Shown piece after piece: positions 1 to 47,528 of a DNA stretch of 47,528 nt. The notes beneath the pieces were generated by a model. The model was not told where the DNA came from. It did no database searches and was given only the letters and a program-made list of their open reading frames with translations. The stretch is from Akkermansia muciniphila (GTDB lineage Bacteria > Verrucomicrobiota > Verrucomicrobiia > Verrucomicrobiales > DEV007). The first letter of the stretch is position 1. The number at the start of each line of letters is the position of its first letter. The DNA is taken from NCBI GenBank assembly GCA_945883495.1, contig CAMCXS010000044.1:1-47528 (forward strand), in the 5' to 3' direction. The position numbers and the translations under genes are program-made.

Positions 1-348
1 TACTAGGAACGCGTGGATCCAAATGGGAACGCGCCAAGCTGGGTCAGATTGCTCTACGAGTCGCAGAAACGGCAAACCAAGGATGGCGGCGATAGTCGGA
101 CACAGGTGAGTCCATCGCGGTCGAAGCGACGTCAAAACTCTTTGTGCCTGAGGTAGTCGATCCCAGCGACTCCAAAGGCACCATGCCGCTAAGAGAGGGA
201 CGAGCCAGCCGTAGTCGTAGTAAGATCCCTCCCTCCACCAGGGCGCAAGCGTGATCGCAAGTTGACCCCAAAGCAGTGCTCCGAAAACAAGAGACGGCAG
301 CGCCTGCTGGATCCCAGGTTGGTATCGTTCAAGGCAACGTGAACTCAT
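1..348 (-). CDS. exosortase (EpsH/Xrt family), N-terminal part, cut by window edge
   Basis: The reverse strand from the ATG at 348 stays open for 116 codons to base 1, so the 3' end lies outside the window. The visible part has a first hydrophobic helix (about residues 17-36), then the stretch REGSYYDYGWLVPLL (39-53) leading into a second helix. A Tyr-Gly followed by L-V-P in this position is the hallmark of the N-terminus of exosortase/archaeosortase membrane proteins. These are membrane transpeptidases that recognise C-terminal sorting tags such as PEP-CTERM, usually in exopolysaccharide loci. The catalytic Cys, Arg and His would lie beyond the edge and cannot be checked. The start is 14 bases after the glycosyltransferase stop, which suggests one transcript. 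The family assignment is inferred from this motif and the context; the exosortase subtype is unknown. Confidence 0.72.
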   Translation of the reverse strand, partial: MSSRCLERYQPGIQQALPSLVFGALLWGQLAITLAPWWREGSYYDYGWLVPLLAAWCLWSRWDRLPQAQRVLTSLRPRWTHLCPTIAAILGLPFLRLVEQSDPAWRVPIWIHAFLV

Positions 349-362
349 GACGGTGCAGGGGC

Positions 363-1736
363 TCAAGCTGGGGAGCCTGCAAGAAAGTTCTCCGCCGAAA
401 AAGCGGGTCGTCTCCTGGCAAATCGTAATAGGCGCGCGGGCCAGCCAGCCACATACTGGGCAAGTAAAGCGGGTCTGCGTGAAGCTAAAGACAGATCAAA
501 ACGCATCGCTCCGGCCGAAAGAAGCGCTTCTTGAAGGGCTCTTGAGGTAGCAGCCTGATCAAACTTATCGCGAGCCAAAAGGTGTCCAGTCGCCCCGTAA
601 CTTCGCGAAAGTGGCACATCTTCCAAAAGCGTCTGCAAGCAATTGGCAAACTGTTCGGGTTTGCGCTCATCGGTGAGTAGGCCATTGGCCCCGTCGATGA
701 CCATTTCGGGGATGCCTGCCAGCCGAGTGGAGACGCAAGGCAGTCCGACAGCCATCGCTTCCATGATCACCGTCGGCAGATTGTCCATGCCTCCGTCTCT
801 TTCCGTCACGCAGGCCAATGCAAACACGTGCGCTTGATTCGCTAGCGACTCAATAATGCGTTCTTGATCCCATTCCCCTTCAAGGTGAACATGCGAAGAT
901 AAGCCTAGCTTCAGAATCATGGCTCGCAACTCGGCCTCAAGCGGTCCACCTCCCACGATGTGGATGGTGTGAGTTACGCCTCGATCACGAAGAATCGCGG
1001 AAGCACGGATCAAGTCGTCGAAGCCTTTCTTTTCGATGAGGCGGCCTATCGAGTAGATTCTTCGAGAGCCTATTCCGCGGGGATAACCGTTCGCGGCCTG
1101 CTGCCATGGTCTCAGATCAAGGCCGTTATAGACTCTTCGGATCTTGGGCTGGGTGCCGGGGTGCTCGGTGCCGAGGCGATTTACCGTGTAATCGCTGACA
1201 GTGATAATCCGGGCGGCATCGCGCATTAGCAGAGCCAGGGAGACTGGCGTTTCGACCTCCGCACAGAAGACGTCATTGGCGTGGGCCGTGAGACTGTAGC
1301 TTACGCCGTAGAAGTTGCGCATCCACCAGAGAGTCCGCGCGGCGCGGCCAGCAAAATGGCAATGCGCGTGACCTGCCCCCGGAGCGAGAATCTTCAGCTG
1401 CTCGCCGATCCAAATGGCCTCGTAAATCCTGAGCTTATCGGGCTGCCCGCTCCAATACCGTAGCGCGTGATCCGCCGGCTTTGGAACCTTTTTCTCAGCT
1501 CTTAGCTGTTTAACCGTTCGGGTTAACTCCTCGCTTTCAGGCAAGTAGCGAACGATCTCGCGGAGGGCTGTGGGATAGGTTTGAACCGGCTCGTCCCGCG
1601 GATCGCGCAAGCTAAAAATCAAAGGCCGAACTCCTTGTGCCCGGAGCTCCAAAATCTCCCGGACGCAGAATGTCTGCGTGAACGTGGGGAAACGCTCAAA
1701 CACATACACTAGGTGCGGGCGCGACTGCGGGACCAT
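363..1736 (-). CDS. glycosyltransferase family 4 (GT-B), exopolysaccharide type
   Basis: This 457-residue protein has the two-domain GT-B pattern. The N-terminal acceptor domain carries AHANDVF (151-157) after a His-rich turn. The C-terminal nucleotide-sugar domain has GRLIEKKGF (231-239), VGGGPLEAEL (261-270) and the D/E-x7-E motif (D318...E326), followed by GLPCVSTRLAGIPEMV, typical of GT4 retaining enzymes that transfer a sugar from an activated donor to a growing glycan. It is longer at the N-terminus than minimal GT4 enzymes, like WcaL/EpsF-type transferases of colanic-acid and PEP-CTERM loci. The exosortase gene follows 14 bases downstream on the same strand, which supports a role in surface polysaccharide synthesis. 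The donor and acceptor sugars cannot be read from the sequence. The last 40 residues are Arg-rich and may be peripheral to the fold. Confidence 0.9.
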   Translation of the reverse strand: MVPQSRPHLVYVFERFPTFTQTFCVREILELRAQGVRPLIFSLRDPRDEPVQTYPTALREIVRYLPESEELTRTVKQLRAEKKVPKPADHALRYWSGQPDKLRIYEAIWIGEQLKILAPGAGHAHCHFAGRAARTLWWMRNFYGVSYSLTAHANDVFCAEVETPVSLALLMRDAARIITVSDYTVNRLGTEHPGTQPKIRRVYNGLDLRPWQQAANGYPRGIGSRRIYSIGRLIEKKGFDDLIRASAILRDRGVTHTIHIVGGGPLEAELRAMILKLGLSSHVHLEGEWDQERIIESLANQAHVFALACVTERDGGMDNLPTVIMEAMAVGLPCVSTRLAGIPEMVIDGANGLLTDERKPEQFANCLQTLLEDVPLSRSYGATGHLLARDKFDQAATSRALQEALLSAGAMRFDLSLASRRPALLAQYVAGWPARLLRFARRRPAFSAENFLAGSPA

Positions 1737-1909
1737 AGAGCCGGAAGGCTACCCTTGGACGGCTCGGTTGCAACGTTCTTGCATGAGTTCATGGCCTCCG
1801 TCGCGGTTGATGCTAGATTGCGTGCCGTGGAACAGTTGAAAGTTTGGGAGCGCTCGATTCCACGGCGCATTGTAGCGGTCTTCGGGGCGCTTTGTTGCGT
1901 TGTATTGTC

Positions 1910-3169
1910 ATGATTGCGATCGTTGGGGCAGGTTTGGCGGGCATGGCTGCGGCGCGGCGGCTAGAAAACGCGGGTTGTCAAGACTACACAATCCTGGATC
2001 GGGAATCCAGGGCTGGTGGTAGGGTTGACACGCGGATCATAGATGGCTTTCGGCTCGACGTAGGATTCCACGTTGCCTCGACCGGATACCCTGCCTTCCA
2101 GCGCATCCTGCCGAGCTTCCTTCTTGATCCTGAATGGTTCGACGCCGGGGTGCTGCTGCAAAACGGAGTTGGGGAATTGGTGCCATTTTACCATCCGCTA
2201 AGGCATCCCAGGAGCGCATGGGATGCTGGCTGGCCTCCGTTTGCCGCTTGGGATCTCTTCCATTTTGCTACCTTGGGACTCGAGTGCTTGGCTGGGTTCG
2301 GGGATGTTTGGGCTGCAACACACCACGGCTCCGCAGCGGATCTCCTAAGTAAGCGCGGTTTCTCGGACCTGTGCGTTGAATCCTTTTGGCGTCCGTTCTT
2401 CGGAGGAGTGTTCTTAGATCAAGACCTGCAAACAAGTGCTGGATTGCTGCGGTATTACTTGCGTGCTTTTATCCTGGGACGCGCGTTTCTTCCTGGTGGC
2501 GGAATCGGTCGCTTAGCTTCAATTCTGCGCGAGAAGATTCCCGATGAGCGCTTCCGATTCCATGCGAATGTCAGGGAAGTTGAGAAGGGGCCCGATGGCT
2601 TCCGTGTGGCGTTGGATTCCGGTGAGATTCTGCGGGCAGTCAGTGTCATCCTAGCGAACGGTCCAGTTGGCGTGAGCCAGCTCCTCCATTGGCCGGAGCC
2701 GGAGATGCGGCCAACCACCACCCTCTATTTCAAGAGTAGGCGTGCCCTCTATCCGGAGCGATGTCTCGTCCTGCCCAGGGCGAAAGATGCATTGGTTCGC
2801 CATTATGTCCAGTTGACCAACATCGATCCCGGCTTGGCTCCGAAGGGGTCACATCTTCTAAGCGCCACTGTCCTTAACAACCAAGATCTGGACGATGGTA
2901 CCCTCTTTTCGCTTGCTCTCCGGGAGATCGGCAACCTAATGCCTGATGCTGCTGGCTTGCTGGAGCCGCTTCACGTGACCAGGGTCCCGGCAGCCTTGCC
3001 TGCGCAGACTCCACAAAGGCTGGCATCCTGGCTTGAAAGGCGGGCAAATCTTCCGCCGGGCTTGCTGCTGGCGGGAGATCTCGCGGGTAATGCCAGTCAG
3101 AACAATGCGCTTGAGACTGGGGTGGCGGCTGCAGAAAAGGCTCTGTGGATGACTGGTCGATTAACCTAA
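1910..3169 (+). CDS. FAD-dependent amine oxidase-like oxidoreductase (phytoene desaturase/protoporphyrinogen oxidase fold)
   Basis: I start this gene at the ATG at 1910 because the dinucleotide-binding fold begins right there: MIAIVGAGLAGM with G6-x-G8-x-x-G11, then the acidic end of strand 2 and the RAGGRV motif (34-39), which bind FAD in the flavin amine oxidase superfamily. A C-terminal LLLAGD near residue 385, followed by NNALETGVAAAEKAL, is the second FAD-contacting segment. The length (419 residues) fits NAD(P)-binding FAD oxidoreductases related to phytoene desaturase, squalene desaturase HpnE and protoporphyrinogen oxidase. The substrate is unknown; no isoprenoid genes are adjacent. 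It is transcribed away from the glycosyltransferase and its stop overlaps the stop of nspC by 9 bases in convergent orientation. An in-frame upstream extension to 1844 lacks similarity and was not used. Confidence 0.85.
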   Translation: MIAIVGAGLAGMAAARRLENAGCQDYTILDRESRAGGRVDTRIIDGFRLDVGFHVASTGYPAFQRILPSFLLDPEWFDAGVLLQNGVGELVPFYHPLRHPRSAWDAGWPPFAAWDLFHFATLGLECLAGFGDVWAATHHGSAADLLSKRGFSDLCVESFWRPFFGGVFLDQDLQTSAGLLRYYLRAFILGRAFLPGGGIGRLASILREKIPDERFRFHANVREVEKGPDGFRVALDSGEILRAVSVILANGPVGVSQLLHWPEPEMRPTTTLYFKSRRALYPERCLVLPRAKDALVRHYVQLTNIDPGLAPKGSHLLSATVLNNQDLDDGTLFSLALREIGNLMPDAAGLLEPLHVTRVPAALPAQTPQRLASWLERRANLPPGLLLAGDLAGNASQNNALETGVAAAEKALWMTGRLT

Positions 3170-4366
3170 ACGCATTGCGAAGTCCTCGTAGCCGAACTTC
3201 TTCGTGAGTCTTATTTGGCCGTCCTCGTACACTGCCAAGGAGGGCAGGTTGACCCCGTTGAAAGTCGTTGTCTTAACCGCCGTGTAATAGGCTTGGTCCT
3301 CAAACACGAGGTAGTCGCCAATTTGCAGCGGAGAGTCAAAGCTGTAATCGCCGATTACATCGCCCGCGAGGCATGTTGGTCCACCCAGACGATAGGTAAA
3401 TGCTTTCACCCCGGGCTCTCCTGCATCCATGAGCGGAGGGCGATATGGCATTTCCAGCACATCCGGCATGTGGCAAGTTGCGGAGATGTCGAGAATTGCG
3501 ATCTGGACGCCATTCTCTATGATGTCCTGCACGGTCCCGATCAGGCAGCCGGCTTGGTAAGCTACGGCCTCGCCGGGCTCCAGATAGAGCTTTAGGTGGG
3601 GATAACGGCCTTTAAAACTCGACAAGATGGTGTGAAGATGATCAAGGTCATACATCGGCGAGGTCAGTAAGTGGCCGCCTCCCATGTTTAGCCACTTCAT
3701 TTGGGGGAGCCATTTCCCAAATTTCAACTCCACTGCATCAAGAGCCTGCTCAAGGGCGTCATGAAACTTCTCGCACAACACATGGAAGTGCAGTCCCTCT
3801 ATTCCCCGCAGATCAGCTCCTTCCAGTGCACTCGACAGCAATCCAAATCTTGAACCGGGTGCACAAGGATCATAAAGGGTGGCAGCGGCGGATGAATACT
3901 CGGGGTTCACGCGCAGACCTGCCGAGATTTGGCGCGGCGCATAAAGAACGCGATCGCGAAACTTCTCCCATTGGGAAAGTGAATTAAATACCAGGTGGTC
4001 TGCGATTGCTAAAAGCTGATCCATCTCCCCTTCCTTGTAGGCCGGGGCAAATACGTGGACCTCCCCACCAAAATGGCGAAACCCATGCAGCGCTTCGTGC
4101 AATCCCGAGGACGTCGTTCCAGTAAGGTAGGTCCGGAGCGCCGGATACAGTGTTTGACTGCTGAAGGCTTTCTGTGCCAGCAAGATCGATACTCCGCTGC
4201 GTTGCTGAATGCCTTGAAGGGTGCGACCGTTCTCGTTAAACCTCTCGGCGTCGAAGACAAAACAAGGAGTCTCCAACCTGCTTTCCCGAAAGGCATGAAC
4301 GATTTGCGACGAACGCGCATCGTTCGAGCCAGCTTGCTGATTGAAGATTGAGGAGACGTGGGTCAT
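3161..4366 (-). CDS. nspC: carboxynorspermidine/carboxyspermidine decarboxylase
   Basis: NspC is a PLP enzyme of the alanine-racemase-like fold III group. It decarboxylates carboxynorspermidine or carboxyspermidine to norspermidine or spermidine, the last step of the aspartate-semialdehyde-dependent polyamine route. The expected PLP lysine is in LLAQKAFSS (K66). Further family segments are GLHFHVLCE (191-199), LNMGGGH (226-232, phosphate binding), EPGEA (263-267) and CHMPDVLEMPYRPP (298-311), which supplies the active-site Cys and Asp pair seen in this subfamily. At 401 residues it is slightly longer than the usual 370-380, with the excess at the N-terminus. It lies 33 bases behind the partner dehydrogenase on the same strand, so the two probably form an operon. 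Whether the product is spermidine or norspermidine depends on the diamine used. Confidence 0.93.
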   Translation of the reverse strand: MTHVSSIFNQQAGSNDARSSQIVHAFRESRLETPCFVFDAERFNENGRTLQGIQQRSGVSILLAQKAFSSQTLYPALRTYLTGTTSSGLHEALHGFRHFGGEVHVFAPAYKEGEMDQLLAIADHLVFNSLSQWEKFRDRVLYAPRQISAGLRVNPEYSSAAATLYDPCAPGSRFGLLSSALEGADLRGIEGLHFHVLCEKFHDALEQALDAVELKFGKWLPQMKWLNMGGGHLLTSPMYDLDHLHTILSSFKGRYPHLKLYLEPGEAVAYQAGCLIGTVQDIIENGVQIAILDISATCHMPDVLEMPYRPPLMDAGEPGVKAFTYRLGGPTCLAGDVIGDYSFDSPLQIGDYLVFEDQAYYTAVKTTTFNGVNLPSLAVYEDGQIRLTKKFGYEDFAMRLG

Positions 4367-4399
4367 GGTGAATCGCTAGAGGCGGATCAAACCGACGAT

Positions 4400-5608
4400 T
4401 TACGGAACTGCCAGTGGATCCGCTTCTCGGAGCTCCCATGGGAGGCCAAAAGCTCCCAAATCGTTCATGAACGGATCGGGATTCAACTCCTCGATGTTCC
4501 AAACACCTGGACGAAGCCAAGCGCCGGTGAGGAGTTGCTTGGCTCCCACGACGGGCGGAACCCCCGCCGTGTAGGAAATTGCCTGCGATTTGAGCTCTCG
4601 GTAGCAAGCTTCGTGGTCGCAGATGTTGTAGATGAACTTGGTCTCCTCCTTTCCGGCCTTGGTTCCCGTGACAAGGCATCCAATGCAAGTCTTCCCCTTG
4701 GTATCGGGGCCCAAACTGGCTGGATCCGGGAGCAATGCTTTCAAAAACTCAATCGGAATCACCGAATGGCCTTGATACATCACGGGTTCGATGGAGGTCA
4801 TCCCGACATTCTCCAGCACCCGAAGGTGGGTGAGATAGTTCTGGGAGAAAGTCATCCAAAACCGGATGCGCTCCAAGCCCCGGAGGTTGAGAGCTAAGCT
4901 CTCCAGCTCCTCGTGAAACAGCAAATAGATCTCACGGGTTCCCACTTGTTCGTGAGGGAACGCATACGGCAGATGCACGGAAAGTGGATCAGTCTCCTTC
5001 CAAACTCCTTTCTCCCAGTAGCGCCCACGTTGGGTGATCTCGCGGATATTGATCTCTGGGTTAAAGTTCGTGGCAAATGGGCGGCCGTGATCACCGGCGT
5101 TCGCGTCGAGAATATCAACGGTGCGGATCTCGTCAAAGTAGTGCTTCGCGGCGTAGGCACAAAAAGCATTCGTGACCCCGGGATCAAAGCCGCAGCCCAA
5201 AATCGCCGTCAGACCAGCTTTCTCAAAACGCTCCCGGTAGGCCCACTGCCATTTGTATTCGAACTTCGCCACGTCACGCGGCTCATAATTCGCGGTATCG
5301 ACGTAGTGAACGCCCGCCTCGAGACAAGCATCCATCAGCGGCAGATCCTGGTAGGGCAGAGCCAAATTGAGTAGCACCGTCGGGCGAACTTCCTCAAGCA
5401 ACTTCACCGTTGCCCGGACGTCATCTGCGTCCAGCGATGCCGTATGAATCGTCTTCCCGTCCGCCGCTAGATCGCTCGCGATGGCGTCGCAACGGCTCTT
5501 GGTGCGGCTTGCGAGCCAAATGTCCGAGAACACATCAGGAAATTGAGCCGCTTTGCGAACAGTGACACTGCCGACGCCGCCGGCTCCGACTACAAGAATT
5601 CTACTCAT
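4400..5608 (-). CDS. carboxy(nor)spermidine dehydrogenase, saccharopine dehydrogenase family
   Basis: This 402-residue protein begins with a Rossmann motif, VVGAGGVGSV (G8-x-G10-x-x-G13), and contains GCGFDPGVTN (138-147), a conserved catalytic-domain segment of saccharopine-dehydrogenase-like carboxyspermidine synthases. The family condenses aspartate beta-semialdehyde with putrescine or 1,3-diaminopropane and reduces the Schiff base with NADPH, giving the substrate of NspC. A true lysine-pathway saccharopine dehydrogenase is a less likely reading because the very next gene is the matching decarboxylase. The start ATG at 5608 is directly followed by the nucleotide-binding strand, leaving no room for a signal peptide, so it is cytoplasmic. 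The gene is divergent from the helix-hairpin-helix gene at 5901, with roughly 290 bases between them to hold both promoters. Confidence 0.9.
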   Translation of the reverse strand: MSRILVVGAGGVGSVTVRKAAQFPDVFSDIWLASRTKSRCDAIASDLAADGKTIHTASLDADDVRATVKLLEEVRPTVLLNLALPYQDLPLMDACLEAGVHYVDTANYEPRDVAKFEYKWQWAYRERFEKAGLTAILGCGFDPGVTNAFCAYAAKHYFDEIRTVDILDANAGDHGRPFATNFNPEINIREITQRGRYWEKGVWKETDPLSVHLPYAFPHEQVGTREIYLLFHEELESLALNLRGLERIRFWMTFSQNYLTHLRVLENVGMTSIEPVMYQGHSVIPIEFLKALLPDPASLGPDTKGKTCIGCLVTGTKAGKEETKFIYNICDHEACYRELKSQAISYTAGVPPVVGAKQLLTGAWLRPGVWNIEELNPDPFMNDLGAFGLPWELREADPLAVP

Positions 5609-5790
5609 CGTTGTTTCAACTAATTGCGACGTTCTCCCGGTGCGAGTGCCCAGCGCAGCCGCGCAATGGGAGCCCAGTGCCGACGGGCCCGAAATAACGC
5701 GGTGCCGGGTGGCATGTCAACGGCGGCAGGGCGAAAAGTCGGCATTGAAAGAGAGAGCTCTCCCAGAGAAAAGTGTTCAGAATGACAAAA

Positions 5791-5820
5791 TTGACGCTTG
5801 CGCAATCGAACAGCTATGGT
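5791..5820 (+). promoter_or_regulatory. sigma-70-like promoter for the gene at 5901
   Basis: TTGACG (5791-5796) and TATGGT (5815-5820) are separated by 18 bases, a good match to the primary-sigma consensus. The downstream gene starts at 5901 and is preceded by a purine-rich ribosome site (AGAAAGGA, 5883-5890). The implied leader is about 70 bases. No clear operator or riboswitch fold was seen in this leader. Confidence 0.5.
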
Positions 5821-5900
5821 AGATCATGCAAACACTGAGCGGATGGACAGTCCACCCGATCGTGATCGAAACACAACAAATCAGAAAGGAATAAGAAAAC

Positions 5901-6341
5901 ATGAAACCAGTAACCACATTCACAATCGTAACTGCATTCGCGCTCGCCTCCGGCCTTTACGCCGGAGACCCAGCGATGTGCGGAGCCGCAGGAACGGCCA
6001 AAGCCACTCCAATCCATGCAGATCAACCCTCTGGCGGAAAATCCTCGGTCCAGCGCAGCGCCGAAGAATTCGCCGCTCAACTTGCGCCGGAGCGCCAGTC
6101 CGATCTCCTCATTCTACTCAATGAGGCCGACGAAGCCCGTTTGCTCACCATTGACGGAATTGCGGCGACTCGGGTCGCTGCAATCATCGCCGCGAGACCC
6201 ATTGGGTCGCTAAGTGAACTCGTCGCCATCAAGGGAATTGGACTGACTACCTTCAAGCGAATCCTAGCCCATGACCAGCACACGATCGAGTCTGCGGCGG
6301 TGGATGCCACCGCCGGGATGGAATCGCAGACAAAACGCTGA
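5901..6341 (+). CDS. small secreted helix-hairpin-helix (ComEA-like) protein
   Basis: This is a 146-residue protein with an N-terminal signal peptide (about 1-21, ending SGLYAG) and a low-complexity linker. A C-terminal tandem helix-hairpin-helix unit follows: LLTIDGIAATRVAAII (81-96) and LVAIKGIGLTTFKRIL (107-122). The spacing, with an intervening ARP-IGSLSEL segment, is that of the ComEA / PF12836 type, which binds DNA backbone non-specifically. In competent bacteria ComEA sits outside the inner membrane and binds incoming DNA; here the signal peptide likewise predicts export. The start is well supported by a strong ribosome-binding site and an upstream promoter. No other competence gene lies in the window, so a role in DNA uptake is an inference. 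A generic helix-hairpin-helix protein-interaction role is the alternative. Confidence 0.8.
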   Translation: MKPVTTFTIVTAFALASGLYAGDPAMCGAAGTAKATPIHADQPSGGKSSVQRSAEEFAAQLAPERQSDLLILLNEADEARLLTIDGIAATRVAAIIAARPIGSLSELVAIKGIGLTTFKRILAHDQHTIESAAVDATAGMESQTKR

Positions 6342-6663
6342 GAAGCAGTCAAGAAAGGAATCAAATAGGGAAGGCGATCAGACGCAGTATGCAAGCGGCT
6401 GCTCTCCGTGGGGGACCATGGAGGGCGGTCCGCCTTGACTGCTTGTTACCCAAAGGACAATGAATCTACCCACAGCGGTGACGCCGCTGATAAAGTCGGA
6501 CGAATCGTGGGTGCGAGGGGACAAGAAGACCTCATCTCCAGGGAAGAGTATCTTTGTCGGCTCTGCGGGACGGCCGTGGAGCGGTCCGGATGCCTTATCC
6601 ACAACAGCAACATTGAAAAAAGCTGAATCAACTCGGTCCGATGCGACGTGCTTCTCCGTGGCT
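6342..6663 (+). other. about 320 bases with no confident gene
   Basis: The frame of the following gene stays open back to an ATG at 6460, but those 68 extra residues are polar, lack any recognisable family, and would push the signal peptide into the interior. GGACC and GGTCC arms with a 9-base loop near 6413-6431 could form a small hairpin. I see no RNA gene or mobile element here. Confidence 0.4.
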
Positions 6664-8019
6664 ATGACTGTACAGACTCCTGCCTCATTGATGACTAGAT
6701 TTTCTCTCAGGCCTATCCTCTACATGGCGCTTGGTTTCTGTACGCCCGTCTGCGGTGTCGCGGAGAATTGGGCAAATTGGCGTGGCCCGCGCTGGGATGG
6801 TTCGTCGCCGGAGGCTGGACTACCTGCTGTGTTCTCGAAGACCGAAAATCTCCGGTGGAGGGTAGAGATGCCTGGGGAAGGGGCGTCAACGCCGGTAATT
6901 TGGGGGAATCATGTGTTCTTGACCTCCGCTGATGGATCTTTTGGATCATTGGCGCTATGCCTTGATCGAGGCACGGGGCAACAATGCTGGCGGAGAAGCT
7001 TTCCTGGGGGGGCTTACGACAACCGGAGCAATTTCTCGTCCCCGTCGGCAAGCACCGACGGTGAGAAGGTCGTCTTCTTCTTCGGTAACGGGCCAATGGC
7101 CTGTTTTGATTTTGCCGGTCGAGAGCTCTGGTCCCTGGATGTTACCAAGGTTTACGGTGACTTTTGTTTTCAGTGGACCTTTTCTTCCAGTCCTGTGTTG
7201 CACTCGGGGAAGGTCTTTCTTCAGATCTTGCAGCGAAACACCCCGGTGCACGGAAGAGGCAAGGAAGGGGCTGAGTCCTTCTTACTTGCATTGGATGCGG
7301 GGACTGGCAAAGAGGTCTTTCGGCATCTACGCCCCAGCCAGGCCAAGAATGAGTCACTCGAGTCCTTCGCGACGCCGGTTCCTCTCCAACTGAATGGGCG
7401 AGTCGAGCTGATTGTTGCCGGGGGCGATGTGCTCACTGGACATGATCCGGAAAGTGGAAGAGAGCGCTGGCGTTGGGGCACTTGGAATCCAGGACATCAG
7501 GAGGAGTGGTGGCGACTAGTCGTCTCGCCAGTCTATGGCGCAGGAAGGATTTTGGCGTGCGGCCCCAAGAACGCGCCGATCTTCGCGGTCAGGGCCGGTC
7601 TCGAAGGAACCCACGAGGCTCCCGATGGGTTGGCCTGGGCGAGCACGCCGAGCAAAGAGGTTCCCATCACCAGCGACGTAGCGACTCCATTGTTTTATGA
7701 CGGTCGATTCTACATTATTGATCACGGTGCGTCCCGCAGCCTCAGTTGCATCGATCCATTGAACGGCAAGGTGATCTACACCGAGCGCACAGGTAGCCGA
7801 GAGAAGTTTGAGGCTTCGCCTACGGGTGTGGATGGCAAGATCTACCTGGTGAATCAGTTGGGAGACATTTTCGTGATCAGGGCGGGAGACAAGTTTGAGC
7901 TGCTCCATCAAGTCGAGATGGGAACGAGCATGAAGAACATCACTCGCTCCAGTATCGCCGTGTCCCAGGGCAATCTCTTCATTCGCACGGACACCCACCT
8001 CCACTGTGTCGGCAAATGA
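6664..8019 (+). CDS. secreted PQQ-binding-like beta-propeller repeat protein
   Basis: After a signal peptide (about residues 1-33 from the ATG at 6664, or the ATG at 6691, ending in CGVA) the mature protein opens with NWANWRGPRWDGSSPE. This Trp-Arg-Gly-Pro start is characteristic of planctomycete and verrucomicrobial PQQ-like propellers. Later blades contain the usual alternation of ALDAGTGKEVF-like and SGRERWRWGTW-like strands, then GRFYIIDHGASRSLSCIDPLNGKVIY. These proteins are periplasmic quinoprotein-like propellers; many do not bind PQQ and act as scaffolds or as uncharacterised enzymes. It precedes a second propeller (the lactonase) and the first PSD1/DUF1501 pair on the same strand, suggesting a common extracellular degradation role. 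No ribosome-binding site clearly decides between the two ATG codons. The substrate is unknown. Confidence 0.85.
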   Translation: MTVQTPASLMTRFSLRPILYMALGFCTPVCGVAENWANWRGPRWDGSSPEAGLPAVFSKTENLRWRVEMPGEGASTPVIWGNHVFLTSADGSFGSLALCLDRGTGQQCWRRSFPGGAYDNRSNFSSPSASTDGEKVVFFFGNGPMACFDFAGRELWSLDVTKVYGDFCFQWTFSSSPVLHSGKVFLQILQRNTPVHGRGKEGAESFLLALDAGTGKEVFRHLRPSQAKNESLESFATPVPLQLNGRVELIVAGGDVLTGHDPESGRERWRWGTWNPGHQEEWWRLVVSPVYGAGRILACGPKNAPIFAVRAGLEGTHEAPDGLAWASTPSKEVPITSDVATPLFYDGRFYIIDHGASRSLSCIDPLNGKVIYTERTGSREKFEASPTGVDGKIYLVNQLGDIFVIRAGDKFELLHQVEMGTSMKNITRSSIAVSQGNLFIRTDTHLHCVGK

Positions 8020-8049
8020 CGCGTGGACTTTGAATCTGACTTTGAAAGC

Positions 8050-9186
8050 ATGAAGGAACCGATTAGTTACAAGTGGAGCTTGGGGCTTTGGGCATCGATC
8101 GTGACTCTCTTGGGAGCTAGCGCCGCTCCAGTGCCGGTCTACTTCGGAACTGGCGGCAGCGAAACCAAAGGAATTTATCGTGCTTCATTCGACGCCGACA
8201 CAGGTAAGCTGTCAGGCGCCACCCTTGCCGCGCAATTGGGTTCGCCAGGGTTTCTGGCGTGGGGGCCAGACGGAAGTCGGCTCTATGCCGTCGGCAACCT
8301 TCCAGCTGGACCAGGCGTTGTGGGGTATAAGGCGCAAGCCGACGGTTCGTTAAGCCTGATCAATAGCTCGACGATTGGGGATGGTGGCGCCGCCCACCTT
8401 GCCGTGCATCCGTCCGGCAGGTTTTTGCTCACGGCGCAGTACGGAGGCGGCAGCGTGGCCTTGTTTCCCCTCGATGAGGCAGGCCGCCTTGGCTCTGCGG
8501 AGATTATTAGACATGAGAGCGCATCTGGGATCGTTCCTATTCGCCAAGACAAGCCGCATCCCCACTGGTGTGGCTTCTCGCCTGATGCCGCTTTTGCGCT
8601 GGTTCCAGATCTGGGAATGGACGCAATCATCGTCTACCGCGTGACCCTGAGTGATGCATCTCCGCATATCCATTTTCATGGCAAGATACCGTCCGATCCA
8701 GGAGCTGGGCCGCGGCACATGCGATTCTCAGTGGATGGGAAGTGGATCTATCTTCTCAATGAGCTTGCTCTTACGGTAAATACCTATGCGTGGAGCCCTG
8801 TCGAAGGTACGGCGAAGCTTATTTCGTCCGTTCCAGCTTTGGCTACTGAGGTGAAGGATAAGGAGGTGGCGAACTCGGCCGCGGAAGTCCTGGTGCATCC
8901 AAGTGGCCGCTTTGTGTATTCCTCGAACCGCGGACACGACAGTGTGACGGTGTATCAAGCAACGCCGGGAACAGGCGATCTGAAGGTGGTTGAAGTAGAG
9001 CCGGTTCGTGGAGCTCTGCCTCGCAACATAAATCTAGATCCGTCCGGGAGGTGGCTTTTGGCCGGCGGCGCGGATTCCAACACAGTTTCCGTGTTCCGAG
9101 TCGATGAGAGTAGCGGCGAGCTGCGATTTCAGCCGAAAGCAGTGATCAACGTTCCCGGCCCCATTTGTATTCTGTTTGGGAGATGA
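8050..9186 (+). CDS. lactonase family protein (6-phosphogluconolactonase-type seven-bladed propeller), secreted
   Basis: The protein has 378 residues from the ATG at 8050; a GTG at 8023 is also in frame but would bury the signal peptide. A hydrophobic signal segment ends about residue 25 (LGASA). Family features follow in order: YFGTGGSETKGIY, PGFLAWGPDGSRLYAV, AHLAVHPSGRFLLTAQYGGG, KPHPHWCGFSPDA, GPRHMRFSVDG, and EVLVHPSGRFVYSSNRGHDSV. These are the repeated blade signatures of the Pgl/YbhE lactonase family, including the His-rich PHPHW region near the presumed active site. The exported form is unlikely to serve the pentose phosphate pathway and may hydrolyse sugar lactones outside the cytoplasm. 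It starts about 30 bases after the PQQ-like gene and its stop overlaps the next start by four bases, so the genes are co-transcribed. Confidence 0.88.
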   Translation: MKEPISYKWSLGLWASIVTLLGASAAPVPVYFGTGGSETKGIYRASFDADTGKLSGATLAAQLGSPGFLAWGPDGSRLYAVGNLPAGPGVVGYKAQADGSLSLINSSTIGDGGAAHLAVHPSGRFLLTAQYGGGSVALFPLDEAGRLGSAEIIRHESASGIVPIRQDKPHPHWCGFSPDAAFALVPDLGMDAIIVYRVTLSDASPHIHFHGKIPSDPGAGPRHMRFSVDGKWIYLLNELALTVNTYAWSPVEGTAKLISSVPALATEVKDKEVANSAAEVLVHPSGRFVYSSNRGHDSVTVYQATPGTGDLKVVEVEPVRGALPRNINLDPSGRWLLAGGADSNTVSVFRVDESSGELRFQPKAVINVPGPICILFGR

Positions 9187-12100
9187 ATGGGCCGCTAGAC
9201 TTGAACCAGGAGCATAGACTACCACGGGGTTGCCCCTCTTGCCTGAGATTGCGGCAGGTATGGTTGATTTTAAATGGTTTGTCCTTCTGTCGACACCAGT
9301 GTGCTCCGCGTGTCAAGTCGATTCTTGTAGTCTCCACGTGGCTCCTAGCAGGCTGGGCTTTTGGGGCTCCAGGGGGAGTCTCTGGAGCCGAAACGATCGA
9401 TTTCAATCGAGACATTCGGCCGATTCTCTCCAATCAGTGCATCGCCTGTCATGGCCCCGACGACGAGGAGCGAAAGGCGGGCTTCCGATTGGATACCCGG
9501 GACGGAGCGACGGCGGATTTGGGAGGTTATCGTTCCATTGTTCCTGGTGATCCGGACTCGAGCGAAGTTATTAGTCGGCTGCTGACCGAAGATGATGACG
9601 AACGCATGCCCCCGCCTTCCAAGGGGCCTAGGCTGTCGGCTGAAGAGATTGATCGCATTCGAAAGTGGATCGCACAGGGAGCGCGGTATGCTGCGCACTG
9701 GGCTTACGTTCCGCCAATACGTGCCACCGTTCCAGCGGTGAGTTTGGCGGGATGGCCCGTGAATGAGATTGACGCGTTTATCCTCGCTCGCTTGGAGAAA
9801 GAAGGATTGCAGCCTGAGCAGGAGGCGGATCTCAAGACGCTGATCCGAAGGGTGTCCTTGGATCTTACAGGGCTGCCTCCTTCTTGGTCTCAAGTTGAGG
9901 CCGCGGAGCGCACTGGTACGAGTGGGCCTTATGAGCGCTTCGTCGACGAGTTGCTTTCAAGCGACGCGTTTGGCGAGCATTGGGCGACGGGGTGGTTGGA
10001 TTTAGCGCGCTACGCCGACAGTTCGGGCTATCCCAGCGACCAACCCCGCGAGATTTGGGGATATCGGGACTGGGTTATCAATGCCCTGAACCGCAACCTG
10101 CCGTTTGATCAGTTCACGATCGATCAGTTGGCTGGAGATCTGTTGCCCGGGAGGACCAGGGGGCAGCTGGTGGCCACTGCCTTTCATCGGAATACCATGA
10201 CTCAGAACGAAGGGGGCACGAATGACGAGGAATTTCGCGTCGCGGCGGTGGTGGACCGAGTGAACACTACCATGGCCGTTTGGATGGGGACGACGATGGC
10301 CTGCGCCCAGTGCCACACCCACAAATACGATCCCATTACCCAGCGGGACTACTACAGATTCTTCGCCATTCTTAATCAGAGCGCGGACTCTGACCGTAAG
10401 GACGAGGCGCCGGTGATTCCATACTACAGTGATCAACAACTGACGGAGAAAACGGCGTTAGAGAGTGAACTTGCCGATTTGGAGAAAGTGTTCACTTCCC
10501 CAAGCCCTGAATCACTTGAGGGCCAAAGCGCTTGGGAAGCGGGCTTGCCTGTGAATCCAGCGTGGCGTCGGCCGAGGCCGATTTCCGCCAAATCCTCACG
10601 CGGCCAATCATTAACGATTGAGGAGGATGGACGGATCTTCGTGCCTGGCGCCGAACCAGAGGCATCGGGTGAGGTGACACGTCTGGAGTTTGCATTAGAC
10701 ATGCCCATTTCGGCTGTTCGATTGGAGGCTCTGGCGGATTCCCGCCTTCCTGGAAACGGGCCGGGCCATGCTGGCGGTAATTTTGTTGTTACTTCAGTCG
10801 CAGCCGACCTACTACCGTCGGCCGCAAAGCCTGTGCTTGCGAGAAGGTTGCGCATCGAAACCGACGGCGAAGCGGGCGGACCGCTCGCGTTGGCTGAAGT
10901 AGAAGTCTTTAGCGACATGGAGAATGTTGCGATCCGAGGCAAGGCAACCCAAGTGTCTACTTCAAAAGAAGGCGGTGGGGCATCGCTGGCGATCGACGGG
11001 CGGAGTGAAGGTCAGACCGCTTCGGGTAAAGCAGTGGCGTTGACTGCCGGAGGGGGGGAGCCTCAGTGGTGGCAATTGGAATTTGATGCGGCCCATGCGG
11101 TTGATCGAATCACCATCTGGAAGCCGTCCGAAAAAGGGCCGGTTATTGCGCCTCATGCCCTCCGACTTATCCTGTTTTCAGCCGAAGGTGAGACTCTGTG
11201 GGAGCAGGTCGTTCAAGTGATGCCAGGTGAGGCTCAAGAAATCTCGGTCAGCGGCAGGCGCCGTTTGCGGATCGCGGACGCTTTTGCGGATGCCACCCAG
11301 AGTGGATTCAGCCCGAGAGATGTTCTGGCGCGCACCGCTTCGCCGGACAAGGGATGGGCGGTCTCCGGCTTCACGGGGAACGATCGGACGCTGACGCTTG
11401 TTCTCGCGGAACCAGTTTATGCCCCCCCTGGCAGGATCATTCTTCGCCTGGAGCAGCGCTCCAAATGGCACGGCCACACGCTTGGCTCGTTCAGAGCCGC
11501 CTTTACGGGGGCGTCCGGGATGACATTACTCGCCGCCTTACCCGAGCCGATTCGAGCCGGATTGCTTCTGGATCGGGATCGACGGACTGCGGGGCAGCAA
11601 GATCTCATCCGTGACTACTTTGTTCGGAATGTTTCCTTACCGTTGAGCAACGATCGGAAGCGGATGGACACACTTCGCTCGACGCTTGCTGGCATTCGGC
11701 CGTCGACGATCCCAGTGATGCAAGAGCTACCAGAAAAGCAGAGGAGGGTGACCAAGATCAACATCCGAGGCAATTGGCAGAATCTCGGTGAGGAAGTTGA
11801 ACCAGGCGTGCCGGAGGCGTTCGCCCCGTTACCTGCTGGTGTACCCGCGAATCGGTTGGGTCTGGCTCGCTGGTTGGTAGGTCGGGACAATCCATTGACG
11901 GCCCGTGTCATTGTGAACCGTTATTGGGAGGCGATTTTCGGGGTGGGGCTGGTGCGAACGAGCGAGGAGTTTGGGTCCCAAGGGGAGGCCCCGTTTCATC
12001 CCGAGTTGCTCGATTGGCTTGCCGTTGATTTCATGGAAAACGGGTGGGACGTGAAGCGACTGCTACGGCAGATGGTGACGAGCCGCGCCTACCGGCAGGA

Positions 12101-12806
12101 TTCCTGCAGCAGTCCGGCTCTCAACGAGAGGGATCCAGATAACCGTCTGCTGGCCCGCGGGCCGCGCTTCCGGTCGTCCGGCGAGATGATCCGGGACCAG
12201 GCTTTGGCGGTAAGCGGGTTGCTCAGCCGCAAAATGGGAGGGCCTCCGGTGCGTCCGGCATCGCCGAGTCTTGGACTGAGTACTGCGTTTGGCCGAAGCA
12301 ACGACTGGGTCACGAGTGTAGGCGAGGATCGCTACCGGCGGGCAGTTTACACGGAGGTCCGCCGCAATGCGCCTTATGCGAGTTTCGTGACATTTGACGC
12401 ACCAAATCGAGAGGTCTGTGCGATCCGGCGGAATCGCACGAATACGCCGCTGCAGGCCTTTGTGACTCTGAATGACCCGGTATTTGTGGAAGCCAGCCAA
12501 TCCGTGGCGCGCCGGATGGCGGTAGCGGCTGGACCGGCAGGCGCCGACGCTCGGATCAAGCAAATCTACCGGATTTGTCTCTCTCGGGACCCATCGGCAG
12601 GAGAGACTGGCACCTTGCGAAGACTTTACGACGAGGCATTGGCTCGTTACGGGACAAGTGTCGGCCGTGACGCCGCAGTGCTGATGGCTACTCAACCTTT
12701 AGGGGCCATTCCTGACGGTCTGGGCCTAACTGTCGAAGAGTTGGCTGCTTGGACGGTGGTCGCAAATGTCATTCTCAATCTCGATGAGTTTCTGATGCGC
12801 CGCTAA
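9183..12806 (+). CDS. PSD1-type cytochrome c / DUF1549-DUF1553 protein, copy 1, with carbohydrate-binding-like insert
   Basis: I chose the ATG at 9183 because it overlaps the lactonase stop as ATGA, a translational-coupling arrangement; it gives 1207 residues with a rather long leader before the hydrophobic export segment at about 46-66. A heme c motif, CIACH (86-90), belongs to the planctomycete cytochrome c domain, followed by DUF1549 (about 150-380, with CAQCHTHKYDP) and DUF1553 at the C-terminus (about 850-1170, with RVIVNRYWEAIFGVGLV and NTPLQAFVTLNDP). Between the two DUFs lies an insert of roughly 350 residues with two beta-rich units resembling discoidin-type domains (RLEALADSRLPG...NFVVT; ASLAIDGRSEG...WWQLEFD). 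Biochemical function is unproven; the family is extracytoplasmic and often paired with DUF1501, as here. The TTG at 9265 is an alternative start. Confidence 0.9.
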   Translation: MNGPLDLNQEHRLPRGCPSCLRLRQVWLILNGLSFCRHQCAPRVKSILVVSTWLLAGWAFGAPGGVSGAETIDFNRDIRPILSNQCIACHGPDDEERKAGFRLDTRDGATADLGGYRSIVPGDPDSSEVISRLLTEDDDERMPPPSKGPRLSAEEIDRIRKWIAQGARYAAHWAYVPPIRATVPAVSLAGWPVNEIDAFILARLEKEGLQPEQEADLKTLIRRVSLDLTGLPPSWSQVEAAERTGTSGPYERFVDELLSSDAFGEHWATGWLDLARYADSSGYPSDQPREIWGYRDWVINALNRNLPFDQFTIDQLAGDLLPGRTRGQLVATAFHRNTMTQNEGGTNDEEFRVAAVVDRVNTTMAVWMGTTMACAQCHTHKYDPITQRDYYRFFAILNQSADSDRKDEAPVIPYYSDQQLTEKTALESELADLEKVFTSPSPESLEGQSAWEAGLPVNPAWRRPRPISAKSSRGQSLTIEEDGRIFVPGAEPEASGEVTRLEFALDMPISAVRLEALADSRLPGNGPGHAGGNFVVTSVAADLLPSAAKPVLARRLRIETDGEAGGPLALAEVEVFSDMENVAIRGKATQVSTSKEGGGASLAIDGRSEGQTASGKAVALTAGGGEPQWWQLEFDAAHAVDRITIWKPSEKGPVIAPHALRLILFSAEGETLWEQVVQVMPGEAQEISVSGRRRLRIADAFADATQSGFSPRDVLARTASPDKGWAVSGFTGNDRTLTLVLAEPVYAPPGRIILRLEQRSKWHGHTLGSFRAAFTGASGMTLLAALPEPIRAGLLLDRDRRTAGQQDLIRDYFVRNVSLPLSNDRKRMDTLRSTLAGIRPSTIPVMQELPEKQRRVTKINIRGNWQNLGEEVEPGVPEAFAPLPAGVPANRLGLARWLVGRDNPLTARVIVNRYWEAIFGVGLVRTSEEFGSQGEAPFHPELLDWLAVDFMENGWDVKRLLRQMVTSRAYRQDSCSSPALNERDPDNRLLARGPRFRSSGEMIRDQALAVSGLLSRKMGGPPVRPASPSLGLSTAFGRSNDWVTSVGEDRYRRAVYTEVRRNAPYASFVTFDAPNREVCAIRRNRTNTPLQAFVTLNDPVFVEASQSVARRMAVAAGPAGADARIKQIYRICLSRDPSAGETGTLRRLYDEALARYGTSVGRDAAVLMATQPLGAIPDGLGLTVEELAAWTVVANVILNLDEFLMRR

Positions 12807-12842
12807 GGGGAGTTTGCAGCACTTTTGACCTTCGACTACCAG

Positions 12843-14300
12843 ATGAATCCTTTGTGCTACGAAAAGCTACGCTTTGCCACTCGGCGACAGTTCCTGAAGA
12901 GCTCGAGTCACTTCAGTTTGGGGGCCATCGCCCTTCAAGCGCTCGGTGGCCAGAGTGTGTCGGCGGCTGATTCAGGGTTTGTGAATCCGTTGGCGGCGAA
13001 ACGGCCTCAGTTCCCAGCCCGGGCCAAAAGGGTGATTTATCTCCACATGTCTGGAGGGCCACCGCACCTAGACATCTTCGATTACAAGCCAGAGTTGGTG
13101 AGGCATGACGGGGAGGACTGTCCAGCCTCGGTGTTGGAAGGCAGGCGATTTGCATTTACCAGTGGCGTGCCCAAGCTTATGGGGACCCCTCGATCCTTTG
13201 CACAGCATGGGGGATCTGGGACTTGGATGAGCGATGCGGTTCCGCACTTTCATGGTTTGGCGGATGACATTTGCCTAATCCGCTCCATGCACACGGACCA
13301 GTTCAACCACGCACCGGCGGAGTTGCTCCTATTTACCGGGCACCCAAGACAGGGCCGTCCCTCCATGGGGGCTTGGGCCACCTACGGCCTGGGGACGGAA
13401 AACGAGGATCTTCCGGGGTTCGTCGTGATGATCTCAAGCGGTACCCAGCCTAGCGGAGGGCAAGGTTGTTGGGGAAGCGGGTTTGTGCCTTCCGTTTATC
13501 AAGGGGTGCAGTGCCGTTCCAAGGGAGATCCGGTGCTGTTTGTGTCTGACCCAGCGGGAATGAACCGGGAGATGCGCCGGAAAAGCTTGGATGCCTTGCG
13601 TGAGCTGAACGAGCGTCAGGCGGCCGAAATGGGCCATGCGGAGACCGTCACGCGAATCGCGCAATATGAGTTGGCTTACCGGATGCAGGCGAGCGTTCCT
13701 GGCGTGATGGACATTGCCAAGGAGCCCCCAGCCGTAATGGAGGCATATGGCGCTAAACATGGTGAGTCTAGCTTTGCCAACAATTGTCTTCTGGCCCGGC
13801 GGCTGGTCGAGCAAGGCGTAAGGTTCGTCCAGCTCTTTGATTGGGGCTGGGACTTTCACGGAACAAATCCTAACGAGGATATTAGGGGCGGATTGAGCGC
13901 TAAAATGGCGCGAACGGATCGACCTGTCGCGGCACTGATCCGTGATCTGAAGAGCCGTGGCCTATTGGAGGACACATTGGTGATTTGGGGCGGGGAGTTT
14001 GGGCGGACTCCATTCCGCGAAGGCCGGACGGCGAAGAGTCAGGTCCTGGGTCGGGACCACTACCCAGACTGCTTCAGCCTCTTCATGGCGGGAGGCGGCG
14101 TGAAGGCCGGCACGGTGTACGGGGAGACCGATGAACTTGGCTTCCGCATCGCGAAGGATCCAGTCCATGTGCATGATTTCCAAGCGACCGTGCTCCATCT
14201 CCTCGGATTCGATCACGAGCGCCTTACCTACCGCTTTCAAGGCCGGGACTTTCGTCTTACCGATATTCATGGAAGGGTCGTTTCGGGGCTGCTTGGTTGA
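12843..14300 (+). CDS. DUF1501 protein, copy 1, Tat-type signal
   Basis: The ATG at 12843 gives 485 residues. The N-terminus carries a twin-arginine motif, TRRQFLKS (13-20), followed by a hydrophobic stretch, so a folded protein is probably exported by Tat. Family landmarks are [89 protein letters not shown] and the C-terminal LHLLGFDHERLTYRFQGRDFRLTD. These Asp/His-rich segments place it in the alkaline-phosphatase/sulfatase-like superfamily to which DUF1501 is related, so metal-dependent hydrolysis is a reasonable but unproven guess. It starts 36 bases after the PSD1 stop and completes the first PSD1/DUF1501 pair. Confidence 0.92.
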   Translation: MNPLCYEKLRFATRRQFLKSSSHFSLGAIALQALGGQSVSAADSGFVNPLAAKRPQFPARAKRVIYLHMSGGPPHLDIFDYKPELVRHDGEDCPASVLEGRRFAFTSGVPKLMGTPRSFAQHGGSGTWMSDAVPHFHGLADDICLIRSMHTDQFNHAPAELLLFTGHPRQGRPSMGAWATYGLGTENEDLPGFVVMISSGTQPSGGQGCWGSGFVPSVYQGVQCRSKGDPVLFVSDPAGMNREMRRKSLDALRELNERQAAEMGHAETVTRIAQYELAYRMQASVPGVMDIAKEPPAVMEAYGAKHGESSFANNCLLARRLVEQGVRFVQLFDWGWDFHGTNPNEDIRGGLSAKMARTDRPVAALIRDLKSRGLLEDTLVIWGGEFGRTPFREGRTAKSQVLGRDHYPDCFSLFMAGGGVKAGTVYGETDELGFRIAKDPVHVHDFQATVLHLLGFDHERLTYRFQGRDFRLTDIHGRVVSGLLG

Positions 14301-14381
14301 AGCTGACAGCCTCCGCTGTTGGCTAATCCCCGACGAGAATCAGTGGCACAACTTCCGATCAGTGCCATGTTGGGCCACGTT

Positions 14382-14837
14382 ATGGCGAACAACGAGACGA
14401 CCAAACCTGATGAAGTGATTTTGTGGGAGGGAAGCCCCTCTCAGTGGCAGAACCTTGGATGGTGGCTTGCCTGCTTTTTGGTTGTGCCCATCCCTTTTGC
14501 CTTTTGGCAATGGCTGGCGACGGCGAACCATCGGATCACGCTGACGAAACAGCGCTTGCGCATCCGCACCGGCGTTTTTTCGAAGAAGAACGAGGATGTG
14601 GAGCTTTACCGCGTCAAGGACTGGAGCCTGGAGGAACCTCTAAACCAACGAATGGTGGGGACCGGGAAGATCTCGATCTTTAGTTCCGATAAATCGAGCC
14701 CGGAACTTCACCTCTCCTGGATCACGAAACCGGCCGAGTTCGTCGAGGCCTTGCGTGGTGCCGTCGAAGCCGTCCGGGATACCAAGCGCGTCCGAGAAGT
14801 CGATATGGGTTTCGAAGACGACAACCACTCTCATTGA
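14382..14837 (+). CDS. PH-domain (bPH2/YdbT-like) membrane protein
   Basis: This is a 151-residue protein from the ATG at 14382 (a second ATG at 14367 is also possible). After a polar start with EVILWEGSPSQW, one long hydrophobic segment (about residues 27-47, WWLACFLVVPIPFAFWQWLA) anchors it in the membrane. The cytoplasmic part follows the bacterial PH-like pattern: HRITLTKQRLRIRTGVFSKKNEDVELYRVKDWSLEEPLNQRMVGTGKISIFSSDKSSPELHL, that is the characteristic R-x-x-G-x-x-x-x-x-x-x-x-E-L-x-R-V-x-D signature. The function of such short single-domain proteins is unknown; membrane or envelope-stress roles have been suggested for relatives. It lies 81 bases after DUF1501 copy 1 and 69 bases before the GlsB-like gene on the same strand. 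Confidence 0.82.
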   Translation: MANNETTKPDEVILWEGSPSQWQNLGWWLACFLVVPIPFAFWQWLATANHRITLTKQRLRIRTGVFSKKNEDVELYRVKDWSLEEPLNQRMVGTGKISIFSSDKSSPELHLSWITKPAEFVEALRGAVEAVRDTKRVREVDMGFEDDNHSH

Positions 14838-14906
14838 GAGCTTCGAACGCACTTCGACTGACACTCCGGAATTGCGCTCGATGCGATTTTGGGTTTGCTA
14901 GATCGC

Positions 14907-15176
14907 ATGAACGATTTGACTGAATTGCTGTTGGTCGGCGTCGTCGCCGGATTGATTATTGGCTTGTTCCCCGGCGAGAAAGGGGCAGGCCGATTCCGTA
15001 ATATCGTTGTCGGGATCCTCGGCGCGATTCTCGGAAGCTTTATTTACAAGCAGTTCCTCGCGAGCGTAGTCAGCTTCAATCTGCCGACCCTTTCGCTGGA
15101 TTTGAAGCAGCTGGTGATAGCGTTGATTGGCGCGGTGATTTTGTTGATCATCACGAGCTTCGTGAAGCGCAAGTAA
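14907..15176 (+). CDS. GlsB/YeaQ/YmgE family (transglycosylase-associated) membrane protein
   Basis: This is an 89-residue integral membrane protein with three hydrophobic segments: ELLLVGVVAGLIIGLFPG, NIVVGILGAILGSFIY and a C-terminal LVIALIGAVILLIITSF. The GxxxG-rich pattern AGLIIGLFPGEKGAGRFRNIVVGILGAILGS matches the family closely (cut here into its parts: G-L-I-I-G, then GEKG, then GILGAILGS). Family members are small stress-induced inner-membrane proteins of unclear biochemical role. I chose ATG 14907 over an upstream TTG because the family normally begins within a few residues of the first helix. The gene is followed by a hairpin that probably terminates it against the convergent DUF1080 gene. 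Confidence 0.85.
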   Translation: MNDLTELLLVGVVAGLIIGLFPGEKGAGRFRNIVVGILGAILGSFIYKQFLASVVSFNLPTLSLDLKQLVIALIGAVILLIITSFVKRK

Positions 15177-15183
15177 AGGGATG

Positions 15184-15212
15184 GCCGGCGCCTGAATACC
15201 GTGGGCGCCGGC
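15184..15212. terminator. hairpin between convergent genes
   Basis: GCCGGCGCC (15184-15192) and GGCGCCGGC (15204-15212) form a perfect 9-base-pair stem with an 11-base loop. It lies between the stops of the GlsB-like gene and the DUF1080 gene, so it could serve both strands. There is no strong T run on either side, so an intrinsic-terminator role is likely but not certain. Confidence 0.55.
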
Positions 15213-15228
15213 GAGTTGTCTCTGCCTC

Positions 15229-15954
15229 TCAGAGTTTTCTGATGACAATGTCCTTGAATTGGACGGTCATCCCCGTAGGTCCGGAATGCAACTGCAGGGC
15301 GATGAGGCCGGTCTTTGCGCCCACGGCGGTTTCGTCGGTCACATCCACGGTGGGAACTCCATTGATGAAGTGTTGGAGGTGGCCACCTTTCGCGACGATC
15401 TTATAGTCGTTCCAATCCGCGGGCCGGATCAGCGCCTGAATTTCGTCCGTATTGCCGGTCTCTCCTACCACTTCGATCGATGGTTTTTTCGGATCTTCAC
15501 CGTCGCGAATTACCACCTTTTGGCCGCGCTTGGCCAGAATGCCGCGCCCTTTCTCTTCGTAAAGAATCCCACTGTAGGTTTTGCCGCATTCGAAGTCAGC
15601 CTGATAGCCGGTGACCACGAAATATTCGGGCTTCACGACCTTGCTGCGGTATTGGATGCCGGAGTTTCCAAACGCCTCGGAGGTGCCATTGAAGTCGGTG
15701 ATCTTGTACTTCAGCGTCAGCTCGAAGTCGGCGAATTCTTCGGCTTCGTAGATGAGGAACGTGTTCTCAAGGACCTTGTGTTCGTTGGTGGTCTGGCCGG
15801 TGATGGCACCGTCTTGGACGGACCAGAACTCGGTTAGTCCCTTCCACCCGGTGAGATCGGTCCCGTTGAAGAGCGGGAGGGACTCCTCCGCAAGAAGCGG
15901 AGCGGAGCAGAGAAAGAGTCCGGCGAGGATGCGAAGATTTTGAGTCAAGAGCAT
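15229..15954 (-). CDS. secreted DUF1080 (3-keto-disaccharide hydrolase-like) protein
   Basis: The ATG at 15954 begins a signal peptide (MLLTQNLRILAGLF...APLLA, about 1-20) and gives 241 residues. The mature part begins SLPLFNGTDLTGWKG, the standard opening of DUF1080, and continues FWSVQDGAITGQT, the NSGIQYRS motif, GYQADFE, and ADWNDYKIVAKGGHLQHFINGVPTVDVTDE (quoted only in parts by family position). The fold is a concanavalin-like jelly roll. Some characterised members cleave 3-keto-glycosides; most are untested and very common in PVC bacteria. The reading frame stays open far upstream, but that part overlaps a DUF72 remnant and is not a real N-terminus. The gene converges with the GlsB-like gene across the hairpin at 15184-15212. 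Confidence 0.9.
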   Translation of the reverse strand: MLLTQNLRILAGLFLCSAPLLAEESLPLFNGTDLTGWKGLTEFWSVQDGAITGQTTNEHKVLENTFLIYEAEEFADFELTLKYKITDFNGTSEAFGNSGIQYRSKVVKPEYFVVTGYQADFECGKTYSGILYEEKGRGILAKRGQKVVIRDGEDPKKPSIEVVGETGNTDEIQALIRPADWNDYKIVAKGGHLQHFINGVPTVDVTDETAVGAKTGLIALQLHSGPTGMTVQFKDIVIRKL

Positions 15955-15997
15955 GCCAGACTCTATAGAAGGAGAAGCGGCAGGCGCAAGCCCTTCG

Positions 15998-16455
15998 CTA
16001 CGCTGCGTCGAGAGCTGCTTCGAGCACATCGGCGATCGTGTGGAGCGCACAGCCTTCCAGTTCATTCCCGAAGTAGAGATAGGACGGACGATTGCCGAGA
16101 TACTGAAGATACACCTTGGCCCAGCCGTGGGGGCAATTTGGCGGCACAGAAAACGAGCGGCAACAAACGGCTGATTGATCGATGGACGGATCTGGAATTG
16201 TTCGGCGACTGGCGACCTTGTGCGTCCGCGAATTGTAGACGTGCGCCACGCCGTGACGGTGCAGCATCGCGAGAGACTCGAGCATTCCCGCTTCATCCGG
16301 GCTTTGGAGAAACGCCGGCTGTAAAGATACCTTTGCTCGTCGTAGAGCAGGCCGCACCAGTCGGAAAACTTCGAGGACGAAGTGCCCACGTAAAGGCTCC
16401 GCCGAGAAACCAAATCAGCCATCAGCGGGAGGACTGCCTCTCGGCCAAAAAGCAA
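15998..16455 (-). pseudogene. DUF72 gene remnant with internal deletion and frameshift
   Basis: On the reverse strand, a frame starting at 16455 (or at the ATG at 16422) reads SLYVGTSSSKFSDWCG and LLYDEQRYLYSRRFSKA. This is the N-terminus of the DUF72 (YecE-like) family, whose members begin with a V-G-T-S-x-x-x-x-x-W-x-G motif. After about 16300 that frame loses similarity. A different reverse frame then reads SPDEAGMLESLAMLHRHGVAHVYNSRTH and later SYLYFGNELEGCALHTIADVLEAALDAA, ending at a stop at 15998; these match the HGVAHVFN-type segment and the C-terminal NNRLEG segment of the same family. Intact DUF72 proteins have about 240-300 residues; here the middle, including most of the barrel, is gone. 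I conclude that this is a decayed gene with at least one large deletion and frameshifts. Confidence 0.75.
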
Positions 16456-16536
16456 GGCCGCGTCTTTGCGCTCGGGGCCACCGTGCAGGCAATCGAAAGT
16501 ACGCGGCGGGCTGCATCGTGCTCAAGAGCGGTAGAA

Positions 16537-19293
16537 ATGCTGGCGGAAGATTTCACGCGTGGTTGGGCTCCGTGGGCCACTCTTTGGGTGGCTGCCGCGT
16601 TGGCTTGCCCTCTTGGAGCCACGGATCCAAAGGGCGTCGAGATGTTTGAGCGCGAGATCCGGCCGATTCTCGTGGAGCATTGCCAAGAATGCCATTCGTC
16701 CACCGGCAAGCGCAAGGGGGGACTCGTGCTCGACAGCAAACCCGGTTGGGCTGCCGGAGGGGATTCCGGTAGCGTCATCACACCTGGCGAGCCCGAAGAG
16801 AGTGTGTTGATTGCTGCCGTCCGCTATCAAAACCGCGACTTGCAAATGCCACCGGATAATCGGCTGGCGGATCGGCAAGTGGCGGCGCTGGAGGAGTGGG
16901 TGAAGATGGGAGCTCCAGATCCGCGGAGTGGGGGATCGCAAGCCGAGGCTCCCCGTGGACTCACGGAGGCGGCGGGCCGGGCGTTTTGGTCGTTCCGGCC
17001 AGTGGCGGCACCGGACATTCCGCGAGTTTCCAACCCCGGCTGGGTGCGCACGCCGGTGGACGCCTTCGTTCTCGCCTTGCTGGAGAAGAACGGACTCACG
17101 CCTGCGCCCGCCGCGGACCGTGCTTCTCTTCTGCGGCGAGTGAGTTACGATCTGACCGGCTTGCCTCCTGAACCGGCGGAGCTCGATGCTTTTTTAGCTG
17201 ACGCCTCGCCGGATGCCTGGGACCGAACGATCGACCGGCTGCTCAACTCTCCTCAATATGGCGTCCGCTGGGGGAGGCATTGGCTGGACGTGGTTCGCTA
17301 CGCGGATTCCAACGGGCTCGATGAGAATCTCGGCTTTGGTCACGCTTGGCGGTATCGCGACTATGTGATCGATAGCTTCAACGCCGGAAAGCCATTTGAT
17401 CGGTTCGTCGTTGAACAACTGGCGGGCGATCTGCTCCCGGACGCGACGGCTGAGACCCGAACCGCTACCGGCTTCCTCGCGTTGGGCGCACGAGTGCTCG
17501 CTGAGCCGGACGAGGAGAAACTGCGCATGGACGTGATCGACGAGCAGCTCGACACCCTTGGCAAGGCGTTCATGGGAATCACTTTGGGTTGTGCCCGGTG
17601 TCACGACCACAAGTTTGATCCGGTCACCCAGCGCGATTACTATGGCCTCGCCGCGATTTTCAAGAGCAGCGAGAACTTCGCCCCGAGCAAAACGGGCGCG
17701 ATCAAGCACTGGTTCGAGCACTCCTTGGCCACCGAGGCCGAGTTGGCCAAGGCAAAGGCCGACGACGACCGGATCGCCAAGGCCCGGCAGCAAGCAGCCC
17801 AATTCAAGAGCAGTGCCATCGCTCAATTGCAGGCATCCGCTCGTGCCAAGGTTGGCGATTACCTCGCCGCCGCCGCCTGTATGGCGCCGGAGGCCACCTT
17901 GGTGCAAGCGGAGGCGCTGGCGGAGGAAAAGCAGTTGCATCCCTGGATTTTGCTGCAATGCCGATTGCACCTGTCGTATCACCCTGACCATCCCGTGTTT
18001 GCAGCTTGGCAGGCGCTGGCCGCGTCGGGGGACCGCGAGGGCATTCAGCGGCATTATGGAGAACTCTTCACCGCTGCTGATGCCGCGTGGAAAGCCGCTA
18101 AAGCGGCCGATTCGAGAGTGATGAAGTTATCGGACGCTCGGCTCGAGGCTGCTCGCGCCGCGCTCTACGATCCTGAGGGGCTGCTCGCGCTTCCCACCGA
18201 GCCGTTCAAGGCGTTCGATCCCCAAACGGTGCAAGAATTGGCGCGGCTTGAGGAAGAAGTCCGGGTTCTCGAAAGTGCCGCCTACGACGCTCCGGCCGTG
18301 ATGGGAATTGCTGAGGGACCGAAAGTGATCACCGAAATGCCGATTTACATTCGCGGCAACCATCTCGCCCATGGAGAAGTGGTCCCGCGCGCCGTGCCCG
18401 CCGTGATGCGCGCCCTCTCCAACGACCCGGTCTGGAAGCCAGATCGCAGCGGACGACATGAACTTGCCCAATGGCTGACGCACCCGGACCATCCCTTGAC
18501 CGCTCGGGTCATGGTGAACCGGATTTGGCGTTGGCACTTTGGCACCGGCCTAGTTTCCACCACCGACAACTTCGGCGTCAAAGGCGAGGCGCCGTCGCAT
18601 CCCGAACTCCTCGATTGGTTGGCCCGTCGCTTGGTGGAATCCGGTTGGGACATCAAGTCCCTGCATCGGCTTCTATTGAGTTCGAGCGTCTACCAGATGG
18701 CTACGGTGCACCCGAATCTGGACCAATTCTCGCTCGTCGATCCCGAGAACCGGCTCCATTGGAGGTTCCAACGCCAACGCCTCGAAGCCGAGCAAATCCG
18801 CGATGCCGTGCTCTTCGTCTCCGGCAGTATCGATCTTTCGCTCGGCGGCAAGACGCTTCCGTTGCGCAACCGGCAAATGGTTTTTAATCACACGTCCAAA
18901 GACCACACCACCTACGGCGACCGGCGTCGGTCGGCCTATCTTCCCGTGATCCGGAATCACGTAGTCGATGTGCTGGCCCAGTTCGATTACCCGGATCCCA
19001 CCATGCCCACCGGGAGTCGCAGTTCTACCGTGGTCGCGCCGCAATGCCTCTTCATCCTGAATTCGCCGTTGATCCTCGATGCAGCCGACGTCATGGCCTC
19101 GGCCTCGTTGATGGCTGGTTCCGCCTTGCCGTCCCGGATTGAATGGATCTATCGACGGGCGTTGTCGCGACCGCCCACTGCCGTGGAGCGCATCGAGGCC
19201 GTGCGTTGGATTCGCGAGACCGGGGAAGCGTCGGGTTGGCCGCTGCTTTGCCAAGCGCTCATGGCCTCGAACGAGTTTGTCTACTTGCCATGA
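16537..19293 (+). CDS. PSD1-type cytochrome c / DUF1549-DUF1553 protein, copy 2
   Basis: The frame is open from much further upstream, but that part is the antisense of the DUF72 remnant. The ATG at 16537 starts a signal-like segment (ATLWVAAALACPLGA, about 14-28) and gives 918 residues. CQECH (49-53) is the heme c site in the PSD cytochrome domain. DUF1549 follows, with DAFVLALLEKNGL, LRRVSYDLTGLPP, WGRHWLDVVRYADSNG and CARCHDHKFDPVTQRDYY. An Ala-rich helical linker (about 390-560) leads into DUF1553, with HPLTARVMVNRIWRWHFG, GEAPSHPELLDWLA and a C-terminal YRRALSRPP. This copy has a helical spacer and lacks the beta-rich insert of copy 1. Its stop overlaps the DUF1501 start by four bases (ATGA), so the two proteins are translationally coupled. 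Confidence 0.92.
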   Translation: MLAEDFTRGWAPWATLWVAAALACPLGATDPKGVEMFEREIRPILVEHCQECHSSTGKRKGGLVLDSKPGWAAGGDSGSVITPGEPEESVLIAAVRYQNRDLQMPPDNRLADRQVAALEEWVKMGAPDPRSGGSQAEAPRGLTEAAGRAFWSFRPVAAPDIPRVSNPGWVRTPVDAFVLALLEKNGLTPAPAADRASLLRRVSYDLTGLPPEPAELDAFLADASPDAWDRTIDRLLNSPQYGVRWGRHWLDVVRYADSNGLDENLGFGHAWRYRDYVIDSFNAGKPFDRFVVEQLAGDLLPDATAETRTATGFLALGARVLAEPDEEKLRMDVIDEQLDTLGKAFMGITLGCARCHDHKFDPVTQRDYYGLAAIFKSSENFAPSKTGAIKHWFEHSLATEAELAKAKADDDRIAKARQQAAQFKSSAIAQLQASARAKVGDYLAAAACMAPEATLVQAEALAEEKQLHPWILLQCRLHLSYHPDHPVFAAWQALAASGDREGIQRHYGELFTAADAAWKAAKAADSRVMKLSDARLEAARAALYDPEGLLALPTEPFKAFDPQTVQELARLEEEVRVLESAAYDAPAVMGIAEGPKVITEMPIYIRGNHLAHGEVVPRAVPAVMRALSNDPVWKPDRSGRHELAQWLTHPDHPLTARVMVNRIWRWHFGTGLVSTTDNFGVKGEAPSHPELLDWLARRLVESGWDIKSLHRLLLSSSVYQMATVHPNLDQFSLVDPENRLHWRFQRQRLEAEQIRDAVLFVSGSIDLSLGGKTLPLRNRQMVFNHTSKDHTTYGDRRRSAYLPVIRNHVVDVLAQFDYPDPTMPTGSRSSTVVAPQCLFILNSPLILDAADVMASASLMAGSALPSRIEWIYRRALSRPPTAVERIEAVRWIRETGEASGWPLLCQALMASNEFVYLP

Positions 19294-20669
19294 ACCTCAC
19301 GGATCGACGTCATCTCCTGAAATCGGCAGCCGCGGGGTTTGGGCACCTTGCCTTAAGTGCCCTGCTCGGGGGCGAGGCGAAAGGAGGCAACCGGCCGCAC
19401 TTCGCGCCCCGGGCCAAACGCGCGGTGTTCCTTTTCATGAAGGGAGGGCCGTCGCATGTCGATACCTTCGATCCGAAACCGCTGCTCGATCGCGATCACG
19501 GCAAACCGCTGCCCTTTGCCTTACCACGGGTCACGTTCGCTAAACAAGGCAATCTCCTGAAGTCTCCCTGGAAGTTCCGCCAGCACGGGGAGAGCGGTCT
19601 GCCGATCAGCGAACTCTTCCCCAAACTGGCGCGTTGTGTGGACGACCTTTGCGTCCTTCGGTCGGTCCATGGAACGAATCCAGCGCACGGTGGTGCGTTG
19701 CTCAAATTGAGCACAGGGAGCGACACGCAGGTCCGCCCGAGCCTCGGTTCCTGGGTCGTTTACGGGTTGGGGAGCGACAACGCGAATCTCCCAGCGTTTC
19801 TCACCATCTGCCCGACGTTGGCGCATGGCGGGGTCAACAATTGGGGCTCCGCGTTCCTCCCGGCGCATTGCCAGGGCACACCGCTCGGCACCGCCAGTTC
19901 GCGCGCCTCGGAGGTGGCAGTCCGGCACATCCAAAACCCGCGGCTCGACTCGCCCCAACAACGTCGGCATCTCGACCTGATTCAGGCGATGAATCAACGG
20001 CATCTGGAAACGACGGGAGCCGATCAAGCCCTGGAAGGGCGAATCGCGGCCTATGAGCTCGCCTACCGCATGCAATCCGTGATGCCCGAAGCGCAATCGA
20101 TCGAAAACGAAAGCGCCGCCACCAAACGGCTCTACGGAATCGACGACCCTGTCACGGACAACTTCGGCCGGCAATGCCTCATGGCCCGCCGCTTCCTGGA
20201 GCGCGGCGTCCGGTTCGTCCAAGTGACCCACAGCGACGGCGAGGTCCAGTGGGATCAGCACGGCAATCTCTATCGCGGTCACACCAAGAATGCGGCGGAG
20301 GTGGATCAACCGATCTACGGCTTTCTCACCGATCTCAAGTCGCGCGGTCTTCTCGAAGACACCTTGGTGTTGTGGGGCGGAGAATTCGGCCGGACGCCGA
20401 CCGCCCAAGGCAACGACGGCCGTGATCACAATCCCCACGGTTTCACCATGTGGATGGCCGGCGGAGGCGTGAAGCCCGGTTTCGCCTACGGGGCCACGGA
20501 CGATTACGGCTACTACGCGGTCCAGGACAAGATGCACGTCCACGACCTCCATGCCACGATCCTGCACCTCCTGGGACTGGATCACGAAAACCTGACTTAT
20601 CGCTACGCCGGCCGGGACTTCCGGCTGACCGACGTGTCTGGGACCGTGGCGACGGGGATATTGGCGTAG
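19290..20669 (+). CDS. DUF1501 protein, copy 2, Tat-like signal
   Basis: The ATG at 19290 overlaps the preceding stop as ATGA and gives 459 residues, with DRRHLLKSAAAGFGHLALS (5-23) acting as a twin-arginine-type export signal. Family segments are [120 protein letters not shown] and LHLLGLDHENLTYRYAGRDFRLTD. It is about 25 residues shorter than copies 1 and 3, mainly at the N-terminus. Spacing between PSD1 and DUF1501 differs among the three pairs (36-base gap, 4-base overlap, 3-base gap), but gene order and strand are the same. Confidence 0.93.
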   Translation: MNLTDRRHLLKSAAAGFGHLALSALLGGEAKGGNRPHFAPRAKRAVFLFMKGGPSHVDTFDPKPLLDRDHGKPLPFALPRVTFAKQGNLLKSPWKFRQHGESGLPISELFPKLARCVDDLCVLRSVHGTNPAHGGALLKLSTGSDTQVRPSLGSWVVYGLGSDNANLPAFLTICPTLAHGGVNNWGSAFLPAHCQGTPLGTASSRASEVAVRHIQNPRLDSPQQRRHLDLIQAMNQRHLETTGADQALEGRIAAYELAYRMQSVMPEAQSIENESAATKRLYGIDDPVTDNFGRQCLMARRFLERGVRFVQVTHSDGEVQWDQHGNLYRGHTKNAAEVDQPIYGFLTDLKSRGLLEDTLVLWGGEFGRTPTAQGNDGRDHNPHGFTMWMAGGGVKPGFAYGATDDYGYYAVQDKMHVHDLHATILHLLGLDHENLTYRYAGRDFRLTDVSGTVATGILA

Positions 20670-20689
20670 GCGCGCAAAAGCCACCGTGG

Positions 20690-21078
20690 GCGATCGATCG
20701 ACGTGAAGCGTCGAGGCGACGCCGGAATTCGCGAATGGCTTGACTGGCCACGTCCATGCCGGCGCACTCGATGAGATCAGGAAGCGGCAGAACCGGCAGC
20801 ACGGCGCTGGCTTCGGCAGGCTCGTAGTCCCCGGAAGCGGGGATTAGCTGGTGGACTTCGAGGTCGTCTTTGCGCCAGATCCACAGCTCGGGAATGCCGA
20901 AGCGCTTGTAAAAGGAGCGCTTGCTCAGCCCGCCACAGTTTATGTTGACCTCGATCACCACGTCAGCGCGATCTTCTTCCACGTGAAACACATAGGATTC
21001 ATCGGGAGCAGCCGCAGCCTCGGCTTCGCGTTGCATCATGGTCTCTCCGTTGATGAAGAAATCGATCCAGCGTTCCAG
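20690..21078 (-). pseudogene. Uma2-family (DUF820) nuclease fragment, truncated at both ends
   Basis: From about 21078 the reverse strand reads a core that matches the second half of Uma2 proteins (PD-(D/E)XK fold): PDESYVF, then ADVVIEVNINCGGLSKRSFYKRFGIPELWIWR in the standard order (the D-V-V-I-E-V strand, then the K-x-x-x-Y-x-x-x-G-I-P-E-L-W-I turn), LPDLIECAGM and AIREFRRRL. The N-terminal half of the family (80-100 residues) is missing: a stop lies two codons upstream of the matching part. After about 20707 the frame runs into the antisense of DUF1501 copy 2 without a family-like end. An ATG at 21039 could express the core, but a product lacking the N-terminal half is unlikely to be active. 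Confidence 0.65.
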
Positions 21079-21479
21079 GCATCAAGTCTCCGCTAAGCGA
21101 CCGAGGTGAGATTTGCGGCGTTCGCGCTTGAGGGAGATCGGGAACATGGTCTCGCGGTAGCCCAGGAGAAAGCGGGCGCGGTCGGGAAAGTCCAAGGTGG
21201 TTCTGAGACGCACCCCATGGTTTGCCACGCGGATGGAAGCAATCGTCAAGCGGACTCCACTGGCGGCAGCCCCGCGAAAACCTCGATCAGCGGAAGCGCA
21301 AAGCCCGGGAGTGGGGTTAGGCACGCCAGGACATCGCTGCTCTCCAATGTGAGTGTCCTAGTGTCGCGAAGGGAGCGGAAGCGGTGGCAAAGGAGTCCTG
21401 AACCAAGTCCAACCCGCATGGTGATTTCCGGTCATCGCCTACGCACAGACGATGAGCTTCCAATGATGCGCGCGAATCG
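21079..21479. other. about 400 bases without a recognised gene
   Basis: An 80-codon reverse frame (21324-21082) contains RTTLDFPDRARFLLGYRETMF, which looks protein-like (quoted to show composition), but I cannot assign it to any family. It ends just upstream of the Uma2 fragment, so the stretch may hold the ruins of the missing Uma2 N-terminus or of another gene. No RNA gene, repeat or insertion-sequence end was seen. Confidence 0.35.
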
Positions 21480-22184
21480 CTATTGCTGCCCGCGCTCTCG
21501 CCACATCAGCAGCGCCTTGATCCATCCGTCCAGCCGCCGCCAGTCCGCTGACAGTTCCGTCGCCGCACTCAGATGGCGGAGTTGTTCCCGTGCCTTTTTC
21601 GGATCCTGGGCGAGTTGCGAGCGGAGTTCTTCCAGCCTGGCGCGTAGGGCGGCGAATTCTTCGGCAGCGCTGGCCTCGTCCGCTTGCAGACGGATGCGGA
21701 CGAGCTCGAGGCGCTGGCGGAAGTGATCCCAAACGGACTCCAGATCCTGAGACCAGGTTTCATCTTGATCACCCTCCCGTTTCATCCCGGCCATCCCGCG
21801 CTGCGACTCTTGGAGGGCGCTAAGCACGCGGTCTCGCCAGGTGTCAAACGTTTGGAGGTTCTCAATGTTGAGTTCGTCGCTGAGGACAAAGTCATCGAGA
21901 GCGAGGTTGAGGGCGCCGAGTTCGCGTTGCACGGCTTCCACGTGGGCGACGCTTTCAGAAACGAGGGAACGGAGATGACTCGAAGCGGCCGACGCGGAGA
22001 CCCCGGCTTGCTTGGCAGCCTGGCGCAGCTCCTGGAGGGACTCCTTGCGGCCTTGTTCGAGGACGCGAAGGCATTCGAGGATGCCGCCCTCCAGTTTACG
22101 TTCGAGTTCGAGCAGGGAATCGGCGGTGGGAGTGGACATCCGGGCTTGGGGGTTGGGGTTGGGAGTTGTCTCAACGTCGGCCAT
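21480..22184 (-). CDS. coiled-coil protein of unknown function
   Basis: This is a 234-residue soluble protein with no signal peptide or membrane segment. It is dominated by heptad-like helices: LLELERKLEGGILECLRVLEQ (about 23-43), LQELRQAAKQAG, LVSESVAHVEAVQRELGALNLALDDF, and LELVRIRLQADEASAAEEFAALRARLEELRSQLAQ (about 158-192; boundaries estimated). It ends in Trp-rich DWRRLDGWIKALLMWRERGQQ. I do not recognise a family. The pattern resembles bacterial proteins that act as structural spacers or as partners in complexes. The ATG at 22139 is an alternative start that removes a Pro/Asn-rich leader. The gene is divergent from the WbuC-like cupin and is separated by about 115 bases. Confidence 0.7.
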   Translation of the reverse strand: MADVETTPNPNPQARMSTPTADSLLELERKLEGGILECLRVLEQGRKESLQELRQAAKQAGVSASAASSHLRSLVSESVAHVEAVQRELGALNLALDDFVLSDELNIENLQTFDTWRDRVLSALQESQRGMAGMKREGDQDETWSQDLESVWDHFRQRLELVRIRLQADEASAAEEFAALRARLEELRSQLAQDPKKAREQLRHLSAATELSADWRRLDGWIKALLMWRERGQQ

Positions 22185-22299
22185 TGCCCGGCGCGATCGA
22201 ACGTGATTTTGCCGTAGAACGTTTCGCGTTGCGGCCGGTTACTCTTGACGTTGCGATCCCGCCGGGTCCGTGAAATGCTATACGACCTCAAGATTCACC

Positions 22300-22815
22300 A
22301 TGCTCGCCTTTCCGAACGTATCGGGTCCCGTGTTCCGGCTGACCGAAGAACTGCTCGCTCAGGGATTCGCGGGATCGCGGGAGAGTCCGCGGCGGCGAAT
22401 CATTCTGCCGCTCCACCGGACCCAGGATGCTCCCGTGCAACGAATGCTGAATTTCTTCCAACCGGAGACCTATGTCCGCCCGCACGTCCATCCGATGCCG
22501 GGCCAGACCGAACTCGTCCAGGTAATGCGGGGCCGGTTGGGATTCTTGCTCTTCAACGAGACCGGGGAAATCACCGGCACGCACGACCTCGTCGCCGGAC
22601 CAGAAGCGCTCATCGATATCGAGGCGGGGCAGTGGCACGGGATGATCTGTCTGGCGCCAGACACCGTGATCGTGGAAGTCAAGAAGGGACCCTACTCGGC
22701 GACGGGGGACAAGACTTTCGCGACTTGGGCACCGGACGAAGGCGAAGCCGAGGCATTGGAGCGGCTGGACGCCTGGCGCAAACTCTTTCCGGGCGATCCA
22801 GATGGCGCCTGTTAG
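22300..22815 (+). CDS. WbuC-family cupin metalloprotein
   Basis: From the ATG at 22300 this is a 171-residue single-domain cupin (a GTG at 22270 would add ten residues). The pattern SPRRRIILPLHRTQDAPVQRML followed by PETYVRPHVHP is distinctive of the WbuC family: an Arg-rich opening, then a cupin H-x-H metal site in RPHVHP, then ELVQVMRGRLGFLLF. The second cupin box is IDIEAGQWHGMICLAPDTVIVEVKKGPY, which supplies a further His. WbuC genes often sit in O-antigen or polysaccharide loci, and the function is not proven. Here it is close to an OmpA/BON-like envelope protein (18 bases downstream), consistent with envelope or glycan work. Confidence 0.85.
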   Translation: MLAFPNVSGPVFRLTEELLAQGFAGSRESPRRRIILPLHRTQDAPVQRMLNFFQPETYVRPHVHPMPGQTELVQVMRGRLGFLLFNETGEITGTHDLVAGPEALIDIEAGQWHGMICLAPDTVIVEVKKGPYSATGDKTFATWAPDEGEAEALERLDAWRKLFPGDPDGAC

Positions 22816-22832
22816 CTGGGCGCAGAGAGCGG

Positions 22833-24542
22833 ATGAGACGGAATTACAGAGGATGGCGAGGTTGGGCGGACGGATGGGTTGCGCTGCTCATCGCACCCGT
22901 TTTTGGCCAGTCGGAGCCCCCGATGGCCAATGATGCGATCACGCTGGCCGCGCGCCGGGAAGAGCATGTGGTGGTGCTGGAGGGTCAGGTGCCCTCCGCC
23001 GCGGTGAAAGCCCGGTGGAACCAGGCCGCCCTGGCCACCGGCGCCGGGCATGTGGTCGATCATGTCCGCTGTCGTGGAGGCCTGGGGAGCCAAGCTCCAT
23101 GGATTCCCTCCGCCGTGAGTCATTTGGCCGCATGGCTGCAAGGCATCGACGAAGGCGAGATCCGATGGGGGGCTGGCCGACTGACGCTTTCGGGACGGGC
23201 TCGGTCCGCGGAGATCGCCACTCTCTTGGTGACAGAGGCGACCCGTGCCCTGCCGGGCGGCTGGGTGCTGGAAAATCGTTTGGTTATGGCTCCTCGAGCC
23301 TCCTTGAGAATCCGCTGGGAAGACGGAGCGATGCTGTGCGATGGCGCCCTCCCGAAGGGCGCTTGGCAAGTGCGCAAAGTCGCCTGGACGTCACGCCCCG
23401 GGATCCAGCTCGTGATTCGGGATCGCGTACTGGAAAGTTCCGCCCCCGCGCCCCCTTGGTTAGAGGAGTTGCCGCTGTTTCTGGAGCAGTTTCAGGGCGA
23501 AGTCCGAGAAGGGACGGTGGAGATGGATTCCTCAGTGATTGTTCTCCGGGGCCAGGTCACGCAGTTGGCCACAAAGTTGCGGCTCGGACGCGAGGCGCGG
23601 GCGGTGTTCGGGGCATCAATTGAAGTGCGCAACTATCTCGAGGTCGATCCGTCTACGAGAATGCCTGAGCCGGTAATAGCTGCCGCCGCTCCGCCCCCTG
23701 CGTCGAAACCGGTTGCGTCAATGACTCCGGCTCCGCAGCCCGCGCCGGTGGCGCCGACGGCGCAGAAGACAGTGGCCGCGATGGCTCCGGCTCAACCCCA
23801 AGAGCGCTCTAAGGGAGAGGGCAAGGGGAATCGCGTTGGTGGCATCACGATCGTCGCCGAGGCCAGTTTGGTCCGGCTCAACGGGCAGCTGCCCGACAAG
23901 GCGTTGCAAAGCACGATCGCTGGATCTTGCGAGTCACTACCGGGGAGCCGCAAAATCGCGGATCGCACCGAGATCGTCCCGGAGATCCGCCCCGAACCTT
24001 GGCACGAGGCTATTCCGTCATTCCTGCTCGCGATCTCGGAACATCTCACCCAGGGCGAGTTCCGGATCGAGGATGGGCGGGCTTCCCTGCAAGGCGAGGC
24101 GCGCTCCGCGCAAGGGCGGGACCGCTTATTGGCAGCGGTGGCTCGGGCGTTGCCTGACGATGTTCGCATTGACGATCGCACCACGGTGCCGGCGGAGGCG
24201 ATTTCAGAAGGATTCTCGCGAAACATTTTCTTCAATACCGGGAGCACCTACATCAAGCCGGAGTATCGCGAGCATTTGCGGGAGATCGTCGCGACACTCA
24301 AGGCAAACGAGGCCGGGGCGACATTGCTCATCAAGGGGCACGCTGATCCGAGAGGCGATCCGCAGATCAACGAGAAGTTGAGCAGGGAACGGGCGAAAGC
24401 GGTGTTCAATCACCTGGTGAAGCAGGGCGTGAGCCCCAAATCACTTGAATCTGTCGGCGTCGGCGCGGCCGAATCGGGGGACGGGAGCGGAGAGTATGTC
24501 TGGAAACAAGAACGACGGGTCGAGCTGACCCTCGTAAAGTGA
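22833..24542 (+). CDS. OmpA-family envelope protein with three BON-like repeat units
   Basis: The ATG at 22833, preceded by AGAGAGCGG, gives 569 residues. The frame extends further upstream only as a shadow of the cupin gene. An N-terminal hydrophobic segment (about 11-25) is probably a signal. Three units of about 120 residues follow, at roughly 34-155, 156-275 and 327-445. Each has V-x-L-x-G-Q-x-P near its start, an (A)-P-W-x-x-x-x-P-x-x-L core, a DG/EG-x-x-x-L-x-G-x-A turn and an A-L-P-x-x-x end. The third is separated by a Pro/Ala-rich linker (about 277-325). The C-terminal OmpA domain (about 450-569) has FFNTGSTYIKPEYREHL, LLIKGHADPRGDP, LSRERAKAVFNHLVKQGV and WKQERRVEL, and should bind peptidoglycan. 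BON-OmpA proteins such as ArfA are known; triple units are less usual. Confidence 0.85.
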   Translation: MRRNYRGWRGWADGWVALLIAPVFGQSEPPMANDAITLAARREEHVVVLEGQVPSAAVKARWNQAALATGAGHVVDHVRCRGGLGSQAPWIPSAVSHLAAWLQGIDEGEIRWGAGRLTLSGRARSAEIATLLVTEATRALPGGWVLENRLVMAPRASLRIRWEDGAMLCDGALPKGAWQVRKVAWTSRPGIQLVIRDRVLESSAPAPPWLEELPLFLEQFQGEVREGTVEMDSSVIVLRGQVTQLATKLRLGREARAVFGASIEVRNYLEVDPSTRMPEPVIAAAAPPPASKPVASMTPAPQPAPVAPTAQKTVAAMAPAQPQERSKGEGKGNRVGGITIVAEASLVRLNGQLPDKALQSTIAGSCESLPGSRKIADRTEIVPEIRPEPWHEAIPSFLLAISEHLTQGEFRIEDGRASLQGEARSAQGRDRLLAAVARALPDDVRIDDRTTVPAEAISEGFSRNIFFNTGSTYIKPEYREHLREIVATLKANEAGATLLIKGHADPRGDPQINEKLSRERAKAVFNHLVKQGVSPKSLESVGVGAAESGDGSGEYVWKQERRVELTLVK

Positions 24543-24593
24543 CTTCCGTCATTTGGAAGTTGACCGCCCCACGAAATCGCTAGGGTGGGGGCG

Positions 24594-25487
24594 ATGAACA
24601 AACGCGTGGCAGTGGTTGGAGTCGGCCGGATGGGTGCGAATATGGCGCGTCGGCTCAAGGACACCGGGCATCCGGTGGTGGCAGTGAATGACGTGAACAC
24701 GGCGGTGGCGGCGGAACTCGCGTCGGAATTGGGTTGCGCGGCACCCACGAGTTTGGCGGAAGTGACGGCATCGGCGGACGTCATTATCACAGTTGTCACG
24801 AACGACGCGGCAATGCGGTCGATTTTCTTTTCTGGCCCCGGAAGCTTGCTCGATCTCGCGAGCGGCAAGATTTTCATCAACTGCGCCACCCTGTCCCCGG
24901 AGATTCACCGCGAAGTGAGCGCCGCCGCGGCCGCCACCGGAGCGCGGACGTTGGAAGCAAGCATGGCCTCAAGCATCAGTCATGCCCGGAACGGCCAACT
25001 CTATTTGATGGTAGCGGGTGATCGCTCAGCGTTCGAAGAGTGCCAAACACTGCTGAAGGATCTCAGCGTTAGCATGCGGTTTATCGAAGGTGGACCGGGC
25101 CGCGCCGCCGAGGTGAAAGCCTTGGTCAACATGGTAATGAACATCAACACGGCCGGGTTGGCGGAAGGGCTCGGGCTGGCCGCCGCCTTGGGGCACGACT
25201 TGACGATGATCCGTGAAGTTTTCTCCCAAACCGGGGCGAATTCCCGCGTTCTCGAGACCGATGGCGCCGATATGGTGGCCCGGGAGCACGATTGTTGGTT
25301 CTCCGCCGAGCACGCCGCCAAGGATTCCGGGATCGCCCAAGCACTTGCTCAAGGCAAAGGCTTGCATCTTCCGCTAAACGACGCGACGCAAGCGCAGTAT
25401 GCCCGCATGGCTCGTGAGGGACTCGGGGAATTGGACAAGTCCGGCATCGCCGAGTTGACCTTCCCGGGCCGTCACGCGCACCCCTGA
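24594..25487 (+). CDS. NAD(P)-dependent 3-hydroxyisobutyrate dehydrogenase-like oxidoreductase
   Basis: The start at 24594 is supported by a strong ribosome site (GGGTGGGGG) six bases upstream-adjacent and by the Rossmann motif beginning at once: VAVVGVGRMGANMARRL (G-x-G-x-x-G). The protein has 297 residues, the standard length for beta-hydroxyacid dehydrogenases. A second domain carries GGPGRAAEVKALVNMVM, where the Lys is the family's catalytic residue and the Asn its usual partner. The motif that is normally D-x-P-V-S-G-G is changed to EASMASSISHARNG, so substrate preference may differ from classical enzymes. These enzymes reversibly oxidise small 3-hydroxy acids such as 3-hydroxyisobutyrate or tartronate semialdehyde. 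The DUF5069 gene follows after 45 bases. Substrate cannot be stated from sequence alone. Confidence 0.88.
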   Translation: MNKRVAVVGVGRMGANMARRLKDTGHPVVAVNDVNTAVAAELASELGCAAPTSLAEVTASADVIITVVTNDAAMRSIFFSGPGSLLDLASGKIFINCATLSPEIHREVSAAAAATGARTLEASMASSISHARNGQLYLMVAGDRSAFEECQTLLKDLSVSMRFIEGGPGRAAEVKALVNMVMNINTAGLAEGLGLAAALGHDLTMIREVFSQTGANSRVLETDGADMVAREHDCWFSAEHAAKDSGIAQALAQGKGLHLPLNDATQAQYARMAREGLGELDKSGIAELTFPGRHAHP

Positions 25488-25532
25488 ATTTCATCTTCCC
25501 CTGAATCCATCCCAAAACACTGCATCACTCCA

Positions 25533-25976
25533 ATGAGCAAAATCGTCCCCACCATCAGTTCCGGCACCGCCGGTCCGCTCGGCGTTCTTCACATGCCGCG
25601 CTTCTGGCAAAAGGTCTCTCTCGATGCCGTCGGCAAGCTGCACGACGACTACCCAGCGTGCGGCAAAGGCTATGACCAAATGATGCTCGACGCCCTGGGC
25701 CTCGACACCGAAGCCACGGTTGGCTACATCAAGGCGAGCAAGCCCTCTTACCCGCAGTTCGAGACTTGGGTGCTCGCGCAAAAGGGCGGAGCGTTGGATC
25801 AAGGCGCCGTCGATGGCTTCAACGCCGCCGTCCGTGGCTACATCCACGACGAAGGCACCCGCAAGTCGATCCTCAGCGCCGCCGGCATCCCAGACGAAGG
25901 CAAGATCCTTGACGCCGTGAACCTGAACAACCTGGACGACTGGACTCTCTTCCACGCTCAGGAGATTCAGGGCTGA
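25533..25976 (+). CDS. DUF5069 protein
   Basis: This 147-residue soluble protein contains the family pattern GVLHMPRFWQKVSLDAVGKL near the N-terminus, then GYDQMMLDALGLD, the middle segment PQFETWVLAQKG, and the C-terminal NNLDDWTLFHAQE. DUF5069 proteins are of about this size and occur mainly in Verrucomicrobia, Planctomycetes and relatives. No biochemical role is established. The even spread of charged and aromatic residues, with no signal peptide, suggests a small cytoplasmic protein. A strong intrinsic terminator follows 30 bases after the stop, so this gene ends the transcript that includes the dehydrogenase before it. Codon choice is markedly C-ending, consistent with good expression, though I have not measured it. 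Confidence 0.85.
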   Translation: MSKIVPTISSGTAGPLGVLHMPRFWQKVSLDAVGKLHDDYPACGKGYDQMMLDALGLDTEATVGYIKASKPSYPQFETWVLAQKGGALDQGAVDGFNAAVRGYIHDEGTRKSILSAAGIPDEGKILDAVNLNNLDDWTLFHAQEIQG

Positions 25977-26005
25977 GCGAAACCTGATTCTTTGTAGTGA
26001 CATAG

Positions 26006-26043
26006 CCCGGTGTCCCGCTGGTTGGGGCACCGGGTTCTTTTTT
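26006..26043 (+). terminator. intrinsic terminator after DUF5069
   Basis: CCCGGTGTCCC (26006-26016) pairs with GGGGCACCGGG (26024-26034), an 11-base stem with one G-T wobble and a 7-base loop. It is followed directly by TTCTTTTTT. This is the clearest Rho-independent terminator in the window. Confidence 0.88.
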
Positions 26044-26096
26044 GTCCGCGGCTGCCGCCGGAAAGATCCAGCTGACGGGAGAAGTGGTATGAACTG

Positions 26097-29000
26097 ATGT
26101 TTGGAATCGTCGTCTCGACCGCAGCGCTGCTGGCGGCTGCCTCCGCCGGTCCTGTCCAATTCAACCGGGACGTGCGCCCGATCCTTTCGGACAACTGCTT
26201 CGCGTGCCACGGGTTTGACGCCAAGAAGCGCAAAGCGAATCTCCGGCTTGATGAACCAGAAGGCTTGTTCACGCCGAACGCGGACGGCGTCGTCATGATC
26301 CAGGCGGGTCATCCAGAGCGGAGCGAAATCTGGCGACGCATCGTGGCCACCAACGCCGAGGACCTCATGCCGCCGCCGGAAACGCACAAAACGGTGACGC
26401 TTGAGCAGCGCGCCGTGTTGCGCCGCTGGATCGAGCAAGGGGCACCTTATCAGAAACATTGGGCGTTTACCGCCCCTGTGGCAGCTTCGCTTCCCAATAT
26501 TTCGGGAGCGAGTCCATTGGATGCTTTCATTCGAGAACGGTTGGCCGCCGAAGGTCTGCCCCCATCTCCCGAGGCGGACAAGGAAACGCTGATCCGCAGG
26601 GTGACGTTCGATCTAATTGGCCTTCCTCCGACGCTGGCCGAAATCGATGGTTTTCTTGCGGACACCGCTCCAGGTGCCTACGAACGGCTGGTCGATCGTT
26701 TGTTCGCCTCGCCGCATCACGGAGAACACATGGCCCGCTACTGGCTCGATTTGGCGAGGTACGCCGACACGCACGGACTCCACCTCGACAACGAGCGCTC
26801 CATGTGGCCGTATCGGGATTGGGTCGTCCAAGCGTTCAACCAGAACCTCCCGTTCGATGAGTTCACTCGCTGGCAGCTCGCCGGCGATCTGCTTCCTGGC
26901 GCCACCCGGGAGCAGCGCATCGCTTCGGGATTCAACCGTTGCAACGTCACCACCAGCGAAGGCGGTAGCATCAACGAGGAGTTCATCTTCCGCTATGCCG
27001 TCGACCGGACCGCGAGCGCCGTGGAAGTCTGGATGGCGATGACCGCCGGTTGCGCGGTTTGCCACGATCACAAGTTCGATCCTCTCTCGCAGAAGGAGTT
27101 TTACTCGCTCTACGCTTTCTTTAACTCGGCGGCCGATCCAGCGATGGACGGGAACAAGATGGACACACCCCCCATTCTTAAGCTGAGTACGCCGGAGCAG
27201 GAGAGCATGCTGGCGGAACTCGAACGGCGGATCACCGAAGTCAACGGCAAGATCAAGACCTCAATCACGACCCTGGCCTACACCGACCCAGCCGAAGCCA
27301 CTCCGGCGCCGGCGATTCAAACGGTCGAGAATCTCTGGTTCGAAGATGGCTTCCCCACGGGCGCAAAGCCGCAATCGAGCGGTTCGCCGCTCTGCTTGGT
27401 GACCCGGGGGGAAGGGGAAGTGCTCAGTGGCCAATTGGCCTTGAAGCGAATCGCGAAAGGGTTGGAGCAAGATTACTTCTCGGGCGGTGCGGAGTTCATC
27501 GTACCGGCCGGGGGCAAGCTTTTTGCGCACTGCTACCTCGATCCAGAGAATCCACCCGCGGCGATCATGGTGCAGTTCCATACCAACGGATGGCAACACC
27601 GGGCGATTTGGGGAGATGATGCCAAGATTCCGTTTGGAACACCCGGGACGGCCGAAAAGGTGTCGATGGGCGCGTTGCCGAAGACGGCGGAGTGGGTACG
27701 GCTGGAGTTGGACCCGGCGCGTCTCGGACTCAAGCCGGGCACCAAAGTCAACGGTTACGCGTTTACCCAAGCGGGCGGGACGGTGTTTTGGGACAAACTC
27801 GGAGCGGTGCGCACCGTCGATCCGGCCAAGGATCCCGCTTGGTCGCTAAAGACGTGGCTTCAGCAGAATCAAGGCAAACGCGTTGAGGGACTGCCATCGC
27901 ATCTGCAAACCTTGGTGCGCTCGAAGAAGCCGGAGCAGTGGACCGAGGCGGAATCCACGCAGTTCCGGGACTACTGGTTGGAACATCTCTACGAAGGCTC
28001 ACGGGACCTATTGGCCGACCTCAAAGCGGAGCGAGCGCCGTTGGAAGCGGAGAAGCAAAGCATCGACGCCGCCATCCCGTTGACCTTTGTGATGCAGGAC
28101 CAGGCCAAGCCGCGCGACAGCTTTGTCATGCTCCGAGGTGCTTACGACAAACCTGGCGAACCGGTGACTCGCGCGACGCCGACCTTTCTTCCTCCGCTGC
28201 AAACGAGTGCGGAGGCAACGCCAAATCGCCTTGATCTTGCGAATTGGTTGCTGAGCCGGGAGCATCCGCTCACCGCACGCGTCGCCGTGAACCGGTATTG
28301 GCAGCAGTTCTTCAGTAATGGCTTGGTGAAAACAAGTTCGGACTTTGGGTCCCAGGGCGAACCGCCAAGCCATCCGGAGCTGCTCGACTGGCTGGCGATT
28401 CACTTCATCGAAAGCGGTTGGGACACTCGGGCGCTGATCAGAATGATGGTCACCAGCGCGACTTACCGGCAGTCGTCCAGGGTCACGCCCGAACTTTTGG
28501 CCCGCGATCCGGAGAACCGGCTTCTGGCGCGTGGTCCACGCTTCCGATTTGATGCCGAAGTCTTGCGCGACAATGCCCTGGCGCTCTCTGGGCTTTTGGA
28601 CCGGACGCTCGGAGGCAAAGGCGTAAAGCCGTATCAGCCGCCGAACATTTGGGAACCAGTCGGTTTCGGCGGAAGCAACACCCGCGAATACAAACAGGAC
28701 AGCGGGAACGCGCTTTATCGGCGAAGCATTTATACATTCTTGAAACGCACCGCGCCGCCTCCGTTCATGGCCACCTTCGATGCCCCGAACCGTGAGCAGA
28801 CCTGTTCCCGCCGCGAGAGGAGCAACACGCCGTTGCAAGCGTTGCAGCTCATGAACGACGTCCAGCATTTCGAAGCCGCTCGGAACTTCGCGCAACGGAT
28901 GATCCTCGAAGGCGGCTCGACCCCCGAGGATCGGATCGTCTGGGGCTGGCGGGCGGTGACGGCGCGCAAACCAACAGCGGTGGAATTGAAGATCGCCTAC

Positions 29001-29174
29001 GACACGCTCCGGCTGCACCACGCCCGTTACCTCGCCGATACCGAGGGCGCAGGTCAGGCGATCAAGTACGGCGAGAGCAAGGCGGACCCGAAACTCGATC
29101 CCGCTGAGCTCGCCGCCTACACGCTGACGGCGAACCTCCTCTTCAACCTCGACGAAACGCTCACCAAGAACTGA
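26097..29174 (+). CDS. PSD1-type cytochrome c / DUF1549-DUF1553 protein, copy 3
   Basis: From the ATG at 26097 the protein has 1025 residues, with a short signal peptide (VVSTAALLAAASAG, about 5-18). The heme c site is CFACH (34-38) in the PSD cytochrome domain, with DRDVRP-like and LRLDEPEG segments around it. DUF1549 carries LIRRVTFDLIGLPPT, YWLDLARYADTHGLHLDNER, LAGDLLPGAT and CAVCHDHKFDPLSQKEFY. Between the DUFs is a beta-rich insert (about 400-580, GAEFIVPAGGKLFAHCYLDP, MVQFHTNGWQHRAIWG) that differs from the insert of copy 1 and is absent from copy 2. DUF1553 has HPLTARVAVNRYWQQFFSNGLV, SHPELLDWLA, SNTPLQALQLMND and a LFNLDETL end. It is followed after three bases by DUF1501 copy 3 and is preceded by a terminator, so it starts a new transcript. 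Confidence 0.93.
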   Translation: MFGIVVSTAALLAAASAGPVQFNRDVRPILSDNCFACHGFDAKKRKANLRLDEPEGLFTPNADGVVMIQAGHPERSEIWRRIVATNAEDLMPPPETHKTVTLEQRAVLRRWIEQGAPYQKHWAFTAPVAASLPNISGASPLDAFIRERLAAEGLPPSPEADKETLIRRVTFDLIGLPPTLAEIDGFLADTAPGAYERLVDRLFASPHHGEHMARYWLDLARYADTHGLHLDNERSMWPYRDWVVQAFNQNLPFDEFTRWQLAGDLLPGATREQRIASGFNRCNVTTSEGGSINEEFIFRYAVDRTASAVEVWMAMTAGCAVCHDHKFDPLSQKEFYSLYAFFNSAADPAMDGNKMDTPPILKLSTPEQESMLAELERRITEVNGKIKTSITTLAYTDPAEATPAPAIQTVENLWFEDGFPTGAKPQSSGSPLCLVTRGEGEVLSGQLALKRIAKGLEQDYFSGGAEFIVPAGGKLFAHCYLDPENPPAAIMVQFHTNGWQHRAIWGDDAKIPFGTPGTAEKVSMGALPKTAEWVRLELDPARLGLKPGTKVNGYAFTQAGGTVFWDKLGAVRTVDPAKDPAWSLKTWLQQNQGKRVEGLPSHLQTLVRSKKPEQWTEAESTQFRDYWLEHLYEGSRDLLADLKAERAPLEAEKQSIDAAIPLTFVMQDQAKPRDSFVMLRGAYDKPGEPVTRATPTFLPPLQTSAEATPNRLDLANWLLSREHPLTARVAVNRYWQQFFSNGLVKTSSDFGSQGEPPSHPELLDWLAIHFIESGWDTRALIRMMVTSATYRQSSRVTPELLARDPENRLLARGPRFRFDAEVLRDNALALSGLLDRTLGGKGVKPYQPPNIWEPVGFGGSNTREYKQDSGNALYRRSIYTFLKRTAPPPFMATFDAPNREQTCSRRERSNTPLQALQLMNDVQHFEAARNFAQRMILEGGSTPEDRIVWGWRAVTARKPTAVELKIAYDTLRLHHARYLADTEGAGQAIKYGESKADPKLDPAELAAYTLTANLLFNLDETLTKN

Positions 29175-29177
29175 GTC

Positions 29178-30635
29178 ATGGAACATCCCGCACTCGAATT
29201 CCATCGTCTCCAAACCCGGCGTCAGTTCTTCCAAGGAGCTGGTTTGAAGGTCGGCGGCGTCGCTCTGGCTTCGTTGGCTGGACAAGCCGCTCACGCCGCT
29301 CCTGGAGTCCATCCGTCGTTGCCGGGCTTCCCGCACTTCGCGCCGAGGGCCAAGCGATTGCTTTACCTCCACATGAATGGGGCTCCGTCACAGCTCGACC
29401 TGTTCGACTACAAGCCGCGACTGAAGGAGTATTTTGACAAAGACCTGCCGGACAGCGTCCGCAACGGACAACGGATCACGGGGATGACGAGCGGCCAGGC
29501 GCGATTGCCGGTGGCGCCGAGTGTCTTCAAATTCCAGCCATGCGGCCAAAGCGGCATGTGGATCAGCGAACTCTTGCCGCACCTGCATCCGTTGGCCGAC
29601 GAGATGGCGCTCATCAAGACGATTCATACCGACGCGATCAATCATGATCCCGCGTGCACCTTCGTCATGACCGGAAGCGAAGTTCCCGGCAAACCGAGCC
29701 TCGGGTCCTGGATCAGCTACGGATTGGGAAGCGTCAGCAACGATCTCCCGGCCTTTGTGGTGCTCACCCCGAACTTTCCCTCCACCGGAAATGCCCAAGC
29801 GCTCTTTACCCGGATGTGGAGCAGCGGCTTCCTGCCAACCAAGCACACTGGCGTGACCCTCCGTCCGGTGGGCGATCCGGTCCTCTTTGTCAAGAACCCG
29901 CCAGGAGTGAATTCCGGGGATCGGCGGGCCACGCTCAACGCGCTCAACCGGCTCAACCAGATCACCATCGAACGCTTCGGCGATCCCGAAACACAAACCC
30001 GGATCGCCCAATACGAAATGGCATTCCGGATGCAATCGAGCGTGCCGGAGCTCGCGGATTTGAGCGGCGAAAGTCAAGCAACGCTCGACCTCTACGGCAG
30101 CGATGTGAACCGTCCCGGCAGCTTCACCCAAAGCGCTCTCTTGGCGCGGCGGCTTTTGGAGCGCGGCGTGCGGGTGGTGCAAATCCTGCATCGGGGCTGG
30201 GACCAGCACGGCGGGTTGCCCAAGAACCTCGCGGCGCAATGCCAGGACACGCAACAGGCCTGCGCCGCCGTGCTCATCGACCTGAAACAACGCGGACTGC
30301 TGGAAGACACGTTGGTGGTCTGGGGCGGGGAGTTTGGGCGCACCGTTTACTCGCAGGGCACGCTGACCGCCGAGAACTACGGTCGCGATCACCATCCGCG
30401 GAACTTCTGCATGTGGATGGCCGGGGCCGGAGTCCGAGGGGGAATCACCTACGGCGAGACCGACGACTTCAGCTACAATATCGTCAAGGACCCGGTTCAC
30501 CTCAACGACCTCAACGCCACGATTCTTCACCTCATGGGAATCCACCACAGCGCCTTCACCTACAAATTCCAAGGGCTCGATCAACGCTTGACCGGCGTTC
30601 AAGAGGCCAAAATCGTGCGTGGCATTCTCATCTGA
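29178..30635 (+). CDS. DUF1501 protein, copy 3, Tat-type signal
   Basis: This protein has 485 residues, starting at ATG 29178, three bases after the PSD1 stop. The twin-arginine motif is TRRQFFQG (13-20) before a hydrophobic stretch. Family segments are [117 protein letters not shown] and [23 protein letters not shown]. Its insert after [13 protein letters not shown] aligns best with copy 1, so copies 1 and 3 seem closer to each other than to copy 2; this is a visual judgement. The stop overlaps the convergent transporter gene by eight bases. Confidence 0.93.
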
Positions 30636-31548
30636 GCAGGCTCAAAACGACGGCGACCGTCGCGGCGCTCAAGACGGTGGAGTAAAACACGGCGGCGGAT
30701 ACGAAACTGGAATCGCCATCACCGTATTCATGCACCAACAGCGCCGTGTTTACCGCTGTCGGGGCTGCGGTGCCGACGATGAGGATGGCAGCGGTTTCAG
30801 CGGGCACGGAGAACAGTGCCACCAGCAGGGCAGCCAACGCAGGAGCCATGCAAAGTTTGGTCAAGACCGCCGCCAGGAGGGGGCCCCGGAGTGGAAGAGC
30901 CGGAGCATGGCTGAGTTGCACTCCCAAGGTCAGGAGCGCAATTGGCACCAAGCCATCCGCAAAGAAGGAAAGCGGTTTCCAGATCGCGACGACTGATTGC
31001 ACCGCCGCAGCCAAGCCGAGCGATTTTACGAGCAACGCAGCCGCGATTGCCGAGAGCGAAGGTTGACTCAGCACAGTGCGCCACTTTGGCGTGGCCGCGT
31101 TTCCGCTTTCCCCATGCGCGAGGAGAACGCCGGCGGTAAACGTCGTCAAATTCATCGTCATGAGGACGAAAGCTTGGATCACCGGGCCCGTGCCGGGAAA
31201 CGCCAGCATCATCACGGGAATTCCGAAGTTCCCGCAGTTATAAAAAGCGGTAGCCAATTGGAACGATTTGCGCTGCGCCGGCGGAAGTCCGAAGAGCCGG
31301 GAAAACAACCAGCCGGCGATGGCCAGGGCGGCGATCATCGCCAGCGTGAAACCAGCAATCTGAATCCCAGCGCTGAACTGTAGTTCTGAAGAGACCAGCC
31401 GGACGAAAAGAAACGCCGGAATCAGGAGCTGAATGTTGAGTTTGACCAGCGTCCGGAGGTCGAGGCGGAACAACCGGTCCAGACTCCACCCAGCTCCCGC
31501 CGTGAGAACGATGGGGAGACAGACCGTGCTGAAGATGGAGAGGAGCAT
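30628..31548 (-). CDS. AEC-family (auxin efflux carrier-like) transporter
   Basis: This 306-residue inner-membrane protein has about ten hydrophobic helices arranged as two five-helix halves, as in the AEC / bile-acid-sodium-symporter-like fold. Helix 1 is followed by [19 protein letters not shown]. The motif [18 protein letters not shown] (about 95-112) in the first half is the family's signature N-x-G-x-x-G-x-P crossover, and [18 protein letters not shown] near the C-terminus is the equivalent crossover in the second half. Substrates of bacterial AEC carriers include small organic acids; nothing here narrows it down. A TATAAT-type -10 box lies 24 bases upstream. The gene is divergent from the S1 protease and its end overlaps DUF1501 copy 3. 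Confidence 0.9.
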
Positions 31549-31565
31549 GTCTCGATTTTCTTGTT

Positions 31566-31619
31566 CTAGAAATTATAAACACCTCTTGCTATTACGGTTT
31601 GTAGGATCTAGAATTTCTA
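31566..31619. promoter_or_regulatory. divergent promoters with symmetric arms between AEC transporter and S1 protease
   Basis: For the protease, TTGCTA (31586-31591) and TAGAAT (31609-31614) are 17 bases apart. For the transporter, a perfect TATAAT on the reverse strand lies at 31572-31577, 24 bases before its ATG, with only a poor -35. The arms TAGAAATT (31567-31574) and AATTTCTA (31612-31619) form an inverted repeat that overlaps both -10 boxes. This AT-rich island stands out from the GC-rich surroundings. It may be a shared operator, or just two similar -10 regions facing outward. Confidence 0.5.
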
Positions 31620-31652
31620 TAGTTGCGGTGCTGTCCCGTGACTCCGACTTTC

Positions 31653-32492
31653 ATGCTCCTTTCCTTTGCTTCCCGCATTCCTTCCATCCTTCCGCTTGGG
31701 GCCATGGCGTTACTCTGTGTCGCCCCCGCCTCGGGCATCGTTACTCCCACAAACAACCCCGCGCATCTCAGTGAAGCGGCGTTGCAGCGAGCGTTGAAAG
31801 ACGCGCTCGGTGCGGTGCCGACGTTCCCTTACTGGAATTACCTGGGCTGTGTCAACCATTCCACCGGGATCTACATTGGATCTGGCCGTGTTCTCACGGC
31901 GGCTCATGTGGGGATCGGCACCTTTGTCACCCGGGACGGTCACAGCTACGCGGCGATTCCGCGCTCGGAAACCCGCTTTCGCAACCGGCAAGGAGGGAGC
32001 AGCGATCTGTTCATCTACCGGATCGAAATGGGGCCGGCGTCGCCATTGGCCTCATTGCCACCGATGAATCTCTGCAAAACTTGCCCGGACCGAGGCACGT
32101 TGGTGGTGCTTCTCGGTGCGGGGGGAGGAAACTCGGGAAATCGCTTCGGCTCAGGGGACTTCCGTTGGAACGAAGACTTCCGGCTCCGTTGGGGCTTGAA
32201 CGCGGTCGCCGCGAAGTTCGCCCGTCCGATTTTGACCTATGAATTTGCAACGCCTGGTTTCGCGACGCATTTCGCGGACGGCAGGGGCGAATCCCAGGCG
32301 TGTCCCGGAGATTCCGGCGGTGGCGTGTTTCTCTTCAATCGGGAGGCCAAACGCTGGGAACTGGGCGGCGTCATTCTGGCGGTGGACGGCAAGCAAGGCA
32401 CGGCGGCCTACGGGGACCAGACTTACATCGGCGACTTGAGTTTGCTTCCTCGCAAGGACTTTGCGCCGAGCGGGATGCTGGCCGCACAGTAA
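31653..32492 (+). CDS. secreted trypsin-like serine protease (S1 family)
   Basis: The ATG at 31653 gives 279 residues with a signal peptide (about 1-28, ending APASG). The catalytic triad is readable: H85 in VLTAAHVG, D118 in SSDLFIYRI and S221 in CPGDSGGGVF. The mature chain is about 250 residues, close to a single chymotrypsin-fold domain with no PDZ or other extra domain, unlike HtrA proteins. CVNHSTGIYIGSG before the His box and CKTCPDRGTLVVLLG after the Asp strand suggest that several Cys pairs may form disulfides after export, which fits the DsbD-family gene 290 bases downstream. An upstream TTG at 31623 is also in frame but would add a Cys-rich leader before the signal peptide. The target protein is unknown. 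Confidence 0.87.
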   Translation: MLLSFASRIPSILPLGAMALLCVAPASGIVTPTNNPAHLSEAALQRALKDALGAVPTFPYWNYLGCVNHSTGIYIGSGRVLTAAHVGIGTFVTRDGHSYAAIPRSETRFRNRQGGSSDLFIYRIEMGPASPLASLPPMNLCKTCPDRGTLVVLLGAGGGNSGNRFGSGDFRWNEDFRLRWGLNAVAAKFARPILTYEFATPGFATHFADGRGESQACPGDSGGGVFLFNREAKRWELGGVILAVDGKQGTAAYGDQTYIGDLSLLPRKDFAPSGMLAAQ

Positions 32493-32536
32493 ACTTTCCT
32501 CGACAGCGCGGAATCCGCGGGGCAGCATGCGCACCC

Positions 32537-32785
32537 ATGGATGCCAAGCCCATCGTCGCGGGGACATGCCCGGCCGTTTTACCGTCGGAACCGGGTGAAT
32601 ACTGGTGGTGCGCCTGTGGACGTTCGAGTCATCAACCGTTTTGCGATGGGAGCCACAAGGGAACCCGGATCGCTCCGGTGAAAGTTATGATCGAGGAGGC
32701 CCGCCGTGTGGCCTGGTGCAACTGCAAGCATAGCGCGAGCCAACCGTTCTGTGATGGAAGCCACGCGAGACTGGAGAGCGCATGA
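32537..32785 (+). CDS. double CDGSH iron-sulfur domain protein
   Basis: This protein has 82 residues with two complete CDGSH motifs of the C-x-C-x8-C-D-G-S-H class: C25/C27/C36/H40 (CACGRSSHQPFCDGSH) and C61/C63/C72/H76 (CNCKHSASQPFCDGSH). Each should bind one redox-active [2Fe-2S] cluster by three Cys and one His. It resembles the bacterial tandem-CDGSH (miner2-like) monomers in which two motifs make one barrel. No signal peptide or membrane helix is present, so it is cytosolic. The stop overlaps the next ATG by four bases (ATGA), coupling it to the DsbD-family membrane protein. Electron delivery to the membrane or sensing of thiol state is a possible joint role, but this is inference. The protease gene ends 44 bases upstream. 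Confidence 0.93.
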   Translation: MDAKPIVAGTCPAVLPSEPGEYWWCACGRSSHQPFCDGSHKGTRIAPVKVMIEEARRVAWCNCKHSASQPFCDGSHARLESA

Positions 32786-34905
32786 AAGGAGAAAAGCGCG
32801 GTCGCGTCCATAGAGGGGTGAGCCTTCTCCTTCCTGGTTTCCGTCGTTTGGTCGTCGTTTTGCTCCTGTTTTGTGGGGCCGGTATCGCTGCGGCGCTCCC
32901 ATCGCGGACGCATTTGGAAGCACGGATTTTGGTGGATGATCGTCCACGAGCCGCAGGCGAGCCCTTTTTAGCGGCGATCCGATTCGAGATCGAGGAAGGC
33001 TGGCATATTTATTGGGAGAATCCTGGCAGCCCTGGAGCACCGCCCAAGGTTACCTGGAAGCTGCCGGAGGGTTACAGTGCCGGTCCGCTTCTCTTTCCCA
33101 CTCCCCATCGCTTCGATGCAGCTGGCTATCGAAGCTACGGCTACGAGAGAGAGGTGATTCTCTTGGCCACGATCACCCCGCCCGCCGGTGCCGGTCTGCC
33201 GGAATCCATCTCGGCCGATGTGGTCTGGCTCGTTTGCGCGGAGACTTGCGTAAGGGGAAGCGCCACGCTGACGTGGAAGTCGGGTGATCCGTCGGGCACC
33301 AACGTGATTTCCCAGGCAGCCGCTGCGTTGCCTGCAAAGGTCGACTGGACCATCCACACGATGTTCGATTCCGCCACCCGCGGAGTTTCGTTCACGTTGG
33401 AAGACGGCGGGAGCGTCAAGACGGACCCGGCAAAACTCTACTTCTACCCATCGGCATCTGGGATTACCAATTCAGCCGCCGCGCAAACCGTAACTCGTGA
33501 AGGGCAGAGCTTGGTCATCGTGACGGAAGCGGAAGGCCAATTCATCGGAATCTTCCCTCCAGAAATCGGCGGAGTGCTTGCGGCGGACGATGGTTCAAGC
33601 GCCTGGAGGATCGGCGGACCGGCCTTGGAAGTATCCACGGAACCAGCCGAAGCGCCGACCAAGACGGGTGGCCCGCAAGGTTGGGGCTACTGGCTGCAAC
33701 AGCCGCTGATCGTGGCTTGCTTGGCGGCAGTGATGCTTCTGATTGCGCTCAATCTCTTCGGCGTCTTTGAGATCGGCGGCAGCCTGACTGGGGTTGGAGC
33801 CGAATTGACCCACAAAGAAGGCTTGGCGGGATCATTTTTCAGTGGAGCCTTGGCCACGCTGCTCGCTACGCCTTGCACCGCCCCGGCGATGGGTTTTGCC
33901 ATCACCTATGCCTTGGGCGCTCCGGTGGGCATCGCGGTGCTGATTTTCACGTTGATTGGTGTGGGGATGGCGACGCCGTATCTGCTTCTTTCCGCGTTTC
34001 CGGGCTGGATTGCGCGTCTTCCCCGGCCCGGAGCCTGGATGGAGACCTTCAAACAGGCGATGGCCTTTCCGATGATTCTCGTGATGGGCTGGTTGCTTTC
34101 GGTAATGGCTCAGCAGGTGAACTCGGATGGTCTCTTCCTCGGGATTTCCGGTTTGGTGCTGGTGGCTCTCGGCGCCTGGATCTTTGGACGTTTTGGGAGC
34201 CCAGCGCGGGCGGAGCAGACGAGGCGAATTGCTTGGGGCGCCAGTGCGTTGCTGCTCTTGGTGGCCTTCCAATTCGCTTCCAAGGGGGCCAGCCAGGAAC
34301 GCCCGGTAGTGGCGCGGGACGTAGAAGCGGAAATTGCTGCGTTGCAGGACCAGGGGAAAGCCGTCTTTGTCGACTTCACCGCGTCCTGGTGCGTGACGTG
34401 CCAAGCCAACAAGCCGGCGATCCACAGCGGTGAAGTGGAGCGCGCATTTGCCGAAGAAGGGGTCGCCTTTCTTGAGGTTGATTGGACCCAGGAAGATCCG
34501 GCGATTTTAAAGGTCCTGCAAAAGTATGAGCGCAACGGCGTGCCGCTCTACCTGCTGTTCTCCAAGGACAAATCGGCCGCGCCCAAGGTGCTCCCGAACC
34601 TCCTGACGCCCGGGCTCATCGTCGAAGCCGTCCTGGGAACAGGCGGGGCGAGCGAGGCGGCAGCGCCGAAGGAACTGGGGCTCTGGGCTGCCTTAGGCGG
34701 CGCATTCTTGGGCGGAATGATTCTGAATCTAATGCCGTGCGTGTTCCCGGTGATCTCGCTGAAGATCATGGGTTTTGTCGCGCAGGCGGGGGAAGACCGG
34801 CGCCGCATCCTTCAACACGGGTTGTCGTTTACCGCCGGCGTGCTGGTCTTTTTCTGGATTATCACGGCCGCGCTGCTTTCCGCGAGGGCGGCGTTGGGGG
34901 CCTGA
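32782..34905 (+). CDS. DsbD-family thiol-disulfide interchange protein with displaced TM1-TM2 segment
   Basis: The protein has 707 residues. A signal (about 22-39) is followed by a periplasmic DsbD/ScsB-like N-domain with CAETC (C152, C156). Then come six membrane helices (about 308-495) that match helices 3-8 of the family, including the catalytic TPCTAP motif (C365) in the helix equivalent to TM4. A thioredoxin domain with WCVTC (C537, C540) follows. Only after that do two more helices occur (about 635-707) with the catalytic MPCVFP motif (C653), which in this family is in TM1. So the order is N-domain, TM3-8, thioredoxin, TM1-2, instead of N-domain, TM1-8, thioredoxin. The family moves reducing equivalents from cytosolic thioredoxin to periplasmic proteins. 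All cysteine pairs are kept and there is no stop or frameshift. The start overlaps the CDGSH gene by four bases. Confidence 0.88.
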   Translation: MKGEKRGRVHRGVSLLLPGFRRLVVVLLLFCGAGIAAALPSRTHLEARILVDDRPRAAGEPFLAAIRFEIEEGWHIYWENPGSPGAPPKVTWKLPEGYSAGPLLFPTPHRFDAAGYRSYGYEREVILLATITPPAGAGLPESISADVVWLVCAETCVRGSATLTWKSGDPSGTNVISQAAAALPAKVDWTIHTMFDSATRGVSFTLEDGGSVKTDPAKLYFYPSASGITNSAAAQTVTREGQSLVIVTEAEGQFIGIFPPEIGGVLAADDGSSAWRIGGPALEVSTEPAEAPTKTGGPQGWGYWLQQPLIVACLAAVMLLIALNLFGVFEIGGSLTGVGAELTHKEGLAGSFFSGALATLLATPCTAPAMGFAITYALGAPVGIAVLIFTLIGVGMATPYLLLSAFPGWIARLPRPGAWMETFKQAMAFPMILVMGWLLSVMAQQVNSDGLFLGISGLVLVALGAWIFGRFGSPARAEQTRRIAWGASALLLLVAFQFASKGASQERPVVARDVEAEIAALQDQGKAVFVDFTASWCVTCQANKPAIHSGEVERAFAEEGVAFLEVDWTQEDPAILKVLQKYERNGVPLYLLFSKDKSAAPKVLPNLLTPGLIVEAVLGTGGASEAAAPKELGLWAALGGAFLGGMILNLMPCVFPVISLKIMGFVAQAGEDRRRILQHGLSFTAGVLVFFWIITAALLSARAALGA

Positions 34906-34909
34906 ACCT

Positions 34910-35242
34910 TTACGCCCTGCGAGACTGATGACCCGGACCGTGCAGGATGACCTGCGGCTCGCCGCCCTGTACCGCTTTCGACCAGAACAATACGTTTGAG
35001 CTGCCCGAAATCTCCGCTTTGCCGAGAGTCATGGCGGTGACTTGACAATCCGCTCCGGAGATGACCAGAGAACTCGCTTCATCAACGCGGATTTTATTGC
35101 CGCGGCCGACGATCTTGATTTCCGGGGACTTACCGGTGATTTCAAAAACGCACTGGCTGCCGGCGACGAGGATGGGCCTACCGTTCGCCTCAACGGGTCC
35201 GTTGGGCCGGGTGCCGGATGTGATCACGAGTTGTTGGGTCAC
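34910..35242 (-). CDS. DUF3060-like beta-repeat protein, possibly lacking its 5' end
   Basis: The frame runs from a GTG at 35242 for 110 residues. Its core shows short beta-strand repeats: VFEITGKSPEIKIVGRGNKI, VDEASSLVISGADCQVTAM, LGKAEISGSSNVLFW. The alternation of G-N/S-x-N turns with V-x-V strands resembles DUF3060, a secreted right-handed beta-helix-like family. No signal peptide is present, and an in-frame stop lies at 35261-35263 with no ATG between, so either the start is a weak GTG or the 5' part has been lost. Its stop is only four bases from the end of the rearranged DsbD gene, in convergent orientation. Function is unknown; confidence in the family is moderate. Confidence 0.5.
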   Translation of the reverse strand: MTQQLVITSGTRPNGPVEANGRPILVAGSQCVFEITGKSPEIKIVGRGNKIRVDEASSLVISGADCQVTAMTLGKAEISGSSNVLFWSKAVQGGEPQVILHGPGHQSRRA

Positions 35243-35319
35243 CTGTGGGAGGATTTGGGTTTACGAGCACAACGTTAGAGCGCGATAGCGTCGCCGCCAA
35301 GCCTCATTTTCCAGTTCTT

Positions 35320-35832
35320 TCAATCGGGCGCGAGCTGCTCCGCAAGCTTCTGCATCGCTTTGCGATCGTAACGGCAGTAGCGGATATCGCTGAAGACAAT
35401 GGCTCCGAGCTTTCGATAAAAGCGAAGAGCCCCGCGATTGTTGCGACGCACGGTGAAGTCGAGGTGAGAGCAGTCGTATTCGATCGCCAGCTTACAAAGC
35501 GCCTTGATCAGCCTGGATCCGATTCCCACGGAGCGGTAATCGTCCACCACGTAGAGGTCATCGAGAGCCAGGATGGGCTGGGGAATGACGGCGGGCCAGA
35601 AATGATGGAAGTGCGCCACCGCAACGATGGGCCCATCCATGTCGGCTACAAGCGCTCCACAAAAGGCTCCGGGGGCGAATAGTGAGCGGGTCAATGTTTC
35701 CTTGGAGGTGTGCGGAAACCTGCCCATGCCGTCTTCGCGATCGGCCAGGGCCGCCAGGGAGAGCAAGTCGGCGATATCAGCTTTGGTCGCGAGCCTGATC
35801 TCAATAGGTTTCGAAGGCTGTTTCGAGGGCAT
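35320..35832 (-). CDS. GNAT-family N-acetyltransferase
   Basis: This is a 170-residue single GNAT domain. It opens with IEIRLATKADIADLLSLAALA (motif C/D region), has ALDDLYVVDDYRSVGIGSRLIKALCKLAIEYD where V-x-x-x-x-R-x-x-G-I-G-x-x-L is the acetyl-CoA pyrophosphate loop (motif A, about residues 95-110), and then DFTVRRNNRGALRFYRKLGAI (motif B). These features show transfer of an acetyl group from acetyl-CoA to an amine; the acceptor cannot be predicted. It is encoded 67 bases downstream of the PIG-L deacetylase on the same strand, so the two may be co-transcribed. The pairing of a deacetylase and an acetyltransferase recalls low-molecular-weight thiol pathways, but that is only a hypothesis. 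Confidence 0.88.
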   Translation of the reverse strand: MPSKQPSKPIEIRLATKADIADLLSLAALADREDGMGRFPHTSKETLTRSLFAPGAFCGALVADMDGPIVAVAHFHHFWPAVIPQPILALDDLYVVDDYRSVGIGSRLIKALCKLAIEYDCSHLDFTVRRNNRGALRFYRKLGAIVFSDIRYCRYDRKAMQKLAEQLAPD

Positions 35833-35898
35833 GAGACGTGATCAGTCAACATTTGCCGGTTCGACGATTCGTCCAGCGCAATGATTTCCCAAGGGCGA

Positions 35899-36726
35899 TT
35901 AGGCAATGGTTCCGCTTGGAGAAGGGAAGCCACCGGCGTTGAGAGAATCCTCATACGCTTGATTGATTCGGTAGTGCGAGCCCAGAGCGGCGGCCAAGGG
36001 ATCGGTATCTTGCGGGGAAAATCCAAGGTGGCTATGGCGCCGCCAGCCTTCCGCGTGTTCGAACATTCCAGACAACTTCCCGACCTGAAGCGAGAGCGAG
36101 TCCATCGCGTTAATGTAATTATTCATCCCCTGGGTGCGATCGAGCCAATCCTTTTGACTGGCGTGTGCCGCCAAGGCTTCTCGCTTAATTGCGTGCACGG
36201 CTCCGGTATCTACGAACGCACCGGGAACGATGAGGCGTCGCAACTGGTCGCGCAAACCGTGAGGCATCGCATGGTAAATGGTGACTTCGCCATCCACTGC
36301 CTCGCTGGGTGGATGAGTTCCGAAATTCGGGACGCCCCGCGCAAACGCGGCCGTCACCGTGAGGCGGGAGGTGTTCTGGTGATCCTCCATGTAATCTTCC
36401 GGCGAGTGCGTCAGAATGATCTGCGGATTGACGTCGCGAATCACTGCCGCGAGCCAGCGCAGAAGTTCGATGTTGTAGAAAATTTGGAGATCGCGTCCTG
36501 GGGCTCCATGAAACTTTGCCCCCAAGATTCCCGATGCCGTCCGTGCCTCTTTGTTGCGGATTTCCGCAGTCTGTTGCGGCGTGAAAATCGTGCTCCCGCA
36601 GTCCCCATTCGACAGCGTCATGTAGTGAGTCTCCCAGCCTGCGGCGCGCAACCGCAGTAGAGTGCCCGCCGCGAGGAATTCGATATCGTCCGGGTGGGCA
36701 AAGATGGCAAAAGCGCGCTGGCACAT
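35899..36726 (-). CDS. PIG-L/LmbE-family deacetylase
   Basis: From the ATG at 36726 (275 residues) the protein opens with AFAIFAHPDDIEFLAAGTLL, the A-H-P-D-D motif that provides the zinc His, the catalytic Asp and a second ligand. SNGDCGS follows near residue 45, and ILTHSPEDYMEDHQNTSRL around residues 107-125 supplies the H-x-x-x-x-x-x-D-H-x-N set with the third zinc His. These are zinc N-deacetylases of N-acetylglucosamine-containing small molecules or glycans (MshB, BshB, LmbE relatives). The frame extends upstream to 36807 but overlaps the divergent OsmC gene, so the later start is preferred. It precedes a GNAT gene on the same strand. The substrate is undetermined. Confidence 0.9.
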   Translation of the reverse strand: MCQRAFAIFAHPDDIEFLAAGTLLRLRAAGWETHYMTLSNGDCGSTIFTPQQTAEIRNKEARTASGILGAKFHGAPGRDLQIFYNIELLRWLAAVIRDVNPQIILTHSPEDYMEDHQNTSRLTVTAAFARGVPNFGTHPPSEAVDGEVTIYHAMPHGLRDQLRRLIVPGAFVDTGAVHAIKREALAAHASQKDWLDRTQGMNNYINAMDSLSLQVGKLSGMFEHAEGWRRHSHLGFSPQDTDPLAAALGSHYRINQAYEDSLNAGGFPSPSGTIA

Positions 36727-36805
36727 GGACAGCAACCTAAATAAGAAATGGGGAAATGCGCAAGTTTCGTTGGCCGCCGCCCCTGAATTGCTCAGAGTGG
36801 AACTC

Positions 36806-37234
36806 ATGGTGGAAATACAAATGGAATATCAAGGCGCCCTTCGGGTCCAGGCCACGCACGGTCCATCCGGTGCGGAGGTTTGCACCGATGCGCCCGTGGA
36901 CAATCATGGAAGAGGCGAAAGTTTTTCGCCCACCGATCTCGTGGCCACGGCTCTTGGTGGTTGTGTTCTGACCGTGATGGGAATCTACGCGGAGCGCCAC
37001 GAAATCGACCTCCGTGGAACCACCATCCGCGTCCGCAAAATCATGTCCACCACGCCGCCTCGCCGCATCGCTTGCCTTGAGATGACTCTGCAATGTCCGA
37101 TTGACCCGGGATTACGGCACTCCCAGGCTCTGGAACTCGCTGCCCATTCGTGTCCCGTGCATCAGAGCCTTCATCCAGAGATCGAGAAGCCGATGAGTTT
37201 TCTCTGGGGAAGCAAGGGCACGGACGCCGAGTGA
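36806..37234 (+). CDS. OsmC/Ohr-family protein
   Basis: From the ATG at 36806, with an AGAGTGGA ribosome site, this is a 142-residue protein. The N-terminal beta sheet ends in FSPTDLVATALGGCVLTVMGIYAERHEIDL, where C53 lies in the buried helix, and the second conserved Cys is C116 in AHSCPVHQSLHP. The pair is the peroxidatic and resolving cysteine set of OsmC-type thiol peroxidases, which reduce organic hydroperoxides with dihydrolipoyl or similar reductants. The GGC-V-L-T and HSCPV-H contexts fit the OsmC branch rather than classic Ohr. A further in-frame ATG at 36725 would add 27 residues without family similarity. The gene is divergent from the PIG-L gene and is followed after three bases by a membrane micro-ORF. 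Confidence 0.9.
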   Translation: MVEIQMEYQGALRVQATHGPSGAEVCTDAPVDNHGRGESFSPTDLVATALGGCVLTVMGIYAERHEIDLRGTTIRVRKIMSTTPPRRIACLEMTLQCPIDPGLRHSQALELAAHSCPVHQSLHPEIEKPMSFLWGSKGTDAE

Positions 37235-37237
37235 CTG

Positions 37238-37396
37238 ATGAAGGCCAACGCGTACGAGGTGCTCTTGCAACTACTGGCCTCCCTGATTACAGGCGGAGGT
37301 TCATTTCTCGTGGGGTTGGGACTCGGCTGGGTGATTTGGAAGCAGTTGCTGCGGTTTAAAAGTCCGCGTGCTTTTCGGCCGGGCGGCGCGGGCTGA
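37238..37396 (+). CDS. 52-residue single-helix membrane micro-protein
   Basis: An ATG at 37238, three bases after the OsmC stop, opens a frame of 52 codons ending at 37396. It reads MKANAYEVLLQLLASLITG, GGSFLVGLGLGWVIWKQLL, then a basic tail (RFKSPRAFRPGG). This is one long glycine-rich transmembrane helix (about 9-36) with a positive C-terminal end, which suggests an N-out, C-in orientation. Its stop lies 10 bases before the ATG of the helix-hairpin-helix membrane protein, whose ribosome site (GAGGTC) overlaps the stop codon. The tight spacing on both sides argues that it is translated. I know of no family; it may be a partner of the following membrane protein. Confidence 0.55.
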   Translation: MKANAYEVLLQLLASLITGGGSFLVGLGLGWVIWKQLLRFKSPRAFRPGGAG

Positions 37397-37406
37397 GGTC
37401 ATCGCC

Positions 37407-38651
37407 ATGTTGGACGACGTCATTTCTCGGTTAGCGAACTGCCAGTCGCCGATTTGCCTCGGCTGGCACGCCGCCATGGTGACGGGAGGACTCACGTTCG
37501 GTCTCTGGCTAGCGCACGAGTTCTGGGGGCGTGTATCCGTGCCGCCGAAGCGGCCCACCGATTCAACTCCCGATCAAGCGCCCGCCGACGCACCGGATCT
37601 TGCAGGCAACCTAGTGGAGCGTCTTTCCTCAAGCGGTGGAGGTCCTCTGAAGAACTACTTGCGGGAGACGCTGGCGCTGCCGGAAAGTCCGGTGCATCAG
37701 AAGCCAATCGCGCGCCTAGCCTCGAAGCGACCGGCAGACGATGGAAGGCTATTGGCCCCATTTCCCTATGAGTGCGATTTGACACTTGTCCGGGGCATCA
37801 ATCAGGCCATTGCGCGAGGTTTGAAAGAAGAAGGAATTGGAGCCCTCAGAGATCTCGCGAACTGTCCGAAGGGAAAGTGGAGGGACATTACGGGGCTGCT
37901 GCTACTAGGGGAACTGCCATTCCGGGAGCGGTGGCAAGATCAAGCAAGGGAGCTCATACGGCATGTCGATGCCATCAGTGGGCGAATGAGGCTGCCCGCC
38001 CCCCGAGTGATTGCCCCTGAACTAATCGGCGAGTGGTTTACAGGGGAGCGTGTGGTGGCGCACGCCAGTCTGGGGCCGGTTTTTGATGCGGAGCCGGCAC
38101 TTGTGGACCGGCTCACAGAAGTGGAAGGAATCTCGAAAGAGATCGCGTTGGCTCTCGGCAACCTGGGAATCTGGCGATTCAAGCAGCTCGGGTTGTGGAC
38201 CGCTGGCCAGGTGGAGGAAGTGAGTCGACGATTGAACATCTCGACCGCCACTATCGAGGAGGGCGCCTGGATCTCCCGGTCCATGTTGCGCCACCTCGAC
38301 TCTTATCGCGGCAGCCGGATCTGGGCGGAGTCCTCGCCGGAAGCCTGGCAATACGAAGAACTGCTCAACCAGTATCCGGTGACGGACTTCATCCAGGCGG
38401 ATCCGCGTTACGGGATCGTCTATCGGGAGACCCCAACTTCCGCGGACAATCTGACCCAAATCCGGGGAGTCGATGGCGTCACCGCCGAATCCTTGCGCCG
38501 TGCTGGCGTGCAGCGCTTTCGTCAAATCGCGGACTGGTCCGAGGCGAACGTGGATGCCTTCACTAGCCGTTTGAACTTGGTTCCTGGGCGCATCTATACA
38601 GAACGGTGGATCCCTCAGGCGAACGACTTGTGCGATCGCTGGACGGATTAG
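37407..38651 (+). CDS. membrane-anchored protein with three helix-hairpin-helix (DUF4332-like) repeats
   Basis: The ATG at 37407 with GAGGTC upstream gives 414 residues (an in-frame GTG at 37368 overlaps the micro-ORF). One membrane helix (about 18-40) is followed by a Pro-rich linker (about 45-65). Three similar units follow at about 127-195, 235-300 and 332-414: each has a helix-hairpin-helix core such as LTQIRGVDGVTAESLRRAGV, a (F/L)-R/K-Q-x-A/G-x-W motif, and an end such as RIYTERWIPQANDL. The units resemble the short C-terminal helix-hairpin-helix domains on some ribosomal L21 and NADH dehydrogenase subunit E proteins of alphaproteobacteria. Such domains may bind nucleic acids or proteins. 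The exact role is unknown; it follows the OsmC and micro-ORF genes in one transcript. Confidence 0.72.
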   Translation: MLDDVISRLANCQSPICLGWHAAMVTGGLTFGLWLAHEFWGRVSVPPKRPTDSTPDQAPADAPDLAGNLVERLSSSGGGPLKNYLRETLALPESPVHQKPIARLASKRPADDGRLLAPFPYECDLTLVRGINQAIARGLKEEGIGALRDLANCPKGKWRDITGLLLLGELPFRERWQDQARELIRHVDAISGRMRLPAPRVIAPELIGEWFTGERVVAHASLGPVFDAEPALVDRLTEVEGISKEIALALGNLGIWRFKQLGLWTAGQVEEVSRRLNISTATIEEGAWISRSMLRHLDSYRGSRIWAESSPEAWQYEELLNQYPVTDFIQADPRYGIVYRETPTSADNLTQIRGVDGVTAESLRRAGVQRFRQIADWSEANVDAFTSRLNLVPGRIYTERWIPQANDLCDRWTD

Positions 38652-38706
38652 ACGGTGAAGATCGGTCTTGAAATGTGGACATTCCTCGTTTGGCTGTCCG
38701 CTCACT

Positions 38707-39297
38707 ATGGCTGAAGTCCGTTCCACCTTTGAACTCAAACCCGGCGCACAAGCTCCACAGTTCGATCTTCCCGATGGCTCGGGGCAACGCCGCTATCGCT
38801 TAACGGAGTTACTCTCTGGCCGGGATGGCTTGGTAGTGGTGTTCGCGTGCAACCACTGCCCCTTCGTAAAGCATCTGGCCCTTCACCTTGGCGAATTCGC
38901 GGCGGATTTTGCGCAACGGAACATCGGGTTTGTCGCGATCAGCTCCAATGATGCACTCGCTTATCCGCAAGACGGGCCCGCCGAAATGGTCAGATTCGCG
39001 GAGGCGCACGGCTGGGATTTTCCGTATTTGTATGACGAACGTCAGGACGTAGCCAAGTCGTTCTTCGCCGCTTGCACTCCGGATTTTTTCCTCTTCAACG
39101 GGAAAGGGGAGCTCTGCTACACGGGGCAATACGATGGCTCCCGGCCTGGCAATGCCAGCCCGGTGACCGGCGCCGAGCTTCGAGCAGCCATTGAATCGAC
39201 TCTCCGGGGCGTTCGGATCGATCCTCGCAGATCCCGCCCCAGCAGTGGGTGCAACATCAAGTGGAAAAAGGGTGGCGAACCGGATTACTTCGGATAA
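38707..39297 (+). CDS. thioredoxin-fold protein (AhpC/TSA-redoxin type)
   Basis: From the ATG at 38707 the protein has 196 residues, without a signal peptide. It starts like redoxins (FELKPGAQAPQFDLPDGSG). The active-site segment VVVFACNHCPFVKH holds a C-x-x-C pair (C48, C51), and there is a further conserved Cys in AACTPDFFLF (C123), where the T-P after it contains the cis-proline of the fold. This CNHCP subgroup is widespread as thioredoxin-family proteins of unknown specificity, thought to act as cytosolic peroxide or disulfide reductases. The C-terminal GCNIKWKKGGEPDYFG is also a recurrent signature of this subgroup. It follows the helix-hairpin-helix gene by 55 bases and extends the redox theme of the region. 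Confidence 0.9.
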   Translation: MAEVRSTFELKPGAQAPQFDLPDGSGQRRYRLTELLSGRDGLVVVFACNHCPFVKHLALHLGEFAADFAQRNIGFVAISSNDALAYPQDGPAEMVRFAEAHGWDFPYLYDERQDVAKSFFAACTPDFFLFNGKGELCYTGQYDGSRPGNASPVTGAELRAAIESTLRGVRIDPRRSRPSSGCNIKWKKGGEPDYFG

Positions 39298-39356
39298 TTT
39301 CGCCTCCACGGAAAATTTCTCGCGAAATTCTTCGTCGCCGCCGTCCCATTTGCTGA

Positions 39357-40214
39357 ATGCCGCCTCGCGAACATCCTTCGAACGTCCGTTCCGGCCCCTC
39401 CAACTCTGGAGGATCTCCTTATCGTGGCCCCGGTTATGAAGCGGATCCCTTAGCTAGCGACCTGGTCATCGAGTTTCCCGCTTCTCGACCATCAAACCGC
39501 CGCGCCAAGGGGGTGTCGGCGGTGGGGGCCTTTTTTATCGCCCTCTTGGCGCAAATCTCTCTGGTCGGCATCATCGCTGCGGCGGCAATCGCCTTTCCTG
39601 CAGAGACATCCCTGATGGTCTCCCATCTGCGGATGCATTTCGCCGGAAGGGCAGTTGATCGCCAGCCGACTTCTGAGGTGTCGGCTGCGACGCTAGTGCC
39701 CACGGACCGACGGTTGGAAATTCTCAGGCTCGAAGACCGTGCAATTTCCCGTAAGGACCGGGGTGCGTGGAATCTCCTGCAAGAAAAGGTTGCTCAGGTG
39801 CCGGTGTCCCACCCTGACTACGAGGCCATTCAGGCAAGTTTGATCCGGATCCGGCTTGCCTATGATCGCCCGGAACTGGCCGAGCCACCGGCGCTGGATC
39901 CCCGCGAGGTGTTCCCAACCGCCGCAACGGAGGCGGATATTCCGTTGGCTTCTCTCATCCAGCTGCTGCACGACAGCAAACAGAGCGAGAGCAAGCGTCA
40001 GAGGTGTGCCTATCTGTTGAAACGGGATAACTCTCCGGTCGCCCGGAACGCGTTATTTCAATCGATCCAAGAAGATCCAAGCCTGCTTGTCATCCACGAG
40101 GCTTTCGAGTCCTTCCAAATCTTGACGGGATATCCTGGCAAGAATTGCTTTGATGCACCGGGAGTGGCTCGCTGGTGGAGCAGGAACGCCCATGGCGCCT
40201 TGGGCCAAAAGTAA
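39357..40214 (+). CDS. membrane protein of unknown function
   Basis: The protein has 285 residues. A Pro/Gly/Ser-rich cytosolic tail (1-50) leads into one membrane helix (about 53-80, GAFFIALLAQISLVGIIAAAAIAF). The remainder is predicted extracytoplasmic and mostly helical: LEILRLEDRAISRKDRGAWNLL, PDYEAIQASLIRIRLAYDRPEL, and a C-terminal HEAT-like pair (LIQLLHDSKQSESKRQRCAYLL; PVARNALFQSIQEDPSLLVIHEAFESFQILTG split across two helices) ending in CFDAPGVARWWSRNA. The last part recalls periplasmic HEAT-type modules near cytochrome c or PSD proteins of PVC bacteria, but I do not recognise the whole. No ribosome-binding site is obvious. It sits between the thioredoxin-fold gene and htrA on the same strand. 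Confidence 0.65.
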   Translation: MPPREHPSNVRSGPSNSGGSPYRGPGYEADPLASDLVIEFPASRPSNRRAKGVSAVGAFFIALLAQISLVGIIAAAAIAFPAETSLMVSHLRMHFAGRAVDRQPTSEVSAATLVPTDRRLEILRLEDRAISRKDRGAWNLLQEKVAQVPVSHPDYEAIQASLIRIRLAYDRPELAEPPALDPREVFPTAATEADIPLASLIQLLHDSKQSESKRQRCAYLLKRDNSPVARNALFQSIQEDPSLLVIHEAFESFQILTGYPGKNCFDAPGVARWWSRNAHGALGQK

Positions 40215-40392
40215 GCCGCAGCCGCGAGTCCTTCCCAAGGCTTCGGTTCTTTTGGTCTCCGAGCAAAATTCAGATGAGAAGTCGTCCTCTGGGGCGATGA
40301 AACGTAGAAGGAAGGATTATGACCGGCGGGTCGTGGAATGATCCCGTGATTTCCGCCCCCGGGACGTTCAACCCCTGATTCAGCCAAGTTTT

Positions 40393-41958
40393 ATGAAGAA
40401 TTGCCGAAGCCTTGCTCATCCAACCCGCGCCCTCGCAGCAGTGATGCTTTTTTCATTATGGGGAGCAGGCTCTGGCATGGCGCAGACCGAGCCGAAGCCT
40501 GCGGTGTTGAAAGATGGCGCGAAAGCGGAGGAGAAGGGCATCAAGATTACCTCCTCCGAATGGCATCAGAAGGTGACCTTCGACCAGACGCCGCTTCCGG
40601 CAAATAACGCCATGGTCACCAGCTATGCGGACATGCTGGCCAAGGTGACTCCAGCCGTGGTGACGATCTTTTCCAAGCGGGATGGCGCTGGGGAACTGCC
40701 AGAATTTTTCAATGAACCGTTTTTCAAGCGTCTCTTCCCGGACGGGCTTCCCGATGGATTCCCAGAAGACCAGATGCCCGATTCCCAGCCAGTAACTGGG
40801 TCAGGAGTGATTGTCTCACCAGATGGCTTCATTCTGACCAATAATCACGTGGTGGAGGACTCGAAGGGACTGCGGGTAGAGTTGCAAGGCGAGTCGCGGT
40901 CATTTGAAGCGACATTGGTGGTGAGTGATCCCAAGAGCGACGTCGCTCTCATCAAAATCGACGGAAAGAACTTGCCCGTCGTTCCGGTTGGCGACTCGAA
41001 TCGGCTGCGCGTCGGTGATGTGACGTTTGCGATTGGCAATCCATTTGGGCTGGCGCAGACGGTAACGATGGGAATCGTGAGTGCCTTGGGTCGTAGCGCG
41101 GCGGATGTTCAGATCGTCGATTACGCGAATTTCATCCAGACGGATGCGGCGATCAATCGAGGGAACTCCGGAGGGGCTCTGATCGATGCGGCGGGACGGC
41201 TGGTGGGCATCAACACGGCCATTCAGGGAGGCGCGGGAGGAGGCAACGTAGGGATCGGCTTCGCCATCCCGTCGATGATGGCCATTGAGATGGTTGAGAA
41301 ACTCCTGGATGGCGGCGGGAAGGTGCGCCGCGGATTCCTTGGAGTGTCTTTGCAACCTCTGGAGCCGGATCTTGCCGAGGCGCTGGGTTGGAAGGAACCC
41401 TACGGAGTGGCTATCTCTCATGTGTATCCAAACACTCCCGCCGCCACTGCGGGGTTGAAGCCGAGCGACATTATCGTCCGATACAACGGGGTCAAGGCCG
41501 AGAATCCAGACAAACTTCGGCTGACCATCAGCAACACATCTCCGTCAGAGAATGTCACCTTTGATGTGTTTCGTCGCGGCGAGGTGATTCAGGTTTCCTT
41601 GTCGCTCGCCGAGTTGCCGGATGACCCACGGGAATTCCTGGGCGGCTCTCCGGTCAAGCCGAAGACGCCTCAAGAGTTCCTTGAGGGAGTGGAGATCGGC
41701 GAAGTGAATCAGGCCACCCGGGAGAAGTTCCGGCTTGAGGAAGGCGTCAAAGGCGTGGTGGTCCTAGGCGTCAAGCCGGACTCAGTTGCGGCCGAGGCCG
41801 GCTTGCAGGTTGGCATGGTGATCGTGGAGGTGAACCAAGTCCCCGTGGCCACGGTTGAGGAATCCTTGAAGGCACGGAAAGAGTTCACTGGGGCGGTTTT
41901 GCTTCTTCGCGTCACAGACGGCGAGAGCCGAAGCATTCTCGCCATCCGTGTGAAGTGA
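40393..41958 (+). CDS. HtrA/DegP-type serine protease with two PDZ domains
   Basis: This 521-residue protein has a signal peptide (about 1-31, ending SGMAQ). The protease domain holds H152 in LTNNHVVEDS, D183 in KSDVALIKID and S259 in GNSGGALID, the complete HtrA triad. The LA-loop region (KRDGAGELPEFFNEPFFKRLFP) is typical of the Do subfamily. Two PDZ domains follow: about 305-400 (FLGVSLQPLEP, GLKPSDIIVRYNGV) and about 425-520 (GVVVLGVKPDSVAAEAGLQVGMVIVEVNQV). Do-type HtrA proteins are oligomeric periplasmic proteases and chaperones for misfolded envelope proteins; the substrate arrives via the PDZ domains. It is likely part of envelope quality control together with the OmpA and Dsb systems in this window. 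A hairpin follows the stop. Confidence 0.93.
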   Translation: MKNCRSLAHPTRALAAVMLFSLWGAGSGMAQTEPKPAVLKDGAKAEEKGIKITSSEWHQKVTFDQTPLPANNAMVTSYADMLAKVTPAVVTIFSKRDGAGELPEFFNEPFFKRLFPDGLPDGFPEDQMPDSQPVTGSGVIVSPDGFILTNNHVVEDSKGLRVELQGESRSFEATLVVSDPKSDVALIKIDGKNLPVVPVGDSNRLRVGDVTFAIGNPFGLAQTVTMGIVSALGRSAADVQIVDYANFIQTDAAINRGNSGGALIDAAGRLVGINTAIQGGAGGGNVGIGFAIPSMMAIEMVEKLLDGGGKVRRGFLGVSLQPLEPDLAEALGWKEPYGVAISHVYPNTPAATAGLKPSDIIVRYNGVKAENPDKLRLTISNTSPSENVTFDVFRRGEVIQVSLSLAELPDDPREFLGGSPVKPKTPQEFLEGVEIGEVNQATREKFRLEEGVKGVVVLGVKPDSVAAEAGLQVGMVIVEVNQVPVATVEESLKARKEFTGAVLLLRVTDGESRSILAIRVK

Positions 41959-42008
41959 GGTTTCTCGCCACGGTGGGGAAAAAACTGGGAATGCCCGCGA
42001 TTTTACGG

Positions 42009-42035
42009 GAAGCTTTAGCGAGAGTCGCTACCTTC
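42009..42035. terminator. hairpin between htrA-type gene and MreB-like gene
   Basis: TAGCGA (42016-42021) and TCGCTA (42025-42030) pair around a GAG loop, and GAAG (42009-42012) with CTTC (42032-42035) extends the stem. No T run follows, so it may be a weak terminator, an attenuator or an RNA-stability element in the leader of the next gene. Confidence 0.4.
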
Positions 42036-42059
42036 AGCCCCGTTTAGCTTCCTCGCACC

Positions 42060-43226
42060 ATGGCAGTATTCCGCACAAACGAAGCCGAAAGCTCCCCAGA
42101 TGATGATTTGCGTCGGCCGGAGCCTGGTTCTCCAGCTGAGGTGTCTTCCGCAGTCGCGCCGCTGCTCAAACGGGCAGACTGGCGTTGCGTGCTGCGGGGG
42201 GTGAATCAGTTTTTGGACGATCTGGTCGTCGCTCTGGGAAGTGAGAGTCTTTACGTGGCAAGCCGGGAGCAGCCACAACCGACAGCCTATCCGGCCTACG
42301 TGGCTCGATCGAAGGCCAATGGCCAGGTGATCGCCCTTGGGGAGAAGGCTCGATCCATGCTGGGGCGCGAGCCGCAGAATATCGAAGTCATCCCTCTGCT
42401 TCGTCACGGTGTACCGGAGAGTCCGCAGATGTTTGGGGAATATCTCCAGCGCATCGTAAAGCATCACTTCAGGAGCGCGCGAATGGTGCGCCCAAGGATT
42501 CTCTGCTGCGGAAATTTTCACAGCCCGCTCCTCAAGCAGGTCTGCACGGAGGGGCTCATCCGGATCCGATCCCGGGACATCATGTTCTGCGAACCGGAAA
42601 TCGCTGCGGCGGTCGGCATGGGATTGAACATTCTGGAGCCGGACTTGCGCTCCGTCCTCGTCTTCGAGCGGGATTGGACCGGTTTTATGGTCATGAGCAT
42701 GAGCGGTTCACTTACCCGCCTTCGGCTCAACATCGGCTTTGACGATTTGGTCGATGACATCCGCATTTTCTTTGAGGAATCCAACCACGTGGCGCCTCTG
42801 GAAGAGGATCTGCTCCAGCACTTTCTGCAGCATGGATTCACCGGCAGCCAATCATTGATCGGCTGGGAGGCTTGGGTCGATCAGGTGGAACGCGGCAAAC
42901 CGGTGAAGTTTGAAGCGGATGGATCGCAGTTCCAAAAAGCGGTGGCGCCGACGATCCTGCGCCTCAAGCACGCGATCAACCGGTCCCTTCAGCTGCTGAG
43001 CCGGGAACAGCGCTACACCGTGCAGTCGACCCCTCTTTACTTGGCGGGTGAATACGCGAGCCTGCCCGGATTTCGAGAGTTGCTGGAGCGCGTGTTGAGC
43101 CGCGAGGTTCGCGTGTCACAAACTCCGGCGCATGCCATGGCGGCGGGCTTGGTCAGCTTGATTCCCAACATCGACCTCCTTCGGGCCATCAACGGGGGTG
43201 GGGACGGCAGCGAAGTCGGGCTCTGA
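42060..43226 (+). CDS. divergent MreB/actin-fold-like protein with degenerate nucleotide-binding motifs
   Basis: This is a 388-residue cytosolic protein. Several stretches follow the order of MreB: ALGSESLYVAS (59-69) at the place of the first phosphate loop, YVARSKANGQVIALGEKARSMLGREPQNIEVI (80-111) matching the V-A-x-G-x-x-A-x-x-M-L-G-R-x-P-x-N-I segment, RPRILCCGNFHS and RDIMFCEPEIAAAVGMGLNI (172-191) matching the EP-(M/I)-A-A-A-x-G-x-G-L segment, and ATHAMAAGL-like QTPAHAMAAGLVSL near the end. However, the second phosphate motif D-I-G-G-G-T is replaced by VFERDWTGFMVMS (201-213), and the adenosine motif G-G-G-A by AGEYASLPG. So it may not bind ATP normally. It could be a structural or regulatory paralog of the cytoskeletal protein. 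The assignment rests on pattern, not alignment. Confidence 0.6.
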   Translation: MAVFRTNEAESSPDDDLRRPEPGSPAEVSSAVAPLLKRADWRCVLRGVNQFLDDLVVALGSESLYVASREQPQPTAYPAYVARSKANGQVIALGEKARSMLGREPQNIEVIPLLRHGVPESPQMFGEYLQRIVKHHFRSARMVRPRILCCGNFHSPLLKQVCTEGLIRIRSRDIMFCEPEIAAAVGMGLNILEPDLRSVLVFERDWTGFMVMSMSGSLTRLRLNIGFDDLVDDIRIFFEESNHVAPLEEDLLQHFLQHGFTGSQSLIGWEAWVDQVERGKPVKFEADGSQFQKAVAPTILRLKHAINRSLQLLSREQRYTVQSTPLYLAGEYASLPGFRELLERVLSREVRVSQTPAHAMAAGLVSLIPNIDLLRAINGGGDGSEVGL

Positions 43227-43308
43227 AGGGGTGATTCTCTGTCCGAACCGCTTCAGGCAGAGGCAAGGACGGGTAGCCCCACCGTTGCAGCCTCTTAGTC
43301 CGCCAACC

Positions 43309-45831
43309 ATGCCACTATCGCTTCGTCTGCTCGTTTGCTGTTTTGCCGTTGGATGTGGTTGCCCATTCTTTCCAGTGGCGGCGAACGGCGCGCCCCCAGG
43401 CACCCGCCTGCTGCTAGCGGTAGGGTCAAACACCCTTGGAGAGAGCGCCGTTCCCGCTCTGGCCCAAGGTTATCTGAAATCCGAAAAGCGCGCGGTAGAA
43501 GTGAAGGTGGAACGGAAAGGCGACCTGATTTGGGTCAGCGGAACGCTCCCGGGTGGCGACCCGGTCTACATCGAAATCCACGCGACCGGCTCGGGCGATG
43601 CATTTCAGAGCATCTTGGGAGATTATCCTGGCTCGCGGGACCGGTGCGATGTGGGAATGAGTTCGCGGCGTATCACGGAAGAGGAGTTGGATGAGGTCTT
43701 TGAAAAGCGTGGCCTACGAATGGATGTCCGAGGCAGCGCCCCGGGGAAAGGATCCGAGCATGCCGTGGCGTTGGATGGCTTGACCATCGTGGCTCACCCG
43801 AACAATCCGATCACACGGATCTCGTTTCGTTCACTTCGGGCCATCTATTCGCGCCAGGTGACGAATTGGAAAGATGTGCCGGATTGGGTCACTTCCGGAG
43901 GGACGGGGGCGCAAGAAATTGTTCCGGTACGCCGGAAAGAGCCCAGCGGCACCCTGGATTTCTTCGTCAGGCGCATCAATCCCGAGCCCGAGGGGATCAG
44001 TGATCCGGCCACCTTCGCGTTTGTCAGCAATGACGAGGTCTCGGCCAAAGTGGCGGCAACCCCAAATGCGATCGGTTTTGTGGGGCACGGAAGTTTGGTG
44101 AGTGCCGGAGTCAAGCGGCTTCAAGTTTACAATGACTTCGAGGACGAGTCTGAGATGAGCGCCGATCAGTCAGTTTTCCCCGATGCGGAGGCGGTGCAGA
44201 GCGGCGCGTATCCTTTGTCCCGTTTGGTCTATTTCTACACGTCTCCGTTTCCGGAGAACCCGGAGGTGGTGCCGTTCGTGAAGTTTACCCTGAGCACGGC
44301 AGGGCAGGATCTGATGGCCAATGAAGGAGGCTTGGTCCGCGTAGAGGGCAGTTGGCATGACATCGCCTCTGGCTTGAGCGAAAGCGATAGCGCTGCCTTG
44401 ACCAGCTCCGGCACGGTGTCTTCCGATGGCCGGAAGTCCCGGGTGGTCCTGCGCTTGCACGGTTCCAACACGGTCGGAGCGAACTACGCCGTGCTCATGG
44501 CCTACAATTTCCTCCTAACCTACCGTAGCAAGACCCAAGCCAACGCTCCGATTGAGGATCACACCCAGGAAGTCGAAACCCCTGAGGGCGAGAACGCTGT
44601 GGTTCACAACGTGATGTGCGATATCGACGGAGACGGAACCTGGGAAACCATTGAGGTGCGACCCACTGGTTCCGGAGATGCGTTCCGGAGCCTTTATCGA
44701 GGGGATTGTGACTTGGGGATGTCCTCCCGCAAGATCACGGATGCGGAACTGCGCGACATTCGGGAGTGGAGCGGCGACATGACCCAGCCCTCGGCGCAGT
44801 TCGGCCTGGGATTGGATGCGCTAGCCATTGTGGTGCATCCGGAGAATCCGGTGAAGCAGCTGACTGTTGATCAGGTGATTCAAATCTTCCTCGGCCGATT
44901 GACGAACTGGAGCGAAGTTGGAGGCCCCGACCGCCCCATCCGCGTGCATACCCGGCCGGACCGCTCCGGGACCTACCAGTTCTTCTGCAAAAGTGTTCTG
45001 GCTGGGCGCTCGGTCACGTCATCTGCCCGGCGTCACCCAGAGAACTCCGCCATTTCCGCGGCGGTGGCACAGGATCCCCTTGCCATCGGGGCGGTCCCGC
45101 TCGACTCGCTTGGCACGGCGCGCCCTCTGCCGATCGGCCAGACTGTGGAAGGCCCCTACTTTCCGCCGACCGCTGCTCACGTTCGGGCTTGCCGTTACCC
45201 CGAGGAGCTTTGCCGTTATCTGTATTTCTACGTCAGCGAGCAGCAGCCGAGGACGATCACGGCCGTGCGGAATTGGAACGTTGCCCGCACCTTCGCGGCG
45301 ATGAGCCAATTGTGGCGGGGGCAGGCGATCCTGGCGAGCTGCGGCTTTGTGCCAGTGCTCAGTTTGGTGGATCAGGAGGGAACGCTCCTTCGTAAACAAG
45401 GAGAGTCCATCCAAAGTTACATCGACCGCCTGATCGCATTGGACGCCTCGGTGACGGCACGGAAGACCGTGCTCCAGCCGGCGCTCGTGGACGGCGAAGT
45501 GGCGCCGCGGCTTCTTTTCGAGGGCGGCACCATGCTCACGCCGGAGAGTCGCAACGTCTTGGAGTCCCAACTGCCCTCCTTCCTCCGGCTCTACCCAGCA
45601 TTTGCCAGCCGGAAGTTTCTGCTAGAAGGCTGGACGGATCCAATGCCGACGGAAGCGGAGAACCAGGCCATTTCGGAGGAGCGAGCTCAGGAAGTCGCTG
45701 AAATGTTGAAGGAGCGCGTCTCGTTGGAGGTGAGTGCCACCGGAAAGGGGAGATCGCCTTTCCCGTTGAGCAACAGCGAAGTCAACAAACGGGTGAATCG
45801 CCGCGTCGTTCTCAAAGTGAACGGTGATTGA
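43309..45831 (+). CDS. tandem PstS-like substrate-binding domains fused to an OmpA domain
   Basis: From the ATG at 43309 the protein has 840 residues with a signal peptide (about 1-27). Two phosphate-binding-protein-like domains follow. Domain 1 (about 30-380) has VGSNTLGES, HATGSGDAFQSI and CDVGMSSRRITEEEL; domain 2 (about 405-690) has LHGSNTVGANY, PTGSGDAFRSLYRGDCDLGMSSRKITDAEL and LDALAIVVHPENPVKQLTVDQV. The shared S-N-T, T-G-S-G-D-A-F and G-M-S-S-R motifs are those that contact phosphate in PstS. A C-terminal OmpA domain (about 720-840) has FEGGTMLTPESRNVLESQL, LLEGWTDPMPTEAENQAISEERAQEVAEML and NKRVNRRVVLKV. It may hold phosphate or another anion near the peptidoglycan. No pst transporter genes adjoin it. 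The upstream in-frame stretch overlaps the MreB-like gene. Confidence 0.87.
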   Translation: MPLSLRLLVCCFAVGCGCPFFPVAANGAPPGTRLLLAVGSNTLGESAVPALAQGYLKSEKRAVEVKVERKGDLIWVSGTLPGGDPVYIEIHATGSGDAFQSILGDYPGSRDRCDVGMSSRRITEEELDEVFEKRGLRMDVRGSAPGKGSEHAVALDGLTIVAHPNNPITRISFRSLRAIYSRQVTNWKDVPDWVTSGGTGAQEIVPVRRKEPSGTLDFFVRRINPEPEGISDPATFAFVSNDEVSAKVAATPNAIGFVGHGSLVSAGVKRLQVYNDFEDESEMSADQSVFPDAEAVQSGAYPLSRLVYFYTSPFPENPEVVPFVKFTLSTAGQDLMANEGGLVRVEGSWHDIASGLSESDSAALTSSGTVSSDGRKSRVVLRLHGSNTVGANYAVLMAYNFLLTYRSKTQANAPIEDHTQEVETPEGENAVVHNVMCDIDGDGTWETIEVRPTGSGDAFRSLYRGDCDLGMSSRKITDAELRDIREWSGDMTQPSAQFGLGLDALAIVVHPENPVKQLTVDQVIQIFLGRLTNWSEVGGPDRPIRVHTRPDRSGTYQFFCKSVLAGRSVTSSARRHPENSAISAAVAQDPLAIGAVPLDSLGTARPLPIGQTVEGPYFPPTAAHVRACRYPEELCRYLYFYVSEQQPRTITAVRNWNVARTFAAMSQLWRGQAILASCGFVPVLSLVDQEGTLLRKQGESIQSYIDRLIALDASVTARKTVLQPALVDGEVAPRLLFEGGTMLTPESRNVLESQLPSFLRLYPAFASRKFLLEGWTDPMPTEAENQAISEERAQEVAEMLKERVSLEVSATGKGRSPFPLSNSEVNKRVNRRVVLKVNGD

Positions 45832-45935
45832 CTGGCAACCCGCGTAGGGCGTGGGGAGGCTCGGCGACTGATTGCGAAGCTTCATTTTGTCCATGCATTT
45901 GGCCCAAAGCGTGTTTGTTTGCTGCCCCTCCGTTC

Positions 45936-47453
45936 ATGCTCACGCTTCAGCCCGCCCTTGCCGACTTTGAGAGCCTCGCGGCTCGGGGAAATCTCGTGCC
46001 CGTGAGCGCCTCATTCACGGCCGATTACGAGACGCCGGTATCGGCTTTTCAGAAACTAATGACGGCGGGTGGATGCAGCTTTCTGCTTGAGTCCGCGGAA
46101 AAGAGCGATCAGATCGGCCGCTATTCATTTCTCGGGAACAATCCACGGTTTGTCTTCACGGCGCGGGGCCGGGAAGTGGAATTGCGCGAACGCCAGGGAA
46201 CCCGGACGTACACCTTGGACGGCGAGGGCGATCCGCTTCATGAGTTGGAACGGCTCATGAAGCCGTATCGGCCGGTCGATGTGCCGGGGATGCCGCCGTT
46301 CAGTGGGGGCGCGGTGGGGTACCTGGGCTATGACATGGTCCGATTCTTTGAGCCCACCGTTCCTGGATCCGAACGGGATCAATTGGGCCTTCCGGACATG
46401 GTTTTCATGCTGGCGGACACGCTGGTGGCGTTCGATCATCGCTATCGGCTGCTCCAGATCGTCGCCAATGTCTTCTTGGACGACCACGAGGACGCCCGTG
46501 CGGCCTACGCCTGGGCTCAGGAACGGATCCAAGAAATCATCGCTCAACTGCGCGCGCCCCTGCCTTTCGAGCCAATGAGCGCCGTGGCTCCGGGAGTAGG
46601 CGAGCCGACCTGGAGGAGCAATACCACTCAGGAGGAATACGAAGAAATGGTGCGCAAGGCCAAGGAGTATATCTTGGCGGGCGATGTCTTCCAGGTGGTG
46701 CCTTCGCAGCGCTTCGAGGTGGACTACCACGGTGGTCCCGTGGAGCTCTACCGGGCCTTACGGCACATCAATCCGTCGCCCTACATGTTCTGCCTTTGCT
46801 TCGACCACGGATTTGCCCTGGTCGGAAGCTCGCCGGAGATCCACGTTCGCTCCCTGGATGGCAAGATCGACATCCGCCCGATAGCCGGAACGCGGCGGCG
46901 CGGAACCACGGAAGCGGAGGACGCTGCCTTGGCGGAAGAATTGCTGGCGGATCCCAAGGAGTGCGCGGAGCACATCATGCTCGTCGATCTGGCGCGCAAC
47001 GACGTGGGCCGGGTGGCGCGGTATCAGACCGTTAAGGTTTCCGATCTGATGACGATCGAGCGCTATAGCCACGTCATGCACATCGTCTCCAACGTGGAAG
47101 GGACGCTGGATCCGGCGCACAGCGCCTACGACGTGATGCGGGCCACGTTTCCGGCGGGAACGGTGTCCGGTTCCCCAAAAGTCAGGGCCATGCAGATCAT
47201 CACGGAAATCGAAAAAAGCCGCCGCGGCGCCTACGCGGGTGCGGTGGGTTATTTTGGATTTGATGGGAACTTGGACTCCTGCATCGCCCTGCGGACCGCC
47301 GTGGTTCAGGACGGCAAAGTTTACGTCCAGGCCGGAGCGGGAGTGGTGGCGGATTCGGATCCCACCAGTGAATACCAGGAAACCGTCAACAAAGCCCGAG
47401 CGCTGATCCGGGCGGTCGAACACGCCCGCACGTTGGCGGGACCAAGCACCTGA
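45936..47453 (+). CDS. trpE: anthranilate synthase component I
   Basis: TrpE converts chorismate and ammonia (from glutamine via TrpG) to anthranilate, the first committed step of tryptophan synthesis. The protein has 505 residues. Near the N-terminus, FLLESAE (49-55) contains the LLES element that forms part of the tryptophan feedback site. The C-terminal chorismate-binding domain has [68 protein letters not shown] and [18 protein letters not shown], all conserved. I chose the ATG at 45936 because the family begins within ten residues of it; an earlier in-frame start at 45828 overlaps the preceding stop and adds unrelated residues. trpG follows after 16 bases, and the pair is an operon. No tandem Trp codon leader was found upstream. 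Confidence 0.95.
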
Positions 47454-47469
47454 AGCCAGACGACTCGCC

Positions 47470-47528
47470 ATGCTCCTGGTCATCGACAATTACGATTCCT
47501 TCACCTACAACCTCGTCCAGTATTTCGG
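47470..47528 (+). CDS. trpG: anthranilate synthase component II (glutamine amidotransferase), first 19 codons
   Basis: The frame from the ATG at 47470 reads [19 protein letters not shown] to the window end. The [14 protein letters not shown] opening is nearly invariant in TrpG/PabA glutaminase subunits. It lies 16 bases after the trpE stop on the same strand, so TrpG (or a dual TrpG/PabA subunit) is expected. The catalytic Cys-His-Glu residues are beyond the edge. Confidence 0.93.

Follow-up and report, generated by a model that had tools for sequence, protein, structure and literature searches.

Thiol electron conduits of the DsbD/ScsB type ordinarily consist of an N-domain, eight transmembrane helices (TM1-8), and a C-terminal thioredoxin domain. 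In E. coli DsbD, electrons pass from cytosolic thioredoxin to a cysteine pair within the membrane, then to the thioredoxin domain, and finally to the N-domain, which serves periplasmic clients; the N-domain cysteine pair is redox active in the DsbD_N family. Among soluble proteins, circular permutation is well documented. A 2015 paper on DsbB and VKOR reviewed the published cases and, before its own proposal, found none among polytopic helical membrane proteins; it suggested helix pairs as the possible minimal building blocks of such changes (PMC4555120). CcdA has six helices in two inverted repeats, and its TM1 and TM4 move with the active-site cysteines, a mechanism that its authors regard as needing confirmation (PMC7329351). 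In one open-access library, judged from titles and abstracts, we found no paper on a permuted DsbD, nor any on DsbD domain order or architecture in Verrucomicrobia.

We found that a 707-residue open reading frame in the window (the whole 47,528-nucleotide stretch of DNA analyzed here, contig CAMCXS010000044.1 of a Verrucomicrobiota assembly) is a natural, circularly permuted DsbD homologue (Table 1). It resembles DsbD and ScsB in having all four modules, eight helices by prediction, the three pairs of cysteines, and 52 of the 54 core residues that are invariant in ordinary relatives, but differs from them in that TM1-2 follow TM3-8 and the thioredoxin domain. With CcdA it shares a membrane core that bears active-site cysteines in TM1 and TM4 (PMC7329351); CcdA, however, has six helices in the ordinary order and no fused N-domain or thioredoxin. 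DsbB and VKOR are likewise thiol-redox membrane proteins with helix pairs in rotated order, but theirs is an ancient relation at 12.0-13.6% identity, whose direction the authors could not determine (PMC4555120), whereas the permuted DsbD has ordinary-order relatives up to 49% identical over TM3-8 plus thioredoxin, and its direction is clear.

Table 1. Coordinates of the permuted dsbD gene, its modules, and the adjoining upstream gene in the window
Feature	Position	Strand	Basis and remarks
Circularly permuted DsbD-family gene, 707 aa	32782..34905	+	Open frame, Pfam
Signal peptide region, residues 1-38, hydrophobic 23-41	32782..32895	+	Hydropathy; signal peptide inferred
N-domain, residues 39-285, CAETC (C152/C156)	32896..33636	+	Pfam DsbD_N, 6c29 match; periplasmic by inference
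Junction 1, linker N-domain/TM3, residues 286-297	33637..33672	+	Fast evolving, 29-50% identity
TM3-8, residues 298-500, TPCTAP with C365 in TM4	33673..34281	+	Pfam DsbD_TM 76-216, hydropathy
Thioredoxin domain, residues 501-616, WCVTC (C537/C540)	34282..34629	+	Pfam Thioredoxin_7, structural match 6dnu_A
Junction 2, linker thioredoxin/TM1, residues 617-630	34630..34671	+	Fast evolving, 29-43% identity
Moved hairpin TM1-2, residues 631-707, MPCVFP (C653)	34672..34902	+	Pfam DsbD_TM 2-64, below cut-off when alone
CDGSH iron-sulphur protein gene	32537..32785	+	Pfam zf-CDGSH, E 1.3e-20, two stretches; overlaps dsbD start (ATGA)

The frame is uninterrupted, and both Pfam matches and hydropathy give the module order N-domain, TM3-8, thioredoxin, TM1-2. 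DsbD_N (PF11412) matches residues 57-162 (E = 1.7e-18; 67.2 bits versus a cut-off of 25), and Thioredoxin_7 (PF13899) matches residues 512-593 (61.8 bits versus a cut-off of 27). DsbD_TM (PF02683) is split: positions 76-216 of its 219 match residues 304-440 (60.7 bits versus a cut-off of 27.1), and the final 87 residues taken alone match positions 2-62 (E = 3.7e-4; 20.3 bits, below the cut-off). When this profile was run against the window genome, positions 76-216 fell at 33691-34101 and positions 2-64 at 34684-34869; in an ordinary-order relative (L048), positions 4-215 match as a single piece. The hydropathy scan found 11 hydrophobic stretches, eight of which we took as helices (six before the thioredoxin domain and two after it), excluding those in the signal peptide (residues 23-41), in the N-domain (125-143), and at the thioredoxin end (603-621). 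The protein has cysteines at residues 31, 152, 156, 313, 365, 537, 540, and 653. By homology it belongs to the DsbD/ScsB superfamily, since it has an N-domain with a cysteine pair, cysteines in TM1 and TM4, and a thioredoxin-like CxxC motif. It lacks the ordinary DsbD architecture, and it does not meet the cut-off of the NCBIfam model for protein-disulfide reductase DsbD (PRK00293; 99.9 bits versus 330), against which ordinary Verrucomicrobiota relatives were not scored. A solved structure, 6c29 ("Putative metal resistance protein"), which we take to be the N-domain of ScsB, matches residues 39-175.

A first-pass annotation had described this protein as a DsbD-family member with its first two helices behind the thioredoxin domain, as the two DsbD_TM pieces bear out, and every cysteine it numbered is correct in the translation. 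It had also proposed that the displaced block is complementary to the stretch following the N-domain. The seam is indeed nearly so: the chain ends in SARAALGA, the other side reads QGWGYWLQQP, and an ordinary-order relative (L006) reads ALRAAGSGAGWGYQLQ. Its further argument, that moving two helices leaves each domain on its own side of the membrane, agrees with the predicted loop charges: we counted 1, 3, 4, and 4 lysines plus arginines in the predicted cytoplasmic loops, 0 and 0 in the short periplasmic loops, and 1 each in the second linker and the tail. The N-domain, thioredoxin domain, and C terminus are thus inferred to be periplasmic. Because the cut and join points (between N-domain and TM1, between TM2 and TM3, and at the thioredoxin end) are all predicted to be periplasmic and an even number of helices moved, each domain should keep its side; a cut between TM2 and TM3 also leaves TM1 and TM4 intact.

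AlphaFold2 modeled the core (residues 290-707; 47 alignment rows, with the TM1-2 of relatives entered as separate rows) with a pLDDT of 87.2 and a pTM of 0.80, as compared to 83.8 and 0.79 for the core of an ordinary relative (23 rows). The similar confidence of the two models is consistent with a packed core, without showing it. Only the core was folded because two whole-protein alignments were flawed and were discarded, one in which N-domain rows were stretched across the protein (A1) and one in which TM1-2 rows were misplaced (A3). The thioredoxin part of the model aligns with 6dnu_A, the C-terminal domain of DsbD (Z = 13.5 over 108 residues; rmsd, 2.2). For both the permuted and ordinary cores, Foldseek and VIA-align returned essentially thioredoxin-fold matches, so that a match to CcdA is neither shown nor excluded.

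The protein is likely a thiol electron conduit as DsbD is, although its function is inferred. The TM1-2 hairpin would most likely dock on TM3-8 of the same chain, bringing C653 (TM1) and C365 (TM4) together as the usual membrane pair, and electrons would flow from cytosolic thioredoxin to C653/C365, then to C537/C540, to C152/C156, and on to periplasmic clients. It is possible, if unlikely, that the function has changed and that a thioredoxin domain tethered at both ends serves clients other than those of ordinary DsbD: the ordinary protein leaves one end of this domain free, the permuted one fixes it to TM8 on one side and TM1 on the other, and the N-domain is the least conserved domain among the three species that carry the permuted gene (68-71% identity). 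However, when we searched their three draft genomes with PF02683 (E of 0.1 or better), we found only the two halves of the permuted gene, so the normal task, if it is done, falls to that gene. The same search was positive in 11 of 14 control genomes; the drafts are 96, 81, and 96% complete, and a second DsbD missing from them is therefore possible but unlikely. We give little credence to a domain-swapped dimer, in which TM1-2 would complete the membrane core of a neighboring chain rather than its own. The linkers around the thioredoxin domain could reach either way, and no measurement separates docking in cis from docking in trans; yet junction 2 is only about 14-16 residues long, the pTM given above was obtained for a single chain, and the six-helix relative CcdA is described as monomeric (PMC7329351). 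We retain docking in cis, as an inference.

The permuted order is derived, with one origin seen, as judged from the order in relatives and from the gene tree. At 27 of 27 loci outside the genus (from 35 genomes searched), TM1-2 precedes TM3-8; 24 have all four segments in ordinary order, two at contig ends lack the N-domain, and one lacks a thioredoxin match. Of 514 relatives we took the best 80, which include the two sister species; the other 78 are all ordinary (two without an N-domain at a contig end). Phyla other than Verrucomicrobiota were sampled only among these best 80, since our genome-by-genome surveys were confined to that phylum. Within the family, matches occur in 62 of 74 genomes, and a single match spanning thioredoxin and TM1-2 is confined to the three genomes of this genus; no other match from the thioredoxin side extends past query position 151. 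A further 27 family loci (L119 to L145) are all ordinary; in four of these the sequence breaks off ahead of the N-domain. Six distant relatives with strong E-values that we considered as candidates for permutation (L038, L039, L040, L072, L083, and L096) proved ordinary. Trees of 51 and 52 rows, built with the segments set to ordinary order, place the permuted genes together in a single clade (100/100) among ordinary-order genes; its stem is long (0.9) and its sister is weakly supported (83/31).

Thus, an ordinary N-TM1-2-TM3-8-Trx gene would have become N-TM3-8-Trx-TM1-2. We infer that part of the gene was duplicated in tandem and that the outer parts were then lost, since rotation of a ring of modules is the expected outcome of tandem duplication with loss at both ends; duplication followed by deletion was also proposed for DsbB/VKOR (PMC4555120). 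Among the loci we examined, none was an intermediate with both copies of TM1-2, and a search for a TM3-8 remnant after the stop codon gave only chance-level matches (best E = 0.32), so this route at the DNA level rests on logic. At one Opitutae locus (L075, positions 193-5831), about 1.6 kb separates a pair of dsbD genes that share a strand and are both in ordinary order, the kind of starting arrangement that the duplication route needs.

The terminal TM1-2 might instead have come from a different dsbD copy than the remainder, by fusion of two genes, which we consider improbable. The four segments have different best BLAST partner rows, their scores correlate only weakly (TM1-2/TM3-8, 0.27; TM1-2/Trx, 0.22; TM3-8/Trx, 0.17; N/TM3-8, −0.04; N/TM1-2, 0.20), and 87 residues are too few to fix the placement of the block. 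Against fusion, TM1-2 correlates with the rest no less than the other segments do among themselves, and the seam is complementary. Because self-duplication too passes through two copies, the difference between fusion and the duplication that we favor is small.

All three genomes of the genus that we examined carry the permuted gene at full length (matches 23-707 and 11-706 in the sister species, which are separate records: QQNE01000014.1, V1-115, and JAGWVU010000001.1, REEB427). The proteins are 76-77% identical, with the frame intact across both divergent junctions. Identity is highest in the moved TM1-2 block (92-96%), followed by TM3-8 (86-87%) and the thioredoxin domain (80-87%); the 68-71% given above for the N-domain refers to its core, and the two new linkers evolve fastest (29-50%). 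For the moved block, NG86 gave dN of 0.018-0.055 and dS of 1.09-1.48, for a dN/dS of roughly 0.01-0.04; these values show that it is under purifying selection but remain rough, as dS is near saturation, some segment pairs have no NG86 estimate of dS, and YN00 gave no values for most. The 23 ordinary relatives share 54 invariant columns, and all three permuted proteins agree with them at 52 (TM1-2, 12 of 12; TM3-8, 29 of 30; thioredoxin, 11 of 12). One residue is lost in all three (a glutamine at the seam, where TM3 starts, replaced by tryptophan) and the other in one species. C313 and all six motif cysteines are present in the three species.

No activity has been shown for the gene, and it could in principle be a decaying, functionless product that merely happens to be open. 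We consider this very improbable, given that it is open in three species with all six motif cysteines, with selection on the moved block and with nearly all invariant residues in place. The window genome is a draft of 206 contigs, without read mapping, but misjoined pieces of an ordinary dsbD are practically ruled out, because genomes in three different records have the same order, at 76-77% identity and with the frame kept at the junctions. Of the options left by the first-pass annotation, an assembly artefact can therefore be dismissed, and so can a very recent rearrangement within the strain, since the permutation predates the split of the three species. Its proposed comparison with orthologs in neighboring genomes found two genus members permuted and the other family genera examined ordinary, and conservation and selection favor its first option, a rearranged but potentially functional conduit. 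The gene is probably a working, naturally permuted membrane protein, although its activity is inferred. We consider it likely that a thiol electron conduit of the DsbD/ScsB type underwent circular permutation naturally and that the new order was fixed in the ancestor of this one Verrucomicrobiota genus.

Most flanking genes are common to the window and the sister species. The CDGSH gene was not found in the dsbD stretches of the two sister species; a CDGSH match lies just upstream of an ordinary-order dsbD in 4 of 14 regions (L147, L148, L154, and L159), with 184-244 bases between matches. In the window, a small minus-strand frame (34910-35242) lies between the permuted dsbD and a GNAT gene, which in the sister species adjoins dsbD. 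Elsewhere in each of the three genomes of the genus, an open frame of about 340 residues matches the N-domain of DsbD and no other part of it (L002, L033, and L034). Among relatives, 11 DsbD genes (L017, L018, L021 to L024, L027, L028, L030, L031, and L159) carry a TGA codon, in frame, where the thioredoxin motif would have its first cysteine (W[TGA]xxC); this codon probably encodes selenocysteine, on codon evidence only.

A second rotation, N-Trx-TM1-2-TM3-8 (rotation B), is found in another family, f13, and in one genome, G600, of family f2 (L160 to L164). A thioredoxin-TM1-2 query was run on three overlapping draws of genomes and matched in one piece in 5 of the 387 drawn from the phylum, 7 of the 384 from the class, and 4 of the 288 from the order; with a cut-off as stringent as 1e-31, weaker examples may have escaped. 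The one-piece matches outside the window genus came from six f13 genomes and G600. In f13 (61 genomes searched with a second query), 30 loci comprised 7 of ordinary order and 23 of rotation B, with one lacking the N-domain in each set; two of the 23 are repeat views of genomes already counted. The family to which G600 belongs gave matches at 1e-24 in 40 of 117 genomes, but a match that spans both parts was seen in G600 alone, and nine other loci are in ordinary order. Judging by its translation, the G600 gene (L164) has a long acidic tail and, between the N-domain and thioredoxin, an insertion containing several hydrophobic segments.

Five changes are required to place the three orders on the tree. 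Rotation B is not one group: it accounts for four changes, which are also forced by well-supported branches, and of the rotation-B genes (L160 to L164 and L172 to L194, with L164 from G600) those of f13 are interspersed with ordinary-order genes. The position of the G600 gene is unsure because its branch is long. Rotation B likewise rotates the ring of modules behind the N-domain, but it is broken at the boundary of thioredoxin and the membrane domain, so that the latter remains in one piece, and on the tree it stands apart from the window clade; of the orders seen, only that of the window interrupts the membrane domain itself. Together with the ordinary and window orders, rotation B completes the three cyclic orders of TM1-2, TM3-8, and Trx behind the N-domain in the phylum. 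We think it probable, with somewhat less assurance than for the permutation itself, that the window gene represents a functional hairpin permutation with a readable direction, seen in one genus whose related genera are ordinary, and one of several rotations in the phylum.

The DsbD chain may thus be repeatedly re-cut at periplasmic loops in Verrucomicrobiota. Since a single helix pair has moved, ordinary-order relatives are up to 49% identical over TM3-8 plus thioredoxin, the direction is clear, and no other DsbD_TM gene was found in these genomes, the insertion, folding, and working of a re-threaded membrane protein are directly testable with natural sequences, and the second rotation permits a three-way comparison of the same modules in all of their cyclic orders.
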